Shown: positions 1 through 35,612, numbered from the stretch's first letter. The stretch is DNA of 35,612 bases from a virus (IMGVR_UViG_3300017969_000001:1-35612); one strand, 5' to 3'. The notes: a model not told the origin generated them from the letters alone. Program-made: numbers and translations.

Positions 1-123
1 AACCTCACCTTGCATCCCAGCCTTGGCCCCAGCTCGGGCCTCAGCGGCAGCACGAAGGGCCTCCCCCTCAGCATCCACACCGCCTGGCCCAAGGCCTCGG
101 GGCAGCTTCATCTTACCGAGAAT
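1..123. repeat. Terminal direct repeat, left copy (123 bp)
   Basis: Bases 1-123 are identical to 35490-35612. The repeat lies inside the reading frame of a virion gene, so it is most simply the overlap left when a circular or circularly permuted phage genome is written as a line. A real short terminal repeat is possible but less likely because it is entirely coding. The unique unit is 35,489 bp. Confidence 0.95.
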
Positions 124-264
124 ACCAGCAAGCCCAACCATGGTCTGCACCCCGCTGGGTGACAACCACTGGCTCTTTAGCCCGCCCCCGGACTGATCTG
201 GGAACGTGCGCTGCTTCACGGCGCCTGGGGCGAACGCTCTGGAGTCGAAGATGATACGGCCCAT
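1..264 (-). CDS. N-terminal part of the 695-aa internal virion protein (continues at 35489)
   Basis: This is the start of the gene annotated at 33666-35600, cut by the linearisation. The minus strand opens at ATG 264 after a strong ribosome binding site (CTAGGAGCTAGGA). It reads MGRIIFDSRAF and stays open to base 1, joining the frame at the right end without a break. The ATG at 111 (equal to 35600 in the right copy) is internal, so any annotation starting there loses 51 residues. The full protein is then 695 aa. The added N-terminus is Gly/Pro-rich and ends in a short hydrophobic stretch (VGLAGILG) before the coiled-coil region. The gene lies 9 bp after the 198-aa gene, in one operon with it. 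Confidence 0.85.
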   Translation of the reverse strand, partial: MGRIIFDSRAFAPGAVKQRTFPDQSGGGLKSQWLSPSGVQTMVGLAGILGKMKLPRGLGPGGVDAEGEALRAAAEARAGAKAGMQGEV

Positions 265-273
265 TCCTAGCTC

Positions 274-870
274 CTAGCTCGTCAGCGTCTTCTTGCGGAT
301 GATCTCCTCGCCCTGGTCAATAGCCGCACGGTACGCTGGCGACCCCTCGGGGATACCGTTATCGAACAGGTATTGCTTGATGGCAGCACGGAAATCACCC
401 TTGTTCAGGAACCCCCACGACGTGTGCTCGTCAGCCAGCGAGTTTACCTCAGACCTGGCAGCCGTAGCATCCGCAGTCATCTGTTCACTGGTCTTCATGG
501 TCTCGCGCTCGAACTGGATGCGGTCCATGGCTGCCTGGTCAGCGCGAGCGTCAAGCGCAGAGCGGGCCTCAGCGGCCTGGCGGGACAGGTCAGCCTGGGT
601 GCCAGACAGAGCTGCTAGTGCTCCACCACCCATGGCGCGACCGGCGCGACGGCCGACAGCAGCGGAGAACGCTCGGCCCTGCTCGGCACGCAGGCGACCC
701 TCCAGGGTCTGAGCCTCACCGGCGATCCGCTCTTCCGCAGACCGGAGTCGTCCTAGGGCGGCCTCACGAAGGCGAGCCTCCTCAGCCTGCGCCGCTTCGA
801 TATCGGTGCGCCGGGTAGGTCCCTTCCGCCTACGTCGCTCGACAGGTGACCCGAAGGTTTTTTCGCTCAT
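274..870 (-). CDS. Coiled-coil probable internal virion protein (198 aa)
   Basis: I recognise no named family. The N-terminus is very basic (RRRRKG, TRR). Residues about 22-135 are Ala/Glu/Arg-rich with heptad-like spacing, typical of a long coiled coil, and are interrupted by a small Gly/Ala patch (GRAMGGGALAAL) that could contact membrane. The C-terminus is a compact mixed region. It sits immediately before two giant virion proteins in the order where podoviruses keep their ejection (internal core) proteins, often a set of three of increasing size, so I infer an ejection role. The following gene's ATG is 10 bp beyond the stop codon and has its own strong ribosome binding site. Confidence 0.7.
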   Translation of the reverse strand: MSEKTFGSPVERRRRKGPTRRTDIEAAQAEEARLREAALGRLRSAEERIAGEAQTLEGRLRAEQGRAFSAAVGRRAGRAMGGGALAALSGTQADLSRQAAEARSALDARADQAAMDRIQFERETMKTSEQMTADATAARSEVNSLADEHTSWGFLNKGDFRAAIKQYLFDNGIPEGSPAYRAAIDQGEEIIRKKTLTS

Positions 871-883
871 TGTCTCCCCCTAA

Positions 884-2515
884 TCAACAAAGGTGCTTCT
901 TGCCGATGATGTACACCCAATGACCACCGCGTCCTATAGCTGTTTCGCCTGCGGCCTGGCCGTACATACCAAGAACTGGGTCGTGCATCGACCACCTAAC
1001 CTCGAGAAACTGTTCACGTCCGTCAATCGACGGCATAGCGACGAAGGCGCCACCCGGTGTGTTTGCTGCTGGGGAGCGCACTGCATCCTGGCTGTTGGTC
1101 TTACCGACGTAGAATGGTGGCCCCTGGTCGGCAAGTGCCGGGCTCACGCTAGCGTCATACCCAACACCAGTCACAGTAGCGTCGTGAACCAATGGGATGT
1201 TTAGGATATCCCCGCCTACACCTGCGGCAGCGTAGACATCTGGGCCTGTAAACCTATCAATTACGTTGGCCCCGTAAGACGTACCCGTCCACGTTGCATG
1301 AGCAACCTGCCTGTACGAGTAGCTGTCTGATCGCTCACCGGTGCCGATGCCTACCCCGACCTGCTGCTCGAAGGACGCCGCAGTGACCCGGTTCCAACCA
1401 TAGTTGTAGTACGCCATGACGTGATGAACGACGAACGGGAACTTGATGGGGATGATGCGACGGTCGCATGTTGGGTCAGTCCCAGGGCCTATCCCAACAT
1501 AGGGAAGATCACCGCTCGCTGTGGCGCCAGAAACAAACCACCCGTTGCCCCACATCGGGACAGCGATGACGTCGTACCCGGCCTGGTACATCAGCCCCTC
1601 GGCGCCGAAGCGCCTTGAGAACATCGACCGCCCAGCGTTCAGTCCTGATTTGATGGCGTTATCGACAAGCTCGATGCTACCCTGGATACCACTGTCACCA
1701 GGCACTGAGTCCGCAACGATGAGGGCATCGGCAGCAGGCGTGTCGGCCGATACTGGCGACGTGTATGTTGCGCCGTACTGGGCTCCTGCCGGGAGGTCCG
1801 GAACTTGAGGCATGTTCTGAACCTTGTGATGAAGGACATCATCAGCCTTATCTACCTCAATAATCGGAGCTTTAAAGTTAAGCGAAACCAGCAGGTTAGG
1901 AGCATCCAGGAGAACTGAAGACGGAGCGAACGGGGCAGTCACAACGAGGACATACGAGCTATACGGATCGAACACCTCAGACATTCCGGTCAGGACCTGA
2001 GGGTTCGTTCGCAACCCACTTTTGTCGGCTAGAAACCCTAGGTTGGGAAGTTCTAGCGACAGCACCAGAGACGCATCGTTCATGTCCGACGTGCCGCCGA
2101 AGGTAACCATGCGACGCTTCCAGATGTCGATCTTGATGGCAACGTTGTCCTTCTCGTCGAAAGACAGATCCCCGTCAGCTTCGATGGCCGCTGCTTCCGC
2201 CCGCTGGTCGAACGAGGCGCAAACGGACTCGAGCGTATACACCGCATCATACAAGGACGTCACACCATCAGGCTGGAATCGCTCTTGGGGCGGAGGAAGC
2301 GTAAACGCCGCCGAGCCAAGACCACTTTCACCTAGGTCGGTCTGAATCGACCCCCACGAGAAGTCGATAGAGAACCTTGAGTACCCCTGCTCCATGTCCT
2401 CGGGCAGCACCTGGGCCTCGGTGAATCGACTGAGCGCCTTGTCGATCTGGGTATAGAAGTGCTCAATAAGGAACTTCACCCCGCGACTTAGCCTGCGGAA
2501 TCCGATCTTAGCCAT
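884..2515 (-). CDS. Probable tail/fibre structural protein (543 aa)
   Basis: The family is not recognised. The protein opens with a basic, amphipathic segment (MAKIGFRRLSRG, then KFLIEHFYTQIDKALSRF). It continues as a long Gly/Ser/Thr/Asp-rich, beta-prone body with almost no charged helices and no catalytic motif I can identify. The composition suits an appendage or distal tail protein. The gene overlaps the upstream 271-aa gene by 8 bp (2508-2515), which implies coupled translation, and lies between the nozzle-like protein and the internal virion proteins. The role is inferred from position and composition only. A receptor-binding function is possible but not shown. Confidence 0.7.
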   Translation of the reverse strand: MAKIGFRRLSRGVKFLIEHFYTQIDKALSRFTEAQVLPEDMEQGYSRFSIDFSWGSIQTDLGESGLGSAAFTLPPPQERFQPDGVTSLYDAVYTLESVCASFDQRAEAAAIEADGDLSFDEKDNVAIKIDIWKRRMVTFGGTSDMNDASLVLSLELPNLGFLADKSGLRTNPQVLTGMSEVFDPYSSYVLVVTAPFAPSSVLLDAPNLLVSLNFKAPIIEVDKADDVLHHKVQNMPQVPDLPAGAQYGATYTSPVSADTPAADALIVADSVPGDSGIQGSIELVDNAIKSGLNAGRSMFSRRFGAEGLMYQAGYDVIAVPMWGNGWFVSGATASGDLPYVGIGPGTDPTCDRRIIPIKFPFVVHHVMAYYNYGWNRVTAASFEQQVGVGIGTGERSDSYSYRQVAHATWTGTSYGANVIDRFTGPDVYAAAGVGGDILNIPLVHDATVTGVGYDASVSPALADQGPPFYVGKTNSQDAVRSPAANTPGGAFVAMPSIDGREQFLEVRWSMHDPVLGMYGQAAGETAIGRGGHWVYIIGKKHLC

Positions 2516-3323
2516 CGGTGTTGGGCTCCAGAAGGGTTACAGAGGCGCTCGGGGCGAATGTTCTCCACGGCTGCAGTCCCCAGTTAGTCTGACCTGGGCC
2601 AGGCGAGTCGTACTGCGGGATTGCGATAACAAACCGAACTCTGGAGTAAGGAGCAAGAGGCACCCGAAGGTTGCTGATACGGACAGACCAACCAGAAATA
2701 GACCCACCAGGGTGCGGTGGGAGCATATCCGAAACAACCGGCGCCGACGGGTTAGGCGTGAACAGCCAGGCGTCAGAGTCGAAGTCAGCCTTGTGTACCA
2801 CCATCGACGCCTGAGCCCGATCCTCTGGGAGGAAAGGGTTATCGACAAGCACGAACATCTGGAGGTCCCGGACATTGGGAGGGATGTACGGAGACGGTGA
2901 TCCGCCAGGCATGTAGTAAGCCTGGCCACCTGACCCGCCAGGATCCTGCACCATGAATAAGTCGAAGCTGTCCAGAATAACGGGGTGACTACGCTGAAGT
3001 GAGACTTCCCACAGGCTCCAGTCGCTGACGTCGTAAGGATTCGCATGCGTGACAGCACCGGACCCTTTGACCCGGAAAGTGTTTTCCGCTTCGGATGCAA
3101 TGCTGTTCTGGAATGTCATCCACGGCTGCTTCCAGTTGGCTGCACCGCTGAGCACTGGCTGGAACCCCATGGAAATCTGAGTCTGCGTGAAGCGGTTAGC
3201 GATAAGCCCAGCAGGGACCCGGTCGGCGATCTCTTCAATGTCTCGGAGGGCCACCTCGATGCGGTTGCCATCGATGGTCGTCCCGTCAGCGAACTGCTGC
3301 TTTGTTACCCGCCTGGTGCTCAT
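2508..3323 (-). CDS. Probable tail structural protein (271 aa)
   Basis: The N-terminus (MSTRRVTKQQFADGTTID) runs into a short helical stretch (RIEVALRDIEEIADRV) and then a beta-rich body containing several proline/glycine turns. This looks like an attachment helix followed by a beta-sandwich, as in fibre adaptors or tail-associated proteins. It contains no enzyme motif. It lies between a predicted beta-helix protein and the 543-aa protein and overlaps the latter by 8 bp. I believe similar N-termini occur in other podovirus tail clusters but cannot name the family. Function is inferred from context. Confidence 0.7.
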   Translation of the reverse strand: MSTRRVTKQQFADGTTIDGNRIEVALRDIEEIADRVPAGLIANRFTQTQISMGFQPVLSGAANWKQPWMTFQNSIASEAENTFRVKGSGAVTHANPYDVSDWSLWEVSLQRSHPVILDSFDLFMVQDPGGSGGQAYYMPGGSPSPYIPPNVRDLQMFVLVDNPFLPEDRAQASMVVHKADFDSDAWLFTPNPSAPVVSDMLPPHPGGSISGWSVRISNLRVPLAPYSRVRFVIAIPQYDSPGPGQTNWGLQPWRTFAPSASVTLLEPNTDG

Positions 3324-3331
3324 GGCTCCCC

Positions 3332-3943
3332 CTACGACGGAACGTACTGTGCGTAAGACATGTTCACAAACGGAGTTGTCGTCACGTCACTTGCGTTAAC
3401 GCAGCCAGCAACAGCAACACGCCCAGGGCCAGGAGGAACTGCAGCATTGTCATTCCTGACGAGGGACCCGACACCGGACTGTACTCCATGGAACATGCAA
3501 CCTTCGATCATAGCAAAGCCACCATCCTCAATAAGGATGTAGGTCGATAAAGCCGACTGCTCGTTGTCGTCCTTGCTGATGTGGCAACCCCTTGCGATCA
3601 GGTAACCACCGCTCTTCACGACGACTGCCGGGCTGTCGCCTTCGCACTTTAGGTTAGCCCCGTTCAAAACAAGTTTTCCTGTGACTTCAACTTGCTTCGT
3701 CACTGTGGATCCTGGGGAGAAAACAACAAACGACCTGTCTGCTGATGCTTTCATGCCGCCGTACTCACCCATCAGAACGAATGCCCCTGCATCGATCTTC
3801 TCATCCTGTTTAATCTGAGACCCAGGCATCACCACGCTGCGCCCAAGACGCCGGATGGCGCCGAGGTACACCTCCATGGAGGTCTTATTCCTGACCTCCT
3901 CCCTGGTCTCAGAGCGATCCCATACAGCACGCAGCAGGCTCAC
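3332..3943 (-). CDS. Predicted right-handed beta-helix virion protein (203 aa)
   Basis: Residues about 45-175 show short repeating beta turns with evenly spaced Gly, Asn and hydrophobic positions (for example KLVLNGANLKCEG, AVVVKSGGYLIARGCHI, YILIEDGGFAMIEGCMF). This pattern is seen in right-handed parallel beta-helices of phage spikes and polysaccharide-binding proteins. No catalytic acidic pair is obvious, so a capping or binding part is as likely as a depolymerase. At 203 aa it is short for a complete tailspike. The start ATG overlaps the stop of the 842-aa nozzle gene (ATGA type). Confidence 0.6.
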   Translation of the reverse strand: MSLLRAVWDRSETREEVRNKTSMEVYLGAIRRLGRSVVMPGSQIKQDEKIDAGAFVLMGEYGGMKASADRSFVVFSPGSTVTKQVEVTGKLVLNGANLKCEGDSPAVVVKSGGYLIARGCHISKDDNEQSALSTYILIEDGGFAMIEGCMFHGVQSGVGSLVRNDNAAVPPGPGRVAVAGCVNASDVTTTPFVNMSYAQYVPS

Positions 3944-6468
3944 CGTCCGGTCCTCCGTCGGCCACCCTGGTTGCCCCTGAGGAGCAGCTTGGCGCTGGAA
4001 ATCACCATGCGCTCGGCCCGGTTACGCATGAACCCAAATAGCATGTAGGTAACATGCTCCCCTCGCGTGCTGTCAGACGTTGAGATCGTGTCGTACTCCT
4101 CATCATCGATGAGGTACTCACCGAACTTGGCCGCGTTGTTGAACGTGCGCTTCGACAGGACGCCAGCGGAGCTCTTGAATCGAGACCGCACCGTCAGCTT
4201 GTCTGCTACCTTGTCGATGGCGTCGTTATCGTAGTCAACAACCTGAGATGACCACCCCTTCCAATCGCCTGCGCTCAAGGTGTTGTACACACCCCAGATC
4301 CAGTTCGGCGCCAACTTGTTGGCGGCCGACCCGTGGCTAAGCATCCGGGTAAACACGCCGCGCGCCCTGGTTTGACCGACGCCATCCTCGCCGACCTGTG
4401 CCGACTTGTATGCCCAATCGACAGCCTGAGCCTTGACGTTTTCGTCGTCGCCTGGTCCGATGTGGCCGTGCCAGTAGTACACCTCAGCATCTAACCCATT
4501 AATTTTAGCGTCAATAAAGCTCGTAATCATGCCGATGCTGGTGTGGTGGGAATGGTTCTCGATCCAGCGAATGACGAAATAAGGGCTGCGGCCTCCAATG
4601 GGGGCATTGAGGGCAACACCGGCATAGGAGATAGTAGCAGTCCCCGCAGCGATTGTGGCTCCGTACCCAGCCGAGCTTGCCTGCCTTTCCGGGGGCAAGC
4701 ACATATCGATGTTACCGCCGGTGTTTCGGATGTCCCAGTGGGTGTTGATGTTGAACACAAGGTCAACCGACGTGATGACAGCGTCAGGGGCCACCTCAAC
4801 CAGCATGAAGTACTCACCGGTAATCGGGTCAAGCTCTGGCTTGTGCATGTATATGTACCGGTCACCGACGGCTGACCGCACCTTGTAGGAGCTAGTCACG
4901 ATGCGCTGATCCTCACCATCGTCAGATCCGGTGGACCGGTCTAACGCACCGCCTCGGCCTAGCTCCGTGATGTAGTAGCTAAGCGATTTGGAGGAGTTTC
5001 CCGTGTCAGCGTCGTTGAACTGCTCCTCGTCGATGCTGCCAACGCAGAAGATGTCGCCACGCCCGTTGGTTAGGCACACCGGGCTCTTGATGTTCGACAC
5101 GTCTCGAACGATCGGTATGCCGACCTCCTGAGCGGCGCATGACGACGTAATCCACATGGACCACTGCCCCTGGGTTAAGCACCAGACGCAGCCGGACTCC
5201 GGAAAACTTGCCAGGAGGGCTCCTGACTGACTGTCATACATGATCGAGACGGGGTCACCCGCATCATACCGGTAGACAGTCTTTGGCATGTCTTCGGTCA
5301 GGGGATCTGCCACGCCACTAGCTGTGAGGTAGTGAGAAAGAGGTGTCGTCACGCTGTCAGTGAAGAAACCTCGTATCGACGAGCTGACCTCATTGACCGA
5401 CATGCCGTTGGTCGTTGTGTGTATACCGTCGCTGGCGCACCAGAACACCGATGCCCCAACGGACACCACAGACTCCCGAGATGAGCACCCAGTGCTCGAA
5501 CTGGCCGTGATGAACCTACCGTCGGATGCCAGCTCTCCAACCGAGGGCTGGTACAAGAACGTCTTTGACTCCGTGAACACCAGCAGGTTGTCGTTGATCT
5601 CCTCGATGGCGACGATGGGATCCGTGGTGGGAGCAACAACGAAGTTTCTCGAGGCGTAGGCATTGGGCATTCCGGGGTCCGAGAAGTAAAGCTCGCCCTC
5701 CGAAGCTAGCACCATCCTGTTCTGCAGCGTGGCCATATCAACGACAGCCGGGATCTCCGATGCGTTGCGGTAGTTGTAGCTTTCCGGAGCAATACCGTTA
5801 GCGGGGGTCAGCGGGATGATGAGCGAAGACTCGCTCATGGGCTGATACCAGTTGGGCCGGTTGGCAACATCCAGAGCGGCAGACACGTTCGTCTCACGGA
5901 AGTCTGCCGGCAAGTAGACAAGGAGCCCAGTAGCCTTACTGTTGATGTACACAGCCCCGTCGTGAACATGGAATGAGAAGTCCTCGGACGTAGCGCCAAT
6001 GAACTTTTGCCTATCGACACTAGCGTTGGTCTCGTAGCACCCTTTGCGGACGGGCATGCTAACACCGTCAAGCTGCGAGGTGTGCGTGTGGAGGATCTCC
6101 TCACGCCGCTTACGGCTATCAACATCGAAGATAGAAACAGCCAGGTACCGTCCCCATACGCTACCCTGGGCGCCACCCTGGTTGCCGGTCTGAACCCGAG
6201 CCAGGAGAACAGACAGGATCTGCGTACTGCCCCAGTCGGTAACGAAGCACACCGATCCTAGATGCTTCTCGTAACCCCAGTTCACCGGGGACGTCATCTG
6301 GGCTGACATAGTCGTGTCGAATGCGCACACCTGGCCGAAGCCAGGTCGTACCTCCCAGTCTCGGCGACCGTCCGGCATCCACATGTTCTGGACCCACGGC
6401 CCGCGAGCCGCAGAGGTCTCATCGATGCCGCCACTAAGAAGCTCTACCTCGATCCCCCCGACAGCCAT
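3940..6468 (-). CDS. Tail nozzle / packaged-DNA stabilisation-like protein (842 aa)
   Basis: The N-terminus (GGIDETSAARGPWVQNMWMPDG, then WEVRPGFGQ) and the central repeats (DPIVAIEEINDNLLVFTES, SVGASVFWCASDGIHTT) resemble beta-propeller tail proteins of podoviruses such as P22 gp10 and the tubular/nozzle proteins of T7- and SU10-like phages. Such proteins extend the portal-adaptor channel and close it after packaging. The length is somewhat above that of P22 gp10 (about 470 aa), and the extra C-terminal part may carry a tail-surface domain. It follows the adaptor gene with a 1-base overlap and precedes the fibre-like genes, as expected for this family. Confidence 0.7.
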   Translation of the reverse strand: MAVGGIEVELLSGGIDETSAARGPWVQNMWMPDGRRDWEVRPGFGQVCAFDTTMSAQMTSPVNWGYEKHLGSVCFVTDWGSTQILSVLLARVQTGNQGGAQGSVWGRYLAVSIFDVDSRKRREEILHTHTSQLDGVSMPVRKGCYETNASVDRQKFIGATSEDFSFHVHDGAVYINSKATGLLVYLPADFRETNVSAALDVANRPNWYQPMSESSLIIPLTPANGIAPESYNYRNASEIPAVVDMATLQNRMVLASEGELYFSDPGMPNAYASRNFVVAPTTDPIVAIEEINDNLLVFTESKTFLYQPSVGELASDGRFITASSSTGCSSRESVVSVGASVFWCASDGIHTTTNGMSVNEVSSSIRGFFTDSVTTPLSHYLTASGVADPLTEDMPKTVYRYDAGDPVSIMYDSQSGALLASFPESGCVWCLTQGQWSMWITSSCAAQEVGIPIVRDVSNIKSPVCLTNGRGDIFCVGSIDEEQFNDADTGNSSKSLSYYITELGRGGALDRSTGSDDGEDQRIVTSSYKVRSAVGDRYIYMHKPELDPITGEYFMLVEVAPDAVITSVDLVFNINTHWDIRNTGGNIDMCLPPERQASSAGYGATIAAGTATISYAGVALNAPIGGRSPYFVIRWIENHSHHTSIGMITSFIDAKINGLDAEVYYWHGHIGPGDDENVKAQAVDWAYKSAQVGEDGVGQTRARGVFTRMLSHGSAANKLAPNWIWGVYNTLSAGDWKGWSSQVVDYDNDAIDKVADKLTVRSRFKSSAGVLSKRTFNNAAKFGEYLIDDEEYDTISTSDSTRGEHVTYMLFGFMRNRAERMVISSAKLLLRGNQGGRRRTGR

Positions 6469-7142
6469 CAGTACCCCGTTGTCAGGTTGTAGCCAGGGGC
6501 AGGAGCAATGTAGTGGGAACCATCAGTGGCCCGACCGACGGCGAGATACGACTCGAGCAGACGCTCCTTCTCCTGCATCAGGGAGAGGAGGGCATTGTTC
6601 GGGGCGCCATCTCGGACCATGTAGTAACGGGCCGCATAGAGGGCGATCAGCGCATGGTGTGAGTCGAACGTGTCGATGAACGTAAGGTCGCCACTTGTCC
6701 ATGCTCCGGGCGAAATATGAGTCTCTGGGACGTACTCGATCCGGATAGTTCGCGATGTGTTTTCCGAGAACACAAGGCGTGTGCCGACAAGGCAGTAATC
6801 AACTTCAAGGTTATCAACCTGGGTCGGGTTCTGCCCTGGGGTCATGTACCATGCTAGGTTCCCGCTGCCGTCATCGGCGCCAATGCGAATGATGCGCTGG
6901 CACGGGTGAGTAGCCACCCCGAGAGCGTCCCGGAAAAGGACCCCAGCAAGCTCGTGCTCACGGCCAGAAACACTAACAGACAGGACGGTGTTGTATGCAT
7001 CCGGCATCGTATCCGATACCACCTGGCGGAACTCACGGTAACCCATGTCGCACATGGACTGGGCTTGAGACTCGCTCAGGAAGGTATCATCGGGCTCGTC
7101 GATCATCGACCGGAAGAGATCGTAGACTTCGCCGGTGTTCAT
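6468..7142 (-). CDS. Head-tail adaptor-like protein (224 aa)
   Basis: The N-terminal helices (VYDLFRSMIDEPDDTFLSESQAQ, then DMGYREFRQVV) match the pattern of phage adaptor or tubular A proteins (SU10-adaptor, T7 gp11 type): a short helix, a Trp/Phe-Leu-Ser turn and a second helix. A beta-rich central part (TRLVFSENTSRTIRIEYVPE) and a C-terminal helix (HHALIALYAARYYM, residues about 165-180) follow, also typical. It would form the ring under the portal. It lies directly after the portal gene with an ATGA overlap and before the nozzle gene. The family assignment comes from pattern recognition, not from a search. Confidence 0.7.
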   Translation of the reverse strand: MNTGEVYDLFRSMIDEPDDTFLSESQAQSMCDMGYREFRQVVSDTMPDAYNTVLSVSVSGREHELAGVLFRDALGVATHPCQRIIRIGADDGSGNLAWYMTPGQNPTQVDNLEVDYCLVGTRLVFSENTSRTIRIEYVPETHISPGAWTSGDLTFIDTFDSHHALIALYAARYYMVRDGAPNNALLSLMQEKERLLESYLAVGRATDGSHYIAPAPGYNLTTGY

Positions 7143-9040
7143 CCGCCACCTCCCATCGGGGTACGACGAAGGCCACGCTCTGGCACCTCATCGACCATCT
7201 GCTGAGCGATCTGCATGGTCCCCATGCGCCGGTACTCCTCTTCGCCCTGAATGGCCGACACAGGAGACTGGTACGAGGCTTCGATCTGCTCCTCGCCCTT
7301 ATCCGACGACCCGACTCGTGGGAAAACCGTGCGCCTGATGTTCTCTTCTGCCGCCTGAGGGTCAGGCATACCGAAGGTGATGATCGATGCGTAGATGTCC
7401 CGGATGTACGCCTGGCGTTCGTAGGGAAGCTCGTAGTACTCAGCGTTTCGCATGAACTGACCGAATACGTCTTGGAACGCTTTGAGGTCATCAGTCGGGA
7501 ACACCTCGACCTGAGCCCCAGCAGCCGCTGCCATGAGAATATCGTTGGCATGGGCGATAGACTGCATACGCTCGGTGACGAAGGAGTTACCGGTGCTGAA
7601 CTTGAGCTCCCGGAGGGCGGTCTCTTTGTCGATCAGGCCCATCTCGAGAAGGTCCATGATGCGCTGATCTCGGTCCTGCTTCTCGTTGCGGAACAAGGAA
7701 CCTGCCTCGATGAATACCTCAGGATCATCAACAAGATCAGTCGCCTTCAGGTAGTTGAAGACGACTTTACCCAGACCGTCCATCATGCGCATCATCCGAG
7801 GCTCATTGTAGTACTTGCGCATCAGGATGAGCACGGTCTTTCCGAGGTCCTCGGTAGCCCGCTCGATGTCGTTCTGGGTCGTCTGAAGCTGGGTCATGTC
7901 ACGACCGGATAGCGCCTCGACGGCCTTGCCAGAGGTGACACCGACAGCCCGCTTTCCAAGCGACGTGGCATGGATACCGCTAACGTCCATCATCTCCGAT
8001 GCAAGCTGAGCAGCGTTCTGCAGCACAAAGCCAGGCAGCGAGGGGGGCGACACCGGGGTGGGAGCCCCACCTGCCGGGTTGTAGTACACCTTCTCACCCT
8101 TGCGAGACGTGATAGAGTTGGCGCTAACGCCAGCTGTCTTCGGGATCAACCACTTGGGGTTACCGATAAGCTCTGCGTTATCAATGATTTGGCTGCGGGT
8201 CTTGTTGTAGTTAACCTGCAGTTCTAGGAGGGGCTCGATGGCACCCATGCCAAACAGGCGCCCTGGGATCTTGGTGTATCGAACGAACTGCACCGGCATG
8301 ACATCACCCTCCCATTTCGTCTCGAAGAGGTAGGTGCTGTCGAGCAGGATCTTGCGATCACCGTTGCGGAAGTAGACGTCGAAGATCTCGAGACGGTCTT
8401 TCAGTTGCCTGGTCTCGCTGGACATGAACGGCAGACGCTTCTGGCGCATCGCTTCGTCCATCTCAGCGGCCTGCATAATCACCTTCTTGTGATTGGGGTA
8501 GGCCTCTGCCAGGTCTTCTCGGTTGACGATTTTCGCCACGCCAACCCAGTTGGACTCTTCGGGGTTCGTCACACCAGGCTCGAAGTAGAGCATGTACGGC
8601 GACACAGTCTCAGTGATGATATTCTTGCCGGTGTACCGGGTCAGAAACCCAGCGTTGCCCGTGCTGAGCAACCAGCCAACCAACTCACTGTACCGCTTAC
8701 TCATACGAGATGCCTGCCAGTAGTACTGAAGGGCAGCCTCGCTGCTCTGGGCCTTAATGATATCCTCTGCGCTGGGTGATGCCGGGATGACCGTGGTGCC
8801 TGGGTACGCCACCTCGAGACGGCTCTGCAGGTTTCGGTACATGTTCAGGATGAGGTTCACCGTCACAGATGAACCCCTCACCTTTCGGCGGATCACATCA
8901 CCAGACTTCGCCTCGACCTCAACGTGCTGGCGCCCCTGCAGGAACAGGAGGCACGTATCCCAGATACGCTGATACGACGTGCGGTCGGTGTTGAATGACT
9001 CGATCGCCTGCTTGAGCTTCTCAGCTTTCGGGCTCTTCAT
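7139..9040 (-). CDS. Portal protein (633 aa)
   Basis: This forms the dodecameric vertex ring through which DNA is packaged and ejected. The N-terminal half has the usual portal features: an early helical segment with RTSYQRIWDTCLLFLQG, then VNLILNMYRNLQSRLEVAYP, a wing region with the GVTNPEESNWVGVAKIV strand pattern, and FVRYTKIPGRLFGMGAIEPL leading to a long helical stem around residues 265-410. The length fits podovirus portals (about 500-750 aa). The C-terminal part is helical and acidic, ending in a Gly-rich tail. It is followed by the adaptor gene with an ATGA overlap and preceded by the capsid module. Confidence 0.88.
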   Translation of the reverse strand: MKSPKAEKLKQAIESFNTDRTSYQRIWDTCLLFLQGRQHVEVEAKSGDVIRRKVRGSSVTVNLILNMYRNLQSRLEVAYPGTTVIPASPSAEDIIKAQSSEAALQYYWQASRMSKRYSELVGWLLSTGNAGFLTRYTGKNIITETVSPYMLYFEPGVTNPEESNWVGVAKIVNREDLAEAYPNHKKVIMQAAEMDEAMRQKRLPFMSSETRQLKDRLEIFDVYFRNGDRKILLDSTYLFETKWEGDVMPVQFVRYTKIPGRLFGMGAIEPLLELQVNYNKTRSQIIDNAELIGNPKWLIPKTAGVSANSITSRKGEKVYYNPAGGAPTPVSPPSLPGFVLQNAAQLASEMMDVSGIHATSLGKRAVGVTSGKAVEALSGRDMTQLQTTQNDIERATEDLGKTVLILMRKYYNEPRMMRMMDGLGKVVFNYLKATDLVDDPEVFIEAGSLFRNEKQDRDQRIMDLLEMGLIDKETALRELKFSTGNSFVTERMQSIAHANDILMAAAAGAQVEVFPTDDLKAFQDVFGQFMRNAEYYELPYERQAYIRDIYASIITFGMPDPQAAEENIRRTVFPRVGSSDKGEEQIEASYQSPVSAIQGEEEYRRMGTMQIAQQMVDEVPERGLRRTPMGGGG

Positions 9041-9049
9041 TGCTTGGCC

Positions 9050-9220
9050 TTACTCGGCAGGCTTAGGCCCCGGAACGCAGTTTCCTCGACGAGAGCAGAT
9101 CATAATGTAATCCGCCCGCTCCTTATCGGTCATGGGCTTGCGCTCAACGTGCTTGGTGTAGAGATGCTGTCGGCGCTCCCAGGCCTTCAGCGCATCGCTC
9201 TTCTTGGTCTTCTTAGTCAT
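9050..9220 (-). CDS. Small basic protein upstream of portal (56 aa)
   Basis: The ORF runs from ATG 9220 to TAA 9050. It has a good ribosome binding site (AGAGGTGGG) and tight spacing: it ends 10 bp before the portal ATG. The product begins with a Lys-rich stretch (MTKKTKKSDALKAWERRQ), contains two cysteines (ICSRRGNC) and ends in a Pro-rich tail. I do not recognise the family. Position between capsid and portal suggests a minor head or assembly protein. The reading frame and codon use match the neighbouring genes, which favours a real gene. Confidence 0.65.
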   Translation of the reverse strand: MTKKTKKSDALKAWERRQHLYTKHVERKPMTDKERADYIMICSRRGNCVPGPKPAE

Positions 9221-9245
9221 TTATCCCACCTCTATTCGCATTCTA

Positions 9246-9569
9246 TCAGTACATATCGAAAATACGCTGCAGCCGCTGGTACTCGCTTTCAGCTTTCCCG
9301 GCCTCGCCCATGTCAGATACAGCCTTAGACACCATTCCGCCGGCTGCTCCACCCAGCGACGCTCCGACGCCAGCCAGGGCAGGGTTACCAGTTGCTAATG
9401 CAGCACCAGCACCAAGGAGACTACCGACGGTAGAAGCCAACCCAGACGTCTTCTGGGATGCGGCCTTTGCCTCGGCCCGCTTTCTGGCTGCGATCTTCAG
9501 CGCCTCTTCGGCCTTGACTCGGCCGTCAGCACGGAACGCATCAATGAGGGCGGCGCTAGGGTTTCTCAT
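9246..9569 (-). CDS. Probable minor virion protein with glycine-rich hydrophobic segment (107 aa)
   Basis: Residues 10-40 form a basic amphipathic helix (VKAEEALKIAARKRAEAKAA). They are followed by a Gly/Ala-rich hydrophobic stretch at about 44-85 (GLASTVGSLLGAGAALATG, then LAGVGASLGGAAGGM) and an acidic C-terminal helix. Such helix plus Gly-zipper proteins in head gene clusters are often small internal virion proteins that insert into membrane during ejection, like T7 gp14. That role is inferred. Its ATG overlaps the stop of the 51-aa ORF upstream (ATGA). Confidence 0.7.
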   Translation of the reverse strand: MRNPSAALIDAFRADGRVKAEEALKIAARKRAEAKAASQKTSGLASTVGSLLGAGAALATGNPALAGVGASLGGAAGGMVSKAVSDMGEAGKAESEYQRLQRIFDMY

Positions 9570-9721
9570 CGCTCCTGCTCCTCGTACAAGTTTGACACCG
9601 AGAACTCGGCGTCAGCATCATCCTCGATTTGCGGGACAAACGCCAGCCTGAACAGGTGGAGCCCCCAAAATAGGAGCCCCACCTGTCCAAGCTCGGCCAG
9701 TGCTGTGACTAGGTCAAGCAC
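9566..9721 (-). CDS. Small GTG-start membrane protein translationally coupled to the capsid gene (51 aa)
   Basis: The frame opens with GTG at 9721, whose first base is the last base of the capsid stop codon (TAGTG), and ends with a TGA overlapping the next ATG (ATGA). It therefore tiles exactly between two genes. The product is MLDLVTALAELGQVGLLFW..., with one hydrophobic segment at about residues 3-30 and an acidic soluble tail. No family is recognised. The RNA also forms a 14-bp stem across residues 12-23, so this segment may serve both as coding sequence and as a capsid mRNA 3'-end structure. The exact fit supports a gene, although the GTG start has no obvious ribosome binding site of its own beyond coupling. 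Confidence 0.55.
   Translation of the reverse strand: MLDLVTALAELGQVGLLFWGLHLFRLAFVPQIEDDADAEFSVSNLYEEQER
9652..9686 (-). other. Strong hairpin just downstream of the capsid gene
   Basis: On the minus-strand transcript, ACAGGTGG pairs with CCACCTGT and the inner GGCTCC pairs with GGGGCT (including G-U pairs), giving about 14 paired positions around a U-rich loop. No run of T follows, so it is not a classical intrinsic terminator. It could protect the 3' end of the capsid mRNA, serve as an RNase III type processing site, or attenuate transcription to keep capsid expression above portal expression. Confidence 0.55.
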
Positions 9722-11067
9722 TAGACGCCAGCGTAGCTGATGCCGACGAGGATGCCGTTGCGGTTCGGACGCTCGCAGACCACGTTGTAGTAGTAGCGAA
9801 CGAAGGCCTCGTAGGCGTCGCGGTTAGCGACACGGCTGAGGACCGAGCCGTCCAGATCCGCCAGGCCAATCTCAGTGATCTGAGCGATGGACCACGACTT
9901 CAAGCTGAGGAAGATCAGCAGGCCCTTGCCGCAGTGGCGAGCCACCTTGAGCGGGATGCCATTGAAGCTGAGGGAACCCATGTTGAAGCCAGCATCGCCG
10001 CCATCAACGCTCTTGCTCAGGCTAGTAGCGTTGTCGGTGACGCTCGTGAACGACATCAGGGCGGTGTACTCCTGCCGGAAGATGTGGTTCGCGATCATGC
10101 AGTCAGGTGCGCTACCTCCAGCCTTCAGAGCGATGGAGTCCAGCATGGCCTGCATGCGCTTGGTCGCCAGGGCCGTGACGGCACCAGCACCAGGGTTGCT
10201 GGAAGCGATGGTGTTCTCGACGCTCTCGATGGTGGACCGAAGAGGCTCAAGACTGGCGGTGTCGCGCAGGTTGCCGTGGAAACTCACGGTGCCGCCAGCT
10301 AGGTCGATGTAGCCACCACCCAGGTTGCCGTAGATACCCATGGCCTCGTCGGTGGTGACGTAGGCGGGGGTGGACAACGGGTCAGTTGCAACAACAACGG
10401 TAGCAGCAGCGCCCTTGGCCAGGCCGGTAAGGTCCACAGTGTTGGGAGCGGCAGCGGCCGTAGTGAAGTCAACAGCACCGGGGGTGACGCTCTGACGAAC
10501 ATGAAGGGCGCCAGCACCACCAGTAGTGATCTCCTCGTAGGTGTCAGTACGAACGAGGATACACGGCACCGGGGTGGCGGCAGCCAGGGGCAACCCTTCG
10601 AGGTTGCCGGACAGCGGCATGGTAGCGGCCGCAGCGGAGCGGTCGAACACGAATCCGACGTTGCCGCCGCCGATGAAGCAGGACGCGTCGCCCTGGTTCT
10701 TCACGCTCTCGATGGCGCCATCAAGCTCGCTCTGCAGAGCGTTGACGAACGCGCCAGCGTTGGCCTTGGCTTGCTCGATGGTCGGGCCGGTGATGTCCAT
10801 ACGGCCGTAGAGGTACTTGGCCTGAATGGTCAGGTCAGCGTACTTCTGACGGTCGGCGGTCGGAAGATCGTTGTCCTCAGCACGGAAGCCGGCGGATTCG
10901 TTGCGGCCAATGCGCACAGGCATGATAGCCTTGCGACCGGTCCAACTGACCTTCTTCTTGTTGAAGAGTTCAAAGACCAGCATCTCGTTGTTGAGCTGGT
11001 CGCGAATGGGACCCTGATAAAAATCCTTCAGGATCTTATCGAGGCTAGTGAGGGTAGAGACAGCCAT
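9721..11067 (-). CDS. Major capsid protein (448 aa)
   Basis: The main shell protein is identified by context (directly after a scaffold gene, before portal) and by sequence style. An N-terminal helical arm (STLTSLDKILKDFYQGPIRDQLNNEM) is followed by the conserved KKVSWTGRKAIMPVRIGRN and LYGRMDITGPTIEQAKAN segments, which look like the N-arm and E-loop/spine helix region of HK97-fold capsids of P22/SU10-like podoviruses. A variable insertion at about residues 150-245 is Ala/Thr-rich. The C-terminus ends in strands (NRNGILVGISYAGV). The length agrees with P22 coat (430 aa). The ATG follows a spaced purine-rich ribosome binding site. Confidence 0.88.
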   Translation of the reverse strand: MAVSTLTSLDKILKDFYQGPIRDQLNNEMLVFELFNKKKVSWTGRKAIMPVRIGRNESAGFRAEDNDLPTADRQKYADLTIQAKYLYGRMDITGPTIEQAKANAGAFVNALQSELDGAIESVKNQGDASCFIGGGNVGFVFDRSAAAATMPLSGNLEGLPLAAATPVPCILVRTDTYEEITTGGAGALHVRQSVTPGAVDFTTAAAAPNTVDLTGLAKGAAATVVVATDPLSTPAYVTTDEAMGIYGNLGGGYIDLAGGTVSFHGNLRDTASLEPLRSTIESVENTIASSNPGAGAVTALATKRMQAMLDSIALKAGGSAPDCMIANHIFRQEYTALMSFTSVTDNATSLSKSVDGGDAGFNMGSLSFNGIPLKVARHCGKGLLIFLSLKSWSIAQITEIGLADLDGSVLSRVANRDAYEAFVRYYYNVVCERPNRNGILVGISYAGV

Positions 11068-11084
11068 TGTCTATTTCCTTATTG

Positions 11085-11882
11085 TTATGACCCGAACATC
11101 GCCGCCAGAGCGGCGTGGGCCTCTTGCATGTTTTTAGGCCGACCAACACTGTTGGCAGCCGAAGAGCGAGATCGACCGGACCGTCCGGCAACCTCAGGGG
11201 GAACGCCACCAGCGGCCTCTCCGTCATCCTCGGAGTCATTCTGGCTGGCAATGAAGCGAGCGATAGCTGCTTCTTCGATTTCAGCGATTTGCTCGCTGTA
11301 CTCAGAAGCCAGGGACCGGAGATCCTGGCTGGGATCATTAATGATGGACTGAAGGAGCATATCACGGCTCACACCGGGGTAGTCCTCAGCGATCTGAGAC
11401 AACTCCCGCTCGAGCTTGGCCTGCTCATTGACCACCATCATCTCGTGCATCTGACTCTGCAGACGCTGGATGTCCGACATTTCACCGCCGGCATCCTGGC
11501 CCTGATCCGGCTGGAAGGCTTCCGCCTCGTTGCCGGGACCGAACAGCCTGGCCATCGACCGAAGCTGATCCATCTCCTGCTGCATAGCTTCGAACTGCTC
11601 ACGCATTTCTTCGGCTTCAGCACGGGCCTCATTTCGAGCAGTAATCACCTGCGAGAAGCGGGAGTACGGCACGTTGTGGCCATGCTCCTCCTCCTGCTCG
11701 TGGTCATCCTGTTCGGATGCGTACTGCTCTTCGCTGTCTGCCCCGTCGCCTTCTTCGGGACTGGCTTCGACCGATTGCTCGGTGTACTCACCAGACGGTT
11801 GATCCGTGTCGGACGCAGCGGGAAGTTCAGACTGCAATGCCCCCATGAGGGCGCTCGTTTGCTCGGCGCTTAGCAACGACAT
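11085..11882 (-). CDS. Scaffolding protein (265 aa)
   Basis: This is a highly acidic, helix-rich protein. An acidic disordered N-terminus (residues 20-70, many Glu/Asp/Ser) is followed by a coiled coil at about 80-115 (ARAEAEEMREQFEAMQQEMD), a second helical part (SQMHEMMVVNEQAKLERELSQI) and a small basic C-terminal segment (GRSGRSRSS, then PKNMQEAHAALAAMF) that probably binds the coat protein. Composition, length and position immediately before the capsid gene are those of procapsid scaffolds (P22 scaffold is 303 aa). It has a good ribosome binding site (GGAGGCG) before the ATG. Confidence 0.85.
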   Translation of the reverse strand: MSLLSAEQTSALMGALQSELPAASDTDQPSGEYTEQSVEASPEEGDGADSEEQYASEQDDHEQEEEHGHNVPYSRFSQVITARNEARAEAEEMREQFEAMQQEMDQLRSMARLFGPGNEAEAFQPDQGQDAGGEMSDIQRLQSQMHEMMVVNEQAKLERELSQIAEDYPGVSRDMLLQSIINDPSQDLRSLASEYSEQIAEIEEAAIARFIASQNDSEDDGEAAGGVPPEVAGRSGRSRSSAANSVGRPKNMQEAHAALAAMFGS

Positions 11883-11926
11883 GTTTTACGCCTCCTTACA
11901 TGCAGATAACGCCCTGCACGGCGAGA

Positions 11927-13522
11927 TCACCAGACCCCAATATCGTTCAACACCTCATGGACGGGATCTGGTGAGAAGTCCTCTGAGGTCGCTTCGGAGA
12001 AGAGTCGCCCAGTTGCTTGCTCCCACTTGAGCATCTCTTTGACGCCCGTGGGTCGCACTTTGGCGGCAACTTCTTCCACAAGATCATGTACTTGGTCTAG
12101 TCCCATAAGCGCAAGTGCTACTGCCATGACCATATCATCATGCTTACCTGAGGGGGCTTCAACCTTACCTCTGGCGTTGAATGCTAGGCTATTCGCCTCG
12201 CTGATGAACGCACCGTCGATGACTTCAACTCGGTTGCTGGTGATGAACTGGTAGAGCCTGCTCATCATCAGATTGCGGCTCTTCGAGTTGGTGTTGAAGC
12301 CGTAGCGTGGCGTCCACTGGTTCTTCGCTTTGTCCCAGTGCTGATCTCGGAACATGTGGGGGTAGGCCTTAGACATCATGTACTCGATGATCGACAGGCC
12401 GTAGCTGTTGCTTTCGATGACAGCCAGGGCCTCGTACTTCATCGCCATGTCGTAGACTTCCTCTTTGTAGTCCGACGGCGGATCCTTGTCGTAGTACGAC
12501 GCAACCATCTCGATCTTGTTGTCGTTCGTGACGTCGAGGACCATGAACGCTGAATAATCACCACCGGGACTGCCAGAAGCAGTATCAACACCAATCGTGT
12601 AGATTCGATACGGCTGAGGTTCTTTGTAAATCTTAATACCACGGGAATACCCTGTGACTGGCCACGGGTCGGGGAAGAACCGCTGTCCGGATGTGACGAA
12701 GGCGAGTTCCGCTGTCGCCGGGAACTCCTGATTGAAGATGAGCCAGTTGTTGGCACACTTGGTTCTCAACTGATTAACGAACCAGTTGGACTGCGTGCTG
12801 GTGAGCTTGTGCTTCCGGGTGTACTCCCGCTCCTTCTCCGTCAGGTCCTTGAACCTGCAGTGCGGGAGGTTGTAGCGTTCGTCGATCTTCCACCCGAGGA
12901 AGATCTTATCGAATCCGTTGTCTTCGCCCCAAAGCTCGTGGGCCTTGTTCAGGCCGTTGGCGGTGGATTCGAAGATGATCGTGGCGTTGGCTCCGCCGGT
13001 CTGGAAGAGGGCTGCGATGGCTGTGTCGATGTTCGACCAGAAGGCGTACTCGGACGCGTGGATGTACTGGTAGGTCTGACCACGGAAGCTCTCAGATCCG
13101 GCGCTACCGACAACGATCTTCGATCCGGTCTTGAACTCCAGCCTGTTGTCCCGGTTCCTCACTGCTGAGACCTTCATCTCTGCGGGGAGGTTGGAGTACA
13201 TGAACTGGTACATGGTGAAGAGTTCTTTGGCCGCCGGGTCCGTATGGGCCACGACAGCGACTCTGGTGTTCTTATTAAACAACGCCTTCCACAGGTAGTA
13301 GGCGGCGATGACCGTGGATGACCCGAGCTTACGGGCCTTCAGGACCATGGTGTGGTTGTTCCGCATGGTTCGCGAGATGATAAGCCGCTGCGCCTCATTG
13401 AGCTTAAGCGGCAAGACCGCCGAGTCCATCCCGACGATCTTGACGTAGTTCTCAGCGAAGTAGTGGAAGCTCTTGGCGCACTTCTTCAGTTCGCTAGCGA
13501 TGTGGTCCCTGGTATTCAGCAC
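11927..13522 (-). CDS. terL: Terminase large subunit, DNA-packaging ATPase/nuclease
   Basis: A 531-aa packaging motor. The ATPase domain shows a deviant Walker A at residues 62-70 (KARKLGSST), a Walker B with acidic catalytic residue in YIHASEYAF (E158), and a coupling motif III in FESTANG (185-190). The C-terminal RNase H-like nuclease shows GVDTASG (D313), AVIES (E370) and KHDDMVMA (D462/D463), the three acidic sites that bind metal. All key residues are present, so it should be active. The circularly permuted character of the sequence fits headful packaging. The lysine-rich 442-aa gene lies 6 bp upstream, and the scaffold gene follows downstream. Confidence 0.95.
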   Translation of the reverse strand: MLNTRDHIASELKKCAKSFHYFAENYVKIVGMDSAVLPLKLNEAQRLIISRTMRNNHTMVLKARKLGSSTVIAAYYLWKALFNKNTRVAVVAHTDPAAKELFTMYQFMYSNLPAEMKVSAVRNRDNRLEFKTGSKIVVGSAGSESFRGQTYQYIHASEYAFWSNIDTAIAALFQTGGANATIIFESTANGLNKAHELWGEDNGFDKIFLGWKIDERYNLPHCRFKDLTEKEREYTRKHKLTSTQSNWFVNQLRTKCANNWLIFNQEFPATAELAFVTSGQRFFPDPWPVTGYSRGIKIYKEPQPYRIYTIGVDTASGSPGGDYSAFMVLDVTNDNKIEMVASYYDKDPPSDYKEEVYDMAMKYEALAVIESNSYGLSIIEYMMSKAYPHMFRDQHWDKAKNQWTPRYGFNTNSKSRNLMMSRLYQFITSNRVEVIDGAFISEANSLAFNARGKVEAPSGKHDDMVMAVALALMGLDQVHDLVEEVAAKVRPTGVKEMLKWEQATGRLFSEATSEDFSPDPVHEVLNDIGVW

Positions 13523-13528
13523 CGGTCA

Positions 13529-14857
13529 CTACTTCATCGGGATTTCCTTGGCGGCAATACGGATAGCACGCACAACCTTGATAGCCTCACCAGGCGTCAT
13601 CTTGTCCGGGTTTATTTTAAGTTCCCGAAGGATGGCTTTTGCATCACCACCCCGCAGTTGATTCCATTTGATCCTTTTGAGGTCAACCTTCCCGAGCTTT
13701 CCGTTACCCTGCATGGCCTCAGCTAGCTTCATCGGGGCTTTCTTGGCTACAGCAGCAGCTTTGCTTTTCTGCTTGGGCTTAGCCTGCTTGGATTCGGCCT
13801 TCTTCGGCTTGACATTCTGCTGTTTGGGTTCGGCCTTCTTCGGTTTGACCTGCTTGGGCTTCGGCTGTGGCTTAAACTTCACCTTAGGCGCCAGCCCCTC
13901 GTTGCCGACGTTGTAGTCCTTCCCGCCCTTGATGCGGCTGCTCGGCTTCTTCTTTGGACCTTTTTTGTCCGCCAACTTCCTTGCTTGGGCGTACGCTTTC
14001 TCGGAAGCCCTCTTCTCAGCCGCCTTCCGGAGTTTCGTCTCAGCACGCTTAGCAGCGGCCTTAGCTTTCTTCTGCGCTGCCTTTTCAGCGGCATCCTTGG
14101 CGGCGCCTGCTTCCATCTTAGCATTTCTCGAGAACTTCGGCTTCGAACGCTGAGGCTTGAAGGCGGCCTCGTCAGATGGCTTCTGCTTTGTTGCCTTGGC
14201 GCTAGCTTTAGCCTCCCTTTTGGGGGTCGATTTAACACCGACGTTCTTACGCCCCGTAACCTTGCCTTTCTCGTACGTCACCTTCTTATACTTAGGTTCT
14301 ACGACGCTCTTCTTGACTTGCTTGGCAGCTTCCTTTCGGGTTGCTGTTTTAGCCGCCTGTTCGGCGCCCTTTTCGGCCGTCTCCTTGGCTGCTTCCTTTG
14401 CAGCCTTCTGGGCGGCCTTGCGCCGGAACAAACGCTTGCCGCCCTCCTTGGCAGCCTTCTTCGCTCCTTCTTTGGCCAGCAGTGCTCCGCCACCACGAGC
14501 AAGCGCACCCAAACCACCGGTAAGCAGTGTTGATCCGATAGCGCCGTAGGTTTCAAGCATCCCCTCGTCAGTCAGGTTTTCCCACCTGTCCTTCCGGCTC
14601 TGCCTCTTGCGGGCAATGCCCTGCCGAACCTTAGACTCGGCCATCACCTTCCGGTAACGCTCGGTCTCAGCGGCGGTAGCCTTCCGATCGCCTACCAGCA
14701 GGTCGCCGGGCCTCAGGTCTGACACGAGGGCAGCGATCTTGCGCCGTTTCTCCTCTGGGATGTCGTATTCCTTGCCCTGGTGGGTCACCTTGCCGGTCTG
14801 CGCATAACGAGCAAGCTGCTTGATGTTCTCTTTTGACAGGCGTTTGGGGGCGGCCAT
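13529..14857 (-). CDS. Lysine/alanine-rich, histone H1-like protein (442 aa)
   Basis: The family is not recognised. The protein is extremely basic. Residues 1-100 look like a small folded domain (LSKENIKQLARYAQTGKVTH, EEKRRKIAALVSDLRPGDLL). A hydrophobic Gly-rich patch occurs at about 104-127 (YGAIGSTLLTGGLGALARGG). About 130-370 is a long Lys/Ala low-complexity region with PKKAEPK-type repeats resembling the tail of histone H1 or HU-like extensions. The C-terminal 65 residues look folded again (AKAILRELKINPDKMTPGEAI). It is sandwiched between an unknown gene and terL (6-bp gap). Possible roles are DNA condensation in the head, a packaging cofactor or nucleoid binding. None is proven. Confidence 0.75.
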   Translation of the reverse strand: MAAPKRLSKENIKQLARYAQTGKVTHQGKEYDIPEEKRRKIAALVSDLRPGDLLVGDRKATAAETERYRKVMAESKVRQGIARKRQSRKDRWENLTDEGMLETYGAIGSTLLTGGLGALARGGGALLAKEGAKKAAKEGGKRLFRRKAAQKAAKEAAKETAEKGAEQAAKTATRKEAAKQVKKSVVEPKYKKVTYEKGKVTGRKNVGVKSTPKREAKASAKATKQKPSDEAAFKPQRSKPKFSRNAKMEAGAAKDAAEKAAQKKAKAAAKRAETKLRKAAEKRASEKAYAQARKLADKKGPKKKPSSRIKGGKDYNVGNEGLAPKVKFKPQPKPKQVKPKKAEPKQQNVKPKKAESKQAKPKQKSKAAAVAKKAPMKLAEAMQGNGKLGKVDLKRIKWNQLRGGDAKAILRELKINPDKMTPGEAIKVVRAIRIAAKEIPMK

Positions 14858-14861
14858 GGTC

Positions 14862-15332
14862 TCAGTGCTCCGTTTCGGATTCGAAGTATGCGCCGACGGC
14901 CCCGATAAGGACGCTTTCGACGATGCGGTCCCGCAGCTTCTGGCGTGAATCTTCCATCATGATGTTGTGGAGGTCGCTCAGGACTTTGACGAAGCCCCGG
15001 CAGAAACGCTCCATCTCCTTCGGGTCCTCATCGATTTCGGGGGGGAAGGTTTCGACCCATTCTCGGGCCTTGGCGATGTAGTCTGCGGCCCCTCGCTGCT
15101 TCTTCCGGAACATGGACCGGTTGAGGCCTGAGAGGAAGTCATCGAGGTGGGTGAGTTCGATGCGGGTGATCTTGTAGGTGGCGCCGTAGGACTGCTCGCC
15201 AGTGATCGCCTTGGTCTCGTTGCGCCCTTCGAGGGCCGTCATGCCTGCCAGGTAGATACTATTGAGGGTCTCAGTGATCCGGAGCTCTACGTTGCTGCTG
15301 TGCATACGGAGTTTTACTTGTCGTTGGTTCAT
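14862..15332 (-). CDS. Unknown helical protein (156 aa)
   Basis: No family is recognised. Predicted mostly alpha-helical: an N-terminal amphipathic part (RITETLNSIYLAGMTALEG), a basic turn (MFRKKQRGAADYIAKARE) and a C-terminal helix pair (MERFCRGFVKVLSDLHNIMM, RIVESVLIGAVGAYFE). It is soluble, with no signal peptide and no metal-binding motif. The ATG directly follows the TAG of the upstream coiled-coil membrane gene (TAGATG), so translation is probably coupled. It lies between the lysis cassette and the histone-like gene. Its function cannot be inferred. Confidence 0.7.
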   Translation of the reverse strand: MNQRQVKLRMHSSNVELRITETLNSIYLAGMTALEGRNETKAITGEQSYGATYKITRIELTHLDDFLSGLNRSMFRKKQRGAADYIAKAREWVETFPPEIDEDPKEMERFCRGFVKVLSDLHNIMMEDSRQKLRDRIVESVLIGAVGAYFESETEH

Positions 15333-15542
15333 CTACTTCACCAAAAAATTCTGAACGGCGAACTGGATCGCCGGTAGCAGCAGGACGATGATGGCTGTCT
15401 GCCTGTTCACGGTGGCCTCGAGGGTATCGAGCTTGTCACCGAGCTTCTCGGTGCGCCGCTCAGCGTCCCTAATACGCTCGGAGTTGCCTCGGATAACTGC
15501 CTCTGAGCGAGCCATCCTAGTTTCCATCGTTTCCGTGCCCAT
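15333..15542 (-). CDS. Coiled coil plus C-terminal membrane anchor, XhlA-like lysis protein (69 aa)
   Basis: I choose ATG 15542 (MGTETMETRM) because GGAG lies 6 bases upstream and the ATG overlaps the TGA of the previous gene (TGATG). A GTG at 15554 would add four residues. Residues 1-48 are a charged heptad coiled coil (RIRDAERRTEKLGDKLDTLEA), and residues 50-66 are a single membrane segment (AIIVLLLPAIQFAVQNFL). This plan (cytoplasmic coil, then membrane anchor) is that of the XhlA family of holin partners, and a holin-like gene lies two genes upstream. The lysis role is inferred. Confidence 0.65.
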   Translation of the reverse strand: MGTETMETRMARSEAVIRGNSERIRDAERRTEKLGDKLDTLEATVNRQTAIIVLLLPAIQFAVQNFLVK

Positions 15543-15723
15543 CACCATCTCCACTCAAGGCCAGCGACGGCCTGCCATTTTGGCATGTCCCCTCGCCATC
15601 CCCCTGAAACTTCTGCGGCTGCTGTAACATCAAGTTTTCTCCTGATCCGGTGACGAACACCAGCGCGAGCATTCCACCCAGAATCATCCCCGATAAGAGA
15701 CAAATCAAGCCCACCAGAATCAA
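15517..15723 (-). CDS. Alternative-frame ORF with N-terminal membrane segment (68 aa), doubtful
   Basis: This TTG-start frame overlaps almost all of the beta-rich ORF at 15542-15748 and the start of the coiled-coil gene. Its first 25 residues are hydrophobic (LICLLSGMILGGMLALVFV), followed by a polar Gly/Asp-rich tail. Third codon positions look more GC-rich here than in the competing frame, which favours it. However, it has no ribosome binding site and its ends do not fit the stop/start tiling of the neighbours. It may be an embedded lysis gene, as Rz1 is within Rz, or chance. Confidence 0.25.
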   Translation of the reverse strand: MILVGLICLLSGMILGGMLALVFVTGSGENLMLQQPQKFQGDGEGTCQNGRPSLALSGDGDGHGNDGN

Positions 15724-15748
15724 AAGGGTCGAGACGTACAGGTCTCAG
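15542..15748 (-). CDS. Beta-rich small protein of the lysis cassette, apparent CTG start (68 aa)
   Basis: The frame runs to TGA at 15542-15544. That TGA overlaps the next gene's ATG (TGATG), and the frame can open at a CTG (15748) which overlaps the holin stop codon (CTGA). It has the alternating pattern of small beta-barrel or beta-hairpin proteins: SGGLDLSLIGDDSGWNARAG, then KLDVTAAAEVSGG, ending AVAGLEWRW. Similar phage proteins ending in an aromatic W-R/K-W/F motif exist in lysis regions, but I cannot name the family. No ATG or GTG is available in frame. The only other choice is a TTG that removes 14 residues. Outer-membrane disruption is a speculative role. Confidence 0.5.
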   Translation of the reverse strand: MRPVRLDPFDSGGLDLSLIGDDSGWNARAGVRHRIRRKLDVTAAAEVSGGWRGDMPKWQAVAGLEWRW

Positions 15749-15972
15749 CCCTCCGAGTCCTCGGGCTTTCCCGAGGCAGCGGCCTCCAGAGCCGCACGGC
15801 GCTGCTTGGCCACGTCTTCCATGCTGATCCCCAGGATGCCAGCCACAGCACCAAGAACGCTGGCGATGATCGCCTCGGTCGGCAGGTTGGGCCACAGGTG
15901 GTTGCACACGATCGGCAGGACAGCAGCAGCAACGCTGAGCCACAGCTTACGGGACTTCATTTTCTCGCTCAT
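15745..15972 (-). CDS. Holin-like membrane protein (75 aa)
   Basis: A short basic N-terminus (MSEKMKSRKL) is followed by two hydrophobic segments at about residues 10-26 (WLSVAAAVLPIVCNHLW) and 33-50 (AIIASVLGAVAGILGI), and then an acidic/basic soluble tail. Size, two membrane spans and charged tail are those of class II phage holins, which permeabilise the inner membrane to time lysis. The ATG has an excellent ribosome binding site (GGGGAGGAG). It lies directly upstream of the beta-rich and coiled-coil genes. The likely endolysin is the distant M15 peptidase gene at 29363-29740. Confidence 0.7.
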   Translation of the reverse strand: MSEKMKSRKLWLSVAAAVLPIVCNHLWPNLPTEAIIASVLGAVAGILGISMEDVAKQRRAALEAAASGKPEDSEG

Positions 15973-16018
15973 TCGGTCTCCTCCCCGCCGGTAACGACGG
16001 TAACCATATCAATCATTT

Positions 16019-16318
16019 TCACCATTTCGCTTTGTCAGCCCAGAACGCTGCTGACATCTTACCCTTTGCGATATTCTTTGCGTGTCTGGATTTGAATGAC
16101 TTGCGTTTCATCTTCATGCGTTCGGACTCACCGGCCTTGGGTTTACCTGCTGTGCTTGCCCCCTGCTCACCGAACCGAATCAGCTTAACCTGGTTGCCCT
16201 CTTTAGCCATCACCACATGAGACTTTTTCGGGTGGTTAGGCGTGCGCTTCGTGACGTTGAAGCCCTTGAGACCGAGCTTCTTCATCAGGCGGCGGGCTGC
16301 TTCGATCCGCTCAGTCAT
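16019..16318 (-). CDS. Conserved phage protein with SFKSRHAKNI...AFWADKAKW signature (99 aa)
   Basis: The protein is basic. It has an N-terminal helical region, a central beta strand pair (KSHVVMAKEGNQVKLIRFGEQG) and a highly characteristic C-terminus (RKSFKSRHAKNIAKGKMSAA, then FWADKAKW) that I have seen in many phage and large-virus proteins. I believe it is the DUF5872 family, but that name is from memory and unchecked. Function is unknown, and virion association has been suggested by context in other phages. Its ATG overlaps the stop of the upstream 41-aa gene (ATGA). Confidence 0.75.
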   Translation of the reverse strand: MTERIEAARRLMKKLGLKGFNVTKRTPNHPKKSHVVMAKEGNQVKLIRFGEQGASTAGKPKAGESERMKMKRKSFKSRHAKNIAKGKMSAAFWADKAKW

Positions 16319-16440
16319 TTCTTCTTCCGACGGAGCCGGCTCGCCGCTGCCTTGCGGGCTTTGAACTTGGCAGGGCCGGAGATGTACCCGGTGCCCTCCT
16401 TGAGGACATCTCCTGCCGAGGTTTTCTTCTTCGCAACCAT
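16315..16440 (-). CDS. Very small basic protein (41 aa)
   Basis: The ORF runs from ATG 16440 to TGA 16315 and fits exactly between the terminase small subunit (1-bp gap) and the 99-aa gene (ATGA overlap). The product starts MVAKKKTSAGDVLKEGTGY and ends in a run of Arg/Lys (SRLRRKKK). It is highly positively charged, so nucleic-acid or capsid-interior binding is plausible. No family is recognised. The exact fit to its neighbours is the main evidence that it is expressed. Confidence 0.65.
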   Translation of the reverse strand: MVAKKKTSAGDVLKEGTGYISGPAKFKARKAAASRLRRKKK

Positions 16441-16441
16441 A

Positions 16442-16954
16442 TCACTTCCCCCCGTTAATCACGGACAGTTTGCCCTCCTGCTTGTCCAAGAAGTCCTCGA
16501 GGCTGCTAGCCCCCTGCTTCTCGTCCATACCCCAGGAGCGGCGCTCGTTCTTCTGAAGGTTGCTCGCCACATCGCCAGCCACCTTGAGAGCCTGCAGAAC
16601 CTTCTGAGGAGCAACCTCAGGGTCGTTGGCCATTTCCTCGATGCGAGTCACGGTCTGGTCCAGCAAGCCAGCGATGCGGTGCGAGATGCCCTTGTGGCGC
16701 TCCAGCACACCCCGCATGCTCTGCTCGGTCTCCTCGATCACAGCGATCACACGACCCTCAGCAGCTTCCTTAGCCTCCTGAATGCTGGCCTTCACCTGCG
16801 TGATAGGAAGGTCCCACTGCTCCTTGGTCTTCCGGTTCCACACCGTCTGCTCAGACATCCCGTAGACATCAGCCAAGGTCTTCACAGGAACACCGTTAGC
16901 CCAATCCCGACGGACCATCTCCCAGACCTTCTCCGGAATCTTCTGACGAGCCAT
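16442..16954 (-). CDS. terS: Probable terminase small subunit (170 aa)
   Basis: The N-terminal 45 residues form a helix-turn-helix (VRRDWANGVPVKTLADVYGM, then SEQTVWNRK) like those of small terminases and transposase-type DNA-binding domains. A long helical oligomerisation part follows at about 60-150 (EAKEAAEGRVIAVIEETEQS), with a short acidic tail. It is the first gene of the late operon and reads away from the divergent control region. Small terminase would select the packaging site, and the large subunit is encoded about 3 kb downstream. A transcription regulator is the main alternative. The ribosome binding site is TAGGGAG. Confidence 0.72.
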   Translation of the reverse strand: MARQKIPEKVWEMVRRDWANGVPVKTLADVYGMSEQTVWNRKTKEQWDLPITQVKASIQEAKEAAEGRVIAVIEETEQSMRGVLERHKGISHRIAGLLDQTVTRIEEMANDPEVAPQKVLQALKVAGDVASNLQKNERRSWGMDEKQGASSLEDFLDKQEGKLSVINGGK

Positions 16955-17037
16955 GAGAAACTCCCTACCGACCCACCTCCCCTAACCCAAACTCTACCCC
17001 CAGAGCAACAACTCCCAAAACCGAGGGTCAACTCGGA

Positions 17038-17052
17038 CTGCCATTGTGGCAG
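17038..17052. promoter_or_regulatory. Palindrome CTGCCA-N3-TGGCAG, copy 1
   Basis: A perfect 6-bp inverted repeat with a 3-base spacer (CTGCCATTGTGGCAG), about 85 bp upstream of terS on the late side. An almost identical copy lies at 18461-18475, on the other side of the first early genes, and a partial one occurs in coding sequence at 15572-15585. The spacing and symmetry suggest a dimeric regulator site. Confidence 0.45.
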
Positions 17053-17423
17053 GTGAGCCGCTAAACATTCTGATTCCTGAGGAAAATCTTAGATCCTTGA
17101 GTTTCTTGCGGCCCATGGTAAGGTACTGTCGTTGGCTTTCGCCACTGCGGAAGGCGGCGATCAAAAAGCCCGCGCAACACAAACCAAACAAATGAGACGA
17201 AGCTCGCTGCTCATTGAGCGGCTCCCTGGGGGGGGGGAATAGGTAGACTTCGAAAATCTGTCTCGAGTTTGTGGGGTGATGTCACATGAAACCGCAACCA
17301 CACCATCACGACCACCCCCACGGCACCAGTGCAGCCACGCCAACATGGGCTAGCTAGCACCTAGCGCCAGCGGGTCGGCTGTGCCCCTAGGTTGCGCCCC
17401 TCCCGGTGTGTTGTTGGCCACCC

Positions 17424-17449
17424 TGTTTCAGTCTTAACCTATTGAAACA
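17424..17449. repeat. Inverted repeat TGTTTCA-N12-TGAAACA
   Basis: Two perfect 7-bp arms separated by 12 bases, one of the more AT-rich stretches of the control region. It lies about 60 bp upstream of the -35 box of the early promoter, a position suited to an activator site. It could also form a weak hairpin. Confidence 0.4.
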
Positions 17450-17505
17450 CCACAACAACCGCCCGGACGCCTAGCCGCCCGTTGGTGCAAAGTTTGTGCG
17501 ACATG

Positions 17506-17534
17506 TTGACACCCTCCCCGGTAACCCCTAAATA
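17506..17534 (+). promoter_or_regulatory. Early sigma-70-type promoter
   Basis: TTGACA at 17506-17511 is a perfect -35 box. TAAATA at 17529-17534 is a good -10 box, and the spacer is the ideal 17 bp. Transcription would begin near 17541, leaving a leader of about 50 bases before the first early gene. It is the best promoter match I see in the control region. Confidence 0.8.
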
Positions 17535-17539
17535 GGGGT
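17524..17539. promoter_or_regulatory. Operator-like perfect dyad over the -10 box
   Basis: ACCCCTA-AA-TAGGGGT is a perfect 7-bp inverted repeat centred exactly on the -10 box of the early promoter. A protein bound here would block polymerase. No repressor gene is recognisable in the window, so the binder could be one of the unknown small early proteins (autoregulation) or a host protein. Confidence 0.5.
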
Positions 17540-17592
17540 AGGCTGGCGCCGTTGCCGGCAGTGCGCAAACCCACAACCCGAGGAGAAAAACA

Positions 17593-17874
17593 ATGCGCAA
17601 CAATTCCCCTATCGCTCAGACCAACAACCCTAGCACCCTGGAGTCATACGCTTGGCGCCTTGTCGAAGAAGCCTGGGCCGCTCAAGACTTCGGCTTGCTC
17701 GGTCACGACAATGAGATCTGCGGTGAGCTTTACGTGATAGAAGCCCGGCTGCGCAGCTTGCCGATTGACCCAGCGGAACGCTTGGCCGCGCTGCAATGGG
17801 CGATTGAGTCGACCGTGAATATCCACGTCACCCGCCCGATCGGCGCCGACGAATTCGAAAAGGGTTGGTTCTAA
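17593..17874 (+). CDS. First early gene, unknown (93 aa)
   Basis: It starts at ATG 17593 after a strong ribosome binding site (GAGGAG) and the leader sequence CCCACAACC, which recurs before several other early genes. The product is mostly helical and acidic (SYAWRLVEEAWAAQDFG, CGELYVIEARLRSL), without membrane segments or metal sites. No family is recognised. As the first gene behind a strong promoter it should be expressed earliest. Phage genes in this position often interfere with host functions, but that is inference only. Confidence 0.7.
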   Translation: MRNNSPIAQTNNPSTLESYAWRLVEEAWAAQDFGLLGHDNEICGELYVIEARLRSLPIDPAERLAALQWAIESTVNIHVTRPIGADEFEKGWF

Positions 17875-17875
17875 A

Positions 17876-18142
17876 ATGCTGAAATTCCAAAACGTTTGCG
17901 GCTCTTTCACCGATACCCCTGGCAATCCCTACGGGGTTATTTGGGACCGTGTTGACCATCTTCAAGCGCCAGCTATCGGTGAGCTTAGGCGCCTGGCGTC
18001 CCGTATCCTTCGAGACCTAGCGGAACCCGGCGCCGTGCTGCCGGAAGGGGTTACCGTCGCTGGGGTTCGTCACCTAGCGCGCATCGTCCACCAGTTGGAC
18101 GGCAGCGAGCTAGTTGAAGTGATCGGGTGGGTATCCGACTAA
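17876..18142 (+). CDS. Second early gene, unknown (88 aa)
   Basis: It follows the first early gene with a 1-base gap and is followed by an intrinsic terminator, so the two form a short transcription unit. The N-terminus is a beta-like stretch (LKFQNVCGSFTDTPGNPYG). Residues 30-80 look helical (GELRRLASRILRDLAEPG, VRHLARIVHQLDGSEL). No family or active-site motif is recognised. Function is unknown. Confidence 0.68.
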   Translation: MLKFQNVCGSFTDTPGNPYGVIWDRVDHLQAPAIGELRRLASRILRDLAEPGAVLPEGVTVAGVRHLARIVHQLDGSELVEVIGWVSD

Positions 18143-18170
18143 CCGTAAACCCAAACAATCAACCGAGGGA

Positions 18171-18203
18171 GGGGCGCCGCACGGTGCCCCTTCTTTGTTT
18201 TTG
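18171..18203 (+). terminator. Intrinsic terminator after the first early unit
   Basis: GGGGCGCC pairs with GGTGCCCC (one G-U pair) around a GCAC loop, followed by the T-rich tract TTCTTTGTTTTTG. It lies 28 bp after the stop codon of the second early gene. Genes beyond it need read-through, anti-termination or a second promoter. Confidence 0.85.
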
Positions 18204-18339
18204 TCCCTAGGCTTGCGCAGCGGGGCCAAACGACGCCGCAAAGCTCGAAACCCATAGGGAGACCTAGATAGAACCCCGCAAACGCTCAAAAGGCGCCTTT
18301 ATTGCCGCCCTAGCTTACCCCGCCATTTATACGTGCGCG

Positions 18340-18377
18340 GCCATATCCCTTAGTACCTAAGTGATAAGGGATATGGC
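18340..18377. repeat. Perfect 13-bp inverted repeat
   Basis: GCCATATCCCTTA and TAAGGGATATGGC are perfect reverse complements separated by 12 bases (GTACCTAAGTGA). As RNA or single-stranded DNA it would form a stable stem-loop. There is no T tract, so termination is unlikely. An origin structure, operator pair or RNA processing site is possible. Confidence 0.75.
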
Positions 18378-18460
18378 TTAGAGAAGCCGTCGCCCATCCG
18401 GTTTCTGCGACAATCAAAAATCGCAGCCGCAGAAAGCCCTAACCCGTTGAAAACACACGC

Positions 18461-18475
18461 CTGCCATTTTGGCAG
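18461..18475. promoter_or_regulatory. Palindrome CTGCCA-N3-TGGCAG, copy 2
   Basis: CTGCCATTTTGGCAG is identical to the copy at 17038-17052 except for the 3-base centre. Both lie in non-coding DNA that flanks the first early unit, as expected for a regulator that controls both sides. Confidence 0.45.
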
Positions 18476-18513
18476 TCAAAGCCGCCGGTCTGTGCAAAAT
18501 CAACCACTTATAG

Positions 18514-18543
18514 GGAGGTGATCGCGCGGGCATGCGGCGCTAG
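18514..18543 (+). promoter_or_regulatory. Full-length Shine-Dalgarno site with three-codon ORF
   Basis: GGAGGTGATC (18514-18523) is fully complementary to the usual 3' end of 16S rRNA. After 8 bases comes ATG CGG CGC TAG (18532-18543). A leader minigene or a ribosome standby site upstream of the first conserved hairpin is possible. The spacing from the GGAGG core (13 bases) is longer than ideal. Confidence 0.35.
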
Positions 18544-18590
18544 GCGGAGGGGAGGGAGGGAGTTCAAGTCGGTCTCAGCGATGCCAGGGA

Positions 18591-18635
18591 CCCTTGTTCG
18601 CCCTTCTGAACGTAGTGAAGAAGGGCTCACAAGGG
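18591..18635 (+). promoter_or_regulatory. Conserved early hairpin, copy A
   Basis: Outer arms CCCTTGT and ACAAGGG pair perfectly, as do inner arms GCCCTTCT and AGAAGGGC, around the invariant apex core GAACGTAGTGA (18608-18618). The arm sequences are unrelated to those of copies B-D, yet pairing is kept, which is strong evidence for a selected structure. The start codon of the next gene (18654) follows 18 bp later. Confidence 0.8.
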
Positions 18636-18653
18636 GGCCAGGGAGGGAAGCCG

Positions 18654-18851
18654 ATGAAACCGCAAACCTTTGAGCAATGGTACGCTGCCTGCGACCGGAT
18701 CTGTCTCCATGCCTTCGGCATGGGTGTTGAGGATTTCGCTGATGGGCCGTCTGCAGACTCCTATGAGTCTGGTGAGTCGCCCCGTGAATACGTCTTTGAA
18801 ACGTTGCCAGAATACGACGACATGCTTCGTCACTTCTTGGAGGAATCATGA
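18654..18851 (+). CDS. Unknown small acidic protein (65 aa)
   Basis: The frame is open further upstream, but I choose ATG 18654 (MKPQTFEQWYAAC) because GGGAGGGAAG precedes it and the hairpin lies just before. The product is acidic with a helical N-terminus and a Ser/Asp/Glu-rich centre (FADGPSADSYESGESP). Its TGA overlaps the next ATG (ATGA). Small proteins with this look, an FxxWYxxxD start and an acidic C-terminus, are frequent in phage early regions, but I cannot name a family or function. Confidence 0.68.
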   Translation: MKPQTFEQWYAACDRICLHAFGMGVEDFADGPSADSYESGESPREYVFETLPEYDDMLRHFLEES

Positions 18852-19063
18852 GTAAAACCAAGTACTTTCGTTTGTACGCCAAAGAGTCTGGCGCCAGCAG
18901 GTTTCGACCGGTCGATTGGTCTAGCGGAGCTACAGTTATCAACCTGATTTATGCGACGCTCTTCCCCGAAGGGGAAGCCAAGCGGTTGCGTGAAAGCCTG
19001 CCCGAACTGGCGGATCTCAACCCAGGCTGGGCTTTCGAAGTCCGACCGGTGAGCAACGGCTAA
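18848..19063 (+). CDS. Unknown small protein (71 aa)
   Basis: The start ATG overlaps the preceding stop and the ribosome binding site is TTGGAGGAA. The product begins as a beta strand (KYFRLYAKESGASRFRPVDW) and continues as a helix (KRLRESLPELADLNPGWAFE). Sequences of the type YFRLYAKxxGxxxFRPVD occur in several phage small proteins of unknown role. There are no cysteines and no membrane segment. Conserved hairpin B follows 8 bp after its stop. Confidence 0.68.
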   Translation: MSKTKYFRLYAKESGASRFRPVDWSSGATVINLIYATLFPEGEAKRLRESLPELADLNPGWAFEVRPVSNG

Positions 19064-19071
19064 AACCCTAC

Positions 19072-19106
19072 GGTAAGCCCCCTGAACGTAGTGAAGGGGG
19101 CGTACC
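19072..19106 (+). promoter_or_regulatory. Conserved early hairpin, copy B
   Basis: GGTA pairs with TACC, then an A-G mismatch, then GCCCCCT pairs with AGGGGGC around the apex core GAACGTAGTGA (19084-19094). Flanks ACCCTAC and CTAGAACCCACAA are shared with copies C and D. It lies 28 bp upstream of the next start codon. Confidence 0.82.
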
Positions 19107-19134
19107 TAGAACCCACAACCACAGAGGAGCAGCC

Positions 19135-19965
19135 ATGGATGTCTACAAGTACATCAAGCGTCGTTGGAACGGCGTGTCTTTCGTCACTACCTCGCCGATC
19201 GATGGCAGCAAGGTCTTGAACCTTGTGTCTCTTGGGTCGGGCAACACCAAGACCGGGAACATGATCCAGACTTGGCACCTTCCCTACGGGAAGGACCCGA
19301 TCGAAGCCCGGCGCGGCGGATCCGGTGACCGCGGCGTTTGCGGTGACTGCCCGCACCGGGCAAAGCCCGGCCAAAAGGTAGGATCCTGCTACGTCATCGG
19401 CGTAGCTATCCGGGGCGTTCATGATGCCTACCTTCGTGGCCGCTACCCTGACCTGGCTGATGTCGCTGAGGAACTGAACAAAAGCCGAATCGCTGTGCTT
19501 GCTAACATCGGCAATGGACGCCAGGTCCGATTGGGGTCCTACGGTGATCCTACCGTGATGGGTTCGACCATGGCACAGGCGCTGACCGCCCTCGCTAGCT
19601 CGTGGATGGGCTACACTCACCAGTGGCGCAACGAGCATTCACAGTGGGCCAAGAATCTGCTGATGGCGTCTGCCGATAGCGTCTCCGACGCTACTAGGGC
19701 GAGCCGGGACGGCTGGCGCTACTTCGCCGTTTATCCAAAGGATATTGCCCCGAAGGATGCGCTGTCGCAGTTGCGTGCTAACGGCGACAAGGTCGCCAAG
19801 TGCCCGGCCAGCTATGAAGCTGGCCAGCGCGTCACTTGCTCGACTTGCCCCATGAAATGCAGCGGGGCCATCAGCAACCGCCACAACGTGGCGATTCAAG
19901 CCCACGGCGCACCAAGCGTTATGGCCCGTTACCGTGAGAATGTCGCTGGCAACTGGCAATCCTAA
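19135..19965 (+). CDS. Conserved cysteine-rich phage protein of unknown function (276 aa)
   Basis: Central features are TGNMIQTWHLPYG (about 38-50), a first cysteine group CGDCPHR...GSCYV (69-86), ALASSWMGYTHQW (152-164), and a second group AKCPASYEAG...CSTCPMKCSG (222-243). The spacing suggests one or two metal or Fe-S sites. I believe this family is widespread in phages (possibly DUF7227, from memory, unchecked). RGRYPD, VRLGSYGDP and WRYFAVYPKD are other fixed-looking motifs. It is flanked by conserved hairpins B and C, so it is its own expression block. A metal-dependent enzyme or nucleic-acid-binding protein is plausible, but function is unknown. Confidence 0.8.
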   Translation: MDVYKYIKRRWNGVSFVTTSPIDGSKVLNLVSLGSGNTKTGNMIQTWHLPYGKDPIEARRGGSGDRGVCGDCPHRAKPGQKVGSCYVIGVAIRGVHDAYLRGRYPDLADVAEELNKSRIAVLANIGNGRQVRLGSYGDPTVMGSTMAQALTALASSWMGYTHQWRNEHSQWAKNLLMASADSVSDATRASRDGWRYFAVYPKDIAPKDALSQLRANGDKVAKCPASYEAGQRVTCSTCPMKCSGAISNRHNVAIQAHGAPSVMARYRENVAGNWQS

Positions 19966-19971
19966 CCCTAC

Positions 19972-20008
19972 GGTATCCCCCCCTGAACGTAGTGAAGGGG
20001 GGGTTACC
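19972..20008 (+). promoter_or_regulatory. Conserved early hairpin, copy C
   Basis: GGTA pairs with TACC, a T-T mismatch follows, then seven C and T pair with A and seven G around the apex core GAACGTAGTGA (19985-19995). Nearly identical to copy D. It begins 6 bp after the preceding stop codon and ends 28 bp before the next start. Confidence 0.82.
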
Positions 20009-20036
20009 TAGACCCCACAAACCAACGGAGGCCATC

Positions 20037-20414
20037 ATGGCTCATGAAACCTGCTTTGATCGTATCGACGAGGCCCTTGAAAACCGGGCTAGCGATTTTG
20101 AAACCTACATGAACAGCAGCGATGCCTACGAAGAGGGCTGTGAGAATGCTGGCATCGGACCATTCTACGAATACGGCCTATGCTTCGACGTGGTGACGTC
20201 GAGCGACGACGATCACGAGGAACTGCCGGTCGAATACTGCCGTTTCGTCATGTCTACCGGAGGCCCAGGTGATGAGATCCGGTTTTTCCCTTCGGGACGC
20301 ATCGAATACTGGTTCCTAGACTGGTTCGATGGGGCTTGCCGCGACGTCACCAGTGAAGACTGGGCGCAGTGGCTATGGGATACCTTCGATGACCTAGGGA
20401 TGCTGCCCTTCTAG
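20037..20414 (+). CDS. Conserved small phage protein (125 aa)
   Basis: The frame is open into the hairpin, but ATG 20037 (MAHETCFDR) has a good ribosome binding site (ACGGAGG). The product is acidic and contains EYGLCFDVV, a GGPGDEIRFF strand turn and YWFLDWFDGACRDV, motifs I know from many uncharacterised small phage proteins near replication genes. No catalytic residues are evident. Function is unknown. A 68-bp gap containing a small hairpin (GGCGGA/TCCGCC) separates it from the next gene. Confidence 0.75.
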   Translation: MAHETCFDRIDEALENRASDFETYMNSSDAYEEGCENAGIGPFYEYGLCFDVVTSSDDDHEELPVEYCRFVMSTGGPGDEIRFFPSGRIEYWFLDWFDGACRDVTSEDWAQWLWDTFDDLGMLPF

Positions 20415-20482
20415 ACAACGCCCGGCGGAGCGTATCCGCCCCAGCCGTAACGGGGGATCGGCGCCCTACACTTGGAGAATAG

Positions 20483-20647
20483 ATGGATATCGAGCGCATT
20501 GAACGTGAACTAGAGGAGGTCAAGCGGGCCGTGGATAACTATATGGCGGCAGGGCCGTCCGTTTGCTGGGGCGAGAACTACCACAAGGCCTGCTACAGGG
20601 AGGCCATGCTTACTCGGAAGCTGGCCGAAGTGAAGGGGGAGAAATGA
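20483..20647 (+). CDS. Unknown small helical protein (54 aa)
   Basis: The ORF runs from ATG 20483 (ribosome binding site TTGGAG) to TGA 20645-20647, overlapping the next ATG. Residues 1-20 and 35-54 look helical and charged (DIERIERELEEVKRAV, YREAMLTRKLAEVKGEK), with a short aromatic loop (SVCWGENYH) between, suggesting a helical hairpin. No family is recognised. Confidence 0.62.
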   Translation: MDIERIERELEEVKRAVDNYMAAGPSVCWGENYHKACYREAMLTRKLAEVKGEK

Positions 20648-20865
20648 GCACCATTTTCAAGTGCGATGAGTGCGGCGGTACTGAGGTCTATGAGCTGGTG
20701 TGGGTCAACCCCAACGATGGCGATACAGTGGAGGGGCCTGGCCGCACTTGGTGTGACGACTGTCAGCAAGAGGGATCCAGCATCACCGCCGTGCGTGGAG
20801 GCGATGCTCCATCCATGTTTAGCTCGCTGGCCATCGCACTCAAGCCTGATTTTACCTTCGGCTGA
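20644..20865 (+). CDS. Small zinc-ribbon protein (73 aa)
   Basis: Two CxxC pairs (CDEC at 7-10 and CDDC at 37-40) with an intervening beta-hairpin (TEVYELVWVNPNDGDTVEG) form a typical zinc ribbon. The rest is a short tail. I choose ATG 20644, which overlaps the preceding stop (ATGA). Such proteins bind nucleic acid or partner proteins. The specific role is unknown. Conserved hairpin D begins 8 bp after its stop. Confidence 0.72.
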   Translation: MSTIFKCDECGGTEVYELVWVNPNDGDTVEGPGRTWCDDCQQEGSSITAVRGGDAPSMFSSLAIALKPDFTFG

Positions 20866-20873
20866 CACCCTAC

Positions 20874-20910
20874 GGTATCCCCCCCTGAACGTAGTGAAGG
20901 GGGGGTTACC
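20874..20910 (+). promoter_or_regulatory. Conserved early hairpin, copy D
   Basis: The same structure as copy C: GGTA/TACC, a T-T mismatch, then seven C plus T pairing with A plus seven G around GAACGTAGTGA (20887-20897). Flanks ACCCTAC and CTAGAACCCAA are retained. The next start codon is 41 bp downstream. Confidence 0.82.
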
Positions 20911-20951
20911 TAGAACCCAACCCAAACAACCACATCCCACTGGAGGAAAAC

Positions 20952-21158
20952 ATGACCATTATCGACACCATCATGGACGAGATCGACACTGCTGATGTGC
21001 TGGAAGCTGCCATCGAAGGCGTGCTGAATGCCCTGATGCCCGAGATCGAAGACGAGATTGAATGCATGATCGAGCACGGCGAGGCCCCGGAGGATGACCG
21101 TGAAGAAATGCTGTCTGCTGCTCGGGAGGCTTTGGCTGGCAGGGTTACCGCATCATGA
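20952..21158 (+). CDS. Unknown acidic protein (68 aa)
   Basis: It starts after a good ribosome binding site (TGGAGGAA). The product is strongly acidic and helical (TIIDTIMDEIDTADVLEAA, PEIEDEIECMIEHGEAPEDD), with about 20 Asp/Glu in 68 residues. Highly acidic small early proteins can act as DNA mimics against restriction or nucleoid proteins, but this is only a composition argument. Its TGA overlaps the next ATG. Confidence 0.7.
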   Translation: MTIIDTIMDEIDTADVLEAAIEGVLNALMPEIEDEIECMIEHGEAPEDDREEMLSAAREALAGRVTAS

Positions 21159-21304
21159 TCGGAGGGATCGCAGCGATAGCTGCTGCTGTGCTGGTTGTCA
21201 CAGCGGTTGAATCGGTCCGTATCCGCAACGAAGAGACCGAGCGGCGGCGGCGTATGGATGAAGCATTCGAACGTTGGGCGCAGGCCCAGGAGGAGGAGCA
21301 ATGA
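21155..21304 (+). CDS. Small membrane-anchored protein (49 aa)
   Basis: The ORF is ATG 21155 to TGA 21304, with stop/start overlaps at both ends. Residues 2-18 form a single membrane segment (IGGIAAIAAAVLVVTAV). The rest is a charged cytoplasmic helix (RIRNEETERRRRMDEAF) ending in Glu. It may be a membrane-bound regulator or superinfection factor. No family is recognised. Confidence 0.65.
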   Translation: MIGGIAAIAAAVLVVTAVESVRIRNEETERRRRMDEAFERWAQAQEEEQ

Positions 21305-21450
21305 CCAGAAACACAGAGCCCGAGTTGTACAACGAAGAATACAACCCCGACGCCCACGTCGGGTACTGCCCTGATTGCCTCCGTGACTACGGCCACGGGC
21401 ACCACTGCTGTGCATGCGATGATGACATCGAGGAGGAGGAGGAGGAATGA
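21301..21450 (+). CDS. Small cysteine/histidine-rich zinc-binding protein (49 aa)
   Basis: The ORF is ATG 21301 to TGA 21450, overlapping both neighbours. It has CPDC at 23-26 and a Gly/His/Cys cluster (GHGHHCCAC at 31-39), which together could hold one or two zinc ions, followed by a poly-acidic tail of consecutive Asp and Glu. No family is recognised. It belongs to a run of tiny overlapping early genes. Confidence 0.65.
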   Translation: MTRNTEPELYNEEYNPDAHVGYCPDCLRDYGHGHHCCACDDDIEEEEEE

Positions 21451-21794
21451 AAGCGCACATCACGAAGGACGAAGCCTACGGCTTCCTTGAGGAGTACGGG
21501 TTCGACTACGAAGGTCCTAACCTGTGGAGCTACTCGGTCTACGACCGGTACGAGGATGACGTAGGGTACGCCGATGGCGAAGAGGTCATCGACGCTGTCG
21601 AGGAGATGATCCGTATGTCTATTGTGGCAGCCGATGATGGTGACACCATCGAACGATACCGCTGCCTTGTAGAGGCAGCCAGCCACTTCGGCACAGAGCA
21701 GCAACTGGCCTGGGCCGAAGAAGCCCTGGATATCTCAGAACACCACGGGTTCATTGGGATGAGCCCGATTCATGATGAGGGAGACGAAGCATGA
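21447..21794 (+). CDS. Unknown acidic protein (115 aa)
   Basis: The ATG overlaps the preceding stop, and the GAGGAGGAGG upstream acts as ribosome binding site while encoding the acidic tail of the preceding protein. The product is very acidic with many Asp/Glu/Tyr (FLEEYGFDYEGPNLWSYSVY, YADGEEVIDAVEEMIRM) and a helical second half. No family is recognised. Its size and charge would also suit a DNA-mimic protein. Evidence is composition only. Confidence 0.7.
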   Translation: MKAHITKDEAYGFLEEYGFDYEGPNLWSYSVYDRYEDDVGYADGEEVIDAVEEMIRMSIVAADDGDTIERYRCLVEAASHFGTEQQLAWAEEALDISEHHGFIGMSPIHDEGDEA

Positions 21795-22036
21795 TGAGCC
21801 ATGACTACAAGCTGATCGGACCCAACGGCGAGGTGATCTATCACTACCTCGATATTATCGATGCCGCAGAGCGAGGGCTGTTCGAGATCGGCATGCGTAA
21901 CCTTCACCGAGACCCAGAGACAGGCGTCTGGGTGGCAAGCGAAGAGGTAACGGTCGCCAAGCCTGGCACCCTGCTTTCAACTGTAAACAACATGCTGGCC
22001 GAACATGGCCTGCGCATTGCCAAGCAAGAGGAGTAA
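21791..22036 (+). CDS. Unknown protein (81 aa)
   Basis: It starts at 21791 (ATGATG; the second ATG at 21794 is possible) with an ATGA overlap of the previous stop. It has a beta-strand N-terminus (HDYKLIGPNGEVIYHYLDI) and a helical centre (AAERGLFEIGMRN), ending with a helix (STVNNMLAEHGLRIA). Soluble, without cysteines. Family unknown. Confidence 0.68.
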   Translation: MMSHDYKLIGPNGEVIYHYLDIIDAAERGLFEIGMRNLHRDPETGVWVASEEVTVAKPGTLLSTVNNMLAEHGLRIAKQEE

Positions 22037-22038
22037 CC

Positions 22039-22461
22039 ATGAGCAAGAAGAGCGTAGTGTTTCGATCGGCTGCCGGTCCCCGGCGGCTCACCATCCCACG
22101 TCAGGAGATCCGATCCTGGCTGACTAACCGCATGGCTAGCCATCACGACTATGAGATGGAGTTCCAAGGGGAGATCTATGGCATCGGTAACGTGCTGTAT
22201 GATCCGGATGGCCAGCGGGTCATTGACCTGATCGAGACGGCGCAGCGTGCCATGTATGGGGCACGAGCGGTGCCCAACGAGGAACTCGGTGGGGAGGTAG
22301 CACGGATCGCCGAAGAGGTTCAGTCACTGCGTGACGACCTGACGGTCACCATCGGTATCGTGCGGAGGATGGCATTCGACATCAACACGGCAGCGAAGCT
22401 GCTGCCTGTCCCGAAGATGGCTGCTGCCGAAGAGGATAAAGCGGAGCAGCTAGAGCTATGA
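22039..22461 (+). CDS. Unknown protein with C-terminal helix (140 aa)
   Basis: The ribosome binding site is GAGGAGTAACC. The N-terminal half is mixed and basic (MSKKSVVFRSAAGPRRLTIP), containing an acidic beta segment (YEMEFQGEIYGIGNVLYDP). The C-terminal half is a long helix with coiled-coil spacing (EVARIAEEVQSLRDDLTVT). No family is recognised. The next gene overlaps its stop. Confidence 0.68.
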   Translation: MSKKSVVFRSAAGPRRLTIPRQEIRSWLTNRMASHHDYEMEFQGEIYGIGNVLYDPDGQRVIDLIETAQRAMYGARAVPNEELGGEVARIAEEVQSLRDDLTVTIGIVRRMAFDINTAAKLLPVPKMAAAEEDKAEQLEL

Positions 22462-22802
22462 CATTCCAGCCAGAGGATCGACGGAAGCACCACAACGTAT
22501 TCGAAGTGCTGCCCGCAGACCTGGCAAGGGAGATCATGGAGCATGTCAGGGGATGCACTATCTACGTCCCAGCTAGAGCTCCCATCGATCGCCGTGATCG
22601 GGCTGTCTACATACGCAAGAGATTCACAGAACTGCTGCAGCGCCGTCGCCTTAGGACCCGGCGGGCTGCTGTCAGCACCATCGCCAAGGAGCTTGGTGTG
22701 TCAGGAACGACGGTTCGCAACTACCTCCGCTCGTCGAAGCACCTCATTCAAGATGAGGACGAAGCGCAGTGGATCAAAGAACACACAGAGGAGACTGAAT
22801 GA
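22458..22802 (+). CDS. Mor/C-like helix-turn-helix transcription regulator (114 aa)
   Basis: The N-terminal part (VLPADLAREIMEHVRGCTIYVP) followed by RDRAVYIRKRFTELL and a C-terminal helix-turn-helix (AVSTIAKELGVSGTTVRNYL, residues 73-92) resembles the Mor/C activator family of Mu-like phages, in which an N-terminal dimer domain ends in an I/VYVP motif and precedes a DNA-binding helix-turn-helix. This is the clearest transcription-factor candidate in the window, so it may switch on the late operon, which has no obvious constitutive promoter. The link to a target site is not shown. It overlaps both neighbours by ATGA. Confidence 0.6.
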   Translation: MTFQPEDRRKHHNVFEVLPADLAREIMEHVRGCTIYVPARAPIDRRDRAVYIRKRFTELLQRRRLRTRRAAVSTIAKELGVSGTTVRNYLRSSKHLIQDEDEAQWIKEHTEETE

Positions 22803-23074
22803 AGATCCAGCACCTACACGGCAACGTGTATCGAGGCATGGCCAGCAACGATGGTGTTGCTGTGGCCGGAGCTCTGCTCGTAACAACGCCGGATATGCCA
22901 GCAGGATGGACCTTCCTCGTAAACGAGGATCGGAGATCAAGCGGGGTGCGCCTAATCACAGGAGACGATATCCCCTCGGTTGTCGATGGGATCCACAAGG
23001 ACATATCAAAACGTCTAGGACGCATCGAGCCTGTCGATGTAGACCTAGAGAAGCGGAGCGCAGCAAATGACTGA
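22799..23074 (+). CDS. Unknown protein upstream of the exonuclease (91 aa)
   Basis: The ATG overlaps the preceding stop and the 3' end overlaps the exonuclease start by 8 bp. Mostly beta-strand in the first half (NVYRGMASNDGVAVAGALLV, AGWTFLVNED), with a helical end (DGIHKDISKRLGRIE). No family is recognised. Position suggests a minor recombination or nuclease partner, which is inference only. Confidence 0.65.
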   Translation: MKIQHLHGNVYRGMASNDGVAVAGALLVTTPDMPAGWTFLVNEDRRSSGVRLITGDDIPSVVDGIHKDISKRLGRIEPVDVDLEKRSAAND

Positions 23075-23816
23075 CAACTACCACTCGGGCATCGACCGGG
23101 TCACCAGCAGTGGCCTCAAGATGATCCTGAATCAAACCCCAGCCCACTACTACGCCAAGTACGCCAAAGCCGTCGGCGATACCCCGACCACAGCTCGGGT
23201 GTTAGGATCTGTGATCCATAGCCTGGTGCTAGAGGGCGACGACATCACCCTGGAGCGATACGGCAACGCCCCAGCGAACCCAGGCACGCAGAAGTATGCT
23301 GCCTGGCTCGAGGAGGAGGAGGGCATGCTGGGTGGGCTCAAGCCAGAAGACTGGGGGAAGGCATACGATATCCGAGACAGCCTGTATCAGGTGAAGTCCC
23401 TGCGGGATATGCTCGAGACAGGTGGCAAGGCAGAGGAGGTCATCGAATGGACGGACCCGATCACCGGTGCCCCGTGCAAGGCTAAGCCTGACTGGGTCAG
23501 CAACGACGGCAAGCTGATGATCGATCTCAAGTCTTCCCGTGATGCGTCGCCGCTCGGGTTCGCCAAGGCTGTCCGTAACTACGACTACGACCTGAGCGCA
23601 GCGATGTACCTGATCGGCGCCGAAGAGGCCCTAGGTGTACGGCCTAGGTGGCTGTGGGTTGTCGTCGAGAACACTGCCCCATACGCACCGGCCATATATG
23701 AGATGTCACCGGCGACCAGGGCGACCGGAGAAGAGAAGATGTACCAGGCCCTTGAGGTCTACGAGAAGTGCCGGAGGTCAGGAGTCTGGCCCGGCTACGA
23801 GAACGGAGTTATCTGA
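23067..23816 (+). CDS. RecE-type exonuclease (PDDEXK family)
   Basis: A 249-aa protein with the opening YHSGIDRVTSSGLKMIL and the NQTPAHYYAKY segment typical of exodeoxyribonuclease VIII/RecE C-terminal domains. Further motifs are GSVIHSLVLEG (H51), PDW (D142) and MIDLKSS (D153, K155), which give the D...D-x-K metal site. It degrades 5' ends of double-stranded DNA to expose 3' strands for annealing, acting with the adjacent annealing protein and SSB. Length is that of the stand-alone phage nuclease domain. It overlaps the preceding gene, and the next ATG overlaps its TGA (TGATG). Confidence 0.88.
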   Translation: MTDNYHSGIDRVTSSGLKMILNQTPAHYYAKYAKAVGDTPTTARVLGSVIHSLVLEGDDITLERYGNAPANPGTQKYAAWLEEEEGMLGGLKPEDWGKAYDIRDSLYQVKSLRDMLETGGKAEEVIEWTDPITGAPCKAKPDWVSNDGKLMIDLKSSRDASPLGFAKAVRNYDYDLSAAMYLIGAEEALGVRPRWLWVVVENTAPYAPAIYEMSPATRATGEEKMYQALEVYEKCRRSGVWPGYENGVI

Positions 23817-24418
23817 TGGCAAAGCGCATTGACCCAATCATTCAGGAAGTGCTGGCACGGTACGAGGTGGACCCACGCAGGGCGCTGTGGGACTGCCACG
23901 GCACCTGGGTTATCTACCACAAGTACGTCGAGCTTATCGGCGCCAAGGCTGGCGTGAAGCTGGACAAGCCCGATGTGATCCATGCTGATCCGTCCCCGAA
24001 GGGGAAGACCGTTGTGATCTGTGTCACTGGCAACCTTGGTGACCGATCCGAATGGGCGTTCGGCGAGGCAGCACCCTACAACAACAAGAACGCATACCCG
24101 TTCGCCATGGCTGAGAAGCGAGCAAAGGACCGTGTGATCCTCAAGCTGGTCGGCCTGGCTGGTCACGTCTACACCGACATCGACGCTGCCGAGATCACCT
24201 CGGACAGCAATGGCAACCGCTCCATCAAGTGGGAAAACGATGTGCCTGACGACGATGGAGGTAGCACCTCTGACGTGAAGGCGGCGATGGCAGGCGCCAG
24301 CAGCCTGGACGAACTCAACGAGGTGGCTAAGTCCATCCAGAAAATGAACCTGCCCAGCGGGGCGAAAGTAGAACTTCGTCGCATCTACAGCGACAGGAAG
24401 AAGGAGCTAGAGCAATGA
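23816..24418 (+). CDS. Probable single-strand annealing protein (200 aa)
   Basis: The start ATG shares its A with the exonuclease TGA. The protein has a beta-rich core (PKGKTVVICVTGNLGDRSEW) followed by a helix with the motif AYPFAMAEKRAKDRVILKLVGL, which resembles the conserved AEKRA/TxxAKRRALxxA helix of ERF/Rad52-like annealing proteins. The C-terminus (LDELNEVAKSIQKMNLPSGA) is helical and acidic in places. It lies between a RecE nuclease and SSB, the usual place for the annealing partner. The family name is inferred from motif and context, not from a search. A DNA-binding accessory protein is the alternative. Confidence 0.6.
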   Translation: MAKRIDPIIQEVLARYEVDPRRALWDCHGTWVIYHKYVELIGAKAGVKLDKPDVIHADPSPKGKTVVICVTGNLGDRSEWAFGEAAPYNNKNAYPFAMAEKRAKDRVILKLVGLAGHVYTDIDAAEITSDSNGNRSIKWENDVPDDDGGSTSDVKAAMAGASSLDELNEVAKSIQKMNLPSGAKVELRRIYSDRKKELEQ

Positions 24419-24867
24419 GCGCCAACGTGAACATCAAGATCGGCCGACTGGCCGCTGACCCTGAATCGAAACAGACGAAGTCTGGCAAGAACCTGACCAC
24501 ATTCCGCATCGCCGTGAACGAGGGGAAGGATGAGACGCTGTGGTTCAACGTGGTCACCTTCGGTAAGACTGCTGAGAACTGCGCCAAGTACCTCGAGAAG
24601 GGGCGCATGGTCTTCATCAACGGACGAGACAAGGTTGACTCGTGGCAGGATGACGACGGTCGTTGGAACAACCGTCACGAGATCATCGCCCACAGCGTGA
24701 AGTTCCTGTCTGGCGACAAGCAGCCGGGGCAACAGCAGCCGAGCAGCTACGGCGGAGCGCCTCAAGGCGGTGGGTACGGCGGACAACAGGGCGGCTACCA
24801 GGGGTACAACCCCGGTCAATCCTACGGCTTCGGCAGCGAGGGGAGCGACGATGGAGTCCCGTTCTAG
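24415..24867 (+). CDS. ssb: Single-stranded DNA-binding protein (150 aa)
   Basis: An OB-fold at residues 1-105 (NIKIGRLAADPESKQTKSGK, FRIAVNEG, LWFNVVTFGKTAENC, YLEKGRMVFINGR), a Gly/Gln-rich linker (residues 103-140) and the acidic tip DDGVPF, which matches the bacterial DDDIPF tail that recruits replication and repair proteins. The retained tip suggests it works with host replisome proteins. It overlaps the annealing gene by ATGA, and its last 17 bases also encode the start of RuvC. Confidence 0.95.
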   Translation: MSANVNIKIGRLAADPESKQTKSGKNLTTFRIAVNEGKDETLWFNVVTFGKTAENCAKYLEKGRMVFINGRDKVDSWQDDDGRWNNRHEIIAHSVKFLSGDKQPGQQQPSSYGGAPQGGGYGGQQGGYQGYNPGQSYGFGSEGSDDGVPF

Positions 24868-25414
24868 CTTCAGGGTGATCGGTCTCGATCCAGGGTGGGC
24901 TGCCTTCGGGTGGTCCATTCTGGAGATCTACGACGGGGGGGAGGCTAGCTGCATCAAGGCAGGCGTATGGCGACACAAACGCAACCCGAAGATCAGTAAG
25001 AACCTTGATGCCGTCGAGCGCATTCGGAGTATCCATGAGATGGTGAGCAACCTTGCCACCGATGAGTGCGCACTTGTGGGAACCGAATCCATGTCGTGGA
25101 CGAGGTTCGCTACGTCAGACCGAGGTGTGGCTATGTACTGGGGCGCAGCAGCCAGCGCCGTCGCCAACAAGGCGATCGTGATGACGACCCCCACCGACAT
25201 CAAGAAGTTCATCACCGGTAGGAAGTCAGCCAACAAGACCGAGGTGATCGACGCTGCGTGTGAGCGGATCCCAGGACTACGAGGACACCTCGGCAGCATC
25301 CGGGCGAAGACCATGCACAACCATGCAGCCGACGCTGCTGTTGCAGCTCTCATCGCTGGGACGAAGTCTGACGCAGGGCGGATCACGGCCACGGCATTCG
25401 GGGTAAAGCTATGA
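24851..25414 (+). CDS. ruvC: RuvC-like Holliday junction resolvase (187 aa)
   Basis: The start is ATG 24851 (MESRSSFRVIGLDPG), inside the SSB gene end. It shows the RNase H-fold pattern of RuvC: GLDPGWAAFGW (D13), GTESMSW (E79), a KSANKTEVIDA segment, and HNHAADAAVAA (H158, D161), giving the metal-binding acidic residues. Cutting branched DNA before packaging, or debranching recombination intermediates, is the likely job together with RecE, annealing protein and SSB. The next gene overlaps its stop. Confidence 0.9.
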   Translation: MESRSSFRVIGLDPGWAAFGWSILEIYDGGEASCIKAGVWRHKRNPKISKNLDAVERIRSIHEMVSNLATDECALVGTESMSWTRFATSDRGVAMYWGAAASAVANKAIVMTTPTDIKKFITGRKSANKTEVIDAACERIPGLRGHLGSIRAKTMHNHAADAAVAALIAGTKSDAGRITATAFGVKL

Positions 25415-25497
25415 GGCACATCGAGACACATGACCTAATCGCATACGTCATCATCGCATTGACCCTGTCGCCGATCCCGATTGCCTGCTTCTCATGA
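25411..25497 (+). CDS. Tiny membrane peptide (28 aa)
   Basis: The ORF runs from ATG 25411 to TGA 25497, with ATGA overlaps at both ends. The product is MRHIETHD followed by a hydrophobic stretch (LIAYVIIALTLSPIPIACF), a single membrane segment. Perfect tiling between ruvC and the zinc protein supports expression. Function is unknown. Confidence 0.5.
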   Translation: MRHIETHDLIAYVIIALTLSPIPIACFS

Positions 25498-25673
25498 GCA
25501 AGAAGAAGCCGAAGCTTCCCAAGTTCGGGCTGTTTCACGGCCCTGCCCTGGAGCTCTGGGTGAAGTGGAGATGTCCGACCTGCAACAGCCTGACAACCAA
25601 ACCAAGAAAACAACACCACATGCAAGCGTGGAGGGAAGATCCACGCTGCGACAAATGCAAAGGAACAACGTGA
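25494..25673 (+). CDS. Small zinc-finger-like protein (59 aa)
   Basis: The ORF is ATG 25494 to TGA 25673. A Lys/Pro-rich N-terminus (MSKKKPKLPKFGLFHG) is followed by CPTC at 27-30 and CDKC at 52-55, a four-cysteine zinc site, with a basic linker (KPRKQHH). It overlaps its upstream neighbour by ATGA and the MazG gene by 19 bp. A nucleic-acid-binding accessory role in the recombination operon is likely but unproven. Confidence 0.62.
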   Translation: MSKKKPKLPKFGLFHGPALELWVKWRCPTCNSLTTKPRKQHHMQAWREDPRCDKCKGTT

Positions 25674-25987
25674 ACTTCCAAGAATACCAAGACCGTGCAA
25701 GCCGCACGTCCGACCCAAAGCTGTCTCCGGAGGATGGGTTGATAAACGCTGCCTTAGGCGTGGCTGGAGAGGCTGGCGAGATCGCCGAACTCGTCAAGAA
25801 GTACATCTTCCACGGTACGCCATTGGAACTCAGTGAGATGGCATCAGAAGTAGGTGATGTTCTATGGTACCTCGCCGAGGTGTGTAGCCAGCTAGAAATC
25901 CGCCTGGACGATGCTGCCCAGGAAAACATCTTCAAGCTGCTCGAACGCTACCCCGACGGCTTCCAAGAGGGGGGCGGCAACCGATGA
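25655..25987 (+). CDS. MazG-type nucleotide pyrophosphohydrolase (110 aa)
   Basis: The frame is open further upstream, but MQRNNVNFQEYQDRA at 25655 fits the family start. It has the all-alpha pyrophosphohydrolase motif E-x2-E (E39, E42 in GEAGEIAE) and E-x2-D (E65, D68 in SEVGDVLWYLA), which binds magnesium. It would hydrolyse dNTPs or ppGpp-like nucleotides. Phage members adjust nucleotide pools or the host stringent signal. Length agrees with short phage MazG-like proteins. It overlaps the preceding and following genes. Confidence 0.88.
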   Translation: MQRNNVNFQEYQDRASRTSDPKLSPEDGLINAALGVAGEAGEIAELVKKYIFHGTPLELSEMASEVGDVLWYLAEVCSQLEIRLDDAAQENIFKLLERYPDGFQEGGGNR

Positions 25988-26181
25988 GCACCAAACTGTC
26001 GAAAGGCGTGCTGCTGGGGATCATCGAACTCGATCGCCAGTACACCGGTGAGCGATCCCGCAACATGGAGAAGGCTGCTCTGTGGGCAGCGAAGACGTAC
26101 AACCAGAACTTCGGTGTCATTCCAACGACATCCGGGAACAAGAGGATTGGCCATATCGACATGGTCCGCTTCGATGATTAG
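25984..26181 (+). CDS. Unknown small basic protein (65 aa)
   Basis: The start ATG overlaps the MazG stop (ATGA). The product is helical at first (GVLLGIIELDRQYTGERSRN, then MEKAALWAAKTYNQ) and ends in a short strand (GNKRIGHIDMVRF). No motif is recognised. It lies directly before the helicase loader gene (14-bp gap holding CAAGGAGG), so a replication accessory role is possible. Confidence 0.65.
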   Translation: MSTKLSKGVLLGIIELDRQYTGERSRNMEKAALWAAKTYNQNFGVIPTTSGNKRIGHIDMVRFDD

Positions 26182-26195
26182 CCAAGGAGGACAAC

Positions 26196-26969
26196 ATGGA
26201 CTGGCTCCTTTCGGCCTACAAGACGATCGAGGCGGAGGGGCTTTGCGATAAGGACAAGCGACCGCCGGACAAGCAGTGTGAGCGAGGGCATGTAATGCCC
26301 TACAGGTGGACCAAATCAGGGAGCTACGAGTACTGGAGGACAGATCCGTGCCGACTGTGCCAGGACGAGGATCGCCAGAAGCAGGCCATCACCCTCGCTG
26401 ACACAAGGCTGGCCAACGCACTGGTCCCACGCCGACTAGCTACGCACCGCCCATTCAACCTGTCCGTCGATGAGCACAACGCCAGTGTCTACCGGGCTGT
26501 CAGCGAATGGCGGGACCCAATGTGGATGTTGGTGATGGGGCCTGTCGGCACAGGAAAGACGACATGGGTAACGTCGCTGTTCAACACCCTGACAGCAAAC
26601 GGAGGGAGGTGGGACGGGGCGCAATGGATGACCGAAGCAGAGTTGTTCTTAAAATGTGATGTAGCACACAGTGAGCGAGGCTACACGGCACGCCAGAGGG
26701 AGCTCATGCGGATCATCGGATCACCACTGCTCATGCTGGATGACATCGGGGCCGGACGCGGCAAACTGACGGAATGGCAAAGCGCCTCGATGAGACACCT
26801 GTTCGACACCAGGCATGCGAAAGAACTGCCGACCTTTATGACCACCAACATCAAGTCGCTCGACGGGTTCGCTGAGCGATACGGTGACCATGTTGCCAGC
26901 AGGATATCTGAGGCCAGCATGGGGGGGCATTACATGGGAGGACCAGACAGGAGGCTACCCGGCCGATGA
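26196..26969 (+). CDS. DnaC/DnaI-like helicase loader, AAA+ ATPase (257 aa)
   Basis: The N-terminal zinc-finger-like segment has C28-x3-H32 and C52-x2-C55. The AAA+ domain shows Walker A GPVGTGKTT (115-123), Walker B LLMLDDIG (178-185), a sensor-1-like TTNIKS (216-221) and RFxG-like VASRISEA (233-240) with an arginine finger. It would load the host replicative helicase on phage DNA. No phage helicase or polymerase is visible, which fits use of the host replisome. The next gene overlaps its stop (ATGA). Confidence 0.88.
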   Translation: MDWLLSAYKTIEAEGLCDKDKRPPDKQCERGHVMPYRWTKSGSYEYWRTDPCRLCQDEDRQKQAITLADTRLANALVPRRLATHRPFNLSVDEHNASVYRAVSEWRDPMWMLVMGPVGTGKTTWVTSLFNTLTANGGRWDGAQWMTEAELFLKCDVAHSERGYTARQRELMRIIGSPLLMLDDIGAGRGKLTEWQSASMRHLFDTRHAKELPTFMTTNIKSLDGFAERYGDHVASRISEASMGGHYMGGPDRRLPGR

Positions 26970-27133
26970 AAGAAACCAAGGTCGAAGCGATCTGCGTCAC
27001 CGAGTACCAGGCTGCCCTGATCTTTGAGGCGCTAAATCACTGCAGGGGAAAGATCTCGCCGCTACCAAACGCTCAGCGGGAGGTCGATGATCTGACCAAG
27101 GCCATGCGGCTGTTCGCATGGCGAACCACATAA
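26966..27133 (+). CDS. Unknown small protein (55 aa)
   Basis: The ORF is ATG 26966 (overlapping the loader stop) to TAA 27133. The product is helical (CVTEYQAALIFEALNHCRGK, then REVDDLTKAMRLFAWR). No motif is recognised. It is the last gene of the replication block, followed by a separate ribosome binding site for the paralog pair. Confidence 0.58.
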   Translation: MKETKVEAICVTEYQAALIFEALNHCRGKISPLPNAQREVDDLTKAMRLFAWRTT

Positions 27134-27146
27134 AATTGGGGGAGAT

Positions 27147-27569
27147 ATGACCGAAATGTTAAGCAACTCTGAACAGTTGGCCCGCCGGGCTGTGGCCTGT
27201 GCGACGTGGCGCTGGATGCCGGGGATGCTCTGCCTGACCGACGAGGACGGCTACGCTGCTCGTGTCCTGCACGTCGGCCTGAATGCGAGCACTTCGGAAA
27301 CTGCCGACGCCTACTCCGGTGGTGGGATCATCACCCGCGGCTGTCTCAAAGATGACTCCCTCCCCGACCTTGAAGACCCCGCCACGCTCGGCTGCCTGCT
27401 AGTGCTGGTGCGGGAGGCGTGGGGCGACCCCTGCATCTGTACTGCCGTGGACAATACCAGCGCGGGTTGGTGGGTGGACGGTTGGACGGCTGCATGTTCG
27501 CAGGTACCATCTGATCTGCATCCCACCGAAGCTGCCGCCCTCGTGGCCGCGCTGGAGGCTGCGCCATGA
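27147..27569 (+). CDS. Unknown protein, member 1 of a tandem paralogous pair (140 aa)
   Basis: It starts after GGGGGAGAT. It has a WRWMPGMLCL motif near residue 25-35 and LPDLEDPATLGCLLVLVREAWGD around 70-93, both found in similar form in the next gene. The sequences LxDPATxGCLLxLVREA and WxPGM recur in many phages in proteins of unknown function. The DNA at 27375-27419 is 43/45 identical to 27800-27844 in the paralog, so duplication is recent or the segment is under gene conversion. Codon use is more GC-rich than the replication genes. Function is unknown. Confidence 0.75.
   Translation: MTEMLSNSEQLARRAVACATWRWMPGMLCLTDEDGYAARVLHVGLNASTSETADAYSGGGIITRGCLKDDSLPDLEDPATLGCLLVLVREAWGDPCICTAVDNTSAGWWVDGWTAACSQVPSDLHPTEAAALVAALEAAP
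27375..27419 (+). repeat. 45-bp direct repeat within the paralogous pair, copy 1
   Basis: 43 of 45 bases match 27800-27844. The segment encodes the conserved DPATLGCLLxLVREA motif. Both mismatches lie in a single three-codon stretch. Confidence 0.85.
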
Positions 27570-28045
27570 GTACGGAACTGGGAGCACGATTGACCCGGTG
27601 CAAGCACTTCCGCTGGCTGCCGGGGATGGCTTTGGTGCGCCGCAAGCACGGTCCCGCTGGAGGTACAGGGCTGCGTCCTACGCAACTGCGCGTGGCGCTC
27701 ACTTGCGGGCACAACTGCGACCCGTTTGCGTGCATCGCTGATGTGGATCGCTTGCCTCGCCCTGTGCCGGATGACCCGCACTGGGTACCCGACCTCGACG
27801 ACCCCGCCACGCTCGGCTGCCTGCTGGCGCTGGTGCGGGAGGCGCTGGCCGACTGTGCCTTCTGGCTGGAGCCTGTTGCGCAGGCTACGAGCCGCCGGCC
27901 TCCAGCTACCGAGGAGACCCTCTGGTTTGTGTACAGGGCCCGCCTTGGGGGTGACAGCGCCCTCTGCATCACCCCCGAGCCTGTGTTGTACGCCGAGGCC
28001 CTCGTCGCCGCTTTGGAGGCTGCCGCTGGGGAGGGGGAGCAATGA
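27566..28045 (+). CDS. Unknown protein, member 2 of a tandem paralogous pair (159 aa)
   Basis: The ATG overlaps the stop of the first member (ATGA). It shares FRWLPGMAL, DLDDPATLGCLLALVREAL and an EALVAALEAA end with the first member (there EAAALVAALEAAP), but its middle part is longer and contains different cysteines and histidines (TCGHNCDPFACI). It was probably copied from the first member and then diverged. A regulatory or anti-defence role is only speculation. Confidence 0.75.
   Translation: MSTELGARLTRCKHFRWLPGMALVRRKHGPAGGTGLRPTQLRVALTCGHNCDPFACIADVDRLPRPVPDDPHWVPDLDDPATLGCLLALVREALADCAFWLEPVAQATSRRPPATEETLWFVYRARLGGDSALCITPEPVLYAEALVAALEAAAGEGEQ
27800..27844 (+). repeat. 45-bp direct repeat within the paralogous pair, copy 2
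   Basis: Matches 27375-27419 with two mismatches. Both copies lie in the same reading frame relative to their genes, which fits tandem gene duplication rather than a mobile repeat. Confidence 0.85.
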
Positions 28046-28260
28046 CCGACAAGCGTAAACAGTGCTTCCTAGCTGAAAGCGTCACACCAGAGGGGTATCG
28101 TACCCTGAACGCATTCCCGACAGAGGAGGCCCGCAGCAAATGGATCTCAGAGAAGGTAACCACCTACCGTGGCAGCACCACCTTCGAGGTGGCCAGGGAG
28201 GTGTACGGCTGGCGTGTCGTCCGCATCACCAAGGAGGCCATGCTCCGAGCAAAAGAATAG
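28042..28260 (+). CDS. Unknown small basic protein, last early gene (72 aa)
   Basis: The ATG overlaps the preceding stop (ATGA). The product is basic with a beta-strand core (TLNAFPTEEARSKWISEKV, EVAREVYGWRVVRITKE). No family is recognised. It ends 90 bp before the convergent late arm. Confidence 0.66.
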   Translation: MTDKRKQCFLAESVTPEGYRTLNAFPTEEARSKWISEKVTTYRGSTTFEVAREVYGWRVVRITKEAMLRAKE

Positions 28261-28350
28261 GCGACCACAATGGGCCGCCTACTCAGAGCGCATTACCCCA
28301 CAACCACGAGGAGTAACTCGTAGCTATGACAAGCAGGAGGTCCTGTCAAC
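28261..28350. other. Convergent intergenic region between early and late arms
   Basis: The region must end transcription from both sides. A hairpin at 28258-28282 (TAGGCG/CGCCTA with inner CC/GG) and a second small one (ACGAG/CTCGT near 28309-28324) are visible, but neither has a T run. The early-type leader CCCACAACCACGAGGAG occurs here and is followed by a 13-codon ORF (28326-28367) that overlaps the late gene antisense. Confidence 0.4.
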
Positions 28351-28683
28351 TCAGGAGAAGAGGATGACGCTCAGGTCGGGGGTAGCCGCTTGGGCCGCAA
28401 CGCGGGTGACGTACACCTTAGCGCCAGCGGACAGGCCCAGGTTCATGGCTGCCCCCGGCTGCAGGAGCACACCAGTCTGACCCTGCATGGTGCTGACGTA
28501 CAGGTTCGCCGCCCCGATGTTGGACAGCAAGACATGGTAGGGGACGTACATCCCAGTGAGGGACGTAGTGCTGCCGACCAACTCGTCTTGGACAGCCCCA
28601 CCGGTGAGGAGGAGGTCCATGGTAGCGGTCGTGCTGGTCACAACGGGGTTGTTGGACAGAAGTTGATTGTTGGTGGTGGTCAT
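28351..28683 (-). CDS. Small structural-type protein (110 aa)
   Basis: Rich in Thr, Ser, Gly, Val and Ala, beta-prone, without catalytic motifs (MTTTNNQLLSNNPVVTSTTA, LSNIGAANLYVSTMQGQTGV, AAMNLGLSAGAKVYVTRVAA). It resembles decoration or tail-surface proteins of phages. It is the last gene of the late transcription unit, 8 bp after the LamG-like gene. The role is inferred from composition and position. Confidence 0.65.
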   Translation of the reverse strand: MTTTNNQLLSNNPVVTSTTATMDLLLTGGAVQDELVGSTTSLTGMYVPYHVLLSNIGAANLYVSTMQGQTGVLLQPGAAMNLGLSAGAKVYVTRVAAQAATPDLSVILFS

Positions 28684-28691
28684 TTTGTTCC

Positions 28692-29366
28692 CTATGGATG
28701 AGCCGGCACGCCGGCAAAGTAGTCTCGCTGGATCTCGTCTGCGCTCAAAGCGCGGTCGTAAAACCGGACGGTGTCTATATAGCCCTGAAAATAGTCGGTC
28801 GTGTTGCCTGGGATCTGATGCCTTCCGGCTTCGGTGTCAACAGCAGGAGCGGCGACTGCGCCACCTGCGCCGGCGATGGAGCCGCGTTGCTGCCCATCGA
28901 CGTAGATAACAAGGTCGCCTCCGACCCCCTCATTTACCATAACGACACAATGCCAGGTATCAGTTGCATAAGTCCCCGTGGCTACGATGTTCCGAATCGT
29001 CGGGGTCCATGCAAACAATTGGCAAACGCCCGTATTGTCGGCCTGCGCAATCAAGAACGAACGCAAAGCGCCATTATCCCTACTCAAGATGCGCTCGTTG
29101 CCCTGCACGGGCGGAGTAATCGTGTCCTGATTGTACCAAACTACGACTGTGCAGGCCCCTGAGAAATCCAGCTTTGACGGCTGACCAAACGAGACGTAAC
29201 TTTCTCCGTTGAAGTGCGGCCAGGCAGGCGCTGCACCGATGGTGCCGTCGGTGCCGTCGGAAGGGGTAGGCGACAGATCCCTCCACACGGACCCCTCATG
29301 GGACAGCCGCTCGTAGCGGGCCACAGCGTCGCCAGTGGGAACAGGCTGCCTAATGCTCTTCATCAT
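28692..29366 (-). CDS. LamG/concanavalin-like domain protein (224 aa)
   Basis: I choose ATG 29366, which overlaps the M15 gene stop and has GAGGTGGG upstream. The jelly-roll pattern is clear: WPHFNGESYVSFGQPSKLDFSG, CTVVVWYN, RILSRDNGALRSFLIAQ, WHCVVMVNEG, LVIYVDGQQRGSI and the terminal FQGYIDTVRFYDRALSADEI, the classic end of LamG_3 domains. Such domains bind sugars or decorate virions. It probably sits on the tail or head surface and may aid adsorption. It adjoins the endolysin. Confidence 0.82.
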   Translation of the reverse strand: MMKSIRQPVPTGDAVARYERLSHEGSVWRDLSPTPSDGTDGTIGAAPAWPHFNGESYVSFGQPSKLDFSGACTVVVWYNQDTITPPVQGNERILSRDNGALRSFLIAQADNTGVCQLFAWTPTIRNIVATGTYATDTWHCVVMVNEGVGGDLVIYVDGQQRGSIAGAGGAVAAPAVDTEAGRHQIPGNTTDYFQGYIDTVRFYDRALSADEIQRDYFAGVPAHP

Positions 29367-29740
29367 CCGTCCCACCTCGCTGGCTTGTGCCGAATATCAA
29401 CGTGCGTGAACGTGCTGTAGTTGCCGATACCGCCGTTGGGGATCTCCCCCTCGATCATCATCATGTTGATGATAGCAGCGACATCGCGAGGATTAGCCCC
29501 ATCGACAACGATGTCGGCAGCCCTGCTCTGAACGTGCTGCGAGTTAGCGACACCACCTACCTTGGCGTTGTGCTCCGGACAGCGGTAGCCGCTGTTGACC
29601 CGGATGGGGCCTCCAGTCCGCTCACGGATGGCATGGAGCACCCAGGCCAGGTGGCGAATGCGGTCCATGTCAGGCTCGCAGTCCCCACCACACTTGCAAG
29701 CGAACTCGCTGGGCGAGAATGTCCAAGGGAAGCTGCTCAC
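29363..29740 (-). CDS. M15-family peptidase, probable endolysin (125 aa)
   Basis: It starts with GTG at 29740, overlapping the end of the 1309-aa gene (GTGA). It carries FACKCGGDC (residues 13-21), a possible cysteine-based metal or stabilising site, VNSGYRCPEHNAKVGG, then SQHVQSRAADI (zinc His and Asp) and FTHVDIR (HxD) as in Peptidase_M15_3 (D-Ala-D-Ala/L-Ala-D-Glu peptidases). It would cut peptidoglycan cross-links at lysis or during entry. No other cell-wall enzyme is seen, so it is the best endolysin candidate, although its place among virion genes also permits a virion role. Confidence 0.85.
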   Translation of the reverse strand: MSSFPWTFSPSEFACKCGGDCEPDMDRIRHLAWVLHAIRERTGGPIRVNSGYRCPEHNAKVGGVANSQHVQSRAADIVVDGANPRDVAAIINMMMIEGEIPNGGIGNYSTFTHVDIRHKPARWDG

Positions 29741-32700
29741 TTTAAATCCCTCTTCGTCAGCTTGATCTCCGTCAGGGCATCCGGCGGGATCACGGCGTCA
29801 GGGTATACGGTTTTCAACGCTTTGACGACCTCGAGAGCACGACGTTCGAGCATCATGTTTGCCTCGGTAAGAGCCTCGAGGACCTCGTGGGGCTCAGCAG
29901 CGCCAGCCCAGAGCTCGTCCAGCTTTGCCTGAACGAGGTTCTGCTTCAGGTTCTTCTTGAGGCGAGAAAAGTACCGAGTCAGCTTGCCTGGGCGACCACC
30001 CTCGGTGCCAAAGATGTGCCGCTTGTCCCAGCCAATAGAGGTCAGCCGGCGGAAGATGTACTCCTCTGCGGTAGGCTTGGCCCATTCAGGCAGACGCTTG
30101 AGCTTATCGTAGGCTCCGTAGTCACCATCGTATCCAAGAGCACCGACGGATCCCCCGATGGACCGCCCGGCATAACCGATGGTCTGAGCGATGCTAGTAC
30201 CAAAAGCCAGGGAGATGACCTCCTCCGGCAGCACGTCGTCGCCTTCCTTCATCTTCCACAGAACATCGACAACGGGTCCGCCCGTAAGGCCGACCAACTC
30301 CATCAGGGGCCTCATGACACCACCTTCGCCAGTAGCCTGGATGATCCGGTCTCGGTCGTCGTCGCTGAACTTGCCGAGGACATTTCCGATGATGTTAACT
30401 AGGTTCTCAGTTGGGGCCATTGCATCCATGGATGAGATGTCACGGAATCCCATAACGTAAGGGTCGCCGACGTCCAAGAACAGCTTCTGACGCACCTCGG
30501 TGGGAGCGTAGGCAAGGGCCTTCTCCAGCGCCTCCGGGTGCTTTTCCGCCTCAGCCTTAATGGCCGACACAGTGACAGCCTTCCGGGCAGCAGTGTAGAA
30601 CTCCTTCTTAATGAGCTTAGCAGCCAACGCAGGGGAGCTAGTACTGATCCCGTTCGAGCTTCCAATCACATGCTTGGCGAGACCTTCGCCGCCGATGCCG
30701 ACAGCCTTCCAGTACCACGTCAGGTACGGGTTAAGAATAGACGTTGCTCCGCCAGCACGATCCATGAACCGAAGGACGCCAGGACGCTGCGAGTAATCGA
30801 AGAACAAAGCGTTCGCTTTCATCCGAGCGTTGGCGGCAGCCACCTCTTTGAACCCGCGCCTCTTCGACCCCTTCACAACAGGCACACCGTCTACGATCGT
30901 AACCGTCGTTCTGGTGGTTGGGCTGGTGGGGATGGTGATCGTGTCACCTTCCCCAAGTTCGTCGATGGCATCGTATAGGAAGCGCATAGACCGGATCGCC
31001 TCATCGAACTTGAACGCGCTATCTCCGAGTCGGTACGCAGCGCCAGCATGATCCTGCAGTGCTTTAGCTGCCCTGGCACCCCCTGAAGCAGCACGGTTGA
31101 TGGCTGAGACCTGCGACGGCGACGCTCCGCGACTATCTGCGATGGACGACAGGGCGCTGATCTCGGCGGCGATAAGATCACCCTCGACGAACCCCATCTT
31201 GGTCACAGCGTCCATGATCTCGGCATCGAGCTTGCTTACTGAACTCTTGTCTTTACGCCACTTGCGAAGTGTGTGGAGGTTGTTCGACATGCGCGCCACA
31301 ACGGAGACAGGGCTCACACCTCCGGACATAGCCTGAAGACCCACGTTACTCAGGGCGTTGTTTACATGGGAGGCTACGTTCATCGTGGTGAACCCAGCCT
31401 TCACCCATGATGAGATGGACTTAGCCAGTCGGTTGATGTTCAAGTTGTTTACCGAGTCACCAAGCCACGAGTAGGTGTTCCGTAGGGGAGCCCTGACCGA
31501 ACGGCCGTCGGTCTGTGTAGCTAGGTTGATGTTGAAGCTATCCGACACACCATCCTCGAGCATCCGCTTGTATGCAGCCTCATCTAGGACACCGGCGTCC
31601 AGAGCATTCTCCATCTGCTGCCGGAACTTGTTCCCGCCAAGGCCGTCAGCCGTAAGGTACCGTGAGATATCGGACCCCATGTTGGCCAGGTCAACGGACA
31701 CCTCATTGGCCGGATCGACAAGCTGGCGCTGGATGTCGTTGATTCGAGCCCTGGCCCTGGCGACCGTATCCGCATCCAGTGACTGCCCCAGACGCTGCTC
31801 GAAGAATGCGTTGATGGACTCAGGGTTCATCACCATCTGCTGCAGGCGGTTGGCGACGATGCCGAACTGCAGCCCACGGGGGCTCACCATCGGGACAGCG
31901 TCCCCTCGGAGCATCGTGCTCTCAAGGAGCTTGTTCGTGTAGATGTCGGCAGCCGTGTAGATATCATTGGCGTCGAGGGCCTTGCCCATCGCCGTCTTTG
32001 CCTCTGCATCCCCTGCAAAGATCCTGTCTGCTTCGATAGCCATACCACGAGCAGCGGCCTGCGAACGAACGACAGCCTTGTTCTCCTCGATGAGGGATGA
32101 GGCCACACCGCCAAGGACAGAACGACGCTCAGCTTCTTTCATGCCTACCCATGCATCGGTAGCAAGATCGCGAATATTGACGACGTCACCAGTGCTGAGC
32201 TTGATGTACGGGTTCATGCTGTGACGGCCGAAGATCGGCCCTTCCGCAACAGTCTTTGCCATACGCTCGATGGCACGAAGCCCGTCTCCGCTGATGTCTG
32301 GGTCCATTTCCCGTAGGCGGTCGATGATACGCTTCATGACCCTGTGGTCCTTAGCGTACTGAGCACTACGACCTGACAGCAGGTCCTCGATCAGCATGAC
32401 CGTGTTCCCAGCCATGTCAGGCGAGGCGTTCTCACGGAGGTGTTGGTCTAGGTCATCCAGAGCAGCAACAGCCTTATCATCAAGACGGAACCTGGCCTTG
32501 CTACGCCTGCGCTCGCGGTACGAGGGGGGGAGGATGTCTTTCGACGCATGAACCACCGAGCCATCGTAGTCGAAGTAGGAGAATGTGGACGGCATCTCAA
32601 CGATGTCCGCCAGACCGCTGGAGCGTGAGATCGCCTCCATGTTCTCCGGGGTGAGATCAACACCGTTCTTGAGGGCATCAACCACCGAAGACGTCACGTT

Positions 32701-33666
32701 ATCCATGGCTGCCGATGCTGCCGCCCCGTGCTGCATCATGCTTCGCACAGCGACCTCGTCCGACACCCTTGCCTGAGATGAGGTGTGGCGAAGGACGCGG
32801 CCTACACCGCCGACAACACGAGCCGACGCTCCACCTTTGCTGGCCAGGTGCCCAGCCAAAGCCTTCCCGCCTAGCATGGTCATGGCTCCCCATTCAGGGA
32901 CACCAACAAGAGCTCCTGCTGCTGCGCCTTGGCCGGCATACGTCATCGCCTCGCCGATGGTCATACCCTCATCGCCGATGGCTTTAGTGTAGATCGTGCC
33001 AGGGACCCTATCGAGACCAACCTCTTTCGGCTTCCTCGACATGACACCTGGGATCTCGGTGTCCATCACAGCGCGCACTTTGGATGCCAAGGGCTCGGTG
33101 GCCTCAGCGATCGCATCGATCTTGCGGGCCTTGGCCCCAGTCCTTCGAACACCCTTAGCCGCAGCGTTCAGCATCATGAGCGTGCTGACAGGGAATGCAT
33201 GCATGGCCTTGACTGGGTTTTCGGCAGTCCACCGGAGGCCCATGATGGCGTCCTCGCCCATGACATTAGCGGTCTCGTACCCAGCCGAAAGCGGATCTTC
33301 GTCAGCAGCGGCCTGCCACAGCGAGTTCAGCATGATGATCGGGGAACTGAAGACATCCTGAGCGTCTGCGATGGTGTTCTTGTACGTCGATGTCCCAGCC
33401 CGCTCGGCATACATCTCCTCAAAGCGACGCATGCTGTCGGCATAGGCCTCACCGCCGAAGGTCTCACCGCCAACAGCGCCGATAGCCCCCTCAACCAAAC
33501 CAGTGATACCGCCGGCAACAGCACCAGCAGCAGCAGCTGGAAGGCCTGCCGCCGTGCTAAGCACATCACCCGTACCCTCGATAACCTCATCAAGAGCAGT
33601 GTCGGGATTATCAGCACCAAAGGTGCCGATATCGATCAGGCCTTCAGTTTCCTTTGGTTCGGGCAT
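29737..33666 (-). CDS. Giant internal virion (DNA-ejection) protein (1309 aa)
   Basis: No enzyme motif is found. The N-terminal Ala/Gly-rich hydrophobic region at about residues 33-68 (LSTAAGLPAAAAGAVAGGIT) and a second near 248-270 (AAAGALVGVPEWGAMTMLGG) could insert into the host membrane. The centre is helical (INDIQRQLVDPANEVSVDLA) with many charged segments. The C-terminal part has NPYLTWYWKAVGIGG, a pattern seen in large podovirus internal proteins and large polyvalent proteins. The length matches T7 gp16 (1318 aa) in style. Position after the 695-aa coiled-coil protein fits the ejection-protein set. Confidence 0.72.
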   Translation of the reverse strand: MPEPKETEGLIDIGTFGADNPDTALDEVIEGTGDVLSTAAGLPAAAAGAVAGGITGLVEGAIGAVGGETFGGEAYADSMRRFEEMYAERAGTSTYKNTIADAQDVFSSPIIMLNSLWQAAADEDPLSAGYETANVMGEDAIMGLRWTAENPVKAMHAFPVSTLMMLNAAAKGVRRTGAKARKIDAIAEATEPLASKVRAVMDTEIPGVMSRKPKEVGLDRVPGTIYTKAIGDEGMTIGEAMTYAGQGAAAGALVGVPEWGAMTMLGGKALAGHLASKGGASARVVGGVGRVLRHTSSQARVSDEVAVRSMMQHGAAASAAMDNVTSSVVDALKNGVDLTPENMEAISRSSGLADIVEMPSTFSYFDYDGSVVHASKDILPPSYRERRRSKARFRLDDKAVAALDDLDQHLRENASPDMAGNTVMLIEDLLSGRSAQYAKDHRVMKRIIDRLREMDPDISGDGLRAIERMAKTVAEGPIFGRHSMNPYIKLSTGDVVNIRDLATDAWVGMKEAERRSVLGGVASSLIEENKAVVRSQAAARGMAIEADRIFAGDAEAKTAMGKALDANDIYTAADIYTNKLLESTMLRGDAVPMVSPRGLQFGIVANRLQQMVMNPESINAFFEQRLGQSLDADTVARARARINDIQRQLVDPANEVSVDLANMGSDISRYLTADGLGGNKFRQQMENALDAGVLDEAAYKRMLEDGVSDSFNINLATQTDGRSVRAPLRNTYSWLGDSVNNLNINRLAKSISSWVKAGFTTMNVASHVNNALSNVGLQAMSGGVSPVSVVARMSNNLHTLRKWRKDKSSVSKLDAEIMDAVTKMGFVEGDLIAAEISALSSIADSRGASPSQVSAINRAASGGARAAKALQDHAGAAYRLGDSAFKFDEAIRSMRFLYDAIDELGEGDTITIPTSPTTRTTVTIVDGVPVVKGSKRRGFKEVAAANARMKANALFFDYSQRPGVLRFMDRAGGATSILNPYLTWYWKAVGIGGEGLAKHVIGSSNGISTSSPALAAKLIKKEFYTAARKAVTVSAIKAEAEKHPEALEKALAYAPTEVRQKLFLDVGDPYVMGFRDISSMDAMAPTENLVNIIGNVLGKFSDDDRDRIIQATGEGGVMRPLMELVGLTGGPVVDVLWKMKEGDDVLPEEVISLAFGTSIAQTIGYAGRSIGGSVGALGYDGDYGAYDKLKRLPEWAKPTAEEYIFRRLTSIGWDKRHIFGTEGGRPGKLTRYFSRLKKNLKQNLVQAKLDELWAGAAEPHEVLEALTEANMMLERRALEVVKALKTVYPDAVIPPDALTEIKLTKRDLK

Positions 33667-35600
33667 TACTTGAGCACCAAGGCGGATAAAGCCGGATCAT
33701 CACCGGGGTAAGCATTAGGAGGCGGAGAACCCGCCGGACCCGCTCCAGCGTCGGGACGTCCACCCTCCTCTAGTTTAAGCACGTCACGGAGGAACGACTC
33801 CGAGAAGGCATCGTCATCAGTGCCTGAGATGTCAGGGACGGTTGCGTCCACGATGCCGCGCTGAGCAGCAAGTACGTTATCCCCGAGGATCTCCATCGCT
33901 CCTTTATCGTTCCCGGCAGCAATCCTAGCCTTGTACAGGGCGGTGTCGTTCTCTAGTTTCCGCTTCCGCTTGTCAGCAGCCTTCATGGCGTCAGCAAAGG
34001 CTTTGAACTTACCGCCCTGCTCTTTGCCGATGGCGTCAAGTTCCGCTGCCTTATCTTTGCCGGCCAGGTCCTGCAGTCGGCCCATGATGTTATCACGGTC
34101 GCCCTTGTTGAGCTTGGCTAGTTCCCGCTCAGTGGCGACGTTAAGCTCCATGTCCACCCCCTTGATGAGGTGGTCGAAGGCCTCGGCTCCGTATTTCAGG
34201 CGCTGCTTGACACTGAGTCCGCCACCGCCAGCAGACCTGGCTGCCCTGTTCGCTTTGCTGACCTCCCCCATGAGCTTCTTAACCTTAAGCGCCTCCGGGG
34301 ATACCCCCTTATCATCCAGCCATTTCTCGAACTTGATGGCTCGATCCAGGCGAAGCTGCTCAAGCTCGCTAAGCTCCTTGGTCGGCTCTGGCATAAGCCT
34401 ATCAAGCTGCGCAGTGTTTCTGGTTAGGCGAGCCTGGGATGAATCGAAGAACAGGTCCGAGAACGTGCGCTTGTTGCGGGCAGTGTAACGGGCCAGGAGG
34501 GACTTGAGCTTGGCTTGCTCCTTTTCCGACTTAGCGTTCGGTGCATCCTCCATGATCTTGTCGATGGCATCACCAGGGGACATCCCGTAGTAGGGGTCCT
34601 CGCTTCGCTTTTGGGCCAAGAACTCATCGGCGGCCTCCTTGCCAACAAGATCCAACTCGGCGCCTCGGGCCTCCTCGATGTCGTATGACGGTCGGGAGAT
34701 AGCCAACTGGTCCGGCGACACATCCTGGCGAGCCCGCTGCCTGATCTCGCGGTGCAGAAGCTCCTCGAACATGTTGGCTTCTGAGGTGTCAGCACCGGTC
34801 TTAGCCATCTCCATCATGATGGCAGGCTTCCCGGAGGCCGACTTCCACTTAAACATCACGTCCCGAAGCTGAGCCCTGGTGAGGTTCTTCAGGCGGTCTG
34901 ATCCGGACTTAAGGTCCTCGTTGGTCAGGCCCTGGAACTTGAACGCCACGGGTTCAGCGATGGGGGGGTACGGAATATTCCCAGCAGGACGGTCCCCCCA
35001 GGCTCCAGCGGTACGCTTAGCCCGATTCGTGATATCATCCAGCAACTCAGCGTCCGCCTCAGGGCTGATGAGGCCTGCTGCCTGCTTAGCCTGACGCCCC
35101 AACTCGCTGTAACTAAGGTCGTGCTCCGGGAGCCAGTCGTTCGGCCCCTTGTGAGCTGGGAAGCCAGCGGCCTGCTCACCACGACGCTTCAGCCTGTCGG
35201 CCTCCGTAATGGTCTCCATCTCACGGCGACGCTCCTGGCGGCTGGCTGCAGGCATGAGGGCCTGGGTGGCAAGTTGCCTTTCCCCTACCTGCATGAGAAT
35301 GTCCGCAGCCCGACGGCGATCCTCAGGGTCATCGCTTCGGTTTAGGATGGCGTTAGCCTCGCCGACAGCCCGGCGCCTGGCCTCATTCTGGAGACTTTCG
35401 GTGAACTCCTCGCCCATGCCCTCTTGGGCCTGCTCGAGAGCCGGACGATCCATAGCACGCTGGGCCTCGACGGCCTGCTGCGCCTGCGCAACCTCACCTT
35501 GCATCCCAGCCTTGGCCCCAGCTCGGGCCTCAGCGGCAGCACGAAGGGCCTCCCCCTCAGCATCCACACCGCCTGGCCCAAGGCCTCGGGGCAGCTTCAT
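33666..35600 (-). CDS. Internal virion protein, coiled-coil rich (695 aa in full, 644 in this copy)
   Basis: On the circle this gene starts at ATG 264 (minus strand), so residues 52-695 are here and the first 51 residues come from 112-264. The first third is a helical Glu/Gln/Arg/Ala region (ARAGAKAGMQGEVAQAQQAV, EALRAAAEA). The rest is helix-rich and charged with GLTNEDLKSG-type turns and a basic linker (AADKRKRKLENDTALYKARI). No catalytic site is seen. Its stop overlaps the 1309-aa gene start (single base). Probably the second of three ejection or internal core proteins. The right-end ATG at 35600 is internal. Confidence 0.72.
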   Translation of the reverse strand: MKLPRGLGPGGVDAEGEALRAAAEARAGAKAGMQGEVAQAQQAVEAQRAMDRPALEQAQEGMGEEFTESLQNEARRRAVGEANAILNRSDDPEDRRRAADILMQVGERQLATQALMPAASRQERRREMETITEADRLKRRGEQAAGFPAHKGPNDWLPEHDLSYSELGRQAKQAAGLISPEADAELLDDITNRAKRTAGAWGDRPAGNIPYPPIAEPVAFKFQGLTNEDLKSGSDRLKNLTRAQLRDVMFKWKSASGKPAIMMEMAKTGADTSEANMFEELLHREIRQRARQDVSPDQLAISRPSYDIEEARGAELDLVGKEAADEFLAQKRSEDPYYGMSPGDAIDKIMEDAPNAKSEKEQAKLKSLLARYTARNKRTFSDLFFDSSQARLTRNTAQLDRLMPEPTKELSELEQLRLDRAIKFEKWLDDKGVSPEALKVKKLMGEVSKANRAARSAGGGGLSVKQRLKYGAEAFDHLIKGVDMELNVATERELAKLNKGDRDNIMGRLQDLAGKDKAAELDAIGKEQGGKFKAFADAMKAADKRKRKLENDTALYKARIAAGNDKGAMEILGDNVLAAQRGIVDATVPDISGTDDDAFSESFLRDVLKLEEGGRPDAGAGPAGSPPPNAYPGDDPALSALVLK

Positions 35601-35612
35601 CTTACCGAGAAT
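35490..35612. repeat. Terminal direct repeat, right copy (123 bp)
   Basis: Identical to 1-123. It contains codons of the 695-aa gene, so the join at this point restores a single unbroken frame. Confidence 0.95.

What the first reader, a model, noticed from the sequence alone, without database searches (positions are those of the whole stretch)
18591..20910. Four covarying hairpins with an invariant apex TGAACGTAGTGAA upstream of early gene blocks
Copies lie at 18591-18635, 19072-19106, 19972-20008 and 20874-20910, each in one of the few real gaps between early genes and each 18-41 bp before a start codon. The arms differ (CCCTTGT/ACAAGGG plus GCCCTTCT/AGAAGGGC; GCCCCCT/AGGGGGC; seven C against seven G) but remain paired, so the structure is selected. 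The apex core GAACGTAGTGA is identical in all four. It can itself fold as U-A, a tandem G.A/A.G pair, A-U, C-G and a GUA triloop; tandem sheared G.A pairs and GNA triloops closed by C-G are known to be unusually stable. No T tract follows, so they are not intrinsic terminators. They could be binding sites for a phage RNA-binding protein, processing sites that define mRNA 5' ends, or ssDNA hairpin signals. I know of no described element with this apex; start-associated sequences of cluster K mycobacteriophages are only a loose analogy.
Basis: partly seen in the sequence, partly recalled or inferred. Interest (0 to 1): 0.88.

Follow-up and report, generated by a model that had tools for sequence, protein, structure and literature searches.

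The report
Capped leader hairpins before phage genes
Four early genes of this phage are each preceded by a very stable folded hairpin with the same tip, and the same tip caps hairpins placed the same way before early genes in many unrelated phages, which suggests a reusable messenger-RNA leader that travels with each gene.

Summary
Four hairpins with apex TGAACGTAGTGAA lie on the + strand at 18591-18635, 19070-19108, 19970-20010 and 20872-20912, 18-41 nt before start codons, with no T tract. Copies 3 and 4 share a 53-bp repeat, so only three arm sets are independent. The apex is not unique. The 15-mer CTGAACGTAGTGAAG occurs in at least 119 viral contigs, and 72 of 114 distinct places have at least 5 paired arm bases (control 0.65%). 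In several unrelated phage groups the element has one build: capped stem, small bulge, second helix, A/C-rich spacer, start codon, on the sense strand. The cap is a family: GA tandem mismatch, two covarying pairs, 3-4 nt loop. At orthologous genes in relatives it is replaced by GNRA or plain loops (and by UUCG in comparable leaders), which argues for structural stability rather than apex recognition. The closest published relatives are stem-loops upstream of CR3/CR4 in cluster M mycobacteriophages; one precedes a homologue of the window's 276-aa gene. Best reading: an autonomous mRNA leader hairpin that insulates and protects each early cistron and moves with it as a cassette. A contig lacking exactly one repeat plus the copy 3-4 cassette fits this. 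The mechanism is inferred.

The parts
18591..18635 (+). Hairpin copy 1: CCCTTGT/ACAAGGG, 2x2 internal loop, GCCCTTCT/AGAAGGGC, cap GAACGTAGTGA
   Evidence: RNA -29.3 kcal/mol, z -4.2
19070..19108 (+). Hairpin copy 2: GCCCCCT/AGGGGGC, A.G mismatch, GGTA/TACC, CTA/TAG lower stem, same cap
   Evidence: z -5.2
19970..20010 (+). Hairpin copy 3: CCCCCCCT/AGGGGGGG, T.T mismatch, GGTA/TACC, same cap; within a 53-bp repeat shared with copy 4
20872..20912 (+). Hairpin copy 4: same sequence as copy 3
18636..18653 (+). Spacer with GGGAGGGAAG before the ATG of gene 1
19109..19134 (+). A/C-rich spacer (ACCCACAACCACAGAGGAGCAGCC) with Shine-Dalgarno sequence
20011..20036 (+). A/C-rich spacer (CCCCACAAACCAACGGAGGCCATC) with Shine-Dalgarno sequence
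20913..20951 (+). A/C-rich spacer (ACCCAACCCAAACAACCACATCCCACTGGAGG...) with Shine-Dalgarno sequence
18654..18851 (+). Gene after copy 1 (65 aa, phrog_519, unknown function)
19135..19965 (+). Gene after copy 2 (276 aa, phrog_2554, weak DUF7227)
20037..20414 (+). Gene after copy 3 (125 aa, phrog_36747)
   Evidence: read from 20040 in that scan
20952..21158 (+). Gene after copy 4 (68 aa, no family)
20018..20919 (+). 902-bp unit (cassette between copies 3 and 4 plus one copy of the 53-bp repeat) missing from near-identical contig L072; the exact breakpoint within the 53-bp repeat cannot be placed

Best explanation
Each hairpin is the 5' leader element of the single early gene that follows it, and it acts in the mRNA. 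A strong stem closed by a very stable cap (tandem sheared G.A plus a GNA-type triloop) folds on its own as it is transcribed. The A/C-rich stretch after it stays unpaired and leads into the ribosome-binding site. The likely effect is to isolate that site from upstream RNA and to shield the 5' side of each cistron from decay, so that every early gene carries its own expression unit. Gene, leader and hairpin can then be inserted or lost together by recombination between the repeats. Shown here: the structure, its sense-strand orientation, its placement before starts, its wide recurrence, its cap exchange at orthologous genes, and a contig that lacks exactly one repeat plus cassette. Inferred: that it is transcribed and folds in vivo, and its effect on translation or stability.
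For: Arms around the fixed apex pair in 72 of 114 distinct viral places, against 0.65% for random C..G-flanked 13-mers. In intergenic hairpins with at least 5 bp, the downstream gene is on the cap strand in 52 cases and opposite in 4; class B has a divergent gene upstream, so there the element can only be a leader. The distance from cap to start codon is narrow: medians 53, 34, 40 and 47 nt in the four groups; the spacer after the stem is 64-70% A+C where it could be measured. At orthologous genes the hairpin stays while the cap changes: the class A YAVG gene has GA cap, GAAA, GUGA, plain GUA and CAAC loops; UUCG caps are seen in comparable class A leaders. In class B the SprT-like gene has GUA, AUA, UUAA, GUAA and GUUA loops, and another gene alternates between the GA cap and plain UAAA/UUUAAA hairpins. 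GNRA and UUCG are known extra-stable RNA loops (own knowledge). The inner cap pairs covary. The 276-aa homologue in phage Estes also has a strong stem-loop leader, of different sequence. L072 lacks exactly one repeat plus the 3-4 cassette.
Against: G-U pairs are rare in the stems (1 of 530 in class A, 2 of 525 in class B, none in the window copies), which is unusual for a selected RNA and would also suit a DNA palindrome. No transcript, promoter or decay data exist: the promoter scan found none near the window copies. The identical GAACGTAGTGA in unrelated phages is more sequence-specific than stability alone requires. The rows of the 49-sequence alignment were chosen for pairing, so its covariation score is inflated.
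Confidence: 0.5

Rival explanations
1. The cap is the binding site of a phage or host RNA-binding protein that controls the early genes together, like the T4 gene 43 hairpin operator or a nut/put-type antitermination site.
For: Identical cap in all four window copies and in many unrelated phages; a bulge or internal loop commonly 5-9 bp below the GA pair; the T4/RB69 gene 43 operator is a hairpin about 40 bases before the start with a conserved loop (PMC3014915).
Against: Relatives replace the cap with unrelated stable loops at orthologous genes; one hairpin per gene does not fit antitermination; no co-occurring protein was identified.
Confidence: 0.2
2. The hairpins are processing sites (RNase III or another nuclease) that cut the early transcript between genes and leave each cistron with a defined 5' end, as in the T7 early region.
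For: Located between co-directional genes, about 20-35 nt after the upstream stop; long stems with asymmetric bulges in classes A, B and D.
Against: Window stems are short and interrupted; class B first copies have no upstream cistron to separate.
Confidence: 0.14
3. The element works as DNA: a hairpin or cruciform used in replication or recombination, or a mobile REP-like palindrome.
For: The same 13-mer caps a widespread bacterial repeat GTCATTC-TGAACGTAGTGAA-GAATCT and lies antisense inside replication-initiator genes of other phages; G-U pairs are nearly absent; DNA GNA triloops closed by C-G are very stable (own knowledge).
Against: Strong sense orientation before starts in classes A-D; UUCG and GNRA caps are RNA-type; the window copies lack the REP-like flanks; the cap orientation in replication genes is the opposite one.
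Confidence: 0.12
4. Intrinsic transcription terminators or attenuators.
For: Strong GC-rich hairpins in gene gaps.
Against: No T tract after any copy, and absent from the terminator-like list; class B copies sit in 5' leaders.
Confidence: 0.03

Closest known systems
Stem-loops upstream of conserved repeats CR3/CR4, cluster M mycobacteriophages (Estes, Aziz, Rey, Bongo)
   Same: Strong stem-loops with varied arms in the gaps before small early genes at one end of the genome, close to the start codon; gene insertions come with their own repeat copy (PMC7953290); stem-loop leader of the phrog_2554 homologue in Estes.
   Different: The CR-like sequence ACACGGAGAAGGG is absent from the window beyond chance; the Estes loops seen are not of the GA-tandem type.
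Cluster K start-associated sequences (SAS/ESAS)
   Same: Repeats at the starts of a subset of non-structural genes, with inverted repeats upstream of about half of them (PMC3203893).
   Different: SAS motif not found beyond chance; ESAS repeats are conserved in sequence and were reported not to support RNA pairing, the reverse of what is seen here.
Intercistronic hairpins with extra-stable loops in phage T4 (CUUCGG) and the T4 gene 43 operator
   Same: Stable capped hairpins near translation starts; [quoted passage not shown] The CUUCGG comparison is own knowledge.
   Different: A different cap; no known binding protein here.
Bacterial REP-like repeat GTCATNC-TGARCGNAGYGAA-GNATCT
   Same: Identical 13-nt apex in many copies; the degenerate consensus is own knowledge.
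   Different: Mostly a 4-bp stem with fixed flanks and varied placement; the window copies have long free arms and a fixed position before genes.

Membership tests
Cluster M CR3/CR4 stem-loop leaders | Stem-loop with variable, paired arms before early gene starts | tested here: met
Cluster M CR3/CR4 stem-loop leaders | Conserved CR sequence (ACACGGAGAAGGG, as read from Estes) between stem and start | tested here: not met
   12 weak matches, 12.0 expected, none at these leaders
Cluster K SAS/ESAS | 13-bp GGGATAGGAGCCC within a few nt of the start | tested here: not met
   fewer matches than chance, none near these starts
Cluster K SAS/ESAS | Inverted repeats conserved in sequence without RNA covariation | tested here: not met
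   arms differ and stay paired
Intrinsic terminator | T tract directly after the stem | tested here: not met
Any Rfam 15 family | Covariance-model score above the gathering threshold | tested here: not met
REP-like GTCATTC..GAATCT repeat | Flanks GTCATNC and GNATCT around the apex | tested here: not met
RNA-binding protein operator (T4 gene 43 type) | A protein binds the cap and represses translation | not testable with these tools
   needs binding and reporter assays
RNase III processing site | Cleavage within the stem in early mRNA | not testable with these tools
   needs RNA end mapping

The most novel reading that the evidence does not exclude
GARY-NNN(N)-RYGA within a U-A closed stem is a distinct RNA recognition module: one conserved partner, most likely a host factor since the phages share few genes, reads this cap in the leaders of early genes of unrelated phages, and loops such as GNRA or UUCG are degenerate replacements where the partner is absent.
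Probability: 0.15. Interest if true: 0.85.

Novelty: new variant of a known kind. Interest (0 to 1): 0.57.

Why it matters
It defines, with covariation, a hairpin cap that no Rfam family covers and that phages of several unrelated groups place before early genes, and shows it being exchanged with the classic extra-stable RNA loops at the same positions. That makes a testable rule for how phage early genes carry their own leader, a marker for annotating start sites and gene cassettes in uncultured phages, and a candidate stable cap for designed RNA leaders.

Tried and rejected
DNA search of the phage collection with the 4-kb region and with the hairpin blocks found nothing useful. A flank pattern CCCTACGGTA..TACCTAGA found only L072 plus chance hits. 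The first simple ORF caller gave a false antisense picture and was replaced by a trained one. Whole-arm folding of sense against antisense strands was confounded by the A/C-rich spacer and was replaced by a symmetric count of G-T and A-C pairs, which gave no support for RNA over DNA. Published-sequence search for the apex strings returned only primers and noise among the 40 papers listed. Searches for a described GNA-plus-tandem-GA cap in phages found none. A terminator role and membership in SAS/ESAS, CR3/CR4 or Rfam families were tested and not met.

Full report
CHECK OF THE OBSERVATION. The window is a single 35,612-base viral record. The core GAACGTAGTGA occurs exactly four times, all on +, and nowhere else within one mismatch of TGAACGTAGTGAA. 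Folding confirms four hairpins with z-scores between -3.4 and -5.2. Copies 3 and 4 sit in a shared 53-bp repeat, so only three independent arm sets exist. No T tract follows any copy. All four are 18-41 nt before a start codon. The downstream genes are small and mostly of unknown function: phrog_519, phrog_2554, phrog_36747 and an orphan.

THE APEX IS NOT UNIQUE. The arms beyond the fixed C-G pair are unconstrained by the query, yet 72 of 114 distinct viral places have at least five pairs, against 0.65% for random controls, with wholly different arm sequences. Three contexts emerged. First, in classes A (marine, TATATA stems), B (GTTTAAAC stems), C (this window and L072) and D (several further groups), the hairpin is intergenic, sense-strand and just before a start codon. 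Second, in cellular genomes the same 13-mer is mostly the tip of a REP-like repeat GTCATTC..GAATCT. Third, in many prophages it lies antisense within replication-initiator genes. The second and third are treated below as separate.

ARCHITECTURE AND COVARIATION. Scans with arms fixed and apex free showed that class A nearly always carries TGAACGTAGTGAA, while class B carries structured variants. Across classes the cap is GA-RY-loop(3-4)-RY-GA: GAAC..GTGA, GAAT..ATGA, GAGC..GCGA and GAGT..ACGA, with loops GTA, GAA, ATA, AAA, AGA, ACA, GTAA, GTTA, GTAT, TTAA and others. In a 49-row alignment all nine pairs change on both sides in some rows (132 double-change cells, 28.7 in shuffles). The rows were selected for pairing, so this shows covariation of sequence under pairing, not pairing itself; one search covers the latter. 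A covariance model found 1-5 copies per record in all 30 viral records tested, most of which contributed to it. No Rfam family matches. A bulge or small internal loop commonly interrupts the stem 5-9 bp below the GA pair. After the stem comes an A/C-rich spacer (64-70% A+C where measured) and the start; the distance from cap to start is narrow in each class.

WHAT LEVEL, AND IS THE CAP RECOGNISED? Intergenic hairpins have the following gene on the cap strand 52 times and opposite 4 times; these counts include relatives, but every class agrees. In class B the upstream gene is divergent and the first hairpin follows promoter-like hexamers by about 20 nt, so it is a leader there (the promoter reading is inspection only, since such matches are as frequent as in shuffles). 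Grouping leaders by orthologous downstream gene gives the most informative test. In class A, the same gene in relatives has a GA cap, a GAAA or GUGA tetraloop, a plain GUA triloop or CAAC; another gene alternates between GAACGTAGTGA and a plain UUUA loop; UUCG caps occur in comparable leaders. In class B the SprT-like gene shows at least six caps, and another gene alternates between the GA cap and plain hairpins. Position and stem are conserved; the cap is exchangeable. This favours intrinsic stability over reading of the apex, and RNA over DNA, because GNRA and UUCG are RNA-type stable loops. Against RNA stands the scarcity of G-U pairs in the stems, which I cannot explain beyond selection for maximal stability.

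MODULARITY. Contig L072 matches the window at 99.9-100% but lacks exactly one 53-bp repeat plus the genes between copies 3 and 4, as expected from recombination between them; an assembly artefact is not excluded. In cluster M mycobacteriophages, gene insertions are likewise reported with their own repeat copy (PMC7953290).

RELATION TO KNOWN ELEMENTS. Homologues of the 276-aa protein occur in 147 phage records of Mycobacterium, Gordonia, Klebsiella, Microcystis, Ruegeria and others. In cluster M phage Estes the gap before that gene, and the other gaps examined beside it, hold a strong stem-loop followed by an ACACGGAGAAGGG-like sequence; the published text mentions stem-loops upstream of CR3 and CR4. 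In L029, an otherwise different contig, a phrog_2554 gene follows a hairpin with exactly the window's cap. So this works like the cluster M leaders, but the CR sequence is absent and it is not a member. SAS/ESAS fails both defining tests. The T4 gene 43 operator shows that a hairpin about 40 nt upstream can be a protein-binding operator, which keeps the recognition rival alive.

VERDICT. A real, selected, widespread leader hairpin with a distinctive cap, best read as an autonomous leader element of cassette-like early genes. The kind is known; I found no description of the cap, its covariation, its breadth or its exchange with classic stable loops in the papers searched. Transcription, in vivo folding and function remain untested.

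Noticed in passing
L010, L013, L014, L028, L044, L122 and about 25 other viral loci: The reverse complement TTCACTACGTTCA with paired arms lies inside replication-initiator genes of different families (DUF1376/primosomal, O-like, DnaD-like), 31 of 32 times in the same frame (SLRS), usually beside short repeats. Arms vary as S..E or P..G codons while staying paired. Possibly an origin hairpin within the gene.
   Followed up: partly
L124-L242: GTCATTC-TGAACGTAGTGAA-GAATCT is a very widespread REP-like repeat in Bacteroidota, Cyanobacteria, Ignavibacteria and others, sometimes as inverted pairs 40-60 bp apart; no paper naming it was found.
   Followed up: partly
window 20018-20919 against L072 3667-3719: A near-identical contig lacks exactly one repeat unit and the cassette between copies 3 and 4 (902 bp in all).
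   Followed up: partly
L286 (phage Estes), gaps between genes: All eight gene gaps folded hold strong stem-loops with different arms; loops include GCAA- and UACG-type tetraloops.
   Followed up: no
class A leaders, e.g. L025 9607-9660: Class A leaders show no Shine-Dalgarno sequence but a conserved CAAACTTCAATTCAAT stretch before ATG; host unknown.
   Followed up: no
window 18164-18197: An intrinsic-terminator candidate (15 pairs, TTTGTTTTTG tail) just after the gene ending at 18142, bounding the region before copy 1.
   Followed up: no
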